In this document: piece by piece, positions 1 through 64,000 of the stretch
Position numbering within the stretch: position 1 is the first letter of the stretch
How the letters are laid out: every line of letters starts with the position of its first letter
DNA from: Cytobacillus massiliigabonensis
GTDB lineage: Bacteria > Bacillota > Bacilli > Bacillales > Cytobacillaceae
Reading direction: 5' to 3'
DNA: 64,000 nucleotides
Assembly (NCBI RefSeq): GCF_900199725.1
Contig: NZ_LT904903.1
Span: 849,850 to 913,849 of the forward strand
Position numbers and translations under genes: made by a program
The notes under the pieces: generated by a model
Database searches by the model: none
What the model was told of the DNA's origin: nothing
Seen by the model: only the letters and a program-made list of their open reading frames with translations

Positions 1-1343
1 TATACGGAATTAATACTGGATTTGGAAAATTTAGTGATGTTCTCATTCATCCGAATGATGTAAACGATCTTCAGCTTAATCTTATTCGCTCTCATGCATG
101 TGGAGTGGGGGAACCGTTCCCTGAACTTGTTTCTCGCGCTATGGTGCTTTTACGGGCAAATGCGCTGCTGAAAGGATTTTCAGGTGCACGCCCAATTATT
201 ATTGAGCGTTTGCTTGATTTAGTGAATAAAGGGATACATCCAGTGATTCCGCAGCAAGGTTCCCTTGGTGCAAGTGGAGATCTTGCACCGTTATCTCATC
301 TTGCACTCGTATTAGTAGGAGAGGGTGAAGTTTTTTATAAAGAAGAAAGAAGGTCTTCTCATGAAGTTCTTTCAGAAGAAGGACTTGAGCCTCTTACATT
401 AGAAGCGAAAGAAGGACTTGCCTTAATTAATGGGACACAGGCAATGACTGCTATGGGGGTTGTTGGATATCTGGAGGCAGAGAAGCTTGCCTATCAAAGT
501 GAACTAATTGCTGCGGTTACGATGGAAGGCTTGAATGGCATTATTGATGCTTTTGATGAGAAAATTCACTTAGCAAGAGGCTATAAACAGCAAGTTGATA
601 CGGCTAGGAGAATCCGAGAATACTTATCAGGGAGTGCTTTAATTACGAAACAAGGAGATATTCGTGTGCAGGATGCATATTCCATCCGCTGTATTCCTCA
701 AGTTCATGGGGCGTCATGGCAGGCACTTGATTATGTAAAAGAAAAGCTAGAAATTGAAATGAATGCCGCAACGGATAACCCGCTCATTTTTGATGATGGG
801 GATCATGTCATTTCAGGCGGAAACTTTCATGGGCAGCCAATTGCCCTTGCAATGGATTTTATGAAGATAGCTGTTGCGGAACTTGCTAATATTTCTGAGC
901 GCAGACTTGAGCGTCTTGTTAATCCGCAGCTTAGTGATTTGCCGCCATTTTTGAGCCCAGAGCCTGGTCTTCAATCAGGGGCAATGATTCTTCAATATGC
1001 TGCTGCGGCCCTAGTGTCTGAAAATAAAACATTAGCCCATCCGGCAAGTGTGGATTCCATTCCCTCCTCGGCAAACCAAGAGGATCATGTGAGCATGGGT
1101 ACAATTGGTTCGAGACATGCGTATCAAATTATTCAGAATGTGAATAATGTCCTTGCAATCGAACTAATCTGTGCACTTCAGGCTGTAGAGTACAGAGGAA
1201 TCGAGAATATGGCAACTAAAACAAAGCGCTTTTATGAAGAGGCACGAAAGATTGTTCCTTCCATTACTAAGGATCGTATCTTTTCAAAGGATATTGCAGC
1301 ATGCTCGGAATGGCTTAAGGATGTAAAAATAGAATCAATGTAA
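1..1343 (+). CDS. hutH: Histidine ammonia-lyase, 5'-truncated by the window edge
   Basis: Catalyses removal of ammonia from L-histidine to give urocanate, the first step of histidine breakdown, in the cytosol. The reading frame is open from base 3 (YGINTGFG, the conserved N-terminal motif), so the true start lies left of the window. The Ala-Ser-Gly triad that cyclises into the MIO cofactor is at bases 270-278 within [14 protein letters not shown]. The C-terminal part carries the family segments MNAATDNPL and [11 protein letters not shown]. The visible part is about 447 residues of a usual ~505-510. A strong terminator follows at once, so any remaining hut genes should lie upstream or elsewhere. 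The identification is secure. Confidence 0.96.
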
Positions 1344-1347
1344 TGTG

Positions 1348-1379
1348 AAAGAGGGTCTAAGTGGATTAGACCCTCTTTT
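1348..1379 (+). terminator. Intrinsic terminator behind hutH
   Basis: AAAGAGGGTCTAA and TTAGACCCTCTTTT form a perfect 13-bp stem with a 5-nt loop, ending in a T run. A-rich on the other side, it can also serve the minus-strand ORF ending at 1386. Confidence 0.88.
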
Positions 1380-1385
1380 CTAATT

Positions 1386-1562
1386 TTATCTATCTTCCTC
1401 TTCCTCGACACGATTTTTGAAGGCTTCCTGAACAACAAGAAATTCTTCATCCTCCTGTGCTTCTGTTGACGCACGTTTTTCAGTTTCGGCAATGTCAGGG
1501 AAATTTCCTGGATGGTTTTTCTTTTTATGATTAAAATGTTCACCGCGTGCGATAATAAACAC
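1386..1562 (-). CDS. Small charged protein, 58 aa, unknown
   Basis: Reading leftward from a GTG at 1562 gives 58 residues: a short basic part (FNHKKKNHPGNFP), then an acidic tail ending VEEEEDR. An AAAGG stands about 6 nt before the GTG. There is no membrane segment or known domain; composition suggests a small soluble, largely disordered protein. A longer overlapping minus-strand frame (1232-1594) was not chosen because it runs through the terminator into hutH. Function unknown. The ribosome binding site and sensible amino acid composition make it a plausible real gene, but no homology was checked. Confidence 0.5.
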   Translation of the reverse strand: MFIIARGEHFNHKKKNHPGNFPDIAETEKRASTEAQEDEEFLVVQEAFKNRVEEEEDR

Positions 1563-1759
1563 CCCTTTCCTTTATCTTCAAGTAGCTTCCCCATAATTGA
1601 AAAACCTATGTAGAATAAATTTGCAGATTACTTTTTTTTATAAGGTAGACTAGGTAATAGCATTATTTAAGAAATATGTCCTTTCCTGGTACGTTTGTCC
1701 ATTCGATTATTTATTGATTACATATTCTATAGTAACTGAATGGGAAGGAGGGGAACTTT

Positions 1760-1972
1760 ATGTGCAGAAATTGTAATAGAAATAACCACGATAACAACAA
1801 TAACAATAGACCCGTTCTAAATGCTGACCAAGTTATTATTCGTGCCAACCGAGTTTTTGTGATGGGTGCGGAAGATAATAATAATAATGGTCATCATTGC
1901 AGAAGAGGAAATGTAGCAGGTGCTGAAGACAACAATAGACACTGCTGCAGAAGAAGATGCTGCTGGTTCTAA
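1760..1972 (+). CDS. Asn/Cys/Arg-rich small protein, possible spore-coat type
   Basis: A 70-residue protein with an unusual composition: MCRNCNRNNHDNNNNN at the start, an ordinary central stretch (VLNADQVIIRANRVFV), two MGAEDNN/AGAEDNN repeats, and the Cys/Arg-rich end HCCRRRCCWF. A strong site (GGAAGGAGGGG) precedes ATG 1760. Seven cysteines and three histidines could bind metal or cross-link. CATATTCTA at 1721-1729 resembles the -10 element of sporulation factors sigma-E/K, but no matching -35 was seen. Small Cys-rich proteins of this look occur in Bacillus spore coats; that role is inference. A terminator follows directly, so it is probably a single-gene unit. Confidence 0.7.
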   Translation: MCRNCNRNNHDNNNNNRPVLNADQVIIRANRVFVMGAEDNNNNGHHCRRGNVAGAEDNNRHCCRRRCCWF

Positions 1973-1985
1973 TTAATGAATGGAG

Positions 1986-2014
1986 AAAGCAGGGATGATT
2001 AGTCCCTGCTTTTT
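1986..2014 (+). terminator. Intrinsic terminator after the Asn/Cys-rich gene
   Basis: AAAGCAGGGA / TCCCTGCTTTTT stem with a 7-nt loop and T run, starting 13 bp after the stop codon. Confidence 0.88.
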
Positions 2015-2037
2015 ATATTATTGTCAAGCTTAGCTTC

Positions 2038-2172
2038 TTATCCCCTATCAACCTTCAGGTTCCCTCCCTGCGATAAGTCAACATCGGCTCGCTCTTGCTC
2101 ACCGTTTTTCTTTATCGAGAGAACCGACTCTTCAGCGTTTGTATGGCAATGACCAAGGCGCTTGCGCATTTC
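2038..2172. repeat. Dispersed intergenic repeat, copy A
   Basis: Non-coding stretch sharing two blocks with copy B: 2044-2085 (CCTATCA..CTTCAGGT..CCCTCCCT.CGATAAGTC.ACATC) and 2138-2163 (TTTGTA.GGC.ATGACC.AGGCGCTT). It fills most of the 1973-2354 gap and has no plausible reading frame. Copies B and C lie at 39.4 and 51.7 kb. Confidence 0.75.
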
Positions 2173-2232
2173 TTATTGTCCTTTATTTAAATACATAATA
2201 TAAATGAAAAAAATTAAATATGTAATTTCACC

Positions 2233-2259
2233 TAAAGCTTATAAGAATTTTGTCGAAAT
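2233..2259 (+). promoter_or_regulatory. Sigma-D promoter of motAB
   Basis: TAAA at 2233-2236, exactly 15 nt, then GTCGAAAT at 2252-2259. The known sigma-D (SigD/FliA) consensus in Bacillus is TAAA-N15-GCCGATAT, so the -35 is perfect and the -10 matches 6 of 8. It lies about 95 bp before motA, as expected for a motility operon. Confidence 0.75.
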
Positions 2260-2354
2260 AAGAAATAAGAAATCATTTAATATTATCATGGAGTAAGCAA
2301 CACAATTTTGTTCGGAAAAATCATTCATAGATTAATAGAAATAGGTGAGGACAT

Positions 2355-3149
2355 ATGGATAAAACATCGTTAATTGGATTAATATTAGGATTCATAGCTG
2401 TAGGGGTAGGGATGGTTTTAAAAGGAGTCGACCTGCATGCATTAGCAAACCCAGCGGCAATCCTAATTATCCTTGCGGGGACAGCAGCAACTGTAATTAT
2501 TGCGTTCCCAACTAGTGAAATCAAGCGAGTGCCCAAGTTATTTGGCGTTATTTTTAAGGAAAAAAAGCAAATGGATCCGATCGATCTAATCAAAATGATT
2601 TCTGAGTGGGCACAATTGGCAAGAAAAGAAGGGCTGCTGGCTCTTGAAGCAAAAACAAGCGAAATAGATGACCCCTTTCTCAAAAATGGTCTGTCACTTG
2701 CTGTAGATGGACAGAGCGCTGATTACATACGTGATGTTCTAAGCGAAGAAATTGAGGCAATGGAAGAAAGACATTCAGCAGGTGCGCTGATTTTTACACA
2801 AGCTGGAACATATGCTCCAACTTTAGGAGTTTTAGGTGCCGTTGTAGGTTTGATTGCTGCATTAAAGGATATGAGTGATACAGATGCTTTAGGGCATGCG
2901 ATCAGTGCGGCTTTCGTTGCAACCTTACTAGGGATTTTCACTGGATATGTACTTTGGCACCCATTTGCTAATAAGCTAAAACGTAAATCAAAGCAAGAAG
3001 TGAAGCTTAAATCAATGATGATTGAAGGTGTATTATCTGTCTTGGAAGGTGAAGCGCCAAGAGTGATTGAGCAAAAATTAGCATCATATTTACCTGTTGG
3101 GGATAGAAAGAAATTTCTTGAAGAAAGCAGCGTGAAGAAGGATGAGTAA
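2355..3149 (+). CDS. motA: Flagellar motor stator protein MotA
   Basis: Inner ring subunit of the proton-driven stator that turns the flagellum; acts in the cytoplasmic membrane with MotB. It is 264 aa, usual for the Bacillus family. There are four membrane segments (about residues 2-22, 30-50, 150-170, 182-202) and a large cytoplasmic loop with the charged residues that touch FliG (EWAQLARKEGLLALE, EAMEERH). The segment TQAGTYAPTLGVLGAVVGLIAAL holds the conserved Pro/Thr of the ion path. ATG 2355 has GGTGAGG upstream. motB starts inside its last codons (8-bp overlap), indicating translational coupling. Very close to B. subtilis MotA, so proton rather than sodium coupling is likely. Confidence 0.95.
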   Translation: MDKTSLIGLILGFIAVGVGMVLKGVDLHALANPAAILIILAGTAATVIIAFPTSEIKRVPKLFGVIFKEKKQMDPIDLIKMISEWAQLARKEGLLALEAKTSEIDDPFLKNGLSLAVDGQSADYIRDVLSEEIEAMEERHSAGALIFTQAGTYAPTLGVLGAVVGLIAALKDMSDTDALGHAISAAFVATLLGIFTGYVLWHPFANKLKRKSKQEVKLKSMMIEGVLSVLEGEAPRVIEQKLASYLPVGDRKKFLEESSVKKDE

Positions 3150-3930
3150 ACGTAAAAAGAAAAAGAATCATGAAGAAGGACATGTGGATGAATCTTGGCT
3201 GCTTCCTTATTCTGATCTCCTAACTTTATTGCTAGCCTTATTTATTGTCTTATTTGCTTCAAGTTCTATCGATGCTGTTAAGTTTCAGGCGATTTCAAAA
3301 GCGTTCAGCAGTGCACTTACTGGGGGAACTGGGATGATGGAATTCCCAAGTCCATTGCCTGAAGGACAAATGCAGGCTGATGAAGAGACAGAGGATACAG
3401 AAGCTGAAGATCCGAATGGGCTGAAGATTGATAAAAAGCTGCTCCAAAAAGTAGATCAGGAAGAATTAGAAGCTATCCAAGAGAAAGTTAACAAATATAT
3501 TGAAGAGAATCATTTAGCAGGGAAACTGCAAACCTCTTTAACTGGTGAAGGGTTAATGGTTTCTATAAGGGATAATGTGTTATTTGCACCAGGAAGTGCG
3601 GATGTTAGGCCTGAGGATTTAAAGATTGCAAACGAAATAGCTGAACTGCTTGTCATGGATCCGCCACGAAATATTATTATTAGCGGACATACGGACAATG
3701 TTCCAATCGGAAACGCTCCTTTTGATTCGAACTGGGAACTAAGTGTTATGCGGGCAATTAATTTTATGAAAATTATTTTAAAAAATGATGAACTCGATCC
3801 AAGGATGTTTAGTGCGAAAGGCTTTGGTGAATTCCAGCCTGTCGTTTCTAATGATACAGTTCAAGGAAAAGCAAAAAATAGAAGGGTAGAGATTTTAATC
3901 TTGCCAAGAACAGAAGCTGAACCTGAATAG
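3142..3930 (+). CDS. motB: Flagellar motor stator protein MotB
   Basis: Membrane anchor of the stator. After a Lys-rich N-terminus, a single membrane helix (about 20-42) carries the proton-binding aspartate, here Asp25 in LLPYSDLLTLLLALF. A variable acidic linker (about 75-115) leads to an OmpA/MotB peptidoglycan-binding domain (about 130-258) with NIIISGHTDNVPIG and the closing KNRRVEILI. Length 262 aa is normal. It overlaps motA by 8 bp and both should be read from the sigma-D promoter at 2233. The linker is more acidic than that of B. subtilis; otherwise unremarkable. Confidence 0.95.
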   Translation: MSKRKKKKNHEEGHVDESWLLPYSDLLTLLLALFIVLFASSSIDAVKFQAISKAFSSALTGGTGMMEFPSPLPEGQMQADEETEDTEAEDPNGLKIDKKLLQKVDQEELEAIQEKVNKYIEENHLAGKLQTSLTGEGLMVSIRDNVLFAPGSADVRPEDLKIANEIAELLVMDPPRNIIISGHTDNVPIGNAPFDSNWELSVMRAINFMKIILKNDELDPRMFSAKGFGEFQPVVSNDTVQGKAKNRRVEILILPRTEAEPE

Positions 3931-3944
3931 GTTTGGCTTTTTTT
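3914..3944 (+). terminator. Terminator overlapping the motB stop
   Basis: AAGCTGAACCT / AGGTTTGGCTT stem with two weak pairs, short loop, then seven T's. The left arm is the last motB codons. Confidence 0.65.
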
Positions 3945-4024
3945 GGCTGATTAGAATATACATTCATTAATTTTGAATGTATAAGGAAAACTGCTAATAT
4001 ACTGCATCCTAAAATATGAAAGGA

Positions 4025-4144
4025 TTATTCATTAATCTCCTGCTTAGCCGCTTTATCTGGTTTTGTCATATGATCGATTAGAATTCCCAGACCAAATAAT
4101 GAAACAATAGGGATGATAAAATTCAATATCCAAATAAATGTCAT
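4025..4144 (-). CDS. 39-aa single-pass membrane peptide
   Basis: Reading leftward from ATG 4144 with a perfect AGGAGG eight bases upstream: a hydrophobic first half (FIWILNFIIPIVSLFGLGILI) and a charged tail (DHMTKPDKAAKQEINE). It looks like a small membrane protein with its C-terminus probably in the cytosol. It stands alone between motB and an MFS gene. No function can be assigned; the strong ribosome binding site and clean membrane-helix pattern argue that it is translated. Confidence 0.6.
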   Translation of the reverse strand: MTFIWILNFIIPIVSLFGLGILIDHMTKPDKAAKQEINE

Positions 4145-4246
4145 ATAAATCCTCCTAAACACTGTAAATATATTATTTACATTATATTCTAAAGTTCACG
4201 AAAAATACAACAAATATTCAGAAAATATACGCAATTTAACATTGAC

Positions 4247-4273
4247 AAAAAAAGAACCCTTAAAAGGGCTCTT
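4247..4273 (-). terminator. Terminator of the MFS gene (minus strand)
   Basis: AAAGAACCCT / AGGGCTCTTT inverted repeat; read on the minus strand it ends in a long T run (4247-4253). Confidence 0.8.
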
Positions 4274-4276
4274 TCC

Positions 4277-5479
4277 TCATAATGAAATATCAGCTTCCGA
4301 ATGAAGCAGATTCTCTCTCGTTGATCTCTTGCCATGAAGAAAATAATATGCAAGTAAAGCAAGAAGGACAACAACAGCAAGAACTAAATATAAAGTGGAT
4401 AGATCCGTATATACTGCGATAACACCTAGAGCGTAAGAACCAATTCCAATACCTGAATCAAAAAATGTAAAAAATGTGGATGTTGCTAATCCCCTTTTTG
4501 AAGGGACTGAATTTTTGATGGCAACAGTTTGCAAACTTGGTGAAAGACTTCCGTAGCCTAGTCCAATAATAGCTGCAGAAAATAGGAATAGGAAGGTGCT
4601 ATTTGCCTGACTTAGCAGGACCATTCCAGCAGCAAACAAAATAATGGATGGGTAGACAATTTTATTTTCTCCATACAGGTCAAACCATCTCCCCGTAAAT
4701 GGTCTTGATATCAGAATGGCAACAGCATAAACGACAAAGAAAAAGCTTGCTGCCTTAAACAGTCCTAATTCCTTTGCATAAACAGAAATAAATGAAAGGA
4801 TTCCTGAATAAGCAAGAGCTAAAATTCCGCCTACAATGGATACTGAAATAGCATTTTTTTCGAAGAAGCTGCCAATCGAAAATGTGGAATGTACCGTTTC
4901 CTCAGGAATTGAAGCCTCTGGAATACGGACAATAAATGACAATAGGAGTGCAAAGAACGCTAAGATAGTGCACACGATAAAGAGAAGCGTAAAGCTTGAT
5001 ATCTGAATAATCGTTAAACCTGCAAACGGACCAATGACCATCGCCAAATTCATAAATAAAGCATAATAGCCAAGTCCTTCCCCTTTTCTTTCATTCGGAA
5101 CAATATCAGCTATGATCGCTCCAGTTGCAGTTGTTGCCATGCCAAAACCGATTCCATGTAAGAACCTGAGTCCAAGCAGCAGTGGAATAGAGTCTGTCCA
5201 TACGTATAAAAAACTTGAGACGGAAAAGATAATAACGGAAGAGAGCAGGATTTTTTTTCGTCCGATCGAGTCAATCCATTTTCCTGTAAATGGGCGGCAT
5301 AAAACGGCTGCGATTAAAAATACAGCAACAATCAATCCTACTTGCGTTTCATTTCCGTGTAATTCATCTAATACATAAATTGGCAATGTCGTAAGCAAAA
5401 TATAAAATACGAGAAATAAAAATAAACTAATAAAGGAAACTCCTAGAAAGTCCTTTGTCCATAATGGTTGTTTCTTCAT
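4277..5479 (-). CDS. MFS transporter, drug-efflux type
   Basis: A 400-residue, 12-helix major facilitator protein. The loop after helix 2 has the motif-A pattern (RPFTGKWIDSIGRKK) and is echoed in the second half (RPFTGRWFDLYGENK). LRFLHGIGFGMATTATGAIIADIVP fits motif C/antiporter signatures of proton-coupled exporters. ATG 5479 has GGAGGTCAT upstream. It lies 140 bp downstream of a MarR-family gene on the same strand, the classic arrangement of a repressor with the exporter it controls. Substrate unknown; a drug or toxic small molecule is the usual guess for the family. Confidence 0.85.
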   Translation of the reverse strand: MKKQPLWTKDFLGVSFISLFLFLVFYILLTTLPIYVLDELHGNETQVGLIVAVFLIAAVLCRPFTGKWIDSIGRKKILLSSVIIFSVSSFLYVWTDSIPLLLGLRFLHGIGFGMATTATGAIIADIVPNERKGEGLGYYALFMNLAMVIGPFAGLTIIQISSFTLLFIVCTILAFFALLLSFIVRIPEASIPEETVHSTFSIGSFFEKNAISVSIVGGILALAYSGILSFISVYAKELGLFKAASFFFVVYAVAILISRPFTGRWFDLYGENKIVYPSIILFAAGMVLLSQANSTFLFLFSAAIIGLGYGSLSPSLQTVAIKNSVPSKRGLATSTFFTFFDSGIGIGSYALGVIAVYTDLSTLYLVLAVVVLLALLAYYFLHGKRSTRENLLHSEADISL

Positions 5480-5568
5480 GATGACCTCCGTGAAAAAGTA
5501 AGTTTGATAACTAGATGTTTATTGAGAGTGAATGTTAGCTTGAAGCAGGGGTTAGACGAGGACAAAGA

Positions 5569-5593
5569 AGCAATCGGCGAGGAGCCGATTGCT
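5569..5593 (-). terminator. Stem-loop between marR and the MFS gene
   Basis: AGCAATCGGC / GCCGATTGCT, a perfect 10-bp stem with a 5-nt loop. The minus-strand side has only a broken T run (TTCTTTGTCC), so it may be a partial terminator or an mRNA-processing hairpin. Confidence 0.5.
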
Positions 5594-5619
5594 AAAGATC
5601 TTATCAGAGCCAAGCAAAC

Positions 5620-6036
5620 TTAAAGATTTCCATTCATTCTTCCAATAACTTCCATCATTGTGCTGATTTCTTCGTCACTAACATTTTTTAATATATTTTT
5701 CTCACATGACCGTACCGCTGCAAGCCAAACTTCATATTTTTGGATGGATGCGTTTGTCAGATTGATCTTTTTCTCCCGTTTATCTGTTCCAGGCACTTTT
5801 GAAATCCAGCCTGCCAGCTCTAATCTTGCTAAAGTACGTGTCATGGTTGGGGCTTCAACACCTAAGTAAAGGGATAAATCCTTTTGAGTTGCTGGTCCGT
5901 TAGTTTTTAGAAGATAGATAATGGTCCATTGAGCGGAATATAAGCCTAAAGGGACAAGCACCTCGTTTAATGATTTAGAAAAGTGACGAGTGAATTGGTT
6001 TATGGAATGAAAGAATTTACTTTGATTTTCGTTCAT
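5620..6036 (-). CDS. MarR-family transcriptional regulator
   Basis: A 138-aa winged-helix repressor that typically lets go of DNA on binding a small molecule or on oxidation. The recognition part is QWTIIYLLKTNGPATQKDLSLYLGVEAPTMTRTLARLE (about 37-75, quoted in family terms), followed by the wing GWISKVPGTDKREKKINLT with the conserved DxRxK-like turn. It contains one cysteine (Cys109 in RSCEKN). It precedes the MFS exporter on the same strand, and a near-palindrome (6058-6069) lies just before its start, so self-repression together with the exporter is likely. Confidence 0.88.
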   Translation of the reverse strand: MNENQSKFFHSINQFTRHFSKSLNEVLVPLGLYSAQWTIIYLLKTNGPATQKDLSLYLGVEAPTMTRTLARLELAGWISKVPGTDKREKKINLTNASIQKYEVWLAAVRSCEKNILKNVSDEEISTMMEVIGRMNGNL

Positions 6037-6057
6037 AAAATCACCTAGATAAAGTAG

Positions 6058-6069
6058 TTACCTAGCTAA
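6058..6069. promoter_or_regulatory. Candidate MarR operator
   Basis: TTACCTAGCTAA is a 12-bp palindrome apart from its C and G at positions 4 and 9, about 20 bp before the marR start; a second CTAG-centred element (ATCACCTAGATA) lies at 6040-6051. Position and symmetry fit MarR autoregulation. Confidence 0.45.
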
Positions 6070-6107
6070 GTATATTCTTCTGCTCTAAAATTGTCTAGTT
6101 TTTTATT

Positions 6108-6121
6108 TGAAAACGCTTTGT
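6108..6121. promoter_or_regulatory. cre-like site before psuK
   Basis: TGAAAACGCTTTGT matches the CcpA site consensus (TGWAANCGNTNWCA) except near the 3' end. It lies about 20 bp ahead of the psuK -35, where CcpA could affect nucleoside use. Confidence 0.35.
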
Positions 6122-6141
6122 TACATGAAGGAATAAAAATA

Positions 6142-6171
6142 TTGCTTTTCCTCAAAACATATGTTTATAAT
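6142..6171 (+). promoter_or_regulatory. Sigma-A promoter of psuKG
   Basis: TTGCTT (6142-6147), 18-nt spacer, perfect TATAAT (6166-6171), about 38 bp upstream of the psuK start. Confidence 0.6.
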
Positions 6172-6209
6172 ATAGACATAAGTTTAAGAATGATAGGGCT
6201 GAGCTAACG

Positions 6210-7304
6210 ATGAATGAAAAAGAATCACTAATATTGCAGCTTATAAAAGCGAACCCATTTATTTCACAAATTGAATTGGCTGAGAAAACACAGCTATCAA
6301 GATCTGCTGTAGCAGGATATATTTCCTCTCTGACGAAAGAAGGAAAACTGCTTGGCAGAGCCTATGTTCTTCCAAAGAGAAAGGATATTGTCTCTATTGG
6401 GGGATCAAATGTTGATAGGAAAATTCAATCACTAAGCAGCCTCCAGCTTGGTACATCCAATCCTGCTGAAAGCTCCCAATCTTGTGGGGGAGTGGCAAGA
6501 AACATTGCAGAGAACCTAGGAAGACTTGGCTGTGATGTCGCGCTTATGACCGTTGTTGGAGAGGATCATGAGGGCGAATGGCTGCTTGATTATACGAAGT
6601 CATTTGTTGACATTAGCCCGTCTCAAATATCACCGAATGCGGCGACTGGCACGTATACGGCTATATTGGATAATGAGGGGGAAATGGCCGTTGCATTAGC
6701 GGATATGGCAATATATGACTCCGTTGAGCTTGATTTTATTGAAAAGAGATGGGGATATATTGCATCTTCGGCAATGGTTGTCATGGATACGAATTTTCCA
6801 GATAACGTGCTAAAGCAGGTGATTAGCCGTTGTGAGGAAGAAAATATTCCGCTTTGCATTACACCTGTATCTTCTCCCAAGGTTAAGAAGCTTCCACAGA
6901 ATCTCCAAGGAGTTACTTGGCTAATCGCTAATAAAGATGAGGCGGAAGCCTTATCAGAGATGAAGATAAAAGCTGAAGGTGATTTTTTCAAGGCAGCTGA
7001 GATAATCATGGGAAAAGGAGTAGAAAAGGTTGTTATCACTCGCGGTGATAAGGGGTTAATCTATTTTACAAAAAAGGGTGAAGCAGGTGTTGTGCTTCCG
7101 CCAAAAGTGAGCGTAGAAGATGTGACTGGTGCTGGGGACTCACTTGTTGCTGGAATTATGTTTGCTCACTTAAAAGGGGTAAACACAGAAGATGCGTGTA
7201 AGATTGGGATTGCCTGTTCCATCCTGACGCTTCAGTCGCATGAAACAGTGAATCCCACATTGAATCATATTCGATTACAAGAAACATTTAAAAAATACTT
7301 TTAA
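6210..7304 (+). CDS. psuK: Pseudouridine kinase with N-terminal DNA-binding domain
   Basis: A PfkB-family sugar kinase (about residues 60-364) fused behind a winged helix (about 1-58, [20 protein letters not shown]). Kinase landmarks are IGGSNVDRK near the start, the [16 protein letters not shown] loop, and the C-terminal signature [13 protein letters not shown] with the catalytic aspartate. The next gene encodes pseudouridine-5'-phosphate glycosidase, so the kinase most likely phosphorylates pseudouridine from RNA turnover. The added wHTH is common in Firmicute members and suggests the enzyme also acts as a regulator, perhaps of its own operon; this is inference. The gap to psuG is 17 bp, so one operon. 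Confidence 0.85.
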
Positions 7305-7321
7305 TAAGGAGCTATGACATC

Positions 7322-8233
7322 ATGATCGAAAACTATTTAGAATACTCTGCCGAGGTACAAGAAGCAAAGAAAGCAAATAAACCAATTGTTGCATTAGAAT
7401 CGACAATCATTTCACACGGAATGCCCTACCCGCAAAACGTTGAAACGGCTAAGGAAGTAGAAGATATTATCCGCAAAAATGGAGCGGTGCCAGCTACTAT
7501 TGCGATCATTAATGGAAAAATTAAAATTGGTCTTTCAGACGAGGATCTTGAGTTTTTAGGTACAAGCAAAGATATCGAAAAAGCAAGCCGCAGAGACCTT
7601 CCTTATTTGATTGCCAATAAGAAAAACGGAGCGACAACGGTTGCCTCCACAATGATTTGTGCACAGCTTGCAGGAATTGAAGTTTTTGTTACGGGAGGAA
7701 TCGGCGGTGTTCACCGAGAAGCAGATACGACAATGGATATTTCTGCGGATCTGCAGGAGCTTGCCCAAACAAATGTAGCAGTTGTATGCGCAGGTGCCAA
7801 GTCTATCCTCGATCTTGGACTAACATTAGAATATCTTGAAACACATGGTGTTCCTGTTGTTGGATTTGAAACAGATACGCTTCCTGCGTTCTTTACGCGC
7901 ACTAGCCCATTCAGCGTTAATTACCGGGTAGACACTGTAGAAGAAGCAGCTGCAACGATTCGCACAAAATGGGAGCTAGGATTAAACGGCGGTCTTGTTA
8001 TTGCCAATCCAATTCCAGAAGCAGATGCACTGGACGAAGCATTTATTACAAATGTTATTGAATCTGCATTGAAGGAAGGAAAGGAAAACAATATTGCAGG
8101 CAAAAAAGTGACTCCATTCCTTTTAGGCAAAGTAAAAGAACTGACAGAAGGAAAGAGCTTGACTGCAAATATTGCTTTAGTGAAGCATAATGCTGAAGTA
8201 GGTTCAAAAATTGCGGTGAGTTTGCAGAAATAG
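7322..8233 (+). CDS. psuG: Pseudouridine-5'-phosphate glycosidase
   Basis: Splits the C-C glycosidic bond of pseudouridine 5'-phosphate to uracil and ribose 5-phosphate (reversible). It is 303 aa, the usual length of the PsuG/IndA family. Recognisable parts are [16 protein letters not shown] near the N-terminus, [23 protein letters not shown] in the middle (metal and phosphate site) and [20 protein letters not shown] 7322 has TAAGGAG upstream. It follows psuK at 17 bp, and a terminator follows; the two genes form a complete pseudouridine salvage operon. Confidence 0.93.
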
Positions 8234-8256
8234 AGAATTGTCTCATTTATTATTAT

Positions 8257-8299
8257 GGCTAGTCTGATCTTTCTATATAGAAGACTGGACTAGCTTTTC
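8257..8299 (+). terminator. Terminator of the psuKG operon
   Basis: GGCTAGTC / GACTAGCTTTTCT stem, with an inner TCTATATAGA palindrome in the loop; T-rich end. Confidence 0.7.
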
Positions 8300-8332
8300 T
8301 CATTATTCCAGCAAAAAAAACAAATATTTGCA

Positions 8333-8361
8333 TTGAAATGTTCTTTATAATGAACTAAAAT
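8333..8361 (+). promoter_or_regulatory. Exopolysaccharide promoter with SinR box in the spacer
   Basis: TTGAAA (8333-8338), 17 nt, TAAAAT (8356-8361) form a good sigma-A promoter. The spacer is almost wholly the inverted repeat GTTC-TTTATAAT-GAAC (8340-8355), whose left part GTTCTTT equals the known B. subtilis SinR heptamer GTTCTYT. A repressor here would block polymerase directly. About 300 nt of leader follow before epsC. Confidence 0.55.
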
Positions 8362-8384
8362 GATACATATAAATTAATTAGTAG

Positions 8385-8427
8385 AAAAAATCTATGTACA
8401 TGTATAAGGGCATAGCTTTTTTTATCT
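8385..8427 (+). terminator. Terminator-like hairpin in the eps leader
   Basis: AAAAAATCTATG / CATAGCTTTTTTT with a 14-nt loop and seven T's, right after the proposed transcription start. It may end psuKG read-through or act as an attenuator. Confidence 0.5.
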
Positions 8428-8433
8428 TCGTGT

Positions 8434-8461
8434 GTTCTTTATTAAGAATTATTTGTTCTTT
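8434..8461. promoter_or_regulatory. Two further SinR-type heptamers
   Basis: GTTCTTT at 8434-8440 and 8455-8461, same orientation, 21 bp apart, i.e. two helical turns. Together with 8340-8346 they make three identical copies in 122 bp. Confidence 0.5.
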
Positions 8462-8463
8462 CC

Positions 8464-8584
8464 AATGGCAGGTGATGTCACCTTACCTCTATCAATGGTG
8501 GCACTCGGCTATATTGTGGGTTGGAATAAACCTTAGACGCCAAGTCGTCAAGAATGTGGTGTGAGGATGGGTTAGATGCCCAAT
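8464..8584 (+). ncRNA. EAR-like structured leader RNA
   Basis: A GC-richer island in an AT-rich leader with several local hairpins: AGGTGA-TG-TCACCT (8470-8483), GGTT-GGAATA-AACC (8520-8532), and GGG-TTAGAT-GCCC near the end (8569-8581). It sits in the leader of a polysaccharide operon whose first gene is an epsC homologue. In B. subtilis the eps-associated RNA (EAR), a processive antitermination element, lies just ahead of epsC. Size (~120 nt), place and multi-hairpin form fit, but I could not align it with the Rfam model, so the assignment is tentative. Confidence 0.5.
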
Positions 8585-8593
8585 TTATTAAAA

Positions 8594-8640
8594 TATTTAA
8601 CTATGATGTTTTGAGAAAAACATTATAGTTAAATACTTTT
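8594..8640 (+). terminator. Long hairpin just before epsC
   Basis: TATTTAACTATGATGTTTT and AAAACATTATAGTTAAATA form a ~19-bp stem with one mismatch and a tiny loop, followed by CTTTT. It is a terminator-like barrier between the EAR-like RNA and the first gene, the kind of site a processive antiterminator would have to pass. Confidence 0.6.
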
Positions 8641-8663
8641 AATACGAAGAAAGGGGGATATGG

Positions 8664-10481
8664 ATGGGGTATCGAAATCGTTTGTCTTTCCTAACCTTTA
8701 CTGACTCATTTATTGTACTTATTGGTATTTTTATCGGAAGCTTTTTATCGAATATGAATCTTGAAAGTACAAATCATTCAATATATATTTGTGCTTTTTT
8801 TTTATTATTTTCATATCATTTATTTAGCTATGGATATAAGCTTTATAAAAAGTCCTTGGAGTATGCGAGTATTGGAGAACTTATTGTTATTTTTAAAACG
8901 ATTTCATTATCAGTTTTATTAGTAGGTGCTGTTCAATTCTTTATAGATGGGACTGTGTACTTTCGTTTACTTACTGTTACTTGGATGCTGCATCTATTGC
9001 TCATAGGTGGATCAAGGTTTTGCTGGAGAATTGTCAGAAACAGAAAGAGAAAAGAGATGAATAATCGAAAAAGAACGTTAATCGTAGGTGCCGGTTCTGC
9101 AGGAAATATGGTAGCCAGACAGCTATTGCATAATCATACTGCAGAATTATTGCCTGTATGTTTTATCGATGATGATAAGAAGAAGCACCATTTAGATATC
9201 CTTGGTGTTCCTGTTATTGGGGGAAGAGAGCAAATAGAGAATGCAGTTCAGAAATACAAAGTTGATCATATTGTTATAGCGATTCCATCCTTGAATACCA
9301 AAGAATTAAATAAAATATTTCAACTATGTGTGAAAACAAGACGAAAAACCCAAACCATTCCTATGCTTGAGGATTTAATGACTGGAAAAATTGCGATTAA
9401 CCAATTTCGGGATGTTCAAGTAGAAGACCTGTTAGGAAGAGAACCTGTTGAATTGGATGTTGAAGGGGTTTCAGAATATATCACTAATAAAGTTATTTTA
9501 ATTACAGGTGCAGGAGGTTCCATCGGTTCTGAGATTTGTCGGCAAGTGTCCCTTTTTCAGCCGAAAAAGCTGATTTTATTAGGACATGGTGAAAATAGTA
9601 TTTATTTGATCAAGATGGAGTTAGAGGGTGCATATGGTAATAAGGGCATTGAGTTTTGTACGGAAATTGCAGATATTCAGGACAGTGATAAGATGATGCA
9701 TGTTATGAATAAGCATCGTCCGAATGTTGTCTATCATGCAGCAGCACACAAACATGTTCCTTTAATGGAATGTAATCCAGAAGAAGCAGTCAAAAACAAT
9801 GTAATTGGAACATTAAATGTTGCAAATGCAGCAAGCTGGAATCATGTTGGAATTTTCGTAATGATTTCTACTGATAAGGCTGTTAATCCCACAAGTGTAA
9901 TGGGGGCAACAAAACGATTGGCTGAAATGATTATTCAACATATGAATAGCAGCAATACAAAATTTGTGGCTGTTCGTTTTGGCAATGTTTTAGGCAGCAG
10001 AGGGAGTGTCATTCCTCTTTTTAAAAAGCAGATTCAAAAAGGGGGACCAGTTACTGTTACCCATCCTGAAATGATTCGTTATTTTATGACGATACCTGAA
10101 GCATCAAGACTTGTTATTCAAGCAGGAGCATTAGCTAAAGGGGGAGAAATTTTCGTTTTAGATATGGGGGAACCAGTAAAAATAGTTGATCTTGCCAAAA
10201 ATCTCATTCGATTATCAGGACATTCTGTTGAAGAAATAGGGATTGAGTATACTGGAATAAGACCAGGTGAAAAATTATTTGAAGAGCTGCTGAAGGCGGA
10301 TGAAGTACATGAACAGCAGGTGTATCCCAACATATATGTTGGGAAATTTTTAAATCAAAGCACAGATCCGATTATGCAGTTAATTGAAGAGTATACACAT
10401 ATGGATAGTGACACTTTAAAGGGAAAACTGCTTTTCCTAAGTAATCATTATGCTGGTGAGAGAAAGTTAGTCGTTCATTAG
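8664..10481 (+). CDS. epsC: Membrane-bound UDP-sugar 4,6-dehydratase (EpsC/CapD family)
   Basis: Probably converts UDP-GlcNAc to the 4-keto-6-deoxy sugar, the first step towards bacillosamine-type sugars. It is 605 aa: four N-terminal membrane helices (about 8-115), a CoA-binding-like Rossmann domain (GAGSAGNMVARQL, about 135-245), then an extended SDR domain from about 280 with GAGGSIGSEICRQ, HKHVPLMECNPEEAV and TDKAVNPTSVMGATKR. The Met in place of the usual Tyr of YxxxK is normal for this family. ATG 8664 has AAAGGGGGAT upstream. It opens the polysaccharide operon behind the structured leader; the aminotransferase at 11474 is its natural partner. Confidence 0.88.
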   Translation: MGYRNRLSFLTFTDSFIVLIGIFIGSFLSNMNLESTNHSIYICAFFLLFSYHLFSYGYKLYKKSLEYASIGELIVIFKTISLSVLLVGAVQFFIDGTVYFRLLTVTWMLHLLLIGGSRFCWRIVRNRKRKEMNNRKRTLIVGAGSAGNMVARQLLHNHTAELLPVCFIDDDKKKHHLDILGVPVIGGREQIENAVQKYKVDHIVIAIPSLNTKELNKIFQLCVKTRRKTQTIPMLEDLMTGKIAINQFRDVQVEDLLGREPVELDVEGVSEYITNKVILITGAGGSIGSEICRQVSLFQPKKLILLGHGENSIYLIKMELEGAYGNKGIEFCTEIADIQDSDKMMHVMNKHRPNVVYHAAAHKHVPLMECNPEEAVKNNVIGTLNVANAASWNHVGIFVMISTDKAVNPTSVMGATKRLAEMIIQHMNSSNTKFVAVRFGNVLGSRGSVIPLFKKQIQKGGPVTVTHPEMIRYFMTIPEASRLVIQAGALAKGGEIFVLDMGEPVKIVDLAKNLIRLSGHSVEEIGIEYTGIRPGEKLFEELLKADEVHEQQVYPNIYVGKFLNQSTDPIMQLIEEYTHMDSDTLKGKLLFLSNHYAGERKLVVH

Positions 10482-10508
10482 CTAATTGGAATAAAGGAGT
10501 TGGTCTAT

Positions 10509-11399
10509 GTGAAGGTTAGAAAAGCAATTATTCCAGCAGCCGGTTTAGGTACACGATTTCTCCCAGCTACAAAAGCACAGCCAAAGGAAATGCTCCCAAT
10601 TGTTGATAAACCAACAATCCAATTTATTGTGGAAGAAGCAATTGAATCTGGAATTGAAGATATTATCATTGTAACAGGAAGGGGAAAACGGGCAATAGAA
10701 GACCATTTTGACAAGTCATATGAACTAGAAGAAATATTATTAAAGAAGAATAAACATGAATTATTAGATAATATAACCAGAATCTCAAATTTAGCAAATA
10801 TCCATTATATCAGGCAAAAGGAGGCCAAGGGATTAGGAGATGCCATTTTTTGTGCAAATAGATTTATAGGTGAAGAACCTTTTGCAGTTCTATTAGGGGA
10901 TGATATTGTTAGATCCTCTACACCATGTTTAAAGCAGCTGATGCAAGTTTTTGAAAGGTATAGTACTTCAGTTGTAGGGGTACAGGAAATAAATAGAGAA
11001 GATGTAAACAAATATGGAATCATAGAACCAAGGAATATACTTTCAGATAATAATAAAGTAATTTCTGTAAAAAAATTAATCGAAAAACCATCTATTGAAG
11101 AAGCGCCATCTAATTATGCAATTTTAGGAAGGTATATTTTGAAACCTGAAATTTTTGGAATATTAGAAAATATAACACCGGGGACAGGTGGAGAAATTCA
11201 ATTAACAGACGCTATCAATCTTTTAAATGAAAAACAAGAGGTCATTGCTTTTGACTTTGAAGGCAAACGCTATGATCTTGGTGATAGGCTTGGCTTTGTT
11301 AAAGCTACTATCGACTTTGCCTTAGAAAGAGAGGATATGCAAAATGATATTTTATCCTATTTAGGTCAGGTTGTGGATGAGAGAAGGATTTCGCAATAG
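10509..11399 (+). CDS. UTP-glucose-1-phosphate uridylyltransferase
   Basis: Makes UDP-glucose from UTP and glucose 1-phosphate for the polysaccharide. It is a 296-aa GalU/GtaB-type nucleotidyltransferase, with [22 protein letters not shown] at the N-terminus (nucleotide loop and catalytic Lys), [14 protein letters not shown], and EIQLTDAI near the end. GTG 10509 is chosen because AAGGAG lies 9 nt before it; an upstream in-frame TTG (10500) directly abuts that site. It is second in the operon, 27 bp after epsC. The chromosome should also carry a housekeeping gtaB, so this is likely a dedicated copy. Confidence 0.92.
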
Positions 11400-11473
11400 A
11401 CAATTAAGGAGTAGAACTGAAAGGCGGACTATTTAATTTAATATGATCGCATTGTCATGGGGAGTTGTTTATC

Positions 11474-12628
11474 TTGGCAAATACCGCAGTAAAAAAGAGA
11501 ATCCATCTTTCTCCTCCTCATATGAGCGGGAAAGAGGTTAAATATATTAATGATGCATTTTCCTCCAATTGGATTGCCCCATTAGGTCCAAATGTTGATG
11601 AGTTTGAAAGGGAAATAGCAAACTATGTAGGAGTCAAAGGTGCTGTTGCGGTGAGTTCTGGAACCGCAGCCATTCATTTGGCTCTTTCTCTATTGAATGT
11701 TCAAAAAGGGGATACCGTATTCTGCTCTAGTCTCACCTTTGTGGCAACGGCTAATCCAATTCTTTACCAGCAGGCAGAACCTGTATTTATTGATTCGGAA
11801 CCGGAGAGCTGGAATATGTCTGCAACTGCATTGAACAGAGCTTTTAAAGATGCTGAAAGACTAAATAAGCTTCCGAAGGCAGTGGTTATTGTTAACATTT
11901 ATGGGCAGTCTGCAAAAATGGATGAGCTTCTTGCCATCTGCAATCAATATCAAGTTCCTATTATTGAGGATGCAGCAGAATCGTTAGGTGCTTCCTATAA
12001 AGGAAAGGCAAGCGGCACTTTTGGAAAATTTGGCGTTTACTCCTTTAATGGCAATAAAATTATTACAACCTCTGGCGGCGGAATACTTGTCTCAAATCAG
12101 ACTGACGCATTAAAAAGAGCACGGTTTTTAGCTGCACAATCTAAAGAGCCAAAACCCTATTATCACCATAGTGAACTAGGATATAACTATCGTCTAAGCA
12201 ATATTCTCGCCGGAATTGGAAGAGGTCAATTAGAAGTATTGGACGAGAGAATCAGCGAAAGAAGGCGTATTTTCCAAGTTTATCAGCAAGAATTAGGAAG
12301 ATTGATAGGGGTAAATTTTATGCCGGAACTTGAAAATACTTTTTCTAATCGCTGGCTAACAGCATTGACAGTTGATGAGAATTTAACGGGGATGTCAATT
12401 AAAGAAGTACTTGCAGTCTTAGAAAATGAAAATATTGAAGCTAGACGAGTATGGAAGCCATTGCACTTGCAGCCGCTTTTTAAAGGCTGCAGATATTACT
12501 CTCATAACAAAGAGGAGCATGTTGCAGAACAGCTTTTTCAAACAGGAATTTGTTTGCCATCAGGATCGAATATGTCTAATGATGACCAAATGAGAGTCAT
12601 TGAATGCTTGAGAAGCAGCCTAAATTAA
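11474..12628 (+). CDS. PLP-dependent sugar aminotransferase (DegT/DnrJ/EryC1 family)
   Basis: Transfers an amino group to a 4-keto sugar nucleotide; beside EpsC it probably makes UDP-4-amino-sugar, like EpsN/PglE. It is 384 aa with VSSGTAAIHLALSLL (cofactor phosphate), EDAAESLGASY and the Schiff-base lysine in FNGNKIITTSGGG. A TTG at 11474, nine bases after GGGGAG, fits best; the TTG at 11465 touches the ribosome site. The C-terminal ARRVWKPLHLQPLF is the family's substrate-loop motif. No acetyltransferase of EpsM type was seen in the cluster, so the later acetylation step may be provided elsewhere. Confidence 0.9.
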   Translation: MANTAVKKRIHLSPPHMSGKEVKYINDAFSSNWIAPLGPNVDEFEREIANYVGVKGAVAVSSGTAAIHLALSLLNVQKGDTVFCSSLTFVATANPILYQQAEPVFIDSEPESWNMSATALNRAFKDAERLNKLPKAVVIVNIYGQSAKMDELLAICNQYQVPIIEDAAESLGASYKGKASGTFGKFGVYSFNGNKIITTSGGGILVSNQTDALKRARFLAAQSKEPKPYYHHSELGYNYRLSNILAGIGRGQLEVLDERISERRRIFQVYQQELGRLIGVNFMPELENTFSNRWLTALTVDENLTGMSIKEVLAVLENENIEARRVWKPLHLQPLFKGCRYYSHNKEEHVAEQLFQTGICLPSGSNMSNDDQMRVIECLRSSLN

Positions 12629-12697
12629 TATTGTTAGGAGAAATTAAGGACAGTGAAGTGAACGATAAACGACAAAGCTAAGTAAAGAGGTAAATAA

Positions 12698-13054
12698 ATG
12701 ATTGGAAATAATATAGCGAGAATCAGGAAAAAGAGAGGCTATACCCTTTCGGAGTTTGCAGAACTAGCTGATATATCAAAGTCCTATTTAAGCAATATCG
12801 AACGGAATATAAATAAAAATCCATCCCTTGATGTCATGCAAAAAATTGCATCTGTTTTAAATGTTGACCTAATCACGCTGTTAAAAACTGGCAGAGATAG
12901 TAACACTCATCAATATATTGAACAAGAGTGGATTGAAATCTTCAATGAATTAAAGGATTTAGGAATTGAAAAGGACCAAATTCAGGAATACAAGATGCTG
13001 ATAGAATTTATTAAGTGGCAGAAGGAAAACGCTAGTCCGATTGAAGGCAAATAA
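12698..13054 (+). CDS. SinR/SlrR-type XRE regulator inside the eps operon
   Basis: A 118-aa DNA-binding protein. Residues 1-62 are a SinR-like helix-turn-helix (YTLSEFAELADISKSYLSNIERN with N..PSLDVMQKIASVLNV). The C-terminal part (EWIEIFNELKDLGIEKDQIQEYKMLIEFIKWQ) resembles the SinI/SinR dimerisation helices. It is clearly related to, but distinct from, the sinR gene at 37.3 kb. It lies next to the epsA homologue, as slrR does in B. subtilis, but here is co-directional and within the gene run. It could pair with SinR, with either SinI-like peptide, or form a feedback loop on this operon; which of these applies is unknown. Confidence 0.85.
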   Translation: MIGNNIARIRKKRGYTLSEFAELADISKSYLSNIERNINKNPSLDVMQKIASVLNVDLITLLKTGRDSNTHQYIEQEWIEIFNELKDLGIEKDQIQEYKMLIEFIKWQKENASPIEGK

Positions 13055-13110
13055 ATTGCTGGTTTTCTTGTGAATGATGTATGACAGGAAGAATATATAT
13101 GGAGGTTCAC

Positions 13111-13836
13111 ATGGAAGAAACCATTACATTAAAGGAATTTTTTGGAATCCTGAAAAAGCGCTGGCTGTTAATTGTGCTCATTCCATTGTTCACAGGATTA
13201 ACTGCTTTCATTATTTCTTATTATGTGATTACACCTATTTACCAGGCTTCAACACAAATTTTAGTCAATCCAAAAAATTCAGAAGTAGATATAACCCAAT
13301 TAAGAAGCAATGTCGATTTAATAAATACGTATAGTGTCATCATCAAAAGCCCGGCGGTACTTGATAAGGTGATTAATGATCTTGATCTAATAGAAAGCAC
13401 CGAACAGCTTACAAATAAAGTAGCGATCAGCATGCAAGAAAATTCACAGGTTTTTTCGGTAACTGTTGAAGATAAGAATGCTGAAAAAGCAGCCGAAATT
13501 GCAAATTCAATTTCTGCAACGTTTCAGAGGGAAATTATCAGCATTATGAATGTTGATAATGTTAACATACTAGCAAAAGCTGAATTGGAGAATTCACCCA
13601 AACCAGTAAGCCCTAATCCATTATGGAATATTACAATAGCGATCGTAATTGGTGTAATGGCTGCAATCGGAATAGCATGTCTTTTGGAATACTTAGACAA
13701 CACGATGAAGGATGGGGAGGATGTTGAAAAATATCTTGGACTTCCTGTGTTAGGCTCCATTCAAAAAATCGCGCCAAAAAGAGGAAAGACTGAAGCAAAA
13801 ATACAAATGAACGGAGGTAAAACCCTTGAGTCGTAG
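13111..13836 (+). CDS. epsA: Wzz-type chain-length/kinase-activator protein (EpsA/YveK-like)
   Basis: Membrane protein controlling polysaccharide polymerisation and activating the following tyrosine kinase. From ATG 13111 (TGGAGG six bases upstream) it has 241 aa: a first helix at about 20-42 (RWLLIVLIPLFTGLTAF), an external domain, and a second helix at about 170-195 just after the conserved PxxPxxPN segment (PKPVSPNPLWN). A cytosolic tail follows. An earlier in-frame ATG (13081) lacks a ribosome site. It overlaps the kinase gene by 11 bp. Confidence 0.9.
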   Translation: MEETITLKEFFGILKKRWLLIVLIPLFTGLTAFIISYYVITPIYQASTQILVNPKNSEVDITQLRSNVDLINTYSVIIKSPAVLDKVINDLDLIESTEQLTNKVAISMQENSQVFSVTVEDKNAEKAAEIANSISATFQREIISIMNVDNVNILAKAELENSPKPVSPNPLWNITIAIVIGVMAAIGIACLLEYLDNTMKDGEDVEKYLGLPVLGSIQKIAPKRGKTEAKIQMNGGKTLES

Positions 13837-14515
13837 CTTAAAAAATAAAAAGAAAAACTCAGTCCCATTGATCGCTTACAATGAGCCAAAAGGTGCGATA
13901 TCTGAACAATATCGGCTAGTTAGAACGAATATAGAATTTTCCTCCGTAGATGAGGAAATAAAATTAATAATGGTTACCTCACCAGAGCCTTCTGATGGGA
14001 AATCGACTACAGCTGCAAATCTGGCAATTGTCCTCGCACAACAAGGAAAACAAGTATTACTTGTAGATGCAGATTTAAGGAAACCCTCTATTCATTATAC
14101 CTTTAATATTAGCAATATCGTAGGATTAACAAGTGTCCTAGCAAGGAAAGAAAGCTTAGATAAGGCTATATCAAATTCGTATATTCCAAATTTAGATGTA
14201 TTAACAAGCGGTGCGATACCTCCAAATCCATCAGAGCTTTTAAATTCTAAAGCAATGGATGTCTTGCTGCATGAACTGCGAAAAAAGTTTGATTACGTTG
14301 TTTTTGATACCCCGCCTGTTCTAGCTGTAACAGATCCACAGGTTTTGGCCAATAAGTGTGATGGTGTTGTCTTTGTCATATATAGTGGGAAAACAACGAA
14401 GGATAAAGCTTTTAAAGCAAAGGAATTGTTAGACAAGTTAAAAACGCAGCTTCTTGGGGTAGTTGTTAATGGAGTGGAACTCAAAAAGGCTGAATTTTAT
14501 GGCCAATATGGTTGA
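13826..14515 (+). CDS. epsB: Bacterial tyrosine kinase (EpsB/CpsD-like)
   Basis: A BY-kinase that autophosphorylates and tunes polysaccharide export with its membrane partner. It is 229 aa. Walker A is SPEPSDGKSTTAANLA (about 54-69), Walker A' LLVDADLRKP (about 82-91), Walker B DYVVFDTPP. Start is TTG 13826 with GGAGG nine bases upstream, overlapping epsA. The C-terminus FYGQYG has only two tyrosines, fewer than the usual Tyr cluster, so phosphorylation there may be limited. Next comes a PHP phosphatase gene, completing the standard trio. Confidence 0.92.
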   Translation: MSRSLKNKKKNSVPLIAYNEPKGAISEQYRLVRTNIEFSSVDEEIKLIMVTSPEPSDGKSTTAANLAIVLAQQGKQVLLVDADLRKPSIHYTFNISNIVGLTSVLARKESLDKAISNSYIPNLDVLTSGAIPPNPSELLNSKAMDVLLHELRKKFDYVVFDTPPVLAVTDPQVLANKCDGVVFVIYSGKTTKDKAFKAKELLDKLKTQLLGVVVNGVELKKAEFYGQYG

Positions 14516-14547
14516 TTGCAAACATATTGAAGGGAGTTTGGGTATGA

Positions 14548-15318
14548 TTGGTTGATATACACTGTCACATTTTATCAGGGGTTGATGATGGTCCTGATAA
14601 TTACATGATCTTTAAAGAGATGGCAAATAGGGCAGTAAGTGAAGGAATTACCCGTCTTTTTGCGACCCCGCATCATTTAAATGGAAAATATGAAAATAAA
14701 AAAATAGATGTATTAAAGTATGTTGATCTTTTTAATGGGTACTTAAAAAAAGAAAATATCCCCCTTGTTATCCTTCCGGGGCAAGAGCTGAGGATTCATA
14801 GGGAAATCTTCCACACTATAGAAAAAGATGAAGTACTCACTCTAGGCAATCAAAATAAATATTTATTATTGGAACTGCCTTCAGGGGAAGTTCCCGATTA
14901 TACACTTGAAGTAGTCTACGAATTATTACTAAAAGGAATTACTCCAATTATTGTCCACCCAGAAAGAAATAGAGGATTACTTTCGGATAACAATCTTCTA
15001 TATGAGTTAGTTCAGGAGGGAGCATTGACTCAACTGACTGCTGGCAGTATGATCGGTCAATTTGGCAAAAAGGTCAAGTCCTTTTCAGAAAAAATTATTG
15101 AACATCACTTATCCCATTTCATTGCTTCTGATGCTCATAATGTTCATACAAGAGGCTTCTGTCTCCAATCTGCCTATGAGCGAATTGCCAATCTATATGG
15201 GATCCATCAGACGTATTATTTTAAAGAGAATGCAGAATTGCTTATCAACGGACAGCATATTATTACCCAGAAGCCGCTTCCAATTAGAAAAAAAATATTT
15301 GGGCTTTTTTATTCGTGA
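14548..15318 (+). CDS. PHP-type tyrosine phosphatase (CpsB/YwqE family)
   Basis: Manganese-dependent phosphatase that dephosphorylates the BY-kinase. It is 256 aa with metal ligands in VDIHCHILSGVDDGP at the very start, the invariant TPHH, PGQELR, IVHPERN, and ASDAHN towards the end. Start is taken as TTG 14548 (the family begins MIDIHCHIL); AAGGGAG lies 12 nt upstream, a rather long spacing. It follows epsB at 32 bp. Assignment is secure. Confidence 0.9.
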   Translation: MVDIHCHILSGVDDGPDNYMIFKEMANRAVSEGITRLFATPHHLNGKYENKKIDVLKYVDLFNGYLKKENIPLVILPGQELRIHREIFHTIEKDEVLTLGNQNKYLLLELPSGEVPDYTLEVVYELLLKGITPIIVHPERNRGLLSDNNLLYELVQEGALTQLTAGSMIGQFGKKVKSFSEKIIEHHLSHFIASDAHNVHTRGFCLQSAYERIANLYGIHQTYYFKENAELLINGQHIITQKPLPIRKKIFGLFYS

Positions 15319-15356
15319 TATAAAGTTAGCAGTTTTATTTTAAAGGAGAATAAGGA

Positions 15357-16889
15357 GTGAACCGTAGAAAAGTAATAGTTAGTAGCATGGCAGTGTTCAT
15401 CCTGTTTATTGTATTCATTATTCAAAAGGAAGAGACGAATATGGCTGACAATACAGATACAGACGAGTGGGTTCCTGATGATTCGTATCTTAGAGAAAAT
15501 GGAATAAATGTTGTTGAATATGGTGTAAAAGGCGATGGAATAGCGGATGATACGGTAAATTTTCAACGGGCGATAGATCATGCTGCAGAAAATAATAAAA
15601 TTTTGATTGTGCCTGCTAAAACCTATTTAGTAAGTCCCTTAAAATACAGAGATTCCACTTCTTCAGATTGGTGGTGCCTCTCGATCCCAAGTGATGCAAA
15701 AATCTATTTTGAGCCGGGGGCTCTATTAAAGCTTGTTGATCATGCACCCCAAAAAACACGTGTATTAGTAATAAGTGAGGTCTCAAATGTAAATATATAT
15801 GGACGTGTTGAAGTAGATGGGAGTGCACATACTGTTGTAAATGGGAATGAACATATGCATGGAATATTTATTTATGATGCAAAACGGATTTTTATCGAAT
15901 CTGCATACGCATATAATACTTATGGGGATAATCTCTTTGTTGGCGGAACAGAGGAGAACTATTCAGAATTTGTAACAATCAACTATTTTAAAGGGGTAAA
16001 AGCGGGAAGAAAGAATGTAGTAATCCATTATGTAGATCAATTGCATATAGGAACAGCTATTTTGGATAACTCTGCAGGTGGTGTAGACGGGAACTGGACT
16101 GGAGAAAATTCCTTAGACTTGGAACCAGATGGTTATAAGGGAAAAAAGAAGTTCTATCAGCGAATCGATTACTTATCAACCTATGGAAAGGGCAATGATT
16201 TTACAGTCGGCACAAAAAGAGAGTTAGCAGATAAGTGGATTCTAGAAATAGATCAATTTAATGTATCAATAATGGAAGGCACTTCTGGCGGATTGCAATC
16301 TTATGCATCGACATTAAAAATTGGGAAATTATTTATGAAATCTTCAGCTAATAATGGGGATAATGATTTAGACCTAAGCTATTCAGCCAATTGGACAATT
16401 GATGAGGCATACTTTTTAAATGGGAAAGGGTATGTGATATCGGCAAAAGAGCAGCGAAAAGAAAAACCAAATTTAAAAATTAGAAAGCTTTTTATCTCGA
16501 AGCCAGATGGAAAAGGTCTTGAATTATGGGGAGCCGATGCATCAATTGAATATCTGGAGGCAAATACGATTCAAGGCGAGGTTTTAAACGTGTTTGCAAC
16601 GAATAAGCAGCACGTTTCGATAGAAAATATGGTTACAAGAAATTCGGGGAGAAAAGAACTTATTGCCATTTCTGACTATGGTTTTCAGCCGACTGTAAAT
16701 ATAGAAAATTTACTCGTGTCAGATGATCGATTAAAAAAAGTGGAACATATTTTATATTTAAAAACACAAAAAGCAGCGGATGGAGTTTATATTGCGAATA
16801 TCCAAAATTATAATCGTTTAAACATGCTTTCATTCGGTCCTGCTGTGAAGCGTAAAGAGGCAGACATACAAAAAGGAGATGGCTCATAA
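15357..16889 (+). CDS. Exported pectate-lyase-like beta-helix protein
   Basis: 510 aa with an N-terminal membrane anchor/signal (about 8-23, SSMAVFILFIVFIIQ) and a right-handed parallel beta-helix starting NVVEYGVKGDGIADDTVNFQRAID, the hallmark of the pectate-lyase superfamily (PF12708 type). The GDG-DDT-Q pattern is well conserved. Its place in the cluster suggests it trims, epimerises or binds the exported polysaccharide, as polysaccharide lyases in other capsule loci do. Catalytic residues cannot be named from sequence alone. GTG 15357 has AAAGGAG 8 nt upstream. A strong terminator follows directly, inside the gene run. Confidence 0.75.
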   Translation: MNRRKVIVSSMAVFILFIVFIIQKEETNMADNTDTDEWVPDDSYLRENGINVVEYGVKGDGIADDTVNFQRAIDHAAENNKILIVPAKTYLVSPLKYRDSTSSDWWCLSIPSDAKIYFEPGALLKLVDHAPQKTRVLVISEVSNVNIYGRVEVDGSAHTVVNGNEHMHGIFIYDAKRIFIESAYAYNTYGDNLFVGGTEENYSEFVTINYFKGVKAGRKNVVIHYVDQLHIGTAILDNSAGGVDGNWTGENSLDLEPDGYKGKKKFYQRIDYLSTYGKGNDFTVGTKRELADKWILEIDQFNVSIMEGTSGGLQSYASTLKIGKLFMKSSANNGDNDLDLSYSANWTIDEAYFLNGKGYVISAKEQRKEKPNLKIRKLFISKPDGKGLELWGADASIEYLEANTIQGEVLNVFATNKQHVSIENMVTRNSGRKELIAISDYGFQPTVNIENLLVSDDRLKKVEHILYLKTQKAADGVYIANIQNYNRLNMLSFGPAVKRKEADIQKGDGS

Positions 16890-16908
16890 AACCATCTCTT
16901 TTTATTTT
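16877..16908 (+). terminator. Internal terminator in the polysaccharide cluster
   Basis: GAGATGG / CCATCTCTTTTTATTTTT with an 8-nt loop; the left arm includes the last codons of the beta-helix gene. A classic intrinsic terminator 46 bp before the polymerase gene. Confidence 0.85.
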
Positions 16909-16954
16909 TGAAAAATACAGACGGAAAAGAATAAAAGGCGGTGAGGGGAAATAA

Positions 16955-18241
16955 GTGACGAATTTAACTATTGAGAATAAAAATAGACACTATTTTTTTA
17001 CCTTATCCCTTTTTCTTATGTCGATCTTATTGCATCAATCCAATGTAATATTAGGTATTAATATTTCCTTTTCAGACCTATTTTGTTTTGTTTTATTTAT
17101 TTATATGATGCTGCAAAGACACTTGTCCATTCCAATTATTCCGTTCCTCTTTTTTATACTCGTTTCTATTTTTGTTCTTAGTGCTGCTGTTTTTTTTGTG
17201 CCGTTTAAATTTATGTATTACCCTGAACCATCTGGAATGATAAATGATTATATTAAACTAGCGGCCATTCTCCTATATTTTATTGTTGGCTATAATTTGA
17301 TGAAATTAAGCAAAATGGCTAGAGTGATTAAATGGTATTCCGTTTTTGGCTTGGTTATTGGAGGACTCGGAATATTTTTAACAGTATTTAATATAAATGT
17401 GTTTTCGTCCGCTTTGTTTTATGCAGATATAAGGTATAGAGGGCTAATGAATGACCCTAATTACTATTCAGTTTTACAAATTACTGCACTTGTCTACTTC
17501 AGCAGGGTAAAAAAGATGAAAGTAAGCTATAGGTATTTAGCTTTAGGGGTTACGTTAGCAGCTGTATTAGCTGCAGGATCTAAAACAGGAATGATTACTC
17601 TCCTTTGTTATTTAATCTTTAGATTAATAGAATACACGTTTCATTCAAAGAAAAAAATAAGAGTGATCATCTCTCAGCTATTTTTATTAGCAGGAATGTT
17701 ATTAATTGTTCTAATTTCTTATCATACACTTCAAAATGCAGTAAAAGACATCGCTTCTGGTATCCCTTCATTAGAAAGAGTTCTATATTTATTCACCGAT
17801 TTTCATTCAGCCATTACTTCAAACGGATCTGAAAGAGATGCGGCTTGGAATGGCGCATTTCAAATTATTCAGCATTCACCAATTATTGGAGTTGGAATAG
17901 GCACCTATACAAACGTTGTATGGGAGGTGTTCCAAGTAACTGATATTGCCCATAACACATTTTTACAATTAACAGCTGAATGGGGAATACCATTAGCCTT
18001 TATCTTTTTTTTCTATGTCATATATTTATTCGTTAAATCTGCAAATGCTCAGATGATTAACAAGGAATCGAACGATATGATCAGGGATATTCTTCTTGTC
18101 CTATTAGTTGGATCAATGGCTATTTCGCTGAATAATGCAAGAATACTTTGGCTGCTTTTGGGAGCATTAGCTTCTTCTGTTTCTATCGGCAGTAAAAGTA
18201 ATCTGAAAGAAGTGGTATTGAGGAGAGGTTTGAATAGATGA
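16955..18241 (+). CDS. O-antigen polymerase/ligase-like protein (Wzy type)
   Basis: A 428-aa membrane protein with about 10-12 hydrophobic segments and a large external loop (about 255-330) carrying the O-antigen ligase family pattern NGSERDAAWNGAFQIIQHSPIIGVGIGTY and IAHNTFLQLTAEWGI. It probably joins lipid-linked repeat units outside the membrane, as EpsG/Wzy proteins do. GTG 16955 has GGTGAGGGG upstream. It overlaps the next gene by 4 bp. Confidence 0.85.
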   Translation: MTNLTIENKNRHYFFTLSLFLMSILLHQSNVILGINISFSDLFCFVLFIYMMLQRHLSIPIIPFLFFILVSIFVLSAAVFFVPFKFMYYPEPSGMINDYIKLAAILLYFIVGYNLMKLSKMARVIKWYSVFGLVIGGLGIFLTVFNINVFSSALFYADIRYRGLMNDPNYYSVLQITALVYFSRVKKMKVSYRYLALGVTLAAVLAAGSKTGMITLLCYLIFRLIEYTFHSKKKIRVIISQLFLLAGMLLIVLISYHTLQNAVKDIASGIPSLERVLYLFTDFHSAITSNGSERDAAWNGAFQIIQHSPIIGVGIGTYTNVVWEVFQVTDIAHNTFLQLTAEWGIPLAFIFFFYVIYLFVKSANAQMINKESNDMIRDILLVLLVGSMAISLNNARILWLLLGALASSVSIGSKSNLKEVVLRRGLNR

Positions 18242-19365
18242 AGATATTATTCGTAACGACAATAGCCAATACGGTTAATTTATTTTTAATTCCACATCTG
18301 AAATTCCTTATTGAACAAGGGAACGAGGTAGGAGTAGCTTTTAACTCTGATGATATAAGTCCAGAATTGATGAATCTTACATGTAAAATACATCCAATTG
18401 AGTTTAATCGAAATCCCTTAAAAAAAGAAAACCTCTCTGCCTATAAAAAAATCAAACAGATTGTTACAAAGGAAGGATATGAATTAATCCATGTGCATAC
18501 GCCTGTAGCATCATTCATTACTAGATTAGCATGCAGAAAGCTGAAAAATATCCGTATATTTTATACGGTCCATGGTTTTCACTTTTTTAAAGGAGCCCCA
18601 ATAAAAAATTGGGCTATTTACTATACATTAGAAAGATTGTCTGCTAAATGGACAGATGGATTAATTACGATGAACCAAGAAGATTTTCGGATCGCGAAAG
18701 GGCTGAAATTTAGAAAGCCAGATTGTATATTTCAGGTGCATGGTGTAGGACTAGATCTAACAAAATTCACCTCTCCAACAATAGAGGAAAAATATATATT
18801 GAGAAATGAGTATAACTATCGTTTAGAAGATTTTATATTAATCTATGTTGGAGAATTAAGCTTTCGGAAGCATCAAGATTTATTAATAAAGGCTGTAAGC
18901 ATATTAAAAGACAAAATACCAAATCTAAAGCTTTTGCTTATTGGATCTGGTCCTTTGGAAAATAGCTATAAAGAGATGGTTAACAGATTAGGAATAAAAG
19001 CAAATATAGAATTTTTAGGCTATCGTGAAGATATTTCTGAATTAATGAAGATTGCTGATGCAGCTGTCTCCACCTCTAGACAAGAGGGGCTTCCTGTAAA
19101 TGTAATGGAGGCGATGGCTACAGGACTGCCTTTAGTTGCTACAAATGTAAGAGGAAATCGAGATTTGGTAGTTAATGAAGTAAATGGGCTTTTATGCAGT
19201 GTAGAGGATGCTGAAGGCTGTGCTGGGGCAATTGAGAGGCTATATAAGTCAGAGCAATTAAGGCGAGAGTTTTCTCTGAGAAATAAAGAAATGATTCAAT
19301 CTTATTCAATTCATCATGTGTTAAAGGAAATGAAAGAGATTTATGAAAAGCAATTCATATGCTAG
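18238..19365 (+). CDS. Glycosyltransferase family 4 (EpsD-like)
   Basis: Adds a sugar from a nucleotide donor to the lipid-linked intermediate at the cytosolic face. It is 375 aa with a GT-B fold: N-terminal half with HVHTPVASFITRLA and YTVHGFHFF, C-terminal half with YVGELSFRKHQDLLIKA and the donor-site motif SRQEGLPVNVMEAMATGLPLVATNVRGN (EX7E). Closest in look to EpsD/EpsF-type GT4 enzymes. Start ATG 18238 overlaps the upstream stop (ATGA), so translation is coupled. Confidence 0.9.
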   Translation: MKILFVTTIANTVNLFLIPHLKFLIEQGNEVGVAFNSDDISPELMNLTCKIHPIEFNRNPLKKENLSAYKKIKQIVTKEGYELIHVHTPVASFITRLACRKLKNIRIFYTVHGFHFFKGAPIKNWAIYYTLERLSAKWTDGLITMNQEDFRIAKGLKFRKPDCIFQVHGVGLDLTKFTSPTIEEKYILRNEYNYRLEDFILIYVGELSFRKHQDLLIKAVSILKDKIPNLKLLLIGSGPLENSYKEMVNRLGIKANIEFLGYREDISELMKIADAAVSTSRQEGLPVNVMEAMATGLPLVATNVRGNRDLVVNEVNGLLCSVEDAEGCAGAIERLYKSEQLRREFSLRNKEMIQSYSIHHVLKEMKEIYEKQFIC

Positions 19366-19415
19366 GCATTAAAGGGATAATTCATGCAAAATTCACTCTG
19401 AAACCGGAGGGGAAA

Positions 19416-20501
19416 ATGTTTAAAAAGGTTTTTAACTTTATTAAAAGAAAAAAACATATGGTTCATATATTTAAAGAAAATGCTCAATTTTTTCAGTCAG
19501 GTGTATATGTATTTGATGATTCATTAAGATTCATCTACTTAAAAGATGGAACTAATAAAGAAATCATGTTTGAGCTATTTCATGACAAAAACTATTTTTC
19601 TAAAACGATATACAAATGGATTGTTCACTTAATAAAAAGAGTATATTTTAACAGGCATATGGTTATTAAAAACGAGAGACAAAATAATAATTGTTTTTTA
19701 GGGACTGTATTTTTCATTGGAATTAATCAGTGCAATACAGCCAAAGCATTTGATTTTTCGAATAAGCAAGTACTAACATTTTCCTTTTCTGAAAAGAAAT
19801 ACGTGCAATTGATTGAAAATCATCATTACTTTAGCCAATTTTTTAAAACCCCTAAAATACTGTCACGTGATTCAGAAAGATTACTCTTCATTGAAGAATT
19901 AGTTGAATATAAGACAAATAATAAATGGTCGGAAGAAGATTCGTTATTTGTCATCGATGATATGTTTAAATGTTATATTAACTATTTTAAAAAGTGCAAA
20001 GATAATGGAAGCTATTATTTAAAAAAGCCAAGCTCAATACTAAAAATACTAGATAAAGAAGATGAAGTTATAGCTTTTATTCATCATACGACCGAAAGAA
20101 AGGTGCTAAATGAGAGTTTCCCATTTCTAAAAATGCATGGAGATCTTTGGGCACCTAATATTCTGCTTAGAAAGTCAAATAAATATGATATCAATTATAT
20201 AGACTTTGAATATTCGAACGATCTTTTATTAGTTTATGACGTTTTTTGGTTCATTCAAAGCCAAGTGATAAATAACAATCATTTTTATCTGGAGAAATAT
20301 ATTTCAGGAGCTTTCGATCATTACTTTAGGGAAATGTTTAAGATATTTGATCTAACGTTTGAAGAAAAGTATCGGTATGATTATTTAAATATTTTTTTTA
20401 TGAATGTGTACGAAAATAGATGGAGGCAATTAAGCAATAAAGCTAAACATATGAAACTAAGAAATTATAAAAACATGCTGAAAAAGTACAAAAGTGCATA
20501 A
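19416..20501 (+). CDS. Kinase-fold (aminoglycoside phosphotransferase-like) protein
   Basis: 361 aa. The C-terminal half has MHGDLWAPNILL followed about 20 residues later by IDFEYS, matching the catalytic HGDxxxxN and metal-binding D(F)E of the APH/choline-kinase fold. The N-terminal half is Lys/Asn/Phe-rich and not recognised. Enzymes of this fold in polysaccharide clusters phosphorylate sugars, choline or ethanolamine; the substrate here is unknown. ATG 19416 is preferred (CGGAGGGG just upstream) over ATG 19359, which overlaps the previous gene. It looks even richer in A+T than its neighbours, hinting at separate acquisition. Confidence 0.65.
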   Translation: MFKKVFNFIKRKKHMVHIFKENAQFFQSGVYVFDDSLRFIYLKDGTNKEIMFELFHDKNYFSKTIYKWIVHLIKRVYFNRHMVIKNERQNNNCFLGTVFFIGINQCNTAKAFDFSNKQVLTFSFSEKKYVQLIENHHYFSQFFKTPKILSRDSERLLFIEELVEYKTNNKWSEEDSLFVIDDMFKCYINYFKKCKDNGSYYLKKPSSILKILDKEDEVIAFIHHTTERKVLNESFPFLKMHGDLWAPNILLRKSNKYDINYIDFEYSNDLLLVYDVFWFIQSQVINNNHFYLEKYISGAFDHYFREMFKIFDLTFEEKYRYDYLNIFFMNVYENRWRQLSNKAKHMKLRNYKNMLKKYKSA

Positions 20502-20542
20502 AAAGCGGTTGTTAAATCTAATAGGATTGGATATGCATTCAA

Positions 20543-22063
20543 GTGAAAAAGACTGTCATAATCGTTATGATTTTAACATTTTTATCAAAAGTGATCGGTT
20601 TTTTTAGGGATATCATTCTAGCCTATTTTTATGGAGCTTCTTCTACTAGTGATGCCTATCTCATATCATTAGTCATACCTAGTGTCGTCTTCGGATTTAT
20701 AGGAGTAGGAATTGTTTCAGCTTATATACCGATGTATAACAGCATCGAACAAAAGTATGGTAGTAAAGAAGGGGATATATTTACTAATAACTTAGTAAAT
20801 GTAATACTCGTTTTCTCAGCGCTCCTATTTATTATTTGTGCTATATTTGCTGAACCTTTAGTTAAAGTTTTTGCTTCCGGGTTTGAAGGAAAGACGTTAC
20901 GTCTAGCTATTTCATTTACTAGAATAACACTGGCAAGTATGTTTTTTGGCGGTATTGTCTTTATTTTTAGCGGATATCTTCAAATAAAAGGCAATCACTT
21001 AGCTCCAAGCCTAATGGGATTGCCTTTAAACTTGGCATTAATCATGGGAATCATATTAGGTTCCATTATTCATATCAATTTCCTTCCATATGGAAAAGTA
21101 GCAGCTGTATTGTTACAGCTTCTTTTTTTATTACTATTTGTTTATAAAAAAGGATTTAAATATAAGCCTGTTTTGGACCTAAAGGATAAACATGTAAAAA
21201 AGATGTGCATCTTAGCATTACCCGTAATTTTAAGTTCTTCAGTTGAGCAAATCAATAAACTGATAGATAGAACGATAGCTTCCAATTTAGCAATTGGAGG
21301 AATCTCAGCATTAAATTACGCAAATCAGCTCATTTTATTTGTTCAGGGAATATTCGTTACATCCATCATGCTAGTATGCTATCCGATTATTTCAAAAATG
21401 GCTGCAAAGGGGAATATGATCGGATTAAAGAATTCCTTGGGGCAGCTGATTGTCGTTATTAATGTAATTCTTATACCTGCGACGGTTGGAACAATTATCC
21501 TTGCTGAACCTATTATTAGATTGTTATTTGGCAGAGGCGCTTTTACTAATGACGCAATAGAAATGACCTCGATTGCTTTACTATTTTACTCCTTAGGCTT
21601 AGTTGGCTTTGGTATTAGAGAAGTCTTAAATAAAGCATTTTATTCATTGCAAGATACAAGAACGCCAATGATTAATGCGATGTTGTCTATGCTTCTTAAC
21701 ATTGTCCTAAATATTATCTTATCAAGGTATTTAGGTGTTGGCGGATTAGCCCTTGCTACAAGTATTTCAGGAATTGTTTGTACGATCCTTTTATTCATTA
21801 GTCTTAGAAAGAAAATAGGATTTTTCAAAGTGAAAATAATGATGATTTCATTTTTGAAAGTTTTAATCAACTCCATAATTATGGGGATTATGGTGAAATT
21901 TTCATATATGCTGTTGTCAGATACACTTCATTTAAGTGTATCCCTTCTTATCTCTATCATAATCGGTATAGCCGTTTATTCCTTATTAATATACTTTATT
22001 AAAATTAAGGAAGTAGATGAATTTATTCTAGAATTAAAGAGGAAAAGGAAGAGAGTATCCTAA
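20543..22063 (+). CDS. MurJ-type lipid-linked oligosaccharide flippase
   Basis: A 506-aa membrane protein of the MurJ/MviN branch of the MOP superfamily, with 13-14 helices. Landmarks are FLSKVIGFFRDIILAYFYGASSTSDAYLIS at the N-terminus and REVLNKAFYSLQDTRTPMINAM in the second half. MurJ proteins flip lipid II; located between polysaccharide genes, this copy more likely flips the polysaccharide repeat unit, the job EpsK or Wzx does elsewhere. GTG 20543 is the only good start but has a weak ribosome site. Confidence 0.85.
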   Translation: MKKTVIIVMILTFLSKVIGFFRDIILAYFYGASSTSDAYLISLVIPSVVFGFIGVGIVSAYIPMYNSIEQKYGSKEGDIFTNNLVNVILVFSALLFIICAIFAEPLVKVFASGFEGKTLRLAISFTRITLASMFFGGIVFIFSGYLQIKGNHLAPSLMGLPLNLALIMGIILGSIIHINFLPYGKVAAVLLQLLFLLLFVYKKGFKYKPVLDLKDKHVKKMCILALPVILSSSVEQINKLIDRTIASNLAIGGISALNYANQLILFVQGIFVTSIMLVCYPIISKMAAKGNMIGLKNSLGQLIVVINVILIPATVGTIILAEPIIRLLFGRGAFTNDAIEMTSIALLFYSLGLVGFGIREVLNKAFYSLQDTRTPMINAMLSMLLNIVLNIILSRYLGVGGLALATSISGIVCTILLFISLRKKIGFFKVKIMMISFLKVLINSIIMGIMVKFSYMLLSDTLHLSVSLLISIIIGIAVYSLLIYFIKIKEVDEFILELKRKRKRVS

Positions 22064-22097
22064 CATCCTTAATTTTTATTGGATATAAGGAGGTATT

Positions 22098-22970
22098 ATG
22101 ATTACTTATCATACCAAAAAAGGGTTTGTCCGAATTACTGAAAAAATAGGAAAAGATCCTTCTGTGAATCAATCAGAGAAGGTAACATCTGATCTTCTTT
22201 ATAAATTTGAACTGCAGCTTTCGCCGGAAGAAGTAATAAAGTTAGTTAGTTCTAAGAATTCACTTTCTTTATTAGAACCTACTTATCTTATTGATTTGAG
22301 TATGGATGAGGATGAAATATTAAAAAGAATACACAAAAATACAAGATATAAGATTAATAGAGCGGCAACTCGTGATGAACTGCATTATGTAGAATTAACT
22401 TCACCGTCAGATAATCAAATAAATGATTTTAAAGAATTTTATAATCCCTTTGCAAGGGAGAAAAATATTAGAGAATGTGACATGACTAAATTAAAAGCAT
22501 TAAGGGATCAGGAGGCATTAGTGATTTCCTATATAGAAGATAGCGGGTATAGAATACTTTGTTACCATGTCTATTTTGTTGCTGGCACCCAAGGATATTT
22601 GCTCTATTCTGCCTCACGAAGATTTGAAAAAGATGGAGTGGACAATCGAAATTTAATTGGCAGAGCAAACCGATATTTACATTGGAGAGATATTCTCAGT
22701 TTTAAGCAAAAAGGGTGCAAATGGTATAACTTTGGCGGGAAAATATTAAATCCAAGTGATAAAAGCGGTCAAAATATAAATGAATTTAAATTATCTTTTG
22801 GCAGTATTCATGCCCATGATTTAAGAATCTATTATTCAAAAAGTTTGAAGGGGAAAATATTTCTATTCCTTTTACGCTTAAAATTAATTTTAAAGGAAAA
22901 TCCTGAATATACTTATACATTAGAGATCATAAAAAGAAATGGGAGAGGATTTGATGAAGAGAATATTTGA
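22098..22970 (+). CDS. FemAB-like GNAT transferase, copy 1
   Basis: A 290-aa protein with the double-GNAT look of FemAB/FemX acyl- or aminoacyl-transferases: YLIDLSMDEDEILKRIHKNTRYKINRA in the middle (binding helix seen in lipid II aminoacyltransferases) and GCKWYNFGG...NEFKLSFG near the C-terminus. FemAB enzymes move amino acids from tRNA to cell-wall precursors; in a polysaccharide cluster an amide-forming step on an amino sugar is plausible. Copy 2 at 26972 shares the same plan (FKIIESIGKDDGFDQS against VRITEKIGKDPSVNQS). AAGGAGGT precedes ATG 22098. It overlaps the next gene by 17 bp. Confidence 0.75.
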   Translation: MITYHTKKGFVRITEKIGKDPSVNQSEKVTSDLLYKFELQLSPEEVIKLVSSKNSLSLLEPTYLIDLSMDEDEILKRIHKNTRYKINRAATRDELHYVELTSPSDNQINDFKEFYNPFAREKNIRECDMTKLKALRDQEALVISYIEDSGYRILCYHVYFVAGTQGYLLYSASRRFEKDGVDNRNLIGRANRYLHWRDILSFKQKGCKWYNFGGKILNPSDKSGQNINEFKLSFGSIHAHDLRIYYSKSLKGKIFLFLLRLKLILKENPEYTYTLEIIKRNGRGFDEENI

Positions 22971-23562
22971 TTTAGTGGCTTCTTCTTTTTGCTTCCTTTT
23001 ATTTTGTCCTCTTATTATCTTAACGGCAATCTTAGTAAGAATGAAGCTTGGATCACCGATAGTTTATAAACAAGAACGTCCTGGTTTAAATGGGCAGTCA
23101 TTTGTACTATACAAATTTCGAACAATGACTGATGAATACGATATCAATGGAGATGAATTACCAGATCATTTGAGAGTCACCTCTTTTGGAAACTTCCTGC
23201 GAAGATATAGCTTAGATGAATTCCCGCAATTATTTAATGTCTTAAAAGGTGATATTAGCTTGGTTGGTCCAAGACCACTGAAGATGGAGTATTTACCTTT
23301 ATATTCTAAATTCCAAGCGAGACGTCATGAAGTGAAGCCAGGAATTACTGGCTGGGCTCAAGTGAATGGAAGGAATGGGATTCCATGGGAGAACCGCTTT
23401 GAATTAGATGTTTGGTATGTTGATAATCGATCTTTTATTTTAGATATAAAAATTATTTTGATGACTATAAGGAAACTTCTTAAACCAGAGGGAATTAATC
23501 AAGAAGGTCATGTTACGATGCCAGAGTTTAAAGGAAATCGGAGCCAACGCAGTATTTTGTAA
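22954..23562 (+). CDS. Initiating sugar phosphate transferase (EpsL/PglC-like)
   Basis: Starts a repeat unit by moving a sugar 1-phosphate to undecaprenyl phosphate. It is 202 aa from ATG 22954 (GGGAGAGGAT upstream), with one N-terminal membrane segment (DLVASSFCFLLFCPLII), then KQERPGLNGQSFVLYKFRTM, RRYSLDEFPQLFNVLKGDISLVGPRPL and KPGITGWAQVNGRN, all standard for the family. The short PglC/EpsL form fits transfer of a diacetamido-trideoxy (bacillosamine-type) sugar, consistent with EpsC and the aminotransferase. Confidence 0.92.
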   Translation: MKRIFDLVASSFCFLLFCPLIILTAILVRMKLGSPIVYKQERPGLNGQSFVLYKFRTMTDEYDINGDELPDHLRVTSFGNFLRRYSLDEFPQLFNVLKGDISLVGPRPLKMEYLPLYSKFQARRHEVKPGITGWAQVNGRNGIPWENRFELDVWYVDNRSFILDIKIILMTIRKLLKPEGINQEGHVTMPEFKGNRSQRSIL

Positions 23563-23581
23563 TGGAATCGAGGTGAAGAGC

Positions 23582-24832
23582 TTGTTTTTTAACTACAATC
23601 GAATATATGACTTAGAGATGGAATACGGTTCATCCTTCTATCTGCTTCATGTAAATAAATTAAGAGACAACTATAAAAAAATTGAAAACGCGTTTAAAAG
23701 CAGATATGAAAATTTCCTCATTGGCTATTCATATAAAACAAATTATTTGCCGTATTTATGTAAGGAAATAGATAAACTAGGAGGATATGCGGAAGTTGTA
23801 TCAAGGTTAGAATATGACCTGGCATTAAAAATTGGCGTGAAGGCTAATAAAATTATATTTAATGGACCAGTAAAAACCTTTGATGATATTGAAACTGCTT
23901 TAAAGAGCGGGAGTATCCTAAACATTGACTCCATGTATGAGGTGGATTATGTAGAGAGGATCTGTTTAGAGCATCAAGGGATACAATTTAAAATTGGGAT
24001 AAGAGTAAATTTTAATCTTACAAAAGATGGGGAAAATCTGCTCCAGGAAGGCTATGAGGCAAGCAGATTTGGAATTTGTGAGGAGAACGGGGACTTATCC
24101 TATGCAATAAAGAGACTAAAGAACATTAAGAATCTCAGCATTATCGGATTACACAGCCACTTCTCAACGAAAAATAGGGAAATTTCCTCATATAAAAAAA
24201 CAACTAAATTTTTATGTAATATTGCAAAGGAACAATTGATCGATACGGTTGAATATATCGATATTGGCGGTGGAATCTACGGCGAAATACCAGAATCCTT
24301 TCAGATTGATGCGCCAACATTCGATGATTATGCCGAAGCTATATGCGGGATTATGAATGAGGAATTTGCCCTTTTTAAGAAAAAACCATTTCTAGTATTA
24401 GAACCAGGCATGTCGATGGTAGCTAATACTATTTTTTTTATTGCCAAAGTGGTTGAAGTAAAGCAAATAAGAGAATTAAATTTTGTTTTTGTAGATGGAA
24501 GTGTCCATAATATTAAACCAACTATGCATAAAAGAAATCTTCCTATCCAGCATGTGAAAGGAAATCATTTATCAGCAGATAAAGGCTTGTATCATATTGT
24601 CGGGTATACATGCATGGAAAAGGATTACTTGGCACACGATATTGCTGGTGATCTGCCGAAAAAAAATGATTATTTTATTTTCGAAAATGTAGGTGCTTAT
24701 ACGATCGTTTTTAATCCGCCATTTATAAAAGAAAGACCAAGTATTGTCGCATTGGATGGGAATCAAACATTTGCCGTTAGAAAAAAAGAAACAATCAAGG
24801 AATTTTTTAATGAGGACATATATAGTTTTTAA
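23582..24832 (+). CDS. PLP-dependent decarboxylase (DAP/ornithine decarboxylase, fold III)
   Basis: 416 aa. The PLP-binding lysine is in IGYSYKTNYLP (about residue 45), the TIM-barrel phosphate loop is DIGGGIYGE, EPGM is present, and the C-terminal dimer-contact motif is GYTCMEKDYL (CxxxD) with ENVGAYT. All active-site landmarks of group IV decarboxylases are kept. Substrate could be diaminopimelate, ornithine, lysine or a modified sugar acid; it cannot be told here. TTG 23582 is chosen because GAGGTG lies six bases upstream. It sits next to an ATP-grasp enzyme and three FemAB-like transferases, suggesting it makes an amine that is then ligated to the polymer. Confidence 0.78.
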   Translation: MFFNYNRIYDLEMEYGSSFYLLHVNKLRDNYKKIENAFKSRYENFLIGYSYKTNYLPYLCKEIDKLGGYAEVVSRLEYDLALKIGVKANKIIFNGPVKTFDDIETALKSGSILNIDSMYEVDYVERICLEHQGIQFKIGIRVNFNLTKDGENLLQEGYEASRFGICEENGDLSYAIKRLKNIKNLSIIGLHSHFSTKNREISSYKKTTKFLCNIAKEQLIDTVEYIDIGGGIYGEIPESFQIDAPTFDDYAEAICGIMNEEFALFKKKPFLVLEPGMSMVANTIFFIAKVVEVKQIRELNFVFVDGSVHNIKPTMHKRNLPIQHVKGNHLSADKGLYHIVGYTCMEKDYLAHDIAGDLPKKNDYFIFENVGAYTIVFNPPFIKERPSIVALDGNQTFAVRKKETIKEFFNEDIYSF

Positions 24833-24847
24833 CTTAAGGGAAAAGCG

Positions 24848-25828
24848 GTGGCTCAAATGAAAGTGTTATTATGCAGTGCAGGCAGAAGAGTAAAGCTTGT
24901 CAGTTATTTTAAAGAGGAATTGAATAAGATTGGTGGAATGGTTATCGCTGTCGATTGCGATAATAAAGCGCCGGCTTTGTATTCTGCAGATGCATATGAA
25001 ATTGTTCCACATATCGAGCATTGTGAATATTTGCAAACGATAAAAGGCATATGCAAAAAATACCAAATTGATGCGGTCCTTTCTCTCATTGATCCTGAAC
25101 TATCCCTTTTAGCAAGCAATATACACGAATTTGAAAAAGAAAATATTAAAATCATTATCTCAAACAAGGAAGTTGTAAATACTTGCTATGATAAATATTT
25201 AACTTTTACCTTTTTACAAGAAAACGAGCTTCCATGCATCTCTACCTATATTAATAGTGAAGACGTGGAAGGAGATCTGCTTAATGGTAGAATTCGTTTC
25301 CCATTAATTGTAAAGCCGAGAAAAGGAAGTGCGAGTATCGGGATTCATAAGGTTAACTCCCTAAACGAGCTGAATGGATTATTTGAGAGGTATAAGGATT
25401 TAATCGTACAGCCATTTATTGATGGAGATGAATACGGTGTTGATTGTTATATTGATTTACTAACTAAACAAGCGACGAATATCTTTATAAAAAGAAAAAT
25501 TAAAATGAGAGCTGGGGAAACGGACAAATCGATAGCTGTAAAGGACAAGGAATTAATGAACCTTGTTGAAAAACTAATAAACACGTTAAAACCGATTGGA
25601 CCTGTAGATATTGATTGCTTTAAAACGAAAGCGGGTTACATTATATCTGAAATTAACCCTCGATTTGGCGGCGGGTATCCGCATGCTCATGAATTGGGGC
25701 AGAATTTTCCTGGAAATATCATTAACAATTTGAAGGGCCTATCAAATACACCTCAAATTGGAAATTATGAAGAAGGGTCCATCTTGATCAAGTTTGATAG
25801 TCACCAAATTATTCATGAAGTGGGGTGA
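24848..25828 (+). CDS. ATP-grasp ligase (PylC/CarB-like)
   Basis: 326 aa from GTG 24848 (AAGGG upstream; ATG 24857 is an alternative). An N-terminal pre-ATP-grasp Rossmann part begins MKVLLCSAGRRVKLVSYF; the ATP-grasp core has FPLIVKPRKGSASIGIHKV, QPFIDGDEYGVDCYIDL and the metal-binding EINPRFGGGYP. Such enzymes activate a carboxylate and join it to an amine. In this cluster it may couple an amino acid or the decarboxylase product to an acid sugar (for example Kdo or a uronate); this is inference. It overlaps the next gene by 4 bp. Confidence 0.8.
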   Translation: MAQMKVLLCSAGRRVKLVSYFKEELNKIGGMVIAVDCDNKAPALYSADAYEIVPHIEHCEYLQTIKGICKKYQIDAVLSLIDPELSLLASNIHEFEKENIKIIISNKEVVNTCYDKYLTFTFLQENELPCISTYINSEDVEGDLLNGRIRFPLIVKPRKGSASIGIHKVNSLNELNGLFERYKDLIVQPFIDGDEYGVDCYIDLLTKQATNIFIKRKIKMRAGETDKSIAVKDKELMNLVEKLINTLKPIGPVDIDCFKTKAGYIISEINPRFGGGYPHAHELGQNFPGNIINNLKGLSNTPQIGNYEEGSILIKFDSHQIIHEVG

Positions 25829-26934
25829 GACTGTTGTATGAGGTAATCCCCCATACAAATAAATGTAAATGGGATCAATCATTAGAACACTTTCGAGAAA
25901 AGGATATTTTTTATTTTCATTCCTATTGCGGTCTTTATCCTTCACTTGGGGACGGAGATCCTTATTTATTTATCTATACAGATAAAAACGGGAGTAAGGT
26001 TTGCTATGCATTTTTTAAAAGACCAATTCAAGTATTGCCATTTGCTGAAGGTAAGCTGGATGAAGAGTTATTTGATATTATTACACCGCCATATGGGTAT
26101 GGCGGTCCCTTTTACGAAAATAATGATGTGCAGCTATTACATGATTTCAGAAAAGCGTTTGAGGATTTTTGTCAGAAGGAAAACATTATAAGTGAATTTA
26201 TCCGATTCCATCCATTGTATAAAAATCATCATTATTTAGATGATACAATGGATGTTTTTTTTGACCGGGAAACCGTGTTTATTAATCTGCGGCAAGGTGA
26301 AGAGGAAATCCTTGGACAATACCACAAAAATCACAAGCGGAATTTTAAAAAAGCGATGAAAAATAAATTAACCTTTCATGTTCATAAAAAAGATGATGCG
26401 CTGCAGAAAATCGATGCCTTTTATTCTTTATATAGAGAAACAATGGATAAATTGAATGCTTCTCCATACGCTTATTTTTCAATCGAATATGTAGAAAATC
26501 TAATTACTAATCTAGACGAACATTCATTTATTGCATCAGTCTATTTTGAAGGGGAAATGGTTTCAGCTGCTTTATGCCTGTGTGAAGGAGGGAATGTGCA
26601 TTACCACCTTGGCTGCTCAAAGCAGGAGATGCTTCCCTTGGGTGGAAATGTTTTTTTATTTCATTCAATTGCCCTTTGGACAAAGCAAAATGGTTTTCAT
26701 ACTCTCCATTTAGGCGGGGGACATGTGGGGAGAGATTCCTTATTCCAATTTAAGCATCGATTTAATCCAAAAGAAACGCTTGAATTTTATGTTGGGAGGA
26801 AAATTCACCATAAAGAAAAATATGATTGGCTCGTTACTAGCTGGGAGAAGTATTATGCCCGAAAGGCAAATGGGATGTTCTTTCCGGCTTACCGAATGAA
26901 TTCTCATATTGTTATCCCGGTTGAAAGTGAGTAG
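25825..26934 (+). CDS. FemAB/FemX-like transferase, long form
   Basis: 369 aa. The N-terminal GNAT half has YFHSYCGLYPSLGDGDPYLFIY and TPPYGYGGPF; the middle QYHKNHKRNFKKAMKN is the binding helix; the C-terminal half has HYHLGCSKQE and LHLGGGHVGRDSLFQFKHRFNP, typical of the 'GNAT family FemAB-like' proteins of exopolysaccharide clusters. It is a different subfamily from the 22098 and 26972 genes. It is translationally coupled to the ATP-grasp gene (ATGA-type overlap), so the two probably act in sequence. Confidence 0.78.
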   Translation: MRLLYEVIPHTNKCKWDQSLEHFREKDIFYFHSYCGLYPSLGDGDPYLFIYTDKNGSKVCYAFFKRPIQVLPFAEGKLDEELFDIITPPYGYGGPFYENNDVQLLHDFRKAFEDFCQKENIISEFIRFHPLYKNHHYLDDTMDVFFDRETVFINLRQGEEEILGQYHKNHKRNFKKAMKNKLTFHVHKKDDALQKIDAFYSLYRETMDKLNASPYAYFSIEYVENLITNLDEHSFIASVYFEGEMVSAALCLCEGGNVHYHLGCSKQEMLPLGGNVFLFHSIALWTKQNGFHTLHLGGGHVGRDSLFQFKHRFNPKETLEFYVGRKIHHKEKYDWLVTSWEKYYARKANGMFFPAYRMNSHIVIPVESE

Positions 26935-26971
26935 CAATTGTTTAGGAAGTGTGAATAGAGAGGGCGGAAGC

Positions 26972-27811
26972 ATGTTAACTTTTCAATATAAAAAAGGACC
27001 TTTTAAGATTATTGAATCGATTGGAAAAGATGATGGATTTGACCAATCCGTTCCCAAGGCAGATGTCCTTATAAAATTCGATCTTGTACTATCAGCACCA
27101 GAAGCACCAATTGTGAGCCATAAAGACTCCTTTGAATTAAACATCCCTAATTTCCTTATAGACTTAACTAAGGGTGAAGATGAGATTTACAGAAAAATTC
27201 ATAAAAGCACACGAGCAGATATAAGAAAGGCAGCAGAAGTGAATAATTTTATGTATATCGAAAAGGAGCATCCTACTGATGAACAAATAAGGGAGTTCTC
27301 TTTAATGTTTAATTCATTTGCGGAAGAAAAAAAACTTCCTCTATGTAATATTAAAAAATTGCATGCTATTAGGAACAATCATTCCCTGATGCTGACATCT
27401 GTTAGAGACGAACAAAATAACATTTTATGTGCAAGCATGCTGATGATGGATAGAGAATGTAAACAGTTGTACGGATTGTATGGTGTATCTGCCCGCTTAT
27501 CCAAAACGACACAAAAAGAGCGAGTCTTAATAGGGAGAGCGAATAAATATCTGCAATGGAAAGAGATACAATCAGCTAAAAAAAGAGGGTTGGATTGGTA
27601 TAACTTTGGAGGCGAAGTAAATCAAAAGGAAGATCAAGGTGTCAATGATTTTAAAAGAAGGTTTGGAACGATTAGTGGATATGATCGCAGAATATATATC
27701 CCAAAAAGCATACGGGGGAATATCTGCTGTTATTTACTGTATTTAAAATGGAAAAGTAAAATGGATAAAGGTGAGAAATATGACACTGAAAGATCTTTTG
27801 AAAAAGAATAA
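26972..27811 (+). CDS. FemAB-like GNAT transferase, copy 2
   Basis: 279 aa from ATG 26972 (AGGGCGGA upstream). Same domain plan as the gene at 22098: a short N-terminal beta part with IESIGKDDGFDQS, then FLIDLTKGEDEIYRKIHKSTRADIRKA, and WYNFGGEVN...VNDFKRRFG near the end. The two are paralogues by eye. Presumably each attaches an acyl or aminoacyl group to a different position or uses a different donor. It overlaps the next gene by 32 bp. Confidence 0.75.
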   Translation: MLTFQYKKGPFKIIESIGKDDGFDQSVPKADVLIKFDLVLSAPEAPIVSHKDSFELNIPNFLIDLTKGEDEIYRKIHKSTRADIRKAAEVNNFMYIEKEHPTDEQIREFSLMFNSFAEEKKLPLCNIKKLHAIRNNHSLMLTSVRDEQNNILCASMLMMDRECKQLYGLYGVSARLSKTTQKERVLIGRANKYLQWKEIQSAKKRGLDWYNFGGEVNQKEDQGVNDFKRRFGTISGYDRRIYIPKSIRGNICCYLLYLKWKSKMDKGEKYDTERSFEKE

Positions 27812-28628
27812 AATTACTTTTTTTATTGGGATACAAGTATTAAAAATACATTATTTAATCATTTATTACATTGTCTTTAATATAAAAAAAATTGGCAGAG
27901 TAACAAAAATTTATAAAAATAGCCCGTATGAAAAGCTGAAAAAGATTAAAAACAAGCATTCAGGTGAGAGATGTTTTATTGTAGCTACGGGTCCAAGTTT
28001 AACGATAGAGGATTTAGAAAAGCTGAAAAATGAAGTTACTTTTAGTATGAATTCAATATGTCTAGCCTTTGATGAAACGGATTGGAGACCAACATATTAT
28101 GGGATTCAGGATATAAAAGTATTTAATAGTCTGAAAGATGATATCGAAAAACTAGTAGTTGAAGGGAAATTTATCAGTGACAATTTAGCAAAAAAAATGA
28201 ATGTTTTAGATGATCACTACGTATTTCCCTTGAATTTGCTCAATCACGTAATGAAGCACCGAAAGTATCATTCTAAATTTAGTGAAGATGCTTTTGCGGT
28301 TGTCTACAGCGGCTATTCAATTACCTATTCTCTCATTCAAATTGCTGTATATATGGGATTTGAAGAGATCTATTTACTTGGTGCTGATTGTAATTATTCA
28401 AGTGATATGAACCACCATTTTAAAGAATATGGTTATGTGGATCCATCCTTTTCTTTAGCACATGACCAAATGGTTGCCGCATACAAGGTAGCAAAACAAT
28501 ATACAGACAGGAACAATGTGAAAATTTTTAATGCGACAAGAGGCGGAATGCTTGAAGTATTTGAAAGAGTAAATTTAGATGCTGTCATTACGGGAGATAC
28601 TGAAAATTATATTTACGAAAGTGTGTGA
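27780..28628 (+). CDS. DUF115-like (MAF/6-hydroxymethylpterin pyrophosphokinase fold) protein
   Basis: 282 aa from ATG 27780 (AAAGGTGAG six bases upstream). The core GERCFIVATGPSLTIEDLEKLK and later YLLGADCNYSSDMNHHF are the DUF115/MAF-type signatures; a hydrophobic N-terminal stretch (IGIQVLKIHYLIIYYIVF) may tie it to the membrane. Relatives in surface-glycan clusters are linked to nonulosonic-acid (sialic/pseudaminic/legionaminic) transfer. Its place immediately before a CMP-sugar synthetase gene supports a glycosyltransferase that uses a CMP-linked keto-acid sugar. Confidence 0.7.
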   Translation: MTLKDLLKKNKITFFIGIQVLKIHYLIIYYIVFNIKKIGRVTKIYKNSPYEKLKKIKNKHSGERCFIVATGPSLTIEDLEKLKNEVTFSMNSICLAFDETDWRPTYYGIQDIKVFNSLKDDIEKLVVEGKFISDNLAKKMNVLDDHYVFPLNLLNHVMKHRKYHSKFSEDAFAVVYSGYSITYSLIQIAVYMGFEEIYLLGADCNYSSDMNHHFKEYGYVDPSFSLAHDQMVAAYKVAKQYTDRNNVKIFNATRGGMLEVFERVNLDAVITGDTENYIYESV

Positions 28629-29299
28629 AAAAAATGCGAGATAAAGTAGTAGCATTTGTTCCTATTAAATTAAATAGCCAAAGATTACCGCACAAAAATA
28701 TTCTCCCCTTTGGAGATCATTCACTAAGCTGGTATATATTCAAGAATTTATTAAATGTGGCAGGGATCGATGAAATATATGTCTTTTGCAGTGATGAAAT
28801 AATTATGAATTATATACCCGAGGGGGTGAAATTTTTACAAAGAGATAGCTATCTTGATGGCGATATGGTCCAAGGACATGAGATCTATCAATCATTCGTA
28901 AATCTTGTCGATGGTGATATCTACTTGCTTGCACACACAACATCGCCTTTTTTAACTTCCAAATCCATCGAAAATGCACTATTAAATATGTTAAGTGGGA
29001 AATATGATTCTGCCTTAAGTGTTCAGCAAAAACAGACCTTTATATGGTATGACGGAAAGCCGCTTAATTATGATAGCAGCAATATACCGCGCACGCAGGA
29101 TATTATGCCAATTTATATGGAGACAAGCGGATTTTATATGTTTAAAAAGGAACATCTTCTAACATATGGGAGAAGAATAGGATTCAATCCATATTTTCAA
29201 AAACTGAATGATATAGAGGCAATTGACATTGATACGCGAGAGGATTATGAATTTGCGTTAAAGATACTCGAAACGAACAAACAAATACCAATATGTTGA
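28625..29299 (+). CDS. CMP-sugar synthetase (NeuA/acylneuraminate cytidylyltransferase type)
   Basis: 224 aa. The CTP-binding signature FVPIKLNSQRLPHKNILPFG is near the start; YLLAHTTSPFLTS and the C-terminal EAIDIDTREDYEFA are conserved. This makes CMP-activated acidic keto sugars. The family sequence is closer to NeuA/PseF than to classical KdsB, but with kdsA, kdsD and kdsC directly downstream the likely substrate is Kdo or a Kdo-derived sugar. It overlaps the DUF115 gene by 4 bp and ends 23 bp before kdsA. Confidence 0.8.
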   Translation: MKKMRDKVVAFVPIKLNSQRLPHKNILPFGDHSLSWYIFKNLLNVAGIDEIYVFCSDEIIMNYIPEGVKFLQRDSYLDGDMVQGHEIYQSFVNLVDGDIYLLAHTTSPFLTSKSIENALLNMLSGKYDSALSVQQKQTFIWYDGKPLNYDSSNIPRTQDIMPIYMETSGFYMFKKEHLLTYGRRIGFNPYFQKLNDIEAIDIDTREDYEFALKILETNKQIPIC

Positions 29300-29322
29300 A
29301 ACTGTAACTGGAGTTGAAAGTG

Positions 29323-30150
29323 ATGGGTAAAGAAATTCGATTAGGGGATCACATTGTTTTCGGCGGGAATCACCCATTGGTGTTAATAGCTGGTCCCTGC
29401 ATGGCTGAAAGTGAAAGGCTTGTAATGGAAACAGCTGTATTTATTAAAAAAGTGACAGAAAGATTGAAGATTCCTTTCATATTTAAAGCATCCTTTGATA
29501 AGGCAAATCGTTCATCGATTTATTCGGAAAGAGGACCAGGTATTGAAAAAGGGCTAGAGATTTTAAGGAAAGTAAAAAGCGATTTGCAAATTCCTATAAC
29601 AACAGATATTCATGAACCTTATCAGGCAGAGCTTGCTGGAGAAGTTGCAGATATTATTCAAATTCCGGCTTTTTTATGCAGGCAGACCGACTTGTTAATA
29701 AATGCCGCAAAAACCAATAAGATTATCAATATTAAGAAGGGGCAATTTTTAGCTCCTTGGGATATGAAGAATGCGGTGATAAAAGTGAAGGAAGCTGGCA
29801 ATGAAAAAGTATTATTAACGGAAAGAGGCACTGCCTTCGGCTATAACAATTTAGTTGTTGATATGCGTTCACTCCCAACGATGAGAGAACTTGATGTACC
29901 CGTAGTTTTTGATGCAACACATAGTGTACAAATCCCTGGAGGATTGGGTACAAGAACAGGCGGAAAAAGAGAGTTTGTTCCCTATCTTGCCCGAGCAGCC
30001 ACAGCGGTGGGAATCGATGCGTTATTTCTAGAGGTTCATCCAGATCCTGACCAGGCATTATCAGATGGTCCTAACATGATTAAACTAAATGAACTGGAAG
30101 AGTTTTTAAAACCGATTGCAGAGATTGATAGACTTCTAAAGGAAAGGTGA
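29323..30150 (+). CDS. kdsA: 3-deoxy-8-phosphooctulonate synthase
   Basis: Condenses phosphoenolpyruvate with arabinose 5-phosphate to Kdo 8-phosphate. It is 275 aa from ATG 29323 (GGAG nine bases upstream). Full set of family motifs: [54 protein letters not shown] and [15 protein letters not shown]. The cysteine in AGPC, where E. coli has Asn, marks the metal-dependent class known from Aquifex. KdsA is a lipopolysaccharide enzyme of Gram-negative bacteria and plants; here it serves a surface polysaccharide of a Gram-positive. Confidence 0.93.
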
Positions 30151-30168
30151 AAACAGAAGGGATGATTC

Positions 30169-31152
30169 ATGGTGGGAAATGCAGTCACTGCTATTGAACA
30201 TATCACCGTTATGAAGGAAGTTTTAGGGGAAGAAGCAGCGGCAATATTGAAACTAATTGACAATGTGAATGAAGAAATGGCGATGACAATAGAAATGATT
30301 CTCTCATGCAAGGGAAGGGTGATCGTTACTGGTGTAGGAAAATCAGGGATTATAGGACGGAAAATAACTGCTACCTTATCAAGCACAGGTACCCCTGCCT
30401 TATTTTTGCACCCATCAGAGGGGATTCACGGTGATTTAGGGATGGTTACAAAATCAGATATTGTTTTAGCATTGTCAAAGAGCGGGGAGTCAGATGAAAT
30501 TATTCATTTGATACCTTCTCTAAAACGAATTGGGGCAAAACTGATAGCCATCGTAGGGAATAAATGTTCTACATTAGCGATTAAAGCAGACTTATTTTTA
30601 TGGATCGGGAATGTAAAGGAAGCTTGTCCTCTTGGTCTGGCACCTACCACAAGTACAACTTTGATGCTTTCATTAGGTGATGCCATTGCTATTGCCCTTT
30701 TAAAAGCAAGAAACTTTTCACCAGAAGACTTTGCTGTCTATCATCCTGGAGGTTCGCTTGGGAAGAGATTATTATTTACTGTCCAAACTATAATGGAGAT
30801 TACTAGGAAGAATCCAGTTGTATGTAAATCAAGCACAATTAAAGAGGTTATTTTTTGCATGACGGAGTCAGGGCTAGGGGCGGCAAGCATTATTAATGAA
30901 AATAGGAAGTTAGTTGGGATTATAACGGACGGGGATATTCGAAGGTTCTTAGCACTGGAACTGGATTTTTTAGATATTACAATCGAAGATATATATAATA
31001 AAAACCCAATTACAATAAAGCAGGAGGCTTTGGCCATTGAAGCCCTCAAAATGATGGAAAGAAAAAATATAAATGTTTTACCTGTAGTAAATGATGCGGA
31101 TGAACCCATCGCAATGATTCATTTACATGATATAACGAAGATAGGCTTTTAA
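30169..31152 (+). CDS. kdsD: Arabinose-5-phosphate isomerase
   Basis: Makes arabinose 5-phosphate from ribulose 5-phosphate, the substrate for KdsA. It is 327 aa of the KpsF/KdsD/GutQ type: a SIS domain (about 30-180) with VTGVGKSGIIGRKITATLSSTGTPALFLHPSEGIHGDLG and SKSGESDEI, then two CBS repeats (about 205-327; one ends LVGIITDGDIRRFL). All residues around the active-site GKSG and His are kept. It lies 18 bp after kdsA and 2 bp before kdsC, so the three are one unit. Confidence 0.92.
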   Translation: MVGNAVTAIEHITVMKEVLGEEAAAILKLIDNVNEEMAMTIEMILSCKGRVIVTGVGKSGIIGRKITATLSSTGTPALFLHPSEGIHGDLGMVTKSDIVLALSKSGESDEIIHLIPSLKRIGAKLIAIVGNKCSTLAIKADLFLWIGNVKEACPLGLAPTTSTTLMLSLGDAIAIALLKARNFSPEDFAVYHPGGSLGKRLLFTVQTIMEITRKNPVVCKSSTIKEVIFCMTESGLGAASIINENRKLVGIITDGDIRRFLALELDFLDITIEDIYNKNPITIKQEALAIEALKMMERKNINVLPVVNDADEPIAMIHLHDITKIGF

Positions 31153-31154
31153 CG

Positions 31155-31682
31155 ATGAAGGATAAAATTAAATTAATTGCATTGGATGTTGATGGCGTAT
31201 TAACAGATGGTAAATTATTAATAGGTCCCGATGGAAAAGAGTTAAAAAGCTTTCATGTAAAGGATGGAATGGGGATCAGCTTAGCTCGTTTCAGCGGGAT
31301 AAAAATCGCCATTATTTCAGGCAGAAAATCAGAAGCGGTAAGAATCCGTGCAAGGGAATTGAATATAGACTTTTTGTATGAAGGAATTACACATAAAGTG
31401 AATGCTTTAGCTGAAATTGCTGCCTCTTTAAACATTGAGTTTAAAAATGTTTTTTACATGGGGGATGATATCAACGATCTGCCGATAATTAACAGCGCTG
31501 GAATATCTGCCGCCCCCATAGATGCTGCAGATATTGTGAAAAAATCCGTTACTTTTGTAAGTCAATTTCACGGAGGAAATGGGGCAGTCAGAGAAGCCAT
31601 TGAGTACGTTCTATCCCAGCAAGTAAATTATGGGGAACTTGTTTCAAATTATTTAATAGAACTAGAAGGTACAGCCCAGTAA
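31155..31682 (+). CDS. kdsC: Kdo-8-phosphate phosphatase
   Basis: HAD phosphatase that frees Kdo from Kdo 8-phosphate. It is 175 aa, the length of the cap-less YrbI/KdsC tetramers. Motif 1 is IALDVDGVLTDGKL (nucleophile and acid/base Asp), motif 2 IISGRKSE, motif 4 FYMGDDINDLP. It follows kdsD by 2 bp and ends the cluster; a strong terminator comes next. A NeuB-pathway phosphatase is a close alternative, but the neighbours favour KdsC. Confidence 0.9.
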   Translation: MKDKIKLIALDVDGVLTDGKLLIGPDGKELKSFHVKDGMGISLARFSGIKIAIISGRKSEAVRIRARELNIDFLYEGITHKVNALAEIAASLNIEFKNVFYMGDDINDLPIINSAGISAAPIDAADIVKKSVTFVSQFHGGNGAVREAIEYVLSQQVNYGELVSNYLIELEGTAQ

Positions 31683-31689
31683 CAAAAAC

Positions 31690-31730
31690 AGTGCCGTCCA
31701 TTCTTTGTGGAATCAAAGGATGGACGGCGC
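31690..31730. terminator. Bidirectional terminator closing the eps cluster
   Basis: GCCGTCCATTCTTT / AAAGGATGGACGGC, a strong ~14-bp stem with an 8-nt loop between kdsC (+) and the sortase gene (-). Confidence 0.85.
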
Positions 31731-32330
31731 TTATTTTGATTCTTCCCGATAGGCGGTTAGTACATAACGATATGGAGCATCTCCAATGAAAGAGAATGGG
31801 TAACAGGTGGAAACGATCAATGTTTCTACTGGGGCAGTAGATTGAATGATTGATGTATCGTTCGCCTCAACAATTTGTGATTGACTAATTTTGTAGCTGT
31901 ATTTTCCATAAGGCATAACTATTTGTAAGGTATCGCCAATTTCTAACTCTCCTAATCGGCGAAATACGGTGTCACGGTGACCAGAAAGCACGATTTGATC
32001 CTCTTGGCCTGGGAAAACTGACCCGGCATAGTGACCAACCCCTTTTTCAAGTTCATCTTCATGTGTGCCTTCAATGATCGGAAGCTCTGCTTCTAATCCT
32101 GGAATCTCCAATATTCCGATTACTTCCCCTTTTTCATATTGAATAATAGCGTTTTTTCTTAGGATTGTTCCGCCTTCCTTATCACGAACTTTTTCTTTTG
32201 CTTCTGTTAATGCATTTTCAGTTTCTGCCTCACTATGATTTAGATCTGATAGTGACAGACTGATAAGTAGTGTGCCAGCCAGTATAAATATTATGGATGC
32301 AAATAAAAGTAAGCGTTTATATATCTTCAT
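31731..32330 (-). CDS. Class D sortase
   Basis: Membrane transpeptidase that cuts LPxTx signals and links proteins to the cell wall. It is 199 aa: one N-terminal membrane helix (8-27), a charged stalk, then the sortase beta-barrel. The catalytic triad is visible as His118 (LSGHRDT), Cys176 (IVSTCYPF) and Arg188 (APYRYV). The signature around Cys fits the class D (YhcS-like) group. It is divergent from sipW with a shared 295-bp control region, and an LPKTA-bearing protein is encoded 1.7 kb away: its probable substrate. Confidence 0.92.
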   Translation of the reverse strand: MKIYKRLLLFASIIFILAGTLLISLSLSDLNHSEAETENALTEAKEKVRDKEGGTILRKNAIIQYEKGEVIGILEIPGLEAELPIIEGTHEDELEKGVGHYAGSVFPGQEDQIVLSGHRDTVFRRLGELEIGDTLQIVMPYGKYSYKISQSQIVEANDTSIIQSTAPVETLIVSTCYPFSFIGDAPYRYVLTAYREESK

Positions 32331-32367
32331 CTGCCCATGACCTCCAAAATAGGATATTGTATTTTCA

Positions 32368-32390
32368 TTATAAAGAACGGAACGTTCAAT
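32368..32390 (-). promoter_or_regulatory. SinR-type box and -10 before the sortase gene
   Basis: Read on the minus strand the sequence is GAACGTTCCGTTCTTTATAATGAA: a GTTCTTT heptamer (32372-32378) running straight into TATAAT (32368-32373), the same GTTCTTTATAATGAA string as in the eps promoter (8340-8354). No clear -35. Confidence 0.5.
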
Positions 32391-32446
32391 AAAAAATACA
32401 AAAAAGTAAGATAATTAAAGAAAACATGAGAAAACAAATGGAAAAC

Positions 32447-32559
32447 GTTCTTTATAACGCAAAATCGACCGAATTTAAACTTTTTCAAAATATTACATTT
32501 GGACTATACTCAATTCATAAGGTTCGTTAAAAAGAACGAATGAATTAGTAACAAAGAAC
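32447..32559 (+). promoter_or_regulatory. sipW promoter region with three SinR-type boxes
   Basis: GTTCTTT at 32447-32453; TATACT -10 at 32505-32510 (weak TTTTCA -35, 17 nt upstream); AAAGAAC (the complement of GTTCTTT) at 32531-32537, mirrored by GTTC at 32522, and again at 32553-32559. Boxes thus lie on both sides of the proposed start point, as expected of a repressed matrix-protein promoter. Confidence 0.55.
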
Positions 32560-32625
32560 GGAATCTACTCAGATATTTTGAGAGGACTAATAATCCTAGA
32601 ACCTATTTTTCTAAGGAAGGTGAAC

Positions 32626-33219
32626 ATGATGAAGTTTACTTGGAAAAAAGCAAGAAAATTCATCAGTAATATTATTACTGCTGTGTTATTTATTAATTTA
32701 ATTGTAATGGCCATTCTAGTAATCTCCTCAAAAGCATCCGGAGGAGAACCTCAGGCATTTGGCTATCAGCTTAAAACAGTATTATCTGGCTCAATGGAAC
32801 CGACTTTTTTAACCGGGTCTGTCATAGCAGTCACACCACTTGAGGGGGATGAAAAAAAGAACCTCAAGGAAGGGGATGTAATTACTTTTGTAGATAGTAA
32901 AGAAAGATTAATTACCCACAGGGTCATCGGAATCAAAACTAGCGGAGAGCATGTGATGTACGAAACGAAAGGCGATAACAACGATGCAGCTGACTTGGAT
33001 CCAGTCCTTTCTGATAACGTACAGGCTATCTACTCCGGATTTACTATTCCTTATGTAGGTTATTTTATCGACTTTGCTCAGTCAAAAGAAGGAAGTGCCA
33101 TCCTGCTGATTGGTCCTGGTTTATTGCTCTTAGCCTATGCAGCATTCAGCATTTACCAAGGTCTTAAAGAGCTTGATCCAAAAAAGAAAGGAACAGACAC
33201 CGAAGAAAAAACAGCTTAA
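32626..33219 (+). CDS. sipW: SipW-type (ER-type) signal peptidase I
   Basis: Membrane protease that removes signal peptides of TasA-family matrix proteins. It is 197 aa from ATG 32626 (AAGGAAGGTG upstream). Membrane segment at about 14-34, catalytic Ser56 in LSGSMEPTF, and His98 in LITHRVIG in place of the Lys of ordinary bacterial signal peptidases: the Ser-His, eukaryote-like class. A GDNND box and a second membrane segment (about 158-177) follow. It stands at the head of the tasA-like genes, as in the B. subtilis tapA-sipW-tasA operon. Confidence 0.93.
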   Translation: MMKFTWKKARKFISNIITAVLFINLIVMAILVISSKASGGEPQAFGYQLKTVLSGSMEPTFLTGSVIAVTPLEGDEKKNLKEGDVITFVDSKERLITHRVIGIKTSGEHVMYETKGDNNDAADLDPVLSDNVQAIYSGFTIPYVGYFIDFAQSKEGSAILLIGPGLLLLAYAAFSIYQGLKELDPKKKGTDTEEKTA

Positions 33220-33301
33220 TTTAATTGTACTCCTTGTAAAAATACAAGGGTCAATATAAAAAAATTATACATACCCAAAGGGTAAGAGGAGGAAATTGGA
33301 A

Positions 33302-33934
33302 ATGAGCTTTAAGAAAAAATTAGGTTTAGGAATCGCATCAGCAGCACTAGGTATTTCATTAGTTGGCGGAGGAACATTTGCATACTTTAGCGACACTGAA
33401 GTAACGAATAGCACATTTGCAGCTGGTACATTGGATTTAGCAGCAAACCCAACGACTATTATTGATGTGAAAAATATCAAGCCTGGAGATACTATGGTTA
33501 GAGAATTTAATCTAGAAAACAACGGAACTTTAGATATTTCTTCGATTGATCTAGGCACTAAGTATACTGTTAACGATGCTAATGGTAACAACCAAGATGA
33601 TTTTGGTAAGCATATTAAAGTTCTTTTCCTTGAAAATGCAGACAAAACAGGGGATGGCTGGGTTATTGGAGACTACAATGATGTAATTTCCGAGACAACT
33701 CTATATGACCTTCAAAATCAGACTCCTGATGCAACAGAAAACTTACAGCACTGGATTACATGGTTGTTAGGATTAAATGGAGAAGACAGCGGTTTAAAAG
33801 CTGGTACTAGCGACAAAATGTATGTAGCATTTGAATTCGTTGATAATGAACAAGATCAAAACGAATTCCAAGGGGATTCATTAGCACTTGAATGGACATT
33901 CACAGCTCATCAAGGAGAAGGCGAATCTAAATAA
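33302..33934 (+). CDS. tasA: TasA/CalY-family matrix fibre protein, copy 1
   Basis: Secreted protein expected to form biofilm fibres. It is 210 aa; start ATG 33302 is nine bases after AGAGGAGG. Signal peptide MSFKKKLGLGIASAALGISLVGGGTFAYFSD with the SipW-type cleavage region (GTFA-YFSDTE), then NSTFAAGTLDLAANP and IKPGDTMVREFNLENNGTLDI, the TasA/camelysin (peptidase M73) core; the C-terminal EFVDNEQDQNEFQGDSLALEWTF is also shared with copy 2. Length is nearer CalY of B. cereus (~197 aa) than B. subtilis TasA (261 aa). Terminator directly downstream. Confidence 0.9.
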   Translation: MSFKKKLGLGIASAALGISLVGGGTFAYFSDTEVTNSTFAAGTLDLAANPTTIIDVKNIKPGDTMVREFNLENNGTLDISSIDLGTKYTVNDANGNNQDDFGKHIKVLFLENADKTGDGWVIGDYNDVISETTLYDLQNQTPDATENLQHWITWLLGLNGEDSGLKAGTSDKMYVAFEFVDNEQDQNEFQGDSLALEWTFTAHQGEGESK

Positions 33935-33945
33935 TATTCAATAAC

Positions 33946-33973
33946 AAAAGGCAGGAATTCGTTCCTGCCTTTT
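33946..33973 (+). terminator. Terminator after tasA copy 1
   Basis: AAAAGGCAGGAA-TTCG-TTCCTGCCTTTT, a perfect 12-bp stem with a UUCG-type loop. It would lower expression of the two downstream genes relative to sipW-tasA, as fits abundant fibre subunit against anchor. Confidence 0.85.
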
Positions 33974-34001
33974 GTTAAAAATCAGATGGAGAGGCCATGC
34001 C

Positions 34002-35018
34002 ATGAATAATAGATTTATACTGGCAAAACCAAAGATTATCGCAATTATAGCCGGCATTTTCTTATTTATATTATTCGGAGAGATAAGTGCAAGGGCTGAT
34101 GGGAATGAGATTGATATAAATACGAAAATGAATCCCAGCGGCTATTTTTTTGAAGTTGGAAATTTAAAACCTGGAGATTGGATGCCACGAGATATAACGA
34201 TATTAAATGAGGGCACACAGGATTTTAGGTATACGGCAATGCTTGGTAAAAAGAAATCGGTAAAAGGTTTGTTAGAGGAACTAGATTTAATCGTTAAAAA
34301 GGGCGAAGAAGTGCTGTATGAAGGAAAAATGGACGAGTTTACAGGATTTACTCCAAGAAGTCTAGTAAAAGGTGACTCTGAGACCTTATTTTTTCAAGTT
34401 ACGATGCCATCCGAATTAGGAAATGCCTTTCAAAGCTCCGGCGCCGAAGTAGAGATATTATTTGTTGCTGAAGCCTTAGGTGATACTGGAGGCGGTGAAC
34501 CAGGTGAAGGGAATCCAGGCGAAGAACCCCCTGGTGAAGAACCCCCAGGTGATGGAGGCTCTGACGAAGGAGACCCAAATGGCGGGGATCCAGTTGAAGA
34601 GGAATCAGGTGATGGAAGCACTAATGAGGGAGATCCGGACAAAGGAGATTCAGAAAATGGAAGCTCTGACGAAGGAGGTCCCAATGGCGGAGATCCAGTT
34701 GAAGAGGAATCGGGTGATGGAAGCACTAATGAAGGAGATCCGGACAAAGGAGATTCAGAAAATGGAGGCTCTGATGAAGGGGAGCCGAATGGAGCAAACC
34801 CTGAAGAAGGGGATCAAATTGGAGTAGATACAGATGGCGAAGTGATTGAAACAAATAGTCCAGCAGAAACAATTGTTGTTTCACCAGAAGTTAGAAAAAA
34901 CCTTCTTCCCAAAACAGCAACAAACACTTATAACATTTTACTAATTGGCAGTGTACTTTTTATAGCAGGCAGTATCTTGCTTTATTTCTACAGACATAAA
35001 ATTCAGAATAATGAATAA
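34002..35018 (+). CDS. Repeat-rich wall-anchored protein in the tasA locus (LPKTA)
   Basis: 338 aa from ATG 34002 (GGAGAGG seven bases upstream). Parts: signal peptide (about 1-31, ending ISARA); a folded domain (about 35-155) with FFEVGNLKPGDWMPRDITILNEG, recalling the KPGD segment of TasA/CalY; a disordered Gly/Glu/Asp/Pro/Ser region (about 156-285) built on a 35-residue repeat; the sorting signal LPKTA, a membrane helix and RHKIQNNE tail. It should be exported, cut by the sortase at 31.7 kb and joined to peptidoglycan. By place it could replace TapA as the fibre anchor; this is inference. No sequence similarity to TapA was seen. Confidence 0.85.
   Translation: MNNRFILAKPKIIAIIAGIFLFILFGEISARADGNEIDINTKMNPSGYFFEVGNLKPGDWMPRDITILNEGTQDFRYTAMLGKKKSVKGLLEELDLIVKKGEEVLYEGKMDEFTGFTPRSLVKGDSETLFFQVTMPSELGNAFQSSGAEVEILFVAEALGDTGGGEPGEGNPGEEPPGEEPPGDGGSDEGDPNGGDPVEEESGDGSTNEGDPDKGDSENGSSDEGGPNGGDPVEEESGDGSTNEGDPDKGDSENGGSDEGEPNGANPEEGDQIGVDTDGEVIETNSPAETIVVSPEVRKNLLPKTATNTYNILLIGSVLFIAGSILLYFYRHKIQNNE
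34554..34787 (+). repeat. 105-bp in-frame tandem repeat
   Basis: Two full copies (34554-34658, 34659-34763) with about 93% identity by eye and a short third start at 34764. Each encodes 35 residues beginning GGSDEG or GSSDEG and holding PVEEESGDGSTNEGDPDKGD. The period keeps frame, so copy number can change without breaking the protein. Confidence 0.88.
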
Positions 35019-35063
35019 TTTAGGACAGAAATAAATATATAGATTATGAGGAGGATTCTAGTA

Positions 35064-35624
35064 ATGAGTATTAAGAAGAAAATTGGTTTAGGAGTTGCAA
35101 CTGCAGCACTAGGCGTTTCATTAGTTGGCGGAGGGACATTTGCATACTTTAACGATGTTGAAACAACGAATAGTACCTTTGCTGCTGGAACATTAGATTT
35201 AGGAATCGATAAAGAAACCATTATAAATATTGATAATATTAAGCCAGGTGACCGTTTCTTTCGATACTTCCAGCTATCAAATGATGGGACACTTGATATG
35301 AAAGAGATCCTGCTAAACTCCACTTATGAAGTAGTTGATGCGAATGGCGACAATTCTGGAGAGGATTTTGGGGAACATATTATGGTGGAGTACCTTTACA
35401 ATGCTTCTGGTAAAGATACAGTGATTTTCCAGAATACTCTAGCAGAAATAAAGGATAATCCAATTAAAATACTAGAGAACTTTCCAGCAGGAGCAAAAAA
35501 TGTGAAATTTACTGTGCAATTTGAGTTTGTCGATAATGAGGAAGATCAAAACAAATTCCAAAATGATGCTTTAAAGCTTAATTGGTCTTTTGAGGCTAAA
35601 CAACAGGATGGTTCAAATAAGTAA
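35064..35624 (+). CDS. TasA/CalY-family matrix fibre protein, copy 2
   Basis: 186 aa from ATG 35064, preceded by GAGGAGG. The signal peptide and first 60 residues closely repeat copy 1 (MSIKKKIGLGVATAALGVSLVGGGTFAYFND, NSTFAAGTLDLG, IKPGDRFFRYFQLSNDGTLDM); the centre diverges; the C-terminus FEFVDNEEDQNKFQNDALKLNWSFEA is again alike. The two arose by duplication. It may be a minor or specialised fibre subunit; processed by the upstream SipW. Confidence 0.88.
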   Translation: MSIKKKIGLGVATAALGVSLVGGGTFAYFNDVETTNSTFAAGTLDLGIDKETIINIDNIKPGDRFFRYFQLSNDGTLDMKEILLNSTYEVVDANGDNSGEDFGEHIMVEYLYNASGKDTVIFQNTLAEIKDNPIKILENFPAGAKNVKFTVQFEFVDNEEDQNKFQNDALKLNWSFEAKQQDGSNK

Positions 35625-35637
35625 TTAAAACAAACTC

Positions 35638-35665
35638 AAAAGGTGGGATTCAGTACCCGCTTTTT
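35638..35665 (+). terminator. Terminator after tasA copy 2
   Basis: AAAAGGTGGG / CCCGCTTTTT stem with two G-U pairs and an 8-nt loop, then T's. Confidence 0.6.
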
Positions 35666-35736
35666 AAAAAAAATTCCATTACTGAGATTCTGGAAATTCC
35701 CCGCAAGTCTATCCTTATTTAAGGAGGAACTTTAGT

Positions 35737-35943
35737 ATGTACCAAAAAAATTGTGATCGATGCTGCCGCCCGTCATACAGCAGCAGTGAAAAGGGTGAAT
35801 GGCTGTGCCCAATTTGCGGTCAGGATCTAACAATTTATCCTATTTTTGATGCGATGACATTGGAAAGGATAAATATTAAACATTCAACGATCAGGAAAAA
35901 AGTTGAAGCCTACCGAAAAGGTAATGCTTATATGAAAGTGTAA
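35737..35943 (+). CDS. Small zinc-ribbon protein
   Basis: 68 aa. CDRCC near the N-terminus and CPICG at about 29-33 give a CxxC...CxxC pair typical of a zinc ribbon; the rest is a basic helix (RINIKHSTIRKKVEAYRKG). TAAGGAGGA lies well upstream of ATG 35737. Function unknown. It lies between the matrix genes and the first sinI-like gene, on the same strand, and could be regulatory. Confidence 0.72.
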   Translation: MYQKNCDRCCRPSYSSSEKGEWLCPICGQDLTIYPIFDAMTLERINIKHSTIRKKVEAYRKGNAYMKV

Positions 35944-36060
35944 TGCAGGTTAACTAGCCATTCAAATCCAGAAGTTTTCCCAATAGAAGATGCATAGACA
36001 AAGAGTTTTAGAAATAAAAATAGATTAACTAGTATAAGATTCCTATTTGGGGGGAAAGTT

Positions 36061-36183
36061 GTGGTCGGGACAAATATAGAGGTCACAGAAATAGATAAAG
36101 AATGGCTGCAGTTAATAATCGAAGCAAAGAATTTAGGAATAGAGAAAAAAGAGATCTTGGACTATTTAAATAATCATGTATAA
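36061..36183 (+). CDS. sinI: SinI-like anti-repressor, copy 1
   Basis: 40 residues from GTG 36061, with GGGGGGAA five bases upstream. The core EIDKEWLQLIIEAKNLGIEKKEILDYL matches the SinI dimerisation helices (B. subtilis: ELDQEWVELMVEAKEANISPEEIRKYL). SinI binds SinR one-to-one and pulls it off DNA, switching on matrix genes. Shorter than B. subtilis SinI (57 aa) because it lacks the unstructured C-terminal tail. No riboswitch precedes this copy. The DNA-binding part is absent, so it cannot act as a repressor itself. Confidence 0.85.
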   Translation: MVGTNIEVTEIDKEWLQLIIEAKNLGIEKKEILDYLNNHV

Positions 36184-36201
36184 ATAATTGAGTATTCGAT
36201 T

Positions 36202-36250
36202 AAGTATTTCTAAGAGAAGGGACTCCTTTTCGGAAATGCTTTTTATTTTT
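36202..36250 (+). terminator. Terminator after sinI copy 1
   Basis: TAAGTATTTC ... GGAAATGCTTTTTATTTTT. The right arm and T run resemble the terminator of copy 2, supporting duplication of the whole sinI unit. Confidence 0.65.
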
Positions 36251-36304
36251 AGATAAAAATTGCAGGCACTTCCCTATAAAGCTGCCAATTAAAGGGTGGT
36301 CTAT

Positions 36305-36595
36305 TTGAAAATATTATTTTCTTACCTTGCCATATTAAATTTACTTGATGGAGCTGCTACGTATTGGGGTCTTCATTTCTCGATGATTGAAGAAAGCAAT
36401 CCGCTGATGAATCGTCTATATGAAATAAGTCCTTTGCTTTTTTTAGGATATAAGCTGTTTCTCTCAGCTGTTCTTTACGGACTGATCTTAACGAAGAAGC
36501 TTCCAGCGACTCGTATTATAAAAGGTTTGTCGATTGCAGCTTCTATAATCTACACTATCGTTATTGGATTACATGGTGTATGGATATTTAGATAA
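36305..36595 (+). CDS. DUF5658-like membrane protein
   Basis: 96 aa from TTG 36305 (AAAGGGTGG five bases upstream; GTG 36296 is in frame but overlaps that site). Three membrane segments; the first ends in NLLDGAATYWGL and is followed by EESNPLMNRLYEISPL, the signature of the small DUF5658 family. Function unknown. It lies between the two sinI units; no link to the biofilm switch can be shown. Confidence 0.7.
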   Translation: MKILFSYLAILNLLDGAATYWGLHFSMIEESNPLMNRLYEISPLLFLGYKLFLSAVLYGLILTKKLPATRIIKGLSIAASIIYTIVIGLHGVWIFR

Positions 36596-36690
36596 TACTT
36601 CCCCTCTTTTTTAATCGAGTTTTGAGATACTGTACTTACTATTTTGTCAATAATGGAAATGGGATATTTTTCCTAGTGTATAATAATAAA

Positions 36691-36718
36691 TTGACAAACT
36701 TCCTCAAAATGCTATATA
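36691..36718 (+). promoter_or_regulatory. Sigma-A promoter upstream of riboswitch-sinI
   Basis: Perfect TTGACA (36691-36696) with TATATA at 16 nt (36713-36718) or TATAAA at 18 nt. The transcript would have a ~200-nt leader before the riboswitch. Confidence 0.55.
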
Positions 36719-36796
36719 AAATTTAACAAAAAATTAGGTATTAAGTTTGTATATTTGTAAATTCGAAATAAGCTGCTTAATGTAATTGAGGAATAA

Positions 36797-36803
36797 TGTC
36801 GAA
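36797..36803 (+). promoter_or_regulatory. Spo0A box (0A-box)
   Basis: TGTCGAA, the exact known Spo0A recognition heptamer, lies ~240 bp before sinI copy 2. In B. subtilis sinI is switched on by phosphorylated Spo0A. Confidence 0.45.
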
Positions 36804-36925
36804 AGATAGTCTTAAAAAATGTGTTAAAAATTTTCTGAATAGACAAAAATCAACAGTATAAGTGATATACATCATATAAAATACATAATATAGAATAAAT
36901 AATCTTTATAAAAAATATAGAAAAA

Positions 36926-37005
36926 GGCAAACCTGCTGAAAGGCAGGGACGCAAAGTCACAGGTCTAAGGTATGTAGGTTAAAATACTAAGATGGCTGGG
37001 TTGCC
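36926..37005 (+). promoter_or_regulatory. Cyclic di-GMP-I (GEMM-I) riboswitch
   Basis: All core features of the class are visible in order: GGCAAACC opening P1, a P2 hairpin with a GAAA loop (CTGCTGAAAGGCAG), the conserved GGGACGCAAAG, P3 starting CACAGGTCTAAGG, and the closing GATGGCTGGGTTGCC whose GGTTGCC pairs with GGCAACC-like bases of the 5' end. GEMM-I RNAs bind cyclic di-GMP. The element ends 32 nt before the start of a sinI-like gene on the same strand, so it should control that gene. Confidence 0.93.
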
Positions 37006-37007
37006 TT

Positions 37008-37024
37008 AAATACGATTCGTATTT
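37008..37024 (+). promoter_or_regulatory. Short hairpin between riboswitch and sinI copy 2
   Basis: AAATACG-ATT-CGTATTT, a 7-bp perfect stem ending two bases before the GGGGGG ribosome site. It may be part of the expression platform; its T run (TTTT) is short for a terminator. Confidence 0.4.
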
Positions 37025-37037
37025 TGGGGGGAACTAT

Positions 37038-37184
37038 GTGGTTGAGATGAAATTGACTATGGGGGAAATGGATTTAGAATGGCTAGAGCTGATTATTGAG
37101 GCAAAAAAAATGGGAATCCAAAAAGAAGAGATTAGGGATTTCTTTATGAACTGTGGGGTAAAAGAAATAATTCTAAAGGGCTGA
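37038..37184 (+). CDS. sinI: SinI-like anti-repressor, copy 2 (riboswitch-controlled)
   Basis: 48 residues from GTG 37038, six bases after GGGGGG. The core EMDLEWLELIIEAKKMGIQKEEIRDFF matches SinI dimerisation helices even more closely than copy 1. A short tail (MNCGVKEIILKG) follows. It should bind SinR (encoded convergently 135 bp away) or the SinR-like protein of the eps operon and lift repression of matrix genes. Its leader carries the GEMM-I riboswitch, so its level should follow cyclic di-GMP. Direction of the response (on or off) cannot be told without the expression platform. Confidence 0.87.
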   Translation: MVEMKLTMGEMDLEWLELIIEAKKMGIQKEEIRDFFMNCGVKEIILKG

Positions 37185-37204
37185 AAATGATGGGGACAAG
37201 TGTT

Positions 37205-37252
37205 AAGTATTTCTTGTGAGAGTTCTCTCATATAAGAAATACTTTTTATTTT
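37205..37252 (+). terminator. Terminator after sinI copy 2
   Basis: AAGTATTTCTT / AAGAAATACTT, perfect 11-bp stem, followed by TTTATTTT. The loop contains GAGAGTTCTCTC. Confidence 0.85.
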
Positions 37253-37262
37253 AAAATAAAGA

Positions 37263-37307
37263 GGCAAGGAGGCTTATAAATAATTTTTGAGCTTCCTGCC
37301 TTTTTTT
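37263..37307. terminator. Second terminator between sinI copy 2 and sinR
   Basis: GGCAAGGAGGCT / AGCTTCCTGCC with bulges, then seven T's on the plus strand; ends 13 bp from the sinR stop. Confidence 0.65.
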
Positions 37308-37319
37308 ATGATAAGGAAC

Positions 37320-37643
37320 TTATTTATTTTGATCAATTCTCCATTTATTAAATGCTAAAAAATCTCGAAATTGGTCTTTAGAAACGCCAGAATTCATGGC
37401 TTCCTGTACAATTTTCATCCATTCTGAATCCAATTCTTCTTTATTAGGCTGTTCGTGAATTAAATGATCGACGGGTACATTTAATACTGCAGCAATTTTT
37501 TCAAGAAATTGAATCGAAGGGTTTGTTTGCAAGTTTCTCTCGAGCGAACTTAAATATGACTTAGCCACACCAGCTTGTTCGGCAAGCTCGGATAACGACA
37601 TTTTCTTTTCCTTTCGTAGTAGTTTAACTCGTTCACCGATCAT
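37320..37643 (-). CDS. sinR: Biofilm master repressor SinR
   Basis: 107 aa, colinear with B. subtilis SinR (111 aa). The HTH domain (1-65) has MSLSELAEQAGVAKSYLSSLERNLQTNPS, with the recognition helix unchanged; the C-terminal domain (about 72-107) has LDSEWMKIVQEAMNSGVSKDQFRDFLAFNKW, the SinI-binding helical hook. SinR represses exopolysaccharide and TasA genes by binding GTTCTYT sites. Here it is read opposite to and convergent with sinI copy 2, whereas B. subtilis has sinI-sinR as a tandem operon. AAGGTG precedes ATG 37643. Confidence 0.96.
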   Translation of the reverse strand: MIGERVKLLRKEKKMSLSELAEQAGVAKSYLSSLERNLQTNPSIQFLEKIAAVLNVPVDHLIHEQPNKEELDSEWMKIVQEAMNSGVSKDQFRDFLAFNKWRIDQNK

Positions 37644-37729
37644 CCAATCTCACACACCTTACTATAATATGTAATATAATCATACCAAAAAACAACGGAA
37701 AGTTCCATATTAAGAACAACTGGTTTGAA

Positions 37730-37745
37730 AAGATATTAATATCTT
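37730..37745. promoter_or_regulatory. Perfect 16-bp palindrome upstream of sinR
   Basis: AAGATATTAATATCTT, about 85 bp before the sinR start. A possible operator; no known regulator can be named, and AT palindromes occur by chance. Confidence 0.25.
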
Positions 37746-37837
37746 ATCATAAATATACGAGGTGCCTGCATAGAATCTGTCCGTATAAAAAAAATTCCAG
37801 CAATCATGATATTATTATCCAGCAAAAATGCCCCAGG

Positions 37838-38896
37838 TTAATTGACTAGAGCATTTTGTGTATGAATCCTCTTCATGATTTCTAAAACCGCTAATTCTGT
37901 ATTTTCAGCATCGATATAATGAAACGGTTCGCTATATTCCATTTGTTTATGGGCGTAGCGGGGGTCGTAATAATCTTCGAGAAGTATTTGAATGACATTT
38001 TTGTACGCACGCTGAGAAGCTGCTTTGTCAAGACAAGCAATAATTTCATGACTCTTCATGCGCTTTTTAATGTATGAAAGTCGTTCAATTACTTTCTCAT
38101 GGAACCATTCATTGTCCAAGTAGGGCAAACAATAGTCATTATAAATACGCTCCACCCTTGAGGTCATTGAAGCTTGTAAATGAATATTGGCACCGAGCTG
38201 CTTCTTCCTTAAAAGTTCATCCGGCAGCACAACTTTGCCAATCCGTTTGCTTTCAGCTTCGATGATAAAGAAGGGAGAGTTGACAATTTCCGATAATGAT
38301 TTATATAAAAGGGAATCAAATGTTTTTTGATTGTTTCCAGGGAACAAACCGAAAGTTCCGAAGATGGATCCTCGATGACCTGCTAATCCTTCTAAATCAA
38401 TAACAGGTAAACCTTTAGCATGTAACCCTTTTAATACGTCCGTTTTACCAACTCCGGTCATTCCGTGAAGGGTGACTGCCTTATCTGGCAGCATGGCAGG
38501 GATTTTCTCAAGAATATATTGACGATATGCCCGATAGCCGCCAATAAGCCGCGGAACAGAAATACCTGCAAAAGCGATAAAGGTTGCCACTGCCTTGCTC
38601 CGCATTCCGCCTCTCCAGCAGTAAATGACTGGCTCAGATCCTTTTTCATGAATCTCTTTAATTTCCATTAAAATCGAAGGAATCTTCGGTGAGACTAATT
38701 CCATCGCTTTCCACTTTGCGATATCTGCTCCTTCTTGTTTATAAATGGTACCAATCATGGCGCGCTCTTCATCTGTAAATATTGGAATATTGACTGCCCC
38801 AGGAATGTGAAATTCCTTAAATTCTCCTGGTGAGCGAACGTCAACTGCCACTGCATTATTCAATTGAATGAATTGATCAACAGTAATTTCTCTCAT
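37838..38896 (-). CDS. mnmH: tRNA 2-selenouridine synthase
   Basis: Replaces sulfur by selenium (via a geranylated form) at the wobble 2-thiouridine of some tRNAs. It is 352 aa from ATG 38896 (AAAGGAA upstream; two earlier ATGs at 38920 and 38917 lack a ribosome site). An N-terminal rhodanese domain has the catalytic Cys93 in VIYCWRGGMRSKAVATF; a C-terminal P-loop domain has LHGMTGVGKTDVL. Both domains are complete. No selD was seen beside it, so the selenophosphate donor, if present, is elsewhere. Confidence 0.92.
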   Translation of the reverse strand: MREITVDQFIQLNNAVAVDVRSPGEFKEFHIPGAVNIPIFTDEERAMIGTIYKQEGADIAKWKAMELVSPKIPSILMEIKEIHEKGSEPVIYCWRGGMRSKAVATFIAFAGISVPRLIGGYRAYRQYILEKIPAMLPDKAVTLHGMTGVGKTDVLKGLHAKGLPVIDLEGLAGHRGSIFGTFGLFPGNNQKTFDSLLYKSLSEIVNSPFFIIEAESKRIGKVVLPDELLRKKQLGANIHLQASMTSRVERIYNDYCLPYLDNEWFHEKVIERLSYIKKRMKSHEIIACLDKAASQRAYKNVIQILLEDYYDPRYAHKQMEYSEPFHYIDAENTELAVLEIMKRIHTQNALVN

Positions 38897-39050
38897 AACT
38901 TGTTCCTTTCGAATCATCATATATAATGACTATTTTAACTGATTTTTTCGGAGGATGAAAATATCAAGAATTTCCTATTAGGTTATTACTTTGTACATAA
39001 AGGCTTGTTCAATTAATCAAACCGATAATTTATTTTTCACACAAAAAAAC

Positions 39051-39070
39051 AGCCTTTCATAAAGGCTGCA
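39051..39070 (-). terminator. Terminator of yfkK (minus strand)
   Basis: GCAGCCTTT / AAAGGCTGT stem with 4-nt loop, followed on the minus strand by seven T's. Confidence 0.8.
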
Positions 39071-39078
39071 AGCTAGAT

Positions 39079-39306
39079 TTACTTGTTTTTCCTAAGACTT
39101 CCCAGTTCTTCAACTAATGCCTGCATTTCATTTGGGCTAAAGGAGTTCTTTTTCATAACAAGATCGTAAATATCTTTTAATTCCTCGTACATTTCCTCAT
39201 CGAAATGCGATGGTTTAATGGCCCCTAAATTTAATACCTTCAGCTTATTTTTAATCTCTTCAATCATGTACTCCACATTTTCAGTAGACTTTATCGTAAG
39301 ATTCAC
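39079..39306 (-). CDS. yfkK: UPF0435 (DUF1128) protein YfkK
   Basis: 75 aa from GTG 39306 (GGGAGGGG upstream); an in-frame ATG at 39333 is less likely. ENVEYMIEEIKNKLKVLNLGAIKPSHFDEEMYEELKDIY and ALVEELGSLRK match the family throughout. Function unknown; small soluble helical protein. It is divergent from yfkJ, the same neighbourhood as in B. subtilis. Confidence 0.85.
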   Translation of the reverse strand: MNLTIKSTENVEYMIEEIKNKLKVLNLGAIKPSHFDEEMYEELKDIYDLVMKKNSFSPNEMQALVEELGSLRKNK

Positions 39307-39422
39307 CCAGACATCCCCTCCCAGAACTATCATATTCAGCTTGTAACAAAAAAATTAGTATTTTTTCTGTTATAAATAATTGTTCAGCTTTGCCGTAAAC
39401 CAAAGCGCTTCTGCTTTTCGAT

Positions 39423-39573
39423 ATGTCTAGCTCCAGCGCCTATCGCCTATCAAACTTCAGGTCCCCTCCCTACGATAAGTCGACATCAATTCGCTAACGC
39501 TCATTGTGTCTCCTTTATCTCAGTCGCGGTCCTTCCAGTTTGTACGGCGATGACCGAGGCGCTTCTGCTTTTC
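39423..39573. repeat. Dispersed intergenic repeat, copy B
   Basis: Begins GTCTAGCTCCAGCGCC and ends ACCGAGGCGCTT, short inverted ends (GCGCC/GGCGC). It shares with copy A the blocks 39446-39487 and 39539-39564. Just before it (39400-39418) lies a detached tail CAAAGCGCTTCTGCTTTTC, so this may be two copies in tandem. It fills the yfkK-yfkJ gap and lies upstream of the yfkJ ribosome site. Confidence 0.8.
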
Positions 39574-39685
39574 TAATAATATTCCCATCTTTCCATGTTC
39601 ATTATAAAATGTCAACAGTAAATATTGATATGGGTTGCAGAAGATAGCGATATGAAAGAAAATGATGACAAGGAGGAATTGGAAC

Positions 39686-40156
39686 ATGATTAACGTTTTA
39701 TTTGTATGTTTAGGAAACATTTGCCGTTCACCGATGGCAGAAGCGATGTTTCGAGAACTTGTTAAGAGGGAAGGATTGGAACATGAGGTTCATGTTGATT
39801 CAGCAGGTACAGGGGACTGGCATGTTGGCAGTCAGCCCCATGAAGGGACGAGAAACATTTTAATAAAATACAATATTGATGCAGAGGGTCTTCGGGCTCG
39901 GCAGATTCGAGAAAGTGATTTACATGATTTTCAATACATAGTTGGAATGGATGCTTCTAATGTTCAAAATATAGAGAAGCTTATCAAGGGAAAATCTTCT
40001 GCACATATTGTTAGACTTCTTGATTATGTCGACGAAAGACAAGAAAAGAATATCCCGGATCCCTATTTTACTGGGAATTTTGAGGAAACATATGAACTCG
40101 TGAAAATTGGCTGTACAAATTTATTAAAAGAAGTGCGCAGGAACCATAATATATAA
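39686..40156 (+). CDS. yfkJ: Low-molecular-weight protein tyrosine phosphatase YfkJ
   Basis: 156 aa from ATG 39686 (AAGGAGG upstream). The P-loop VCLGNICRSP gives Cys8-X5-Arg14; the general acid is in PDPYFTGN (about 123-130). Dephosphorylates phosphotyrosine or phosphoarginine proteins; the B. subtilis homologue is linked to ethanol/stress resistance. First of the yfkJ-I-H run, all co-directional. Confidence 0.93.
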   Translation: MINVLFVCLGNICRSPMAEAMFRELVKREGLEHEVHVDSAGTGDWHVGSQPHEGTRNILIKYNIDAEGLRARQIRESDLHDFQYIVGMDASNVQNIEKLIKGKSSAHIVRLLDYVDERQEKNIPDPYFTGNFEETYELVKIGCTNLLKEVRRNHNI

Positions 40157-40176
40157 GAAAGTGAGTGTGTGAAAAA

Positions 40177-40512
40177 ATGGGGAAATCGTTATTTTGGAAA
40201 GGTGTATTTTTAGGTGCAATAGCAGGCGGTGCATTAAGCTTATTTGATAAGGACACGAGACAAGCTGTTGCAGCAAATTGTAAAAAGACTACGGGTGAGA
40301 TTACACATTATATAAAACATCCCAACGAGGCGATTAGTCAAGTGAAGGAAATGACAAATAAGGTGAAAACAACGATCGAGCAAGTCACTACTGATGTCTC
40401 CTTTATTGCCAGCAAAGTGGAAGAACTAAAGGAAGGGACAGCAGATATGGCTGGAATGGAAGATGATTTCGATGAGTCCTATAAAGAGTGGCCAATCGAA
40501 GATAAGAATTAA
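40177..40512 (+). CDS. yfkI: YfkI-like small protein with YtxH-type N-terminus
   Basis: 111 aa. A glycine-rich hydrophobic N-terminus (WKGVFLGAIAGGALSLFDKDTR) is typical of YtxH-like membrane-associated proteins; the remainder is a long amphipathic helix (HYIKHPNEAISQVKEMTNKVKTTIEQVTTDV). Function unknown; relatives belong to the general stress response. ATG 40177 is used rather than GTG 40165. It lies between yfkJ and yfkH as in B. subtilis. Confidence 0.75.
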   Translation: MGKSLFWKGVFLGAIAGGALSLFDKDTRQAVAANCKKTTGEITHYIKHPNEAISQVKEMTNKVKTTIEQVTTDVSFIASKVEELKEGTADMAGMEDDFDESYKEWPIEDKN

Positions 40513-40540
40513 GCGTAAGTGAAAAGAGGGAGGTGTTGAA

Positions 40541-41365
40541 ATGGGACAAGCCATCAAGACTCTTATTCCGAGGTTAGTAAAAAGAATATTTGCAAATGAT
40601 CTATTTGGCCTAGCTGCTCAATTGGCCTATTTCTTTCTGCTCTCGCTCTTTCCATTACTTTTATTTTTAGTTACGCTCTTGCCCTATTTGCCAATCACTC
40701 AGGAGGATATTCTTGGAGTTATCCGTGATTTTGCACCAGGAGATAGCATGCAATTAATTGAAACAAACATTAATGAACTCTCAAAAAAAAATGGAAAGCT
40801 CCTTTCCTTTGGAATCATTGCAACCATTTGGTCTGCCTCGAATGGAATTAATGCAATTGTCAAAGCCCTGAATTCAGCTTATGAAGTAGAGGAAAGCCGT
40901 CCTTTTCTTTTTGCAAGGGGAATGGCGATTTTATTTACCTTTGCGATGCTATTTGTTTTTGTCGTTGCTTTGCTTCTTCCGGTATTTGGAAAATTGATTG
41001 GGATCTACTTATTTGCTAAGTTCGGCCTTTCTGATGAGTTTATGTCGATATGGAATACGCTTAGGTGGCTCGTTAGTTCGATTATTTTGTTCATTGTGTT
41101 TACAGGGCTATATTGGATCGCCCCTAATAAAAAATTAAAGTGCATAACTGTTATTCCAGGCGCTATATTTGCTACAGTTGGCTGGGCGTTATCATCCCTC
41201 GCCTTTTCCTTTTATGTGACGAATTTTGGCAATTACTCCGCCACTTATGGAAGCATTGGTGCGATCATTGTCCTGATGATTTGGTTTTATCTAACAGGGG
41301 TCATCATCATTCTTGGCGGAGAAATCAATGCTATTTTCAGTAAATATAAAAGTGATGATTGTTAA
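40541..41365 (+). CDS. yfkH: YihY/BrkB-family membrane protein YfkH
   Basis: 274 aa with six membrane segments; DLFGLAAQLAYFFLLSLFPLLLFLV at the start and IWSASNGINAIVKALNSAYEVEESRPF are the family signatures. Once thought to be RNase BN, the family is now regarded as membrane proteins of unsettled function, perhaps transport. GGGAGGTG precedes ATG 40541. Last of the yfkJ-I-H group. Confidence 0.88.
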   Translation: MGQAIKTLIPRLVKRIFANDLFGLAAQLAYFFLLSLFPLLLFLVTLLPYLPITQEDILGVIRDFAPGDSMQLIETNINELSKKNGKLLSFGIIATIWSASNGINAIVKALNSAYEVEESRPFLFARGMAILFTFAMLFVFVVALLLPVFGKLIGIYLFAKFGLSDEFMSIWNTLRWLVSSIILFIVFTGLYWIAPNKKLKCITVIPGAIFATVGWALSSLAFSFYVTNFGNYSATYGSIGAIIVLMIWFYLTGVIIILGGEINAIFSKYKSDDC

Positions 41366-41454
41366 AAATATGCTATAAGTTTCCTATGATAAAAATAAGC
41401 TTCTGTTAAAGAATAAGACAGGGGGAAATGATTCATTCAAAGGAGGCAATCGAA

Positions 41455-41559
41455 TTGACAAAGCAAACAAAAAAAGATGGCGGAACAAAGCAAAAGGGCA
41501 AGAACAAGCCGAAGCAAAAAACATCCGGTTCTGCAAACGGACAAAATGGATATCATTAA
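41455..41559 (+). CDS. 34-aa basic peptide
   Basis: TTG 41455 with AAAGGAGG eight bases upstream; the product is rich in Lys, Gln, Gly and Asn (KQTKKDGGTKQKGKNKPKQK, ending NGQNGYH), without hydrophobic parts. It resembles in character small acid-soluble or nucleic-acid-binding spore peptides but no family is recognised. A strong terminator follows 4 bp after the stop, supporting a real transcript. Confidence 0.6.
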   Translation: MTKQTKKDGGTKQKGKNKPKQKTSGSANGQNGYH

Positions 41560-41563
41560 GAAA

Positions 41564-41583
41564 AGCCCGGGGAATCCCGGGCT
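41564..41583. terminator. Bidirectional terminator
   Basis: AGCCCGGG-GAAT-CCCGGGCT, a GC-rich 8-bp stem between the 34-aa peptide gene and the end of the P-type ATPase gene. Confidence 0.8.
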
Positions 41584-41587
41584 CCTC

Positions 41588-43513
41588 TTATGATTTTAAC
41601 AGTCTTAAGCTATTGAGAATAACTAAAATGGTGCTGCCTTCATGTGCGATCACTCCAAATGGAAGATCCACAAATTGAAGAAAGTTGGATGCGATTAAGA
41701 ACATGATCACGGTAATAGAAAAGACGACATTTTGCTTGATAATTCGATTCATTCGTCTAGAAAGCTGGATGGCATCAGAAATACGCGGCAAATCGTTTTT
41801 CATGAGAACTACATCTGCCGTTTCAAGCGCGACATCAGAGCCTTCTCCCATGGCAATCCCAACATTGGCAGTGGCAAGTGCCGGAGCGTCATTAATTCCA
41901 TCCCCAACCATTGCCACATTGCTATGAGTTTCCTTAAGTCTTTTCAAATGCTCTACTTTGTTTTCAGGTAAACATTCCGCAATAAAGTCATCTAAGTGGG
42001 CTTCTTTTGCAATGGCTTTCCCTGTTTTTTGGCTGTCTCCAGTTAGCATGATTGTATAAATTCCTTGCGTTTTTAATTGATCAATTGCTTTTTTGGTTTC
42101 TTCGCGAACCACATCTTGAAGAGCGATAAGAGCAGCTATTTCACCGTTCTTTTGAACAAAAACAACGGTTTTGCCTTGACTGGCCATTCCTGCTAAAGCC
42201 CCGTTAGAAAAGCTTTCTGCTGCTTCAAGCCCAACAAATGACGGTTTGCCAATTTTCCACTCATTCTCAAGCATAAAAGCCTTTACTCCCCAGCCTGGAA
42301 TATCCTCCATTCTTTCAGGAGTAAACAATGCCCGATCTAAAGTCTTTTTTGCATAATTAACAATGGCGTTTGCCAATGGATGCGTAGAGTGACTTTCAAT
42401 GGAGGCAGCTATTAATAGCATTTCATCACTAGAAACGCCATCGGCAGCAATGATATCAGTTACTTCAGGCTTTCCTTTTGTTAATGTGCCTGTTTTATCA
42501 AATGCAATGGCTTTTAGATGGCTTAAGTTTTCTAAATGGACGCCCCCTTTAAAGAGAATCCCGTGTCTTGCCCCATTTGAAATTGCAGATAAGGTAGCAG
42601 GCATAATTGATGCTACTAAAGCACAAGGGGAAGCAACAACAAGCAAAATCATCGCCCGGTAAAAGGTTTCCATCCAGCTCCAGCCTAACAGGAAGTGTGG
42701 AAGAAACATCATTAGCACAACTACTGTTAAGATTACCTTGACATATGTGCCTTCAAATTTTTCAATGAATAGCTGGGAAGGGGACTTTTCACTTTGTGCT
42801 GATTGAACAAGCTGGATGATCTTTTGAAAAAGGGTTTCACTGTTAGGCTTTGTAATTTCAACTGTAATCGCCCCATTTAAATTAACTGTACCAGCGAAAA
42901 CGGCATCCTCTTTATCTTTAGATACAGGAATGGATTCGCCAGTAATCGCTGCCTCATCAATTGTAGTATGCCCTTTGGCGATTTTACCGTCAGATGGAAT
43001 GCGCTCACCTGGTTTTACTAATATGAAATCTCCAACGACTAATTCGGAAACATGTACTTTTTCTTCATATCCATCCTTGATTCGTAAAGCTTGCTCCGGC
43101 TGAAGCTCCATTAATGCAGATATTTCTTTATGACTTTTATTCATCGTATACGTTTCCATCGCACCACTTACCGCAAAGATGAAAATGAGTATGGCACCTT
43201 CTGTCCAGTAGCCGATAATGCAGGAGCCAATGGCTGCAAAAATCATAAGCATCTCTACATTTAATTCTTTATTGGCAATGGTTTCCTCGATGCCTTCCTT
43301 TGCTTTTGCAAAGCCGCCAATGATAAAGGCTACTATATAAGTGCTGATCGAAGCTGCTGCAAGCCCATTTTTGTCTAGCAGCCAGCCAGCTGCAATGAGA
43401 ACACCGCTTAGCAGTGCAGCAATTAATTCGGCATGAGGCTTTGCTTTTTCAAAAAGGCTTTTGTTTTCTGTTAAGGTTGTATTTTGGGACAAAGTTCTAG
43501 CTTCAGTGCTCAA
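41588..43513 (-). CDS. Heavy-metal P1B-type ATPase (PfeT/ZosA/CadA-like)
   Basis: ATP-driven metal transporter of the cytoplasmic membrane. It is 641 aa from TTG 43513 (AAAGGAGGAAT upstream); the longer N-terminus from 43645 runs through a hairpin and is unlikely. Eight helices; SPCALV in the metal-binding helix (about 330), DKTGTLTKGKP phosphorylation site, TGDSQKTGKAIA and GDGINDAPALA hinge. It has no N-terminal HMA domain, as in B. subtilis PfeT (ZosA), an Fe(II) exporter under PerR. Zn, Cd or Fe(II) are possible cargos. No clear PerR, Fur or Zur box was found upstream. Confidence 0.88.
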   Translation of the reverse strand: MSTEARTLSQNTTLTENKSLFEKAKPHAELIAALLSGVLIAAGWLLDKNGLAAASISTYIVAFIIGGFAKAKEGIEETIANKELNVEMLMIFAAIGSCIIGYWTEGAILIFIFAVSGAMETYTMNKSHKEISALMELQPEQALRIKDGYEEKVHVSELVVGDFILVKPGERIPSDGKIAKGHTTIDEAAITGESIPVSKDKEDAVFAGTVNLNGAITVEITKPNSETLFQKIIQLVQSAQSEKSPSQLFIEKFEGTYVKVILTVVVLMMFLPHFLLGWSWMETFYRAMILLVVASPCALVASIMPATLSAISNGARHGILFKGGVHLENLSHLKAIAFDKTGTLTKGKPEVTDIIAADGVSSDEMLLIAASIESHSTHPLANAIVNYAKKTLDRALFTPERMEDIPGWGVKAFMLENEWKIGKPSFVGLEAAESFSNGALAGMASQGKTVVFVQKNGEIAALIALQDVVREETKKAIDQLKTQGIYTIMLTGDSQKTGKAIAKEAHLDDFIAECLPENKVEHLKRLKETHSNVAMVGDGINDAPALATANVGIAMGEGSDVALETADVVLMKNDLPRISDAIQLSRRMNRIIKQNVVFSITVIMFLIASNFLQFVDLPFGVIAHEGSTILVILNSLRLLKS

Positions 43514-43603
43514 AATGATTCCTCCTTTGGATGATGAATGTAGACTCTTGTTATTCTTGTTGAGAAAAATAATCAACGTCAATTGCCCTATAAAACGACG
43601 AAA

Positions 43604-43625
43604 GCTGCCGCCCGCAGGCGACAGC
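43604..43625 (-). promoter_or_regulatory. Hairpin in the leader of the metal ATPase gene
   Basis: GCTGCCGCC-CGCAG-GGCGACAGC, a 9-bp stem with one mismatch ~90 nt before the start. GC-rich against an AT-rich setting; could be a leader control element. Confidence 0.35.
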
Positions 43626-43715
43626 AAAAAAATCATTGTAGACACATATTCATTTTAGTTTATTAAATCTAGTTTACTATATAAGGAATGCAATGAACAG
43701 AGAAATGTTTCCTTA

Positions 43716-44900
43716 TTAACCATTAAAATATGATTCCTTTTTTACAGCAGCTTGCTTTTGTCCAAATAAAACAACAATCAAGAAAATGAGTAAAAGCATC
43801 ATACTAATGATATTGAAAAAACTAATTGATTTAAAGTATTGGATAAAAACCCCGCCGATATATGGTCCAATTAAACTCCCAATACTAAAGGCTACCCCGC
43901 AAAGAAGGTTTCCTGTCGGAAGCAAATTCTTTGGCATTAAGTCAGTCATAAAACTGATGCCAAGAGAAAAGGTTGAACCGACAGCCATCCCCGCAATAAA
44001 CAGGCAGCTTGTTAGTGCAAACATATTTTCTTCCAAAAGACTCGCTGCAGTAAAGCTTAAAAATCCAGCAAATAAAATGATCATCAATATGTTTCTTCTT
44101 CCATATTTATCACTAAGAATCCCTAGCGGCAATTGAAAAACAATTGCACCAACCGCAAAGGAGGTGAGGAGGATGGATACACTGGATACCTCCAGCCCGA
44201 TCCTTAGTCCGTAGACGGGAAAGCTTCCGTTTAATGATGCTTCGAGAAATCCATAGCCTAGAGGAGGCAAAAATGCGACCCAGCCATATTTGGTAGCTTT
44301 TTTAAAGCGCTTGACAGTTTCTTTTAATGAATTGACTTCAATTGCCTGCTCAGGAAAATCATTTTTTAATGTAAAAATAAAAAGCCACGCAATAAGGCAA
44401 AGGGCAGATGAGATGATAAATGGCAAAGCCTCGTTAACTTTGACAAGCGGTGCCATTAAAGGTCCAACGGCAAATCCGACGCCAAAAAATAATCCATATA
44501 AAGAAATATTCCGCCCTCTTTTATGCTCAGGTGAAGAGGAAGTAATCCATGTTTGCGTCCCGAAGTGAAGGGCGTGATCACCTATTCCGATTAATAGTCT
44601 TAAGATAAACCAGAACCAAAAGGATTTCCAAAGTGGAAAGAGAATCAGCGAAACAACAACCAGTAATCCACCGAGAATAATGACAGGTTTATAGCCATAT
44701 TTTCTTAAAGGAAATTCCATAAAAGGGGAAATGAGCAAGATGCCAATATATAAGCCTGTCGCATTTAGTCCGTTTAAGCTGGAGGATATTCCCTCATTTT
44801 CAAAAATGATCGCAATTAGAGGGAGCAGCATTCCTTGACTAAAACCGGAAATCGCAACAATACTAACTAAAATCCAAAATCTTGTATTTTCTTTATTCAT
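43716..44900 (-). CDS. yfkF: MFS transporter (YfkF-like)
   Basis: 394 aa, 12 membrane helices. Motif A-like loops are FPLRKYGYKPVIILGG and LPLGILSDKYGRRNILMI; RLLIGIGDHALHFGTQTWITS is the helix-4 region. In B. subtilis a multidrug-efflux-like MFS gene, yfkF, sits between yfkH and the calcium antiporter yfkE, and the same place here makes that identity likely. Substrate unknown. Divergent from the antiporter gene. Confidence 0.8.
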   Translation of the reverse strand: MNKENTRFWILVSIVAISGFSQGMLLPLIAIIFENEGISSSLNGLNATGLYIGILLISPFMEFPLRKYGYKPVIILGGLLVVVSLILFPLWKSFWFWFILRLLIGIGDHALHFGTQTWITSSSPEHKRGRNISLYGLFFGVGFAVGPLMAPLVKVNEALPFIISSALCLIAWLFIFTLKNDFPEQAIEVNSLKETVKRFKKATKYGWVAFLPPLGYGFLEASLNGSFPVYGLRIGLEVSSVSILLTSFAVGAIVFQLPLGILSDKYGRRNILMIILFAGFLSFTAASLLEENMFALTSCLFIAGMAVGSTFSLGISFMTDLMPKNLLPTGNLLCGVAFSIGSLIGPYIGGVFIQYFKSISFFNIISMMLLLIFLIVVLFGQKQAAVKKESYFNG

Positions 44901-45077
44901 TTTGAATCCCTCTATTTCTGTTATTCACTCACTAATGATGGTACTCGAGAATAATAGGCAATGGCAAGAAAAATAATGTTTTTAAATCAAATGTCAGGGA
45001 AGAATAAAATGACATATTAAGGTGAAAAAAGTGTGGAGCAAGCAAAGGGGAATGTGAATTAGGTCTAGAAGGGATGA

Positions 45078-46145
45078 TTGAATGCAATGAATAAAGTATT
45101 TACGGTATTAGTATTGGCTGGAGTTCCGCTATCTGTTATCGGGACCTTGATGCATTGGTCAAGTATTATCTTATTTATTGTTTATTGCTTAACGATTATT
45201 GCATTAGCAAGCTTTATGGGAAGAGCAACTGAAAGTCTGGCAATTGTAGCGGGACCGAGGATTGGCGGGTTATTGAATGCTACATTTGGAAATGCTGTTG
45301 AACTGATTATATCCATTTTTGCGCTGAAAGAGGGCTTGATTGGCGTTGTTCTAGCTTCGTTAACTGGGTCCGTTTTAGGAAATTTATTATTAGTTGCCGG
45401 TTTATCCTTTTTTATCGGGGGGCTTAAATATAAACGTCAAACCTTTAATGTTTTTGACGCTAGACATAATTCGGGGCTGCTTATGTTTGGTGTCATTGTT
45501 GCTTTTGTAATCCCGGAAATTTTTTCGCAGACGATGTCTGAAAGTAAAACATTAAGTTTTAGCGTTGGGATTTCTATTATCTTGATTGTTTTGTACTTAG
45601 CTGCTTTATTTTTCAAGCTTGTCACCCATCGTGGGGTATATCAAACGGATGATGTAAGCGAAAGCCGGCATGAAGAGGAAGAGCCTGAATGGGGGAAGGG
45701 CAAAGCCATTACAGTTCTTCTTCTTGCAACAATAGCTGTCGCTTACGTTTCTGAAAATTTAGTGCATACCTTTGAATCTGTCGGAGAAACCTTTGGCTGG
45801 TCAGAGCTGTTTATCGGGGTAGTCATTGTTGCTATTGTTGGGAATGCGGCTGAGCATGCATCAGCAATCATTATGGCCTATAAGAATAAGATGGACATTG
45901 CCGTTGAAATTGCTATTGGTTCAACCTTGCAAGTAGCAATGTTCGTCGCTCCTTTGCTTGTTTTAATATCTTTAATGTTTCCTGTTGCAATGCCTTTAGT
46001 ATTTACGCTTCCAGAGCTTATCACGATGGTCACGGCAGCCTTGCTTATGATTATCATTTCTAATGATGGCGAAACCAATTGGTTTGAAGGAGCAACATTG
46101 CTGGCTGCTTATTTAATAATGGGAATAGGATTTTATCTTCTTTAA
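45078..46145 (+). CDS. yfkE: Ca2+/H+ antiporter (CAX family, YfkE/ChaA)
   Basis: 355 aa with 11 helices. The two CAX repeats are clear: GNAVELIISIFALKEGLIGVVLASLTGSVLGNLLLV in the first half and GNAAEHASAIIMAYKNKMDIAVEIAIGSTLQVAMFVAPLL in the second, each with the ion-binding GNxxE. Exports calcium in exchange for protons. Start is TTG 45078 (AAGGGATGA upstream) or ATG 45087. Homologous to B. subtilis YfkE, whose structure is known. Confidence 0.94.
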   Translation: MNAMNKVFTVLVLAGVPLSVIGTLMHWSSIILFIVYCLTIIALASFMGRATESLAIVAGPRIGGLLNATFGNAVELIISIFALKEGLIGVVLASLTGSVLGNLLLVAGLSFFIGGLKYKRQTFNVFDARHNSGLLMFGVIVAFVIPEIFSQTMSESKTLSFSVGISIILIVLYLAALFFKLVTHRGVYQTDDVSESRHEEEEPEWGKGKAITVLLLATIAVAYVSENLVHTFESVGETFGWSELFIGVVIVAIVGNAAEHASAIIMAYKNKMDIAVEIAIGSTLQVAMFVAPLLVLISLMFPVAMPLVFTLPELITMVTAALLMIIISNDGETNWFEGATLLAAYLIMGIGFYLL

Positions 46146-46672
46146 AGTGAGATTTACAAAGATAGAGCTAATATTTGCAAGAATAATAAGGAACATGCAA
46201 AAAAGAGGGTTGTATCTGCAAAAATAATAAAGATTTTACAAAATAAAAATGGGCAACTAAAATATAGCTTCTCAACATACAAAAACGACTCTGCAGCAAT
46301 CACAGAGTCGTTTCTTTCTATTATCCGATTAGAAAAGGAATGTCAATCTACTCGCTTGAAAAGGCATTGATCACCAACTTTCATGTTGTTATTTGACCAT
46401 AAAACCTATGCTGGAACGATGATTTCTATACAATAAAAATGCCATCCTCCTTTATTAGTAAGCGAATCGACTTAACGGCCCTCCTTTTTCTTTTAAGTAA
46501 ATTAATTATAAAATATTTATTAATATTTGTAAATATTCTGATTTTTACAAAAGTGTTACAAAATATGTGAAACAACGTTTAATTTTATTTCTAGGAATGG
46601 ATAATATTGCACAACTCCGAAAAAACTATAAGCAAACCTAAAAAGATTGTGAGTTGAAAGGAGTTTATCAGC
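46146..46672. other. 527-bp intergenic region
   Basis: No convincing reading frame on either strand. It contains a terminator-like hairpin at 46282-46318 and, on the minus strand, an AAAGGAGG site at about 46446-46453 followed by only 18 codons. AT-rich from 46500. A GTTTAA-N16-GGATAA string at 46577-46604 resembles a sigma-B promoter with a somewhat long spacer, before yfkD. A small RNA cannot be excluded. Confidence 0.4.
46282..46318. terminator. Hairpin after the Ca2+/H+ antiporter gene
   Basis: AAAACGACTCTG / CAGAGTCGTTTCTTT, ~11-bp stem, with A's and T's on either side; usable from both strands. Confidence 0.7.
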
Positions 46673-47485
46673 ATGAAAAAGTACTTGTCCATTTTCTTGT
46701 TAGGTCTAATTCTTTTATTTACACTTCAACATCCTGCTGGGGCAGATAAGGCGCAGAAAAAGGATGAGCCAAAGGGAGTAACGGTTCCGAATTCGGTTTT
46801 GCAAATAACGAAAGAAAATACGTATCCGAATCCGGCTCAAGACATGCCAACTTTGCAGCCTAGTGAACTCGCACAAAAGTTAATTGATTCATCGAAAGTA
46901 AAGATTGAGAACCCTGATCTGATTCGAATGCTTAATGAAACGACGGTAAATAGCACGCCATTTGCTATTGGATATCGGGCAATTATTTATTTAGGGCAAT
47001 GGCCGCTGAATTATGAGTCGTCGGAAACATCGCCAAACTGGGAGTATCAAAAGATTAATACAAATTATTTTGATAATCGGGGTGGAAAGGCTCCTTATCA
47101 AATTCATTACGTTCAAGAGGCTCAAAAAATTGTTAGAGGGGGACTTACAGCTAAAGTTCCAAATACTGAAGATGTTAAAAAGATGATGCTTTTAAAAGCA
47201 ATGGAGAAGTCAGGATTGCCGCTCGATTTTGAAACAATTATAGGCGGAGGAACAAAAAAGGATCATAAATACAACATTCCGCCAAAGCGTTTAGGCTATT
47301 TATATGCCTATGCCCCAGCTGTCAATGAAAAAGGAAAGGTAACTTATGGAGAAGTATATATCATGCTAAAAGGGAACAAAAAAATGATCATTATTAAAAA
47401 TGTTACTTCACAAGGTGTGGGGGCATGGATTCCGATTCAAGATCATGTCTCATTTGGTTTTATGGCATCTGAACACCCAAGGTAA
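46673..47485 (+). CDS. yfkD: Secreted protein YfkD
   Basis: 270 aa with a signal peptide (MKKYLSIFLLGLILLFTLQHPAGA). The mature part matches the YfkD family (PNSVLQITKENTYPNPAQDMP, GYRAIIYLGQWPLNYESSETSPNWEYQKIN, YGEVYIMLKGNKK). No lipobox cysteine, so free or ionically bound outside the membrane. Function unknown; the B. subtilis gene belongs to the sigma-B general stress regulon. AAAGGAG precedes ATG 46673. Confidence 0.85.
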   Translation: MKKYLSIFLLGLILLFTLQHPAGADKAQKKDEPKGVTVPNSVLQITKENTYPNPAQDMPTLQPSELAQKLIDSSKVKIENPDLIRMLNETTVNSTPFAIGYRAIIYLGQWPLNYESSETSPNWEYQKINTNYFDNRGGKAPYQIHYVQEAQKIVRGGLTAKVPNTEDVKKMMLLKAMEKSGLPLDFETIIGGGTKKDHKYNIPPKRLGYLYAYAPAVNEKGKVTYGEVYIMLKGNKKMIIIKNVTSQGVGAWIPIQDHVSFGFMASEHPR

Positions 47486-47544
47486 TATCTTTCTTTGTCT
47501 GCGGACGATATGTACCCTGCAATATTTGGATTGAAAATAAAACA

Positions 47545-47569
47545 AACCAGCCGTTTTTAGCGGCTGGTT
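47545..47569. terminator. Bidirectional terminator between yfkD and yfkAB
   Basis: AACCAGCCG-TTTTTAG-CGGCTGGTT perfect 9-bp stem. Confidence 0.8.
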
Positions 47570-48693
47570 GTTGTGTGAGTAAGCTGAGCATTTCTTTTTA
47601 GAAAATCAATATCCTTGTAGTAGCTGTTTTTCACTAATACATTCGGACCGAGGCAGCGAACTTGTGGACAATGACAGTTCAATGATTCTGCAAGATCGGA
47701 TCCCATCCATTTTTGAAACACCTCTTCAAGAGTATCCTCCTGAATATTTCCAAGTGCCGGGGTATCACCGAAATCGGTCACAATCACCTCACCAGTGAAA
47801 ATATTTACATTTAAGCGGGAGCGTCCATCAGGATCATTTCGTACAGTTACATTTTTTGCAGCATAGAGCCGTTTTAATAGATCTAAATCATCCGCATTCG
47901 AGCTGCATGCATAAAATGGAAGGGTGCCAAACAGCATCCATGTATCCTCATTACGTATATCAAGTAAATGGTGAATAGCTGAACGCATTTCCTCTAAAGA
48001 CAATGTTTCTAATGTGGAGGCAAAATCAGATGGATACATCGGGTGAATTTCATGTCGTCCACAATTCATTTCTTCAACAATTTGCTTATGAATTTTCTCA
48101 AGATATGGCAAGGTGCGTTTATTAAGCATCGTCTCCGCGGAAACCATTACACCTGCTTTTGCAAGCTCACGGCTATTCTCAATCATTCGATCAAAAAGTC
48201 TCATTCTTTGTTCAACAGTAGGCTTGCGCTCCATCATCGCAAAGCCGCCTTCGATAAAATCATTCTCGGTTCCCCAATTATGAGAAATATGCAGAACATC
48301 AAGAAAAGGAATAATTGACTCATAACGGCTAAGTTCGAGTGTCAAGTTCGAGTTAATCTGTGTCCGAACACCTCGATTATGTGCGTAACGGAGTAGTGGG
48401 ACAACATATTCTTCCACAGACTTTTTCGATAGCATTGGTTCTCCGCCAGTAATGCTTAATGATCTTAAATGTGGAACTTCCTCAAGTCTATTAAGCAAAA
48501 AATCAATTGGCAGTGCATTTGGATCTTTGGGCTGAAGTGTATAGCCGACAGCACAATGCTCACATCTCATATTACATAAAACAGTGGTCGTAAATTCAAT
48601 ATTAGACAGAGTCAGCTTTCCATATTCCTCCATGTCCATATATGCTTCCCATGGATCATATTTCGGGCTTATTTGCTTTAGCTTTCCTATCAT
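47557..48693 (-). CDS. yfkAB: Radical SAM protein YfkAB
   Basis: 378 aa from ATG 48693 (AAAGGAA upstream). The 4Fe-4S site is CNMRCEHC at about residues 41-48, in the usual CxxxCxxC spacing; TGGEPMLSKKSVEEYV is the SAM-binding GGE motif. The C-terminal part has the conserved CHCPQVRCLGPN cysteines, suggesting a second cluster (SPASM-like). Reaction unknown. The B. subtilis gene is split in some annotations as yfkA and yfkB; here one intact frame. Confidence 0.88.
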   Translation of the reverse strand: MIGKLKQISPKYDPWEAYMDMEEYGKLTLSNIEFTTTVLCNMRCEHCAVGYTLQPKDPNALPIDFLLNRLEEVPHLRSLSITGGEPMLSKKSVEEYVVPLLRYAHNRGVRTQINSNLTLELSRYESIIPFLDVLHISHNWGTENDFIEGGFAMMERKPTVEQRMRLFDRMIENSRELAKAGVMVSAETMLNKRTLPYLEKIHKQIVEEMNCGRHEIHPMYPSDFASTLETLSLEEMRSAIHHLLDIRNEDTWMLFGTLPFYACSSNADDLDLLKRLYAAKNVTVRNDPDGRSRLNVNIFTGEVIVTDFGDTPALGNIQEDTLEEVFQKWMGSDLAESLNCHCPQVRCLGPNVLVKNSYYKDIDFLKRNAQLTHTTTSR

Positions 48694-48919
48694 ACTTTTC
48701 TTCCTTTCTAGTAACATCTGATATTATTAATTTTACGGGCTATATTGTCAATAGATACTGATTATCCATAATAAAAACCAACTTTTCTGAAATTATATTT
48801 GGATAAAAATTAATTGACTTGCAACTATATGAAAGTTTATTATATTTTTATTAACGACTATTTAACGACAATTTTAAATTGTCTAATTATTACTGTATTT
48901 TGGGAACGGGGGAAAGTTT

Positions 48920-50341
48920 ATGAAAAGGGATATGCCATTTTTAGTTGCAATTATTCCGCTTGCTGTAATGATTTTGGTCATGTTTTTTACGGTTGTTAAA
49001 TTGGAGCAAGGGCCGCACATCCCTCTAATAGTAGGAACATCCGTTGCTGCACTTGTTGCCTGGCGTTCGGGGTACAAGTGGAAGGAAATAGAAGAGGCGA
49101 TGTATAAAGGAATACGTCTTGCGCTGCCTGCAGTTATTATTATTATGCTTGTTGGACTTACGATTGGAGCATGGATCGGCGGCGGAGTAGTTGCTACAAT
49201 GATCTATTATGGATTGAAGATCATCACACCTTCACTTTTCCTTGTTTCAATTTGCATCATTTGTGCCATCGTCTCATTAGCGATTGGAAGCTCATGGTCT
49301 ACAATGGGGACAATTGGTGTGGCTGGAATGGGAATCGGATTAAGCATGGGGATACCTGCTCCGATGATAGCGGGTGCGATCATTTCAGGTGCCTATTTTG
49401 GGGATAAAATGTCACCGCTTTCAGACACGACTAACTTGGCAGCTGGGCTGACAAATACAGACTTATTTGTACATATTAAGCATATGTTTTATACGACCAT
49501 TCCTGGATTAATTATTGCATTAATCACTTATGCAATCTTGGGAAGAAGCTTTGGGAAAAATGGGGTTGATACGGCAGATATTAATCAAACGATAGCGGTG
49601 CTTCAAGATAGCTTTGTCATCACTCCTTGGCTCTTAATTATTCCATTACTTGTAATCATATTGGTAGCAAAAAAAGTACCGGCAATTCCAGCATTAATTA
49701 TTGGGATTTTGCTAGGATTCCTATCACAAATTATCGTTCAAGGCGGATCATTTACTGGAGCAGTTGGAGCACTGCAAAGCGGATTTGTTATTGAAACGGG
49801 AAATGAAATGGTGGATAACCTCTTTAATCGCGGCGGTCTTGATTCGATGATGTACACGGTTTCCATGACGATTGTTGCGATGACCTTCGGAGGGATATTA
49901 GAACATACAGGAATGCTGAATGCCATTGTTAATCAAATTTTAAAGCTAGCGAAAACAGCAAAGGGACTTGTAGCTTCTACTGTGGCATCCTGCTTTGCAA
50001 CAAATGCCGCGTGCTCAGAGCAATACATTTCAATTGTCATTCCATCTCGTATGTTTGCAAAGGCCTATCGTGATAAAGGGCTTCATTCGAAAAACTTATC
50101 GCGGGCGCTGGAGGATGGAGGAACGTTAACATCGGTCTTCGTTCCTTGGAATACATGTGGCGTCTTTATTTTCGGCACACTTGGAGTATCTGCTTTTCAA
50201 TATGCACCGTACGCTGTTCTTAATTTTATCGTTCCAATCATTTCAATCATCTTTGCTATGACTGGATTTACGATTGTTAAACTGACAGAATCAGAAAAGC
50301 TGGCACTGCAAAAAGAAGAAGAAGCTGCACTTAAAGGGTAA
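48920..50341 (+). CDS. nhaC: NhaC-type Na+/H+ antiporter
   Basis: 473 aa, about 12 helices. Family marks: IIMLVGLTIGAWIGGGVVATMIYYG, GSSWSTMGTIGVAGMG, SGAYFGDKMSPLSDTTNLAAG, ATNAACSEQYISIVIPSRMF and LEDGGTLTSVFVPWNTCG. Exchanges sodium for protons; some Bacillus members (MleN) instead swap malate-H+ for Na+-lactate. GGGGGAAAG precedes ATG 48920. The terminator after it faces a regulator gene on the other strand. Confidence 0.9.
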   Translation: MKRDMPFLVAIIPLAVMILVMFFTVVKLEQGPHIPLIVGTSVAALVAWRSGYKWKEIEEAMYKGIRLALPAVIIIMLVGLTIGAWIGGGVVATMIYYGLKIITPSLFLVSICIICAIVSLAIGSSWSTMGTIGVAGMGIGLSMGIPAPMIAGAIISGAYFGDKMSPLSDTTNLAAGLTNTDLFVHIKHMFYTTIPGLIIALITYAILGRSFGKNGVDTADINQTIAVLQDSFVITPWLLIIPLLVIILVAKKVPAIPALIIGILLGFLSQIIVQGGSFTGAVGALQSGFVIETGNEMVDNLFNRGGLDSMMYTVSMTIVAMTFGGILEHTGMLNAIVNQILKLAKTAKGLVASTVASCFATNAACSEQYISIVIPSRMFAKAYRDKGLHSKNLSRALEDGGTLTSVFVPWNTCGVFIFGTLGVSAFQYAPYAVLNFIVPIISIIFAMTGFTIVKLTESEKLALQKEEEAALKG

Positions 50342-50344
50342 AGA

Positions 50345-50384
50345 AAAAAAGGAAAGTTCATTTTCGCATGAGCTTTCCTTTTCC
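50345..50384. terminator. Bidirectional terminator after nhaC
   Basis: AAAAGGAAAG-TTCAT / ATGAGCTTTCCTTTT inverted repeat between nhaC (+) and the convergent regulator gene (-). Confidence 0.75.
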
Positions 50385-50388
50385 TGCA

Positions 50389-51657
50389 TTATTGGTAAAT
50401 AGGCAGATTCAAAATATATACTGCTCGCGGGCGTCCCTGCTGATAGGTCATTTCTTCACCAATTATACGGATGTATCCTTGATCAGCCAGTTTTTTAATG
50501 ATTCGCTCGGTCGTCCTTCTAGTCACTTGCAAATAATCGCTAAGGTCAGCAGCAGTGAAATGATGGGACTGTCTCTCTTTCCCAAATTGAATAAGCTTTG
50601 AGAGATTTCCTGGGCTTAATTTAGCTTTTTGAGCAATTTGAAGCAATTCAGGATGAACATTGATTAGGCTCTGCTGCTTACTCTCCTGGGGGTAAGGACC
50701 TAATAACTTTTTATCATTCGTTAAAATATACAAGCAGCTTTTTTTCTGATCTTTTTCCGCAAAACGCAAGGCAGCTAAGGCGTTTTTATCTGCTTCCATA
50801 ATGGTTGAGCCAAAGCCAAAACCGATTGATACATGAGGAAAACCTGAAAAATACTGAAGGAGAATGTTCTGGTCTAGTAAACCCTCTATGTCGCCGCGAG
50901 TACTGTATAATGAATAGCCAGTAGGGCTGATTTGTTGAACAGATGCGTGAATGACACGGGCAATCGCTTCTATAAGCTTTTGAATTTCATTTTCTTGTAA
51001 TTTTGTAGATATATATCCAACTGCTACTTGAGCCAATTGACTTTTTTTATACATGGCTAGCGACTTTGACTCTTGTAGTCCTCGGATTATGGCAGTTTTC
51101 GGATCAGCCATTCGCATTGAAGGGATTGCATGGAGTACCAACTGATCATAAACTGCATGAATACTCGTTATAGCTAAATCAATTTTCCCCTCTTCCCATA
51201 AGGTGCGATGGAAAGATACAATTTCGGAAAGATTGAACCTGTCTAAATCAAGCATTTCTTCATAATCAATGACATACTTAGGAAATGTATCGATATCTAC
51301 AGAAGCAAGCACATTCTCAACGATTATGCTGTCGAATAGATCGATTGAAATACGATCCAAGGAAACCTGCCTATGATAAATTGCAGCTAATAAAGAAGAT
51401 GAAATCGTTAACTCATCTTGAGCTAAATAAAGAGTTGGAACTGGCAGCTGTTCTCGTTCCTTTTTTGAAAAATAGTAGGGCAGCGATCCTGAAAAAAATA
51501 CAACATCGCAAGGTTTAAGTTGATGAAGCAAACTTGGTGCCTGTTGAGGATCCTCATAGATGTAACTGTCTAATTCAATCTCATTAATGAAAGAAGCGAC
51601 AGATTCGATTCGTTCGAAAAATTCAGCAGAGCTTATTACTGCAATTCTTGTTCTCAT
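50389..51657 (-). CDS. Transcription regulator with C-terminal winged helix
   Basis: 422 aa. The C-terminal ~70 residues are a winged HTH (FTAADLSDYLQVTRRTTERIIKKLADQGYIRII with the wing GEEMTYQQGRPRAVY). The rest has an N-terminal receiver-like or periplasmic-binding-like part (IAVISSAEFFERIESVASFI) and a middle GGDEF/nucleotide-cyclase-like section (HVSIGFGFGSTIMEADKNALAALRFAEK) without catalytic residues. It is divergent from the enolase-superfamily gene and probably controls it; the ligand is unknown. AAAGAGGTG precedes ATG 51657. Confidence 0.7.
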   Translation of the reverse strand: MRTRIAVISSAEFFERIESVASFINEIELDSYIYEDPQQAPSLLHQLKPCDVVFFSGSLPYYFSKKEREQLPVPTLYLAQDELTISSSLLAAIYHRQVSLDRISIDLFDSIIVENVLASVDIDTFPKYVIDYEEMLDLDRFNLSEIVSFHRTLWEEGKIDLAITSIHAVYDQLVLHAIPSMRMADPKTAIIRGLQESKSLAMYKKSQLAQVAVGYISTKLQENEIQKLIEAIARVIHASVQQISPTGYSLYSTRGDIEGLLDQNILLQYFSGFPHVSIGFGFGSTIMEADKNALAALRFAEKDQKKSCLYILTNDKKLLGPYPQESKQQSLINVHPELLQIAQKAKLSPGNLSKLIQFGKERQSHHFTAADLSDYLQVTRRTTERIIKKLADQGYIRIIGEEMTYQQGRPRAVYILNLPIYQ

Positions 51658-51685
51658 TGGTTCACCTCTTTATGTTGGGGAATTG

Positions 51686-51870
51686 TCTAGCTTCGGCGGC
51701 TAGGGGCTCGAGGTCATAAGCCAACTCGTCAAGAAGGCTAAAGAGCAGCCTTCCTGCAGATTCGTCTTATGCTTGTCGCCCCTGGGCAAGCCGCCTCCGC
51801 ATTTCGGATTGTCTAGCGCAAGCGTCCAGTGTGTACGGCGATGATCAAGGCGCTTCCACTTTTCTAATTA
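51686..51870. repeat. Dispersed intergenic repeat, copy C (composite)
   Basis: Starts TTGTCTAGCTTCGGCGGCTAGGGG and has ATAAG / CTTATGCTTGTCGCCCC mirrored parts with an inner AAGGCT-N7-AGCCTT hairpin. It then restarts with GGATTGTCTAGCGCAAGCG and ends in the copy A/B tail (51829-51855). Two related elements seem fused. It lies in the divergent control region between the regulator and the enolase-superfamily gene. Confidence 0.75.
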
Positions 51871-51941
51871 ACGACTATTTACCGACAACTATATCAAATA
51901 AATAGAATATTTGTAAATTAAAAAATAAGGGAGTTTTCTAT

Positions 51942-53051
51942 ATGAAAATAACAGCTATTCATCTTTATGCGATTCATTTACCACTTCATGTTCCATTTGT
52001 TGTCAGTTACCATACTTACGATTATATGCCATCTGTTATTGTAAAGGTTGAAACGGATGAAGGCATTGTTGGGTATGGGGAAGCAGTAGCGGATGAGCAT
52101 GTGACAGGAGAGTCATGGGAAGGAGTCTACCAGATTCTCAAAAATACGCTTGCACCTGCTGTAATGGGGAAAAATCCGATGGAAATCGAAAAGCTTCATG
52201 ATTATATGAATAAAGCGATTTATGGTGCTCCTACTGCAAAAGCAGCTATTGATATTGCCTGTTTTGATATTATGGGTAAAAAGCTGCAGCAGCCTGTTTA
52301 TCAGCTAATCGGCGGCAGATACCATGATGAGTTTCCGATTACTCATGTATTAAGTATTGCTGAGCCTGAAGAAATGGCAATGGAAGCTGGAGCAATGGTT
52401 GAGCAAGGATACCGCTCTTTTAAAATGAAGGTTGGAACAAATGTAAGTTTGGATGTTAAGCGGATTCAAGCCGTTCGTTCAAAGGTAGGAGAAGAGATTG
52501 CCATTCGAGTGGATGTTAATCAAGGGTGGAATAATAGTGCAACAACGCTAACTGCACTGAAACAATTGCAGGATTGTAACCTTGATTGGGTAGAGCAGCC
52601 TGTTGTGGCAGATGATATTGATGGAATGGTTGAAATAAAAGCGAAATCTGTTTTTCCGTTAATGATTGACGAAGGCTTAAAGGGGCCACGTGAAATGCTT
52701 GAGATTATCCAAAAGCGTGCCGCAGATAAAGTGAATATTAAATTAATGAAATGCGGAGGCATTTACCCAGCAGTCAAGCTGGCACATCAAGCCGAGCTTG
52801 CAGGTCTTGAATGCCAAATTGGGTCCATGGTGGAATCATCCATCGGTTCCGCAGCTGGCTTCCATGTTGCTTTTTCAAAAAAAGTGATTACGAGTGTAGA
52901 GCTGACTGGTCCACTGAAATTCTCAAAGGATGTTGGCAATCTTCATTATGATGTGCCATATATTCGGCTAACGGAAGGGCCAGGGCTTGGAGTAGACGTG
53001 AGTGATGAAATGATTATAGAATTGACAGTCTTCCAAGAGAGTGTTTATTGA
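51942..53051 (+). CDS. Enolase-superfamily (muconate-lactonising type) epimerase/racemase
   Basis: 369 aa. The (beta/alpha)7-barrel catalytic residues are visible: KMKVG (KxK pair), VDVNQGW, EQP and DEG as metal ligands, and KLMKCGG with the second-side lysine. That layout suits 1,1-proton transfer, as in dipeptide epimerases and N-succinylamino-acid racemases. The epimerase DxD motif is not seen; VELTGP stands in the expected place, so the substrate may differ. It lies 15 bp before a GNAT gene; a racemase plus N-acyltransferase pair is known for D- to L-amino acid conversion in Geobacillus. Confidence 0.82.
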   Translation: MKITAIHLYAIHLPLHVPFVVSYHTYDYMPSVIVKVETDEGIVGYGEAVADEHVTGESWEGVYQILKNTLAPAVMGKNPMEIEKLHDYMNKAIYGAPTAKAAIDIACFDIMGKKLQQPVYQLIGGRYHDEFPITHVLSIAEPEEMAMEAGAMVEQGYRSFKMKVGTNVSLDVKRIQAVRSKVGEEIAIRVDVNQGWNNSATTLTALKQLQDCNLDWVEQPVVADDIDGMVEIKAKSVFPLMIDEGLKGPREMLEIIQKRAADKVNIKLMKCGGIYPAVKLAHQAELAGLECQIGSMVESSIGSAAGFHVAFSKKVITSVELTGPLKFSKDVGNLHYDVPYIRLTEGPGLGVDVSDEMIIELTVFQESVY

Positions 53052-53066
53052 AAGGACTGAGAATGA

Positions 53067-53762
53067 GTGAGTTATATTTACGAAGGAATACTTAAAAATA
53101 AACAGATCACCTTTAAGGTAAGAAAATTAACGATGGGAGATTTGCCTGGGATATTGAATGTGCAGGATCAAGTGATTCTTCAGCTGGAAAATAAGGAACG
53201 GCTCCAGCCGCTAACAGATGAAGAATTTCAATTCATCTTAGATGGAAATGGGTGGATGATTGGCGCATTTGCTGAAAATCAGCTAATTGCTTTTCGTGCA
53301 TTGTTAGTGCCTCCAATTGATGAGGAGCATTTAGGAAGGGATATCGGGCTAACTGAAATGGAATTACCTAAGGTTATTTACCAGGAAATTTCAAATGTGC
53401 TGCCAGCATTCCGAGGAAACCAATTGCAAAAAATATTAGCGAGCCTTATTATGCAGGAGCTAGCAAAGGAAAATCATTCATACCGCTATGTTTGCTGTAC
53501 GGTTGCTCCTTTTAATATACCTAGTTTGAAGGATAAATTTGCGCAAGGAATGAAGATTGCAGCGCTAAAAGAAAAATATGGCGGCAGTTTGCGCTATATT
53601 TTTGTAAAAGACTTAGAGGAAATAGGAGAACCTGAATATAAGGAAACCATTTTTATTCAAATGAACGATACTCGTGCTCAGCAAGCAAAACTGGCTGAAG
53701 GCTGGCAGGGGATACAAATGGAAGAGCGTGCAGGAGCATGGTTAGTGCAGTATACACGATGA
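53067..53762 (+). CDS. GNAT-like N-acyltransferase
   Basis: 231 aa. An acyl-CoA-binding GNAT core is suggested by VRKLTMGDLPGILNVQDQV at the start and LPAFRGNQLQKILASLIMQELAKE, which replaces the canonical Q/RxxGxG/A loop with RGNQLQ. GTG 53067 is the start. Operon partner of the preceding epimerase: it may acylate (for example succinylate) an amino acid before racemisation. Function inferred from context only. Confidence 0.68.
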   Translation: MSYIYEGILKNKQITFKVRKLTMGDLPGILNVQDQVILQLENKERLQPLTDEEFQFILDGNGWMIGAFAENQLIAFRALLVPPIDEEHLGRDIGLTEMELPKVIYQEISNVLPAFRGNQLQKILASLIMQELAKENHSYRYVCCTVAPFNIPSLKDKFAQGMKIAALKEKYGGSLRYIFVKDLEEIGEPEYKETIFIQMNDTRAQQAKLAEGWQGIQMEERAGAWLVQYTR

Positions 53763-53872
53763 ATTATCAGTGGATAAGATAGGTAATTTAAAATGAAGGA
53801 AATGAAAAAAATAAATTTGCGAAGGAATGAATTTTTCGATAGGATGGTAACGAGACGAAAGGAGAGAGCGAT

Positions 53873-54058
53873 TTGGGTAGTCCGATTAAAGATAAAAATA
53901 GCCAAGTTTCATTTTTGAAACAGCGGTTAAATATGTTTCTTGATGTTTTGGAAGCAATTGAGCCGGAAGAAACGGAGCTTGAAGATATTGACCGTTTAAT
54001 TGATATGATTGATGATCTAGAATCAAAATGCCGTGAATTTAATAATCGCGAAGAATAA
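53873..54058 (+). CDS. SE1561-family small protein
   Basis: 61 aa from TTG 53873 (AAAGGAGAGAG upstream). FLKQRLNMFLDVLEAIEPEETELEDIDRLIDMIDDLESKC is the pattern of the SE1561 family of Bacillales, a short helical hairpin protein of unknown function. A terminator lies right behind it. Confidence 0.78.
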   Translation: MGSPIKDKNSQVSFLKQRLNMFLDVLEAIEPEETELEDIDRLIDMIDDLESKCREFNNREE

Positions 54059-54079
54059 GAGCCGCTTTGGCTCTTTTTT
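54057..54079 (+). terminator. Terminator after the SE1561-family gene
   Basis: AAGAGCC-GCTTT-GGCTCTTTTTT. Confidence 0.85.
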
Positions 54080-54217
54080 ACGTTGATTCTGTATAGGCGC
54101 TGCCAAAGCTTGGTCTTTCCAACCTATTATGATAGGGGTATAATAATATACGTTAAATAATTTATAATTTTCATAATAGATATATAAGGGAACAAAGGGA
54201 AAGGGGACTAGCAAGTC

Positions 54218-55765
54218 ATGAATATCGAAAAATTTCAGGAAAGCATGTACAAGCTAATTGTTGAGACTTCTACAAAGCTGCCAAGGGATGTGCGCAGGGC
54301 AATTAAAGCTGCGAAGGAAAGAGAGAGTGCTGGTACGAGATCAGCGATGAGCTTAGCGACGATTACGAATAATATTAAAATGGCAGATGATAATGTTTCT
54401 CCGATTTGTCAGGATACAGGTCTGCCGACATTTAAGATTAAAACACCGGTTGGTGCCAATCAGCTTGTTATGAAAGAAGCGATCAAAAATGCCATCGCTC
54501 AAGCGACAAAGGATGGAAAGCTGCGTCCGAATTCAGTTGATTCGCTAACAGGGGCAAATAGCGGAGACAATCTTGGCGGCGGAACACCAGTTATTAAGTT
54601 TGAACAATGGGAGAAAGATTATATTGATGCACGCCTGATTTTAAAAGGCGGGGGCTGTGAAAATAAAAACATTCAATATAGCCTTCCTTGCGAGCTTGAT
54701 GGCTTAGGCCGCGCAGGCCGCGACCTTGATGGCATTCGCAAATGCATCATGCATTCTGTTTATCAAGCACAAGGACAAGGATGCAGCGCTGGTTTTATCG
54801 GAGTTGGAATAGGCGGAGACCGCTCTTCTGGGTATGATCTTGCAAAGGAACAGCTTTTCCGTTCTGTTGAAGATGTGAATCAAAATGAGGAACTTCGCAA
54901 ATTAGAAGAATATGTAATGGATCAAGCGAACGAGCTTGGCATCGGGACAATGGGCTTTGGCGGAGAAACGACCCTTCTCGGCTGTAAAGTTGGCGTTATG
55001 AACCGCATTCCAGCAAGCTTCTTTGTATCTGTTGCGTATAACTGCTGGGCATTTCGCCGCCTTGGCGTGGCTGTCAATCCAGAAACTGGAGAAATTAATG
55101 AGTGGATGTATCAAGAGGGAGAAAATATCGACTTTGGAGCAACAGAAGCAGAGAAGGAAACAGCTGCTGCAGCAGAAACGAAAAGCGAAGTCATTACATT
55201 GCAAGCACCGATTACGGAAGAACAAATCCGCCGCCTAAAGGTTGGCGATGTGGTTCAAATTAACGGCAGAATGTATACGGGGCGAGATGCAATCCATCAT
55301 CATCTAATGGAGCATGAGGCACCAGTTGATTTAAACGGCCAAGTCATTTACCACTGTGGTCCTGTTATGCTAAAAGACGATGAAGGAAACTGGCATGTAA
55401 AAGCTGCGGGTCCGACTACAAGTATTCGTGAAGAGCCTTATCAAGGTGACATCATGAAAAAGTTCGGTATTCGTGCAGTCATTGGAAAAGGCGGAATGGG
55501 ACCGAAAACATTAGCCGCATTAAAAGAGCATGGCGGTGTGTACTTGAATGCAATTGGCGGAGCAGCGCAATATTATGCGGATTGTATTAAAGCAGTTGAA
55601 GGTGTAGATTTAATGGAATTTGGTATTCCAGAAGCGATGTGGCATCTAAAGGTAGAAGGATTTACAGCCGTTGTTACAATGGATTCACATGGAAGCAGCC
55701 TTCATGCAGATGTAGATAAATCATCATTAGAAAAATTAGCTAAGTTTAAAGAGCGAGTATTTTAA
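54218..55765 (+). CDS. fumA: Class I fumarate hydratase
   Basis: Interconverts fumarate and malate with a 4Fe-4S cluster. It is 515 aa with both parts in one chain: N-terminal alpha domain (to about 300) with SPICQDTGLPTFKI, ENKNIQYSLP and GCSAGFIGVGIGGDRSSGY; C-terminal beta domain (from about 335) with GKGGMGPKTLAALKEHGGVYLNAIGGAAQYYA. Cluster cysteines are in CQDTG, GGGCENK and LGCKVG. Oxygen-sensitive enzyme; many Bacillus rely on class II FumC instead. AAGGGGACTAG precedes ATG 54218. Confidence 0.93.
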   Translation: MNIEKFQESMYKLIVETSTKLPRDVRRAIKAAKERESAGTRSAMSLATITNNIKMADDNVSPICQDTGLPTFKIKTPVGANQLVMKEAIKNAIAQATKDGKLRPNSVDSLTGANSGDNLGGGTPVIKFEQWEKDYIDARLILKGGGCENKNIQYSLPCELDGLGRAGRDLDGIRKCIMHSVYQAQGQGCSAGFIGVGIGGDRSSGYDLAKEQLFRSVEDVNQNEELRKLEEYVMDQANELGIGTMGFGGETTLLGCKVGVMNRIPASFFVSVAYNCWAFRRLGVAVNPETGEINEWMYQEGENIDFGATEAEKETAAAAETKSEVITLQAPITEEQIRRLKVGDVVQINGRMYTGRDAIHHHLMEHEAPVDLNGQVIYHCGPVMLKDDEGNWHVKAAGPTTSIREEPYQGDIMKKFGIRAVIGKGGMGPKTLAALKEHGGVYLNAIGGAAQYYADCIKAVEGVDLMEFGIPEAMWHLKVEGFTAVVTMDSHGSSLHADVDKSSLEKLAKFKERVF

Positions 55766-55774
55766 TGAATTTTT

Positions 55775-55809
55775 AAAAGAGAGATCCTGTAAATGGGTCT
55801 CTCTTTTTT
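55775..55809 (+). terminator. Terminator of the fumarase gene
   Basis: AAAAGAGAGATCC / GGGTCTCTCTTTTTT stem with a 7-nt loop. Confidence 0.85.
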
Positions 55810-55890
55810 GTGGAGATTTTTGGAATGGACAATGGTGAATGTTTTCATCCTATACACAAACAATAAGAAAAAAATAGAGGAGGAGCGCAG

Positions 55891-56688
55891 ATGAAACTAC
55901 TCAAACATCTGGTCGTTCTAAGTGCAATATTCATATTTTTTACGACAACAGCGCATGCTGATTATGCCAATTCCCCTACACATTGGGGATTTAAAAAGGG
56001 AGTAAATGAAGAGCCTGCAGATGCCGGAAAGGCTTTAGACGACATGCTAGGTCGAATGGGAGCTCTTTACAAAGGAGATCCAGCGAAAAAGGATATATAT
56101 CTTACTTTTGATAATGGCTATGAAAATGGGTATACAGCCCAAATATTAGATGTTTTGAAAAAGGAAAAGGTTCCAGCAGCTTTTTTTATTACAGGCCATT
56201 ATATAAATAGTGCGCCTGATCTAGTGAAGCGCATGGCTGCAGAAGGACATATTATTGGGAATCATTCATGGAGCCACCCAGATATGACAAGAATTAGCGG
56301 AGAACGGCTAGCTGAAGAGCTGGAAAAAGTCCGTGAAGGAACAGAGAAACTGACTGGGATCGAGCATATGTCATACTTGCGGCCTCCAAGAGGAATCTTC
56401 AGTGAGCGGACGATTCATTTAGCAAACAAGGAAGGGTACACACATATCTTTTGGTCACTAGCGTTTAAAGATTGGCTAACCGATCAGCAAAAGGGATGGC
56501 AATATTCCTACGATAATATTATGAGGCAAATTCATCCTGGGGCTATTCTTTTGCTGCACACTGTTTCAAAAGACAATGCGGATGCACTAGAAAAGGCTAT
56601 TCAGGATTTGAAGGCAAGAGGCTATACATTTAAAAGCTTGGATGATTTAATGATGAGTCAGGCTTTTGAGGAGAATATGCTGTATTGA
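55891..56688 (+). CDS. pdaA: Spore cortex polysaccharide deacetylase PdaA
   Basis: Removes acetyl groups from N-acetylmuramic acid to allow muramic delta-lactam formation in the spore cortex, which later germination enzymes recognise. It is 265 aa with a signal peptide cleaved after TAHA (about 23). NodB-type motifs: TFDNGYENGYT, HSWSHPDM and LRPPRGIF. HWGFKKGVNEEPADAGKALDDMLGRMGALYKGD is the PdaA-specific N-terminal extension. GGAGGAG precedes ATG 55891. Expressed by sigma-G in B. subtilis; there it is yfjS. Confidence 0.94.
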   Translation: MKLLKHLVVLSAIFIFFTTTAHADYANSPTHWGFKKGVNEEPADAGKALDDMLGRMGALYKGDPAKKDIYLTFDNGYENGYTAQILDVLKKEKVPAAFFITGHYINSAPDLVKRMAAEGHIIGNHSWSHPDMTRISGERLAEELEKVREGTEKLTGIEHMSYLRPPRGIFSERTIHLANKEGYTHIFWSLAFKDWLTDQQKGWQYSYDNIMRQIHPGAILLLHTVSKDNADALEKAIQDLKARGYTFKSLDDLMMSQAFEENMLY

Positions 56689-56703
56689 TATTGATGTTTT
56701 TTC

Positions 56704-56845
56704 GAGAGGTGGCCTGTAAATCTGAAAAGTGGCCTGTAAATCGGTAAAAGTAGCCCGTAAATCTGAAAAGTGGTCTGTAAATTAGTAAAAGTAGCCCGTA
56801 AATTTATAAAGTGACCTGTAAAAGAATAGAAGTGGTCCGAGATCT
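56704..56845. repeat. Degenerate 20-21-bp tandem repeat array
   Basis: Seven units modelled on GAAAAGTGGCCTGTAAATC(T/G), phased AAAGTRGYCYGTAAA. Units alternate GTGGCCTG and GTAAAAGTAGCCCG types, giving a 41-bp higher-order pair seen twice (about 56722-56803). Last unit decays to GAAGTGGTCCGAGATC. Non-coding, between pdaA and its terminator. Confidence 0.85.
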
Positions 56846-56873
56846 AAAAAATGCACCTTAAATAAAATGATTG

Positions 56874-56899
56874 AACCCGAATTTTTAACAATTCGGGTT
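56874..56899 (+). terminator. Terminator downstream of the repeat array
   Basis: AACCCGAATT-TTTAAC-AATTCGGGTT, then TTATT; follows pdaA by ~185 bp. Confidence 0.65.
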
Positions 56900-56971
56900 T
56901 ATTCCTGCTTAAAAAGACGTGAACAGTGAAAAATGGTATAATACGAGAAAATGTCAAAGGACGGATCATGA

Positions 56972-57832
56972 TTGGAAACAATAAAAATTGATGGACCATA
57001 TAATTTTGACCTCGTACTCGACAGACTCTCACTCGATCCGCTTCATCAGGTTGATTTAGAAAATAGAAGTGTATCAGTGCCTTTAATGATCGAAAATGCA
57101 CCAATGGCTGCTCAAGTGAAAGCGATTGGTTCAACTAAAGCGCCGGAATTTGTTATTACAGGAATAGAGGAATCATTCCAAGATAAAGCTGCGGAAAGAC
57201 TTGGAGAAATTCTCCAATGGAATACACCGCTGGAAACCATCCATCAGCATTTTCAACATACAGATCTTAAAGGAATATTTGAGCAGCATTATGGGACACC
57301 GATTGTTCTTGATTTCGACCCGTATAGCTGCCTGCTGAAATGCATCATTCACCAGCAGCTAAATCTTTCTTTTGCCCATACATTGACCGAGAGATTTGTA
57401 AAAACCTTTGGATTTGAAAAAGACGGGGTTTGGTTTTACCCACGACCTGAGACCGTAGCAGAATTGCAGGTTGAAGACCTAAGAGAACTGCAATTTAGCG
57501 GGCGAAAGGCGGAATATGTCATTGGAATTGCTACAGAAATTGCCTCAGGAAATCTTAATTTTGAGGAATTAAAATATAAATCTGATCAAGAAGTATTTGA
57601 ACAATTAATTAAGCTTCGCGGAGTTGGTCCATGGACTGTGCAAAACTTTCTGATGTTTGGCTTTGGCAGGCAGAATCTATTTCCAATGGCAGATATTGGC
57701 ATACAAAATGCGTTGAAAAAGCACTATCAATTAGAAGCAAAACCAACCTTGCAGGAAATGGAGTCATTTTCAAAAAGTTGGGACCCTTACCTAAGCTATG
57801 CCTCTCTTTATTTATGGAGAAGCATTGAATAA
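56972..57832 (+). CDS. yfjP: DNA-3-methyladenine glycosylase (AlkA/YfjP family)
   Basis: Base-excision repair enzyme that removes alkylated purines. It is 286 aa: an N-terminal AlkA-like beta domain (to about 95), then a helix-hairpin-helix glycosylase fold with CIIHQQLNLSFAHTLTERFV, the hairpin LIKLRGVGPWTVQNFLMFG and the catalytic aspartate in FPMADIGIQ. TTG 56972 is the start, following GGACGGATC. It is 19 bp before the methyltransferase gene, so probably co-transcribed. Confidence 0.9.
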   Translation: METIKIDGPYNFDLVLDRLSLDPLHQVDLENRSVSVPLMIENAPMAAQVKAIGSTKAPEFVITGIEESFQDKAAERLGEILQWNTPLETIHQHFQHTDLKGIFEQHYGTPIVLDFDPYSCLLKCIIHQQLNLSFAHTLTERFVKTFGFEKDGVWFYPRPETVAELQVEDLRELQFSGRKAEYVIGIATEIASGNLNFEELKYKSDQEVFEQLIKLRGVGPWTVQNFLMFGFGRQNLFPMADIGIQNALKKHYQLEAKPTLQEMESFSKSWDPYLSYASLYLWRSIE

Positions 57833-57851
57833 TATGGAGTGATTAAGCAAC

Positions 57852-59231
57852 ATGAAACAAGAGCAATCAAATCAATTAAAACTCAAACAAACATTTCCAC
57901 TGACAATTAAAAGGCTCGGAATAAATGGCGAGGGAGTCGGCTATTTTAAAAAGCAGGTTGTTTTCGTACCTGGAGCGCTCCCTGGTGAAGAGGTTGTTGT
58001 TGAAGCAACAAAGGTTCATCCCAAGTTTTCAGAAGCTAAAATAAAAAAGATTCGAAAACAATCAGAGTTCCGCATTAAGCCGCCATGTCCAATTTATGAA
58101 GAGTGCGGAGGCTGCCAGCTTCAGCATCTCCGCTATGACCAGCAGCTTAAGGAAAAACGAGATATTGTCATTCAAGCATTAGAAAGACATACAAAGCTAG
58201 ACCCTTCCAAGTTAGAGATTAAAGAAACGATTGGCATGGAGGATCCATGGAGTTATCGCAACAAAAGCCAATTCCAGGTTGGATTCAGAGACGGAAAAGT
58301 CTTAGCAGGCTTATATGGAATGAACTCCCACCGTCTAATTAATATTGAACAATGTGCCGTGCAGCACCCACAAACAAATAAAGCAACGAAGACGGTTAAA
58401 CGAATACTCCAAGATCTTAAAGTTCCAATTTATAATGAGAAATCAAAAAAAGGACTTGTACGAACAATTGTAGCAAGAGTAGGGATTCAAACTGGTGAGC
58501 TTCAAATTGTTCTCATTACAACGAAAAAAGAACTGCCTAAAAAAGAACTGATCATTCAAGAAATAAAGAAGAGATTGCCTGAAGTCAAATCGATTATCCA
58601 AAACATCAATGGACAGAAAACTTCGCTTATCTTTGGGGATGAAACCGTGAATCTTGAGGGAAGTGACTTCATTCAAGAGACACTGGGCGACCTTCAATTT
58701 GAGCTTTCCGCACGAACATTCTTTCAATTGAATCCAGAACAGACAGTGAAGCTATATAATGAAGTAAAAAAAGCTGCCGCTCTTACAGGAACAGAAAAAG
58801 TAGCGGATGCTTATTGCGGGGTTGGAACAATCGGACTTTGGGTTGCGGATGGAGCAGCGGAAATTAGAGGAATGGACATCATCCCTGAATCGATTGAAGA
58901 TGCCAAGAAAAATGCGGCAAGGCACGGAATCAATCATGCGAAGTATGTAACCGGAAAAGCAGAAGTCTTACTGCCAAAATGGGTCAAAGAGGGCTGGAAG
59001 CCAGATGTGATCATTGTTGATCCGCCTAGAACGGGGCTGGATGAGCAGCTGTTAAAAACAATCTTAAGGGTAAAACCGAAGAAGGTTGTTTATGTATCCT
59101 GCAACCCTTCAACTTTGGCGAAGGATATTAATGTATTAAATTCTAGCTATAAAGTGAAAATGATTCAGCCGGTGGATATGTTTCCGCAAACAGCACATTG
59201 TGAAGCAGTCACGTTACTGGAGTTAGTATAA
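57852..59231 (+). CDS. rlmD: 23S rRNA (uracil-5-)-methyltransferase, RlmD/RumA family
   Basis: Methylates a uridine of 23S rRNA using SAM. It is 459 aa: TRAM domain (about 10-70), iron-sulfur cysteines in [14 protein letters not shown] with a fourth in IEQCAVQ, and a C-terminal SAM fold with [24 protein letters not shown] and the catalytic cysteine in [13 protein letters not shown]. Several paralogues occur in Bacillus (RlmCD/YefA, YfjO); the place beside yfjP points to the YfjO orthologue. Confidence 0.9.
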
Positions 59232-59234
59232 TCG

Positions 59235-59277
59235 AAAAGCAGTTGATATAGAAGATTTCTATACCATCTGCTTTTTT
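59235..59277 (+). terminator. Terminator after the rRNA methyltransferase gene
   Basis: AAAAGCAG / CTGCTTTTTT outer stem with TATAGAA / TTCTATA inner stem. Confidence 0.8.
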
Positions 59278-59478
59278 GTTTATAAAAATTCCATTCAGGA
59301 CTGATTTTCGTTAAAATAAACATTGTCGCTTTTAGTAAATTATAAATATCCATATGTACTTGTATTTGATAATAAGTTATTAAGCATGATATAAGTGTAA
59401 AAGAAGTGAAATATGCGTCTTAAAATTTTTTTCTTGAGGATTGAAGTTGTATTCATAGTGAGAGGATTTGAGTTTGAA

Positions 59479-60438
59479 ATGATAGATAATTTTTGGCGTG
59501 ATTTGCCACGGCCATTTTTTGTACTTGCACCAATGGAAGATGTGACAGATGTTGTTTTTCGTCACGTCGTAAGTGAAGCTGGCCGACCGGATGTATTTTT
59601 CACAGAGTTTACAAACTCGGATAGCTATTGTCATCCAGAGGGCATGAAAAGTGTGCGTGGCCGTTTGCTTTTTACAGAAGATGAACAGCCAATGGTGGCA
59701 CATATTTGGGGGGATAACCCCGAATATTTCCGTCAAATGAGTATTGGCATGGCAGAGTTAGGGTTTAAGGGCATCGATATTAATATGGGCTGCCCTGTAC
59801 CGAATGTGGCATCGAGAGGAAAAGGGAGCGGCCTTATTCTGCGTCCAGAAGTTGCAGCAGAACTTATTCAAGCAGCAAAAGCAGGCGGACTGCCTGTCAG
59901 CGTGAAAACACGACTTGGCTATAAGGAAATTCAGGAGTGGGAGGAGTGGCTAACGCATATTTTTAAGCAGGATATTGCGAACCTTTCTATTCATTTACGT
60001 ACAAGAGAGGAAATGAGCCAAGTAGCTGCGCATTGGGAGCTAATTCCGGAAATCAAGAAATTACGTGACCGTATTGCACCAAATACGCTCCTAACCATCA
60101 ATGGAGACATCCCTGACCGTCAAACCGGGCTGCAGCTTGCCGAAAAATATGGGATTGATGGGGTGATGATCGGACGAGGTATCTTTAAAAATCCGTTTGC
60201 TTTTGAAAAGGAGCCAAAAGAGCATAGCAGTAAGGAACACCTTGATCTTTTAAGACTGCAGCTTGATCTTCAAGATCGATATGCGGATGAACTGCCACGT
60301 TCAATGACAGGGCTTCATCGCTTTTTCAAAATTTATGTCAAAGGATTTCCTGGAGCTGCTGAATTAAGAAATCAATTGATGAATACGAAATCAACAGATG
60401 AAGTGCGTGCATTGCTTGATAACTTTGGTGAAATTTAA
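59479..60438 (+). CDS. dus: tRNA-dihydrouridine synthase
   Basis: Reduces uridine to dihydrouridine in tRNA with FMN and NADPH. It is 319 aa from ATG 59479, where family members begin MIDNFWR; upstream in-frame starts at 59413 and 59458 add residues not seen in relatives. [13 protein letters not shown] binds flavin, [18 protein letters not shown] holds the catalytic cysteine, and NGDIPDR...[13 protein letters not shown] closes the barrel. Equivalent in place to B. subtilis yfjN. Confidence 0.92.
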
Positions 60439-60510
60439 AATAGAAATTTCCCGTAATTCATCCACGGTTAAAATAAAATCTGTGTAAAAAAATAATTTCT
60501 TGCTTGCCTG

Positions 60511-60557
60511 ACCCGGAATTCGTAAAAAGCATCATTTGCGAATTCTGGGTTGTTTTC
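60511..60557 (+). terminator. Terminator after dus
   Basis: ACCCGGAATTCG / CGAATTCTGGGT, 12-bp stem with one G-U pair and a 16-nt loop, followed by TGTTTTC. Confidence 0.7.
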
Positions 60558-60678
60558 ATCCGTATCCCTTATACTTTTGTCAATTTTTTCTCTATTTAAG
60601 AAAAGGGGACAGCGTTGATTGTGTCGCAGTTAATCTAATAATCGTATGAGATCTGCTAAAACAATGCAAGTAGAGTAT

Positions 60679-60709
60679 AAAAAAAGCAGGGAGCTATCAA
60701 GATCCCTGC
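60679..60709 (-). terminator. Terminator of the gtrA unit (minus strand)
   Basis: GCAGGGA / TCCCTGC stem; the minus strand continues in TTTTTTT (60679-60685). Confidence 0.8.
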
Positions 60710-60720
60710 AGAAAAATATC

Positions 60721-61107
60721 CTATTTAAATGTCCAATAGTTATTCAGAATAAAATTGATAATTGGAATGACGATTATCGTTACCAATTCTCCTATTGAAT
60801 AATGAAGAGATAAGACATTTACTATTAAATACATAATTGAAAAATTCAGTGTAAAACCAATGGATGAAACAGCGAGAAAGCGCAGCAATTTATTGTATGA
60901 GAAGTCGCTTCCAAAGGTAAACTTTTTGTTTAATATAAATGAAATATAAGTCATGATGCCAAAGGAAACGGATGATCCTATAAGGGGATCTTGGTTAAGA
61001 GCTTCTACAAAAATGAAGACAGAAAGAAAATAGATGAGTGTGCTTATACAGCCAACAGCACTATATTTCATAAATTTATGAAATAGTTCTTTACTTTCGA
61101 GCATCAA
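60721..61107 (-). CDS. GtrA-family membrane protein
   Basis: 128 aa with four membrane helices; FMKYSAVGCISTLIYFLSVF and FLAVSSIGFTLNFSIMYL are the two GtrA repeats, and the C-terminus NFILNNYWTFK is typical. GtrA proteins are thought to help move polyprenyl-linked sugars across the membrane for wall or polysaccharide decoration. It overlaps the upstream DUF2156 gene by 4 bp, so the two work together or at least are co-translated. Confidence 0.88.
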   Translation of the reverse strand: MMLESKELFHKFMKYSAVGCISTLIYFLSVFIFVEALNQDPLIGSSVSFGIMTYISFILNKKFTFGSDFSYNKLLRFLAVSSIGFTLNFSIMYLIVNVLSLHYSIGELVTIIVIPIINFILNNYWTFK

Positions 61108-62225
61108 GATAGCCTCTCATTATGGTCATTCAATACACCATTTGCTATTGTGTTTTTTAAAGAATTACTCTTTTTTTTCATAGGATTTCTTGCACTTCGT
61201 TTATAGTTGATTAGAACAAGTAATTGCAAAAGAGTAAGCGGCAGTATGGTTTTTTTATAGGCTAAATATTTTGGTTCCCAATTTGAAGTAAATTTACTTT
61301 TAAATTCTTTAAGACCTTTAAAATTATACATTGAATTCCCATAAAGATAGACTAAACGAATAAGTTTCTCACTTGTAAATGAATGTTTACAGGTTCCTAC
61401 ATTGGATAAGGGTGTCATTCCCAAACTGCAGGTTTGATAACTATTATTTTTTGCCCAATGAAAAATATGAATAAATAAAACATCCATTGTTCCATAAGGG
61501 CTATCCGAGTACTTTCTCATTAGGTCAATCGTTATTGTATTTTTATAATCAGTTGCTAAAGTTGCAAATGCAATAATGTTTCCAGCCGGACCGTGCAAAA
61601 GCGCTATAGGGAAAAGCGAAACATATTCTTTGCTAAAAGAGACGACTGAAAACCCTTTTTCTTTTTGACTGCCTAACCATGAATCTGATATATGTTTTAT
61701 TTCTGAAAGAAATTGGTCGGAATATGGAGGGTGAACTACGCTAAATGTAAAGTTATTTCGCGTAAATTTATTCAATTTTGTTCGTAATTTTGCTCCTTTT
61801 TTTCCATCAAGGGAAAATTGCTGAAGATTTACTAATCCCGTTTCCGCCACCTTAAGGAATCGATAACCTGAATCATGGTAATATTGCATATACTGTGGAC
61901 TTATTTGGTAGAAAACTGGTTTTAAACCCTTTCTTTTGCTAAATTCACAGAATTCTTTAATTGCTGCATGTATTTTTGCTTCTTCTCCGATTGGATCCCC
62001 TAAAACTATTAATTTATTACTAATACGTTGATATACGAAAAGTACATCTTGCTCTTTTGTCCAAAACATTTCTTTATCTTTTAAGTAAATCAGATGCGAA
62101 ACATGATTTCCTCCATTTTCTTTTAAAAAAGAAGTTAATTGATCATATTGAAGATCATTATTATTATGGATTGGATTCATCATCTCTATTTGTTTTTTAT
62201 TAAAGGATATATTCAAATTGAACAC
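61104..62225 (-). CDS. DUF2156 / MprF-like lysyltransferase-domain protein
   Basis: 373 aa from GTG 62225, eight bases after AGGAGG; the ATG at 62252 lies ahead of that site. Matches the soluble C-terminal domain of phosphatidylglycerol lysyltransferase (double GNAT): VLGDPIGEEAKIHAAIKEFCEFSKRKGLKPVFYQ and SYQTCSLGMTPLSNVG...KFTSNWEPKYLAYKK. Lacks the MprF flippase membrane part; the GtrA protein may fill that role. Could transfer an amino acid from tRNA to a lipid, or act on another acceptor. Confidence 0.85.
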   Translation of the reverse strand: MFNLNISFNKKQIEMMNPIHNNNDLQYDQLTSFLKENGGNHVSHLIYLKDKEMFWTKEQDVLFVYQRISNKLIVLGDPIGEEAKIHAAIKEFCEFSKRKGLKPVFYQISPQYMQYYHDSGYRFLKVAETGLVNLQQFSLDGKKGAKLRTKLNKFTRNNFTFSVVHPPYSDQFLSEIKHISDSWLGSQKEKGFSVVSFSKEYVSLFPIALLHGPAGNIIAFATLATDYKNTITIDLMRKYSDSPYGTMDVLFIHIFHWAKNNSYQTCSLGMTPLSNVGTCKHSFTSEKLIRLVYLYGNSMYNFKGLKEFKSKFTSNWEPKYLAYKKTILPLTLLQLLVLINYKRSARNPMKKKSNSLKNTIANGVLNDHNERLS

Positions 62226-62350
62226 GAATGCTTTCCTCCTGAAATAGATCAACGTTTAAATAATATCATAGGAAAGGTTACTAGATTGCTTGTAAATTAT
62301 TGTAATTTTAATTGAAGATCAACTAGCAAATTCTTTTTTGTTTTAAAATG

Positions 62351-62390
62351 GACCTATACACTTCACAGAGATAGGTCTGTTAGTTTTTTA
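62351..62390 (+). terminator. Hairpin between DUF2156 and the acetyltransferase gene
   Basis: GACCTAT / ATAGGTC stem with 13-nt loop, then a T run (62384-62389). Confidence 0.5.
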
Positions 62391-62476
62391 TGAAGAAATT
62401 TAACGATATCCAAAAGGGAGTATGTATAATAATGATAAGAAAGTAAAGCAAAGTAAAATTCAAAGGGGCTGAGCAC

Positions 62477-63022
62477 ATGAATCATTGTTTATTTCATTCA
62501 TTGGAAGGTGAAAATATCTATTTCAAAGCATTAAGTACAGATGATGTGCAAGAGATACATAGCTACGCGTCAGATGAAGAAGTTTCACGGTTTATTGGCT
62601 GGAATTTAATGAATAAATTAAGTGAAACTCACAGCTATATTGAAGTCATGTTAAAGCGGGAGTCGGAAGGGACTTACTTTTATGCTTCCATTGTTCAAAA
62701 ATCAACTGAAGCAATTGTTGGGACAGCAATGATTTTCAATTTTGATCATGAAGCAAATAAAGCAGAAATTGGTTATGTTTTGCATAAAGATCATTGGGGG
62801 AAGGGGTATGGCACAGAGTGTGTAGCTTTAATGAGTGATTTTGCCTTTAAATCACTGAATCTTCACAAAGTTTATGCGAGTGTTGTCGATGCAAATATTG
62901 GTTCAGCGCGGATACTTGAAAAAAACAAATTTGAATTAGAGGGACGATTAAGAGACCATTATTTTATAGAAGATAAATATTATGATGCACTGCTATTTGG
63001 GAAAATTACAGTAGGCAGTTAA
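62477..63022 (+). CDS. GNAT acetyltransferase, RimJ/RimL type
   Basis: 181 aa. EIGYVLHKDHWGKGYGTECVALMSDFAF is the acetyl-CoA loop region and NIGSARILEKNKFELEGRLRDHY the C-terminal family motif. Acetylates an N-terminus, amino acid or small molecule; substrate unknown. GGGGCTGAG precedes ATG 62477. It sits 22 bp before the MmcQ-like gene. Confidence 0.85.
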   Translation: MNHCLFHSLEGENIYFKALSTDDVQEIHSYASDEEVSRFIGWNLMNKLSETHSYIEVMLKRESEGTYFYASIVQKSTEAIVGTAMIFNFDHEANKAEIGYVLHKDHWGKGYGTECVALMSDFAFKSLNLHKVYASVVDANIGSARILEKNKFELEGRLRDHYFIEDKYYDALLFGKITVGS

Positions 63023-63044
63023 TTAAGAATAGGAGAATAAACGT

Positions 63045-63416
63045 ATGGAATTACAAGGCACAGCTGTCATGCTTGAAAAAGTGCGGAAAATCTGTCTTGC
63101 GCTGCCTGAAGCCGTTGAAATAATCGATGGTTTTGGTCACAATACCTTTAAAATTAATGGGAAATCCTTCGTCATATCAGGTGAAAGCGAAAAAGGATTT
63201 AGCCTGTCGTTCAAGTCAGACCGGGAAACGCAAGAAATATTACTGCAGAAAGAGTATTTTTACAAAACTCCATATATAGGACATCATGGCTGGGTATCGA
63301 TCCAAAATCCAGCTTTGGATAACTGGGACGAGCTGAATGATCTTATTCAAGAAGCCTATTTGCGTGCAGCACCAAAGCGTTTAGTTAAAAACTGGATGGA
63401 GTTACATGAAAAGTAA
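63045..63416 (+). CDS. MmcQ/YjbR-family protein
   Basis: 123 aa. ICLALPEAVEIIDGFGHNTFKINGKSFVI and the C-terminal WVSIQ...DELNDLIQEAYLRAAPKRLVKNW fit the MmcQ/YjbR fold (DNA-binding-like; exact role unknown). Probably co-transcribed with the preceding acetyltransferase; terminator directly behind. Confidence 0.85.
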   Translation: MELQGTAVMLEKVRKICLALPEAVEIIDGFGHNTFKINGKSFVISGESEKGFSLSFKSDRETQEILLQKEYFYKTPYIGHHGWVSIQNPALDNWDELNDLIQEAYLRAAPKRLVKNWMELHEK

Positions 63417-63450
63417 GGAAAGGCGGAATAAATCTGCCTTTCCTTTATTT
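63417..63450 (+). terminator. Terminator after the MmcQ/YjbR gene
   Basis: GGAAAGGC / GCCTTTCC stem followed by TTTATTTTTT. Confidence 0.85.
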
Positions 63451-63521
63451 TTTAAAATTTGTTTCTACTGTTAAAGGAACCCCATATATATAAGAGTAAA
63501 AGCTAACAGGGGTAGAAAGCA

Positions 63522-64000
63522 TTGGACAAACAAAATAGCAGCTTTAGATGGGTTGTATTTGCTTCCGTTCTGTTTACATATTTATTAATGGCGAGCCAGC
63601 GGACAGCGCCAGGATTGATTACAGACCAAGTGATGAGGGACTTTAGTGTAACCGCATCAACGATCGGGCTTCTGACAAGCATTCAATTTTTTGTTTATAC
63701 TGGTTTGCAAATTCCTATGGGAATCCTTGCTGATCGTTATGGACCCAACTTTTTTCTTATTTTTGGCGCTATCCTAACTGGTTTAGGTACAATCATTTAT
63801 AGTCTTGGCACACATGAAATGGTGCTATTCATAGCAAGAATTCTGACTGGTACGGGGGATGCGACTATCTGGGTCAATATGGTGTTAATTTTAGGCCAAT
63901 GGTTTAAAGTGAAGGAATTTGTCCGCTTAATTGGTCTAGCCGGAATGACTGGAAGTCTGGGCTTCCTATTAGCGACTGTCCCTTTTTCTGCATGGATTCA
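63522..64000 (+). CDS. MFS transporter, 3'-truncated by the window edge
   Basis: The first 159 residues of a major facilitator protein, open to the last base. Start is taken as TTG 63522 (AGGGGTAG upstream). VVFASVLFTYLLMASQRTAPGLI forms helix 1; PMGILADRYGPNFFLIFG is motif A; ARILTGTGDATIWVNMVLILGQWF covers helix 4. The sequence resembles YcaD/NarK-like sugar-acid or nitrate transporters, but the substrate cannot be named from half a protein. Confidence 0.8.
   Translation, partial: MDKQNSSFRWVVFASVLFTYLLMASQRTAPGLITDQVMRDFSVTASTIGLLTSIQFFVYTGLQIPMGILADRYGPNFFLIFGAILTGLGTIIYSLGTHEMVLFIARILTGTGDATIWVNMVLILGQWFKVKEFVRLIGLAGMTGSLGFLLATVPFSAWI

Follow-up and report, generated by a model that had tools for sequence, protein, structure and literature searches.

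The sinI locus of Cytobacillus massiliigabonensis lies within the 64-kb window, the whole stretch of 64,000 nucleotides that was analyzed, and it combines a short SinI-domain gene with a cyclic di-GMP (c-di-GMP) class I riboswitch aptamer directly in front of it and a convergent sinR gene behind it. The features of this locus are as follows.

36061 to 36183, + strand: second sinI, 40 aa (PF08671, E 6.9e-10), with no Rfam match in front
36797 to 36803, + strand: perfect Spo0A box (0A box, TGTCGAA), ~130 nt upstream of the aptamer
36916 to 37008, + strand: c-di-GMP-I (GEMM-I) riboswitch aptamer, Rfam span (RF01051, 81.6 bits, E 1.6e-14)
36926 to 37005, + strand: aptamer core, from the 5' GG to the 3' CC of P1, with the ligand-contact equivalents G36927, A36954, and C37004
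37038 to 37184, + strand: sinI, 48 aa, GTG start (PF08671, E 1.1e-10; 1b0n_B, E 1.3e-4)
37320 to 37643, - strand: sinR, 107 aa, convergent with sinI (1b0n_A, SinR, E 2e-39, residues 1-105; HTH_3 and SinI domain)

The cmscan search of the whole window against Rfam returned two matches over the gathering score, the epsC (EAR) RNA at 8470-8582 and the c-di-GMP-I element, which spans the entire model (1-87 of 87) and far exceeds its gathering score of 35. The first-pass annotation had described a complete GEMM-I aptamer at 36926-37005, 32 nt before a GTG-started SinI homologue, and had named an Infernal search with RF01051 as a check. The significant, full-length score bears this out with the same core limits (first G of GGCAAA, last C of TTGCC), and the spacer (37006-37037) and the PF08671 match of the gene product agree as well. 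In the RF01051 alignment, P2 is capped by the GAAA tetraloop expected of the c-di-GMP-I class. The ligand contacts G20, A47, and C92 (Vc2 numbering) correspond to G36927, A36954, and C37004, a mapping that leans partly on what we take to be the Vc2 sequence. Aptamers of the GEMM-Ib type look alike and the leader could accordingly be read as a sensor of 3',3'-cGAMP; a G20A change is, we presume, what sets that type apart. The G20 equivalent is a G in all 109 leaders compared (80 from a named collection, 28 from the genus, and the window itself; 108 were counted and leader L150 was re-read), and the genome holds 16 GGDEF matches, 15 of them over the cut-off, which makes cGAMP sensing highly improbable. 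The A47 equivalent is likewise kept in 109 leaders and that of C92 in 108. These three nucleotides of Vc2 are named as ligand contacts in PMC11218506 and PMC4744006.

The sinI product reaches 41.5 bits against the two-helix SinI domain of Pfam (cut-off 31.4) and aligns with residues 8-37 of B. subtilis SinI. Because it misses the cut-off of the NCBIfam equivalog NF046031 for B. subtilis-type SinI (31.6 vs 80 bits), it is a SinI-domain homologue and, by that test, not a B. subtilis-type SinI. The sinR product has the helix-turn-helix and C-terminal SinI-like domain of SinR, matches the B. subtilis protein over nearly its whole length, and stays under the SlrR equivalog cut-off (73.9 vs 250). 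The two products would be expected to bind each other in C. massiliigabonensis. Besides SinR, the genome encodes four short SinI-domain frames, one of which lies 1 kb upstream of the riboswitch-borne sinI. This second sinI (36061-36183) has a G-rich Shine-Dalgarno sequence and no riboswitch, and a DUF5658 membrane protein is encoded between both sinI genes at 36296-36595; of the 36 loci retrieved from the genus, 24 have a match to it.

The region between the aptamer and the start codon contains the features of a candidate expression platform.

37000 to 37034, + strand: competing (OFF) hairpin (MFE -11.2 kcal/mol, z -2.51; 109 leaders, shuffle control, and pair counts)
37004 to 37006, + strand: CCU, the 3' strand of aptamer P1 and, in the other fold, an anti-Shine-Dalgarno (folding and pair counts)
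37026 to 37033, + strand: Shine-Dalgarno GGGGGGAA, read from the sequence, 4 nt before the GTG

When 37000-37040 is folded alone, CCUU at 37004-37007 is predicted to pair with GGGG at 37027-37030, and only 3 of 200 shuffles reach an energy as low. The hairpin is completed by pairs between 37008-37014 and 37018-37024 and between 37000-37002 and 37032-37034. The aptamer is closed by the CC of CCU, which includes the C that contacts the ligand. Structure prediction finds the Shine-Dalgarno sequestered in one of two exclusive folds, as in translational riboswitches. Most of the 109 leaders share the order CCU-GG-AAUAC(G)-loop-(C)GUAUUUU-RGGGG or a near variant downstream of the aptamer; the consensus stem is absent from Evansella, Domibacillus, and Thalassobacillus leaders.

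Each of the 109 leaders was folded twice, once without constraints (the free fold) and once with the aptamer pairs enforced. One of the 109, L150, comes from the edge of a record; in the folding and shuffle sets it was anchored wrongly and filled up with ten A. The mean unpaired probability of the Shine-Dalgarno is 0.40 in the free fold vs 0.83 with the aptamer enforced. In the free fold, more than one CCU-Shine-Dalgarno pair is expected in 94 leaders and more than two in 78. The 15 leaders with one pair or less include several of the C. oceanisediminis/firmus type, in which an A-C mismatch lies beside the G-C pair, and Evansella leaders that lack the consensus stem. Shuffling the spacer of the 102 unique leaders lowers the mean number of these pairs from 2.35 to 0.79; 93 leaders lie above their own shuffle mean, and only 53 equal or surpass every one of their 20 shuffles. 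Across 84 distinct platforms, 94.0% of the cells of the helix pair in register, compared with 26.7-56.2% when the strands are slid by 1-3 columns, and the covariation score is 0.175 vs 0.037-0.118. Of 500 column shuffles, 0-10 do as well on these measures as the real platforms, a result that relatedness may explain in part. A G-U pair has changed to G-C at one position in ten platforms, and in a Salibacterium leader (L181) the hairpin persists although its sequence differs. Together, these predictions point to a conserved alternative pairing between CCU and the Shine-Dalgarno. Changes on both sides of a pair were also considered as proof of covariation and rejected; they occur at 5 of 10 pairs and at 3-6 in the slid controls, so that measure gives no support.

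The direction of control is suggested by the same folds. Enforcing the aptamer opens the Shine-Dalgarno by more than 0.1 in 92 of the 109 leaders and closes it by as much in one, which argues that c-di-GMP would raise SinI production. OFF switches are common among riboswitches, and the short hairpin that stays beside the Shine-Dalgarno in the bound form could hinder ribosomes, in which case c-di-GMP would lower SinI production; against the predicted opening of the site, this reading is very unlikely. Unpublished arrays cited in PMC7793685, in which B. thuringiensis sinI is up at high c-di-GMP, also speak indirectly and by analogy against an OFF switch. For the favored ON switch, the predicted energies prefer the OFF form by ~11 kcal/mol on average over the 109 leaders, and therefore the ligand must act during RNA synthesis or bind very tightly.

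Control could also take place at transcription, through a terminator and antiterminator, or at RNA stability instead of translation. Riboswitches of this class in the B. cereus group offer precedents, as described in PMC11218506: Bc1 carries a pair of terminators, and a transcriptional fusion of Bc2 is responsive. By eye, a hairpin followed by a T-run is also present in 5 of 8 other RF01051 leaders of the C. massiliigabonensis genome (L003 left out). In contrast, no terminator-like site was found on the + strand of 36590-37330, five or more consecutive T within 45 nt after P1 occur in only 4 of the 109 leaders, and the conserved stem extends into the G-run of the Shine-Dalgarno. A transcriptional or stability mechanism is hence unlikely, and translational control is preferred. 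No clear promoter was found in 36590-37330 (6 promoter-like sites vs 3.9 in shuffles).

The genome has ten RF01051 elements in total. Two of them, at G000:C6:483935-484019 and G000:C8:2217510-2217594, lie ~0.2 and 0.8 kb upstream of same-strand GGDEF domains, which suggests feedback on c-di-GMP turnover; other elements precede genes for chemoreceptor and secreted proteins, as judged by eye. In the genus, all 36 Cytobacillus genomes contain RF01051 and a SinI-domain match (SinR included). The survey of riboswitch-sinI adjacency proposed with the first-pass annotation was run, and it places the element directly before sinI in 29 of these genomes, that of C. massiliigabonensis included. The arrangement is absent from the other seven (G002, G007, G010, G015, G016, G023, and G031); a search at E up to 10 found no RF01051 in their loci or in one further locus of G034, and a sinI beside sinR could not be placed in G002 and G010. 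In G007, remnants of a decayed aptamer are visible by eye before a kept sinI (L103), an apparent recent loss. Eight of the 29 riboswitches before sinI (L071, L072, L074, L075, L076, L077, L093, and L101) have a long P3 insert, with which the Rfam scores drop to 43-71 bits while the aptamer looks complete by eye. A reading of the seven aptamers at 43-50 bits as degenerate or variant sensors was rejected on this ground; the aptamer of G017 (71 bits) also has the insert.

Wider surveys used a strict sequence pattern that joins the aptamer to SinI codons. In its first form it catches 20 of the 29 Cytobacillus genomes with the arrangement and so under-counts; for the surveys, its second gap was moved by two. 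In an even sample of 397 genomes of the order, the pattern is found in 56, from 24 of 135 genera and 18 of 47 families, and the reversed pattern in none; a SinI-domain match is present in 299 of the 397, all 56 matching genomes among them. A draw across the whole class has 8 matching genomes in 398, one of them outside the order. At least 119 stretches of the named collection match the pattern, and 80 are listed. The genera among the matches listed include Neobacillus, Mesobacillus, Cytobacillus, Lederbergia, Evansella, Sutcliffiella, Rossellomorea, Oceanobacillus, Salinibacillus, Thalassobacillus, Jeotgalibacillus, Domibacillus, Salibacterium, Alkalihalobacterium, and Gorillibacterium. On two contigs titled Chryseobacterium (L118) and Paenibacillus (L149), the riboswitch-sinI units resemble those of Mesobacillus and Neobacillus, and these genomes are possibly mislabelled. 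In the 80 named loci listed, a SinR match is present in 73, with more than 75 aligned residues in 68, and sinR lies less than 1 kb from the riboswitch in 66; in 48 of the loci it is convergent and located downstream at no more than that distance. Since the aptamer before sinI recurs in so many relatives of Bacillus, c-di-GMP probably controls the matrix switch directly in these bacteria.

Upstream of the aptamer, the perfect 0A box (consensus from PMC10134886) adds a second candidate input. The window as a whole shows no excess of 0A boxes (3 vs 5.6 expected), and the support therefore comes from where they lie. Once 10 short or duplicate entries are removed, the 109 leaders give 99 distinct upstream regions of at least 240 nt. 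A perfect box is present within 260 nt in 38 of these, where a first-order Markov model expects 2.0 with a maximum of 6 in 200 draws; 61 regions have none. Twenty-two boxes sit 121-130 nt upstream, and as they belong mostly to related Cytobacillus they are not independent. B. subtilis sinI is described in PMC3163267 as transcribed under Spo0A control, and Spo0A would act on sinI in C. massiliigabonensis as well. Given the perfect box upstream, c-di-GMP probably acts jointly with Spo0A and does not look like its replacement.

The presumed targets of SinR are located in the same window.

8340 to 8461, + strand: three SinR boxes (GTTCTTT) before the exopolysaccharide (eps) operon (motif search)
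8470 to 8582, + strand: epsC (EAR) RNA of the exopolysaccharide operon (RF01735, 105.6 bits)
32372 to 32559, no strand assigned: four SinR boxes before sipW-tasA (motif search)
32578 to 33219, + strand: sipW signal peptidase (NF046067 SipW, 278 bits, cut-off 190)
33296 to 33934, + strand: TasA/camelysin-family protein, presumed matrix fibre (PF12389, E 5.7e-85)
35046 to 35624, + strand: second TasA/camelysin-family protein (PF12389, E 2.6e-69)

The product of 33296-33934 is taken here to be TasA in both name and role. Encoded on either side of sipW-tasA are a class D sortase and an LPXTG-anchored protein whose similarity to camelysin is sub-threshold (31731-32330 and 33972-35018), a hint of wall-anchored matrix fibres. 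SinR boxes in the form GTTCTYT (consensus from PMC3163267) number 32 in the window against 22.1 expected, and triplets within 190 bp occur in the 64 kb only before eps and before sipW-tasA. The window consequently holds the sensor, the anti-repressor, the repressor, and both presumed repressor targets. The riboswitch might work and its SinI still act mainly on another partner, with the matrix not the main output, and the four additional short SinI-domain frames of the genome favor such a reading. It is nevertheless quite unlikely in view of the convergent sinR neighbor, here and in the 48 named loci, and of the restriction of SinR-box clusters in the window to the two matrix operons.

The proposed circuit, in which the sinI mRNA starts with a c-di-GMP-I riboswitch that acts as a translational ON switch and feeds the SinI/SinR matrix switch, is given a probability of about three in four. 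Without ligand, the short P1 of the aptamer would give way, and its 3' strand CCU would join the next stem (AAAUACG...CGUAUUU) and pair with the G-rich Shine-Dalgarno, leaving sinI untranslated. With c-di-GMP bound, C37004 and its neighbors would be held in the binding site and in P1, so that only the small hairpin stays, the Shine-Dalgarno is free, and SinI is made. SinI would then bind the neighboring SinR and release the eps and sipW-tasA promoters. Because Spo0A probably sets sinI transcription through the upstream 0A box, sinI would read Spo0A and c-di-GMP together. The aptamer, the gene, their adjacency and conservation, and the box positions are observed, and the conserved alternative pairing is predicted; binding of c-di-GMP by the sinI leader, the direction of control, the resulting effect on sinI expression, the action of Spo0A, and SinI-SinR binding in C. 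massiliigabonensis are what we infer. The direct RNA link between c-di-GMP and the SinI/SinR switch suggested in the first-pass annotation is well supported at the level of sequence, by the aptamer, the conserved platform predicted to sequester the Shine-Dalgarno, the adjacency, and the SinR boxes before eps and sipW-tasA.

The riboswitch class itself is known, and the interest lies in its link to a master switch of the matrix and in the breadth of that link. If the reading is right, sinI would carry a conserved RNA sensor in roughly two dozen genera (by pattern), and many Gram-positive soil bacteria would wire c-di-GMP directly to the matrix switch. Gram-negative bacteria put c-di-GMP on matrix production by other means, and here one small leader RNA would do; the question can be tested with simple reporters. 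A broader and more tentative proposal, held at somewhat less than even odds, is that c-di-GMP is an ancestral direct input of SinI/SinR across much of Bacillales, where a translational ON riboswitch on a Spo0A-driven sinI would form a two-key gate for starvation and c-di-GMP, and that B. subtilis lost this input or never had it.

In B. subtilis, sinI and sinR are presumably co-directional and sinI has no such RNA sensor, whereas the two genes converge here and the sensor is an addition to the Spo0A control of B. subtilis. As proposed here, SinI disarms SinR in B. subtilis (PMC3163267), and a 0A box lies upstream here too. The first-pass annotation had not known the link to be described, yet the adjacency is in print: Irla et al. 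2015 (PMC4342826) printed a putative '(c-di-GMP)-sinI' riboswitch (BMMGA3_08510) for Bacillus methanolicus MGA3, the same class predicted before sinI, as compared by description. That entry, as far as the text available goes, consists of one table row and one sentence, without platform, mechanism, other species, or circuit. No report of the spread, the mechanism, or the circuit was found in the open-access literature searched, and PMC4342826 is the only source found there for the adjacency. In the B. cereus group, Bc1 before mcpE, as described in PMC11218506, is likewise a c-di-GMP-I aptamer affecting the ribosome site; unlike the sinI leader, it has a long platform with two terminators, a chemoreceptor target, and little response in cells. 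Bc2 before cap/cbpA (PMC4933901, PMC7423583, PMC11218506) shares the c-di-GMP-I aptamer, the ON direction, and an output in sessile life, but its described target is a collagen adhesin, whereas the sinI leader would control a matrix anti-repressor through a predicted translational platform.
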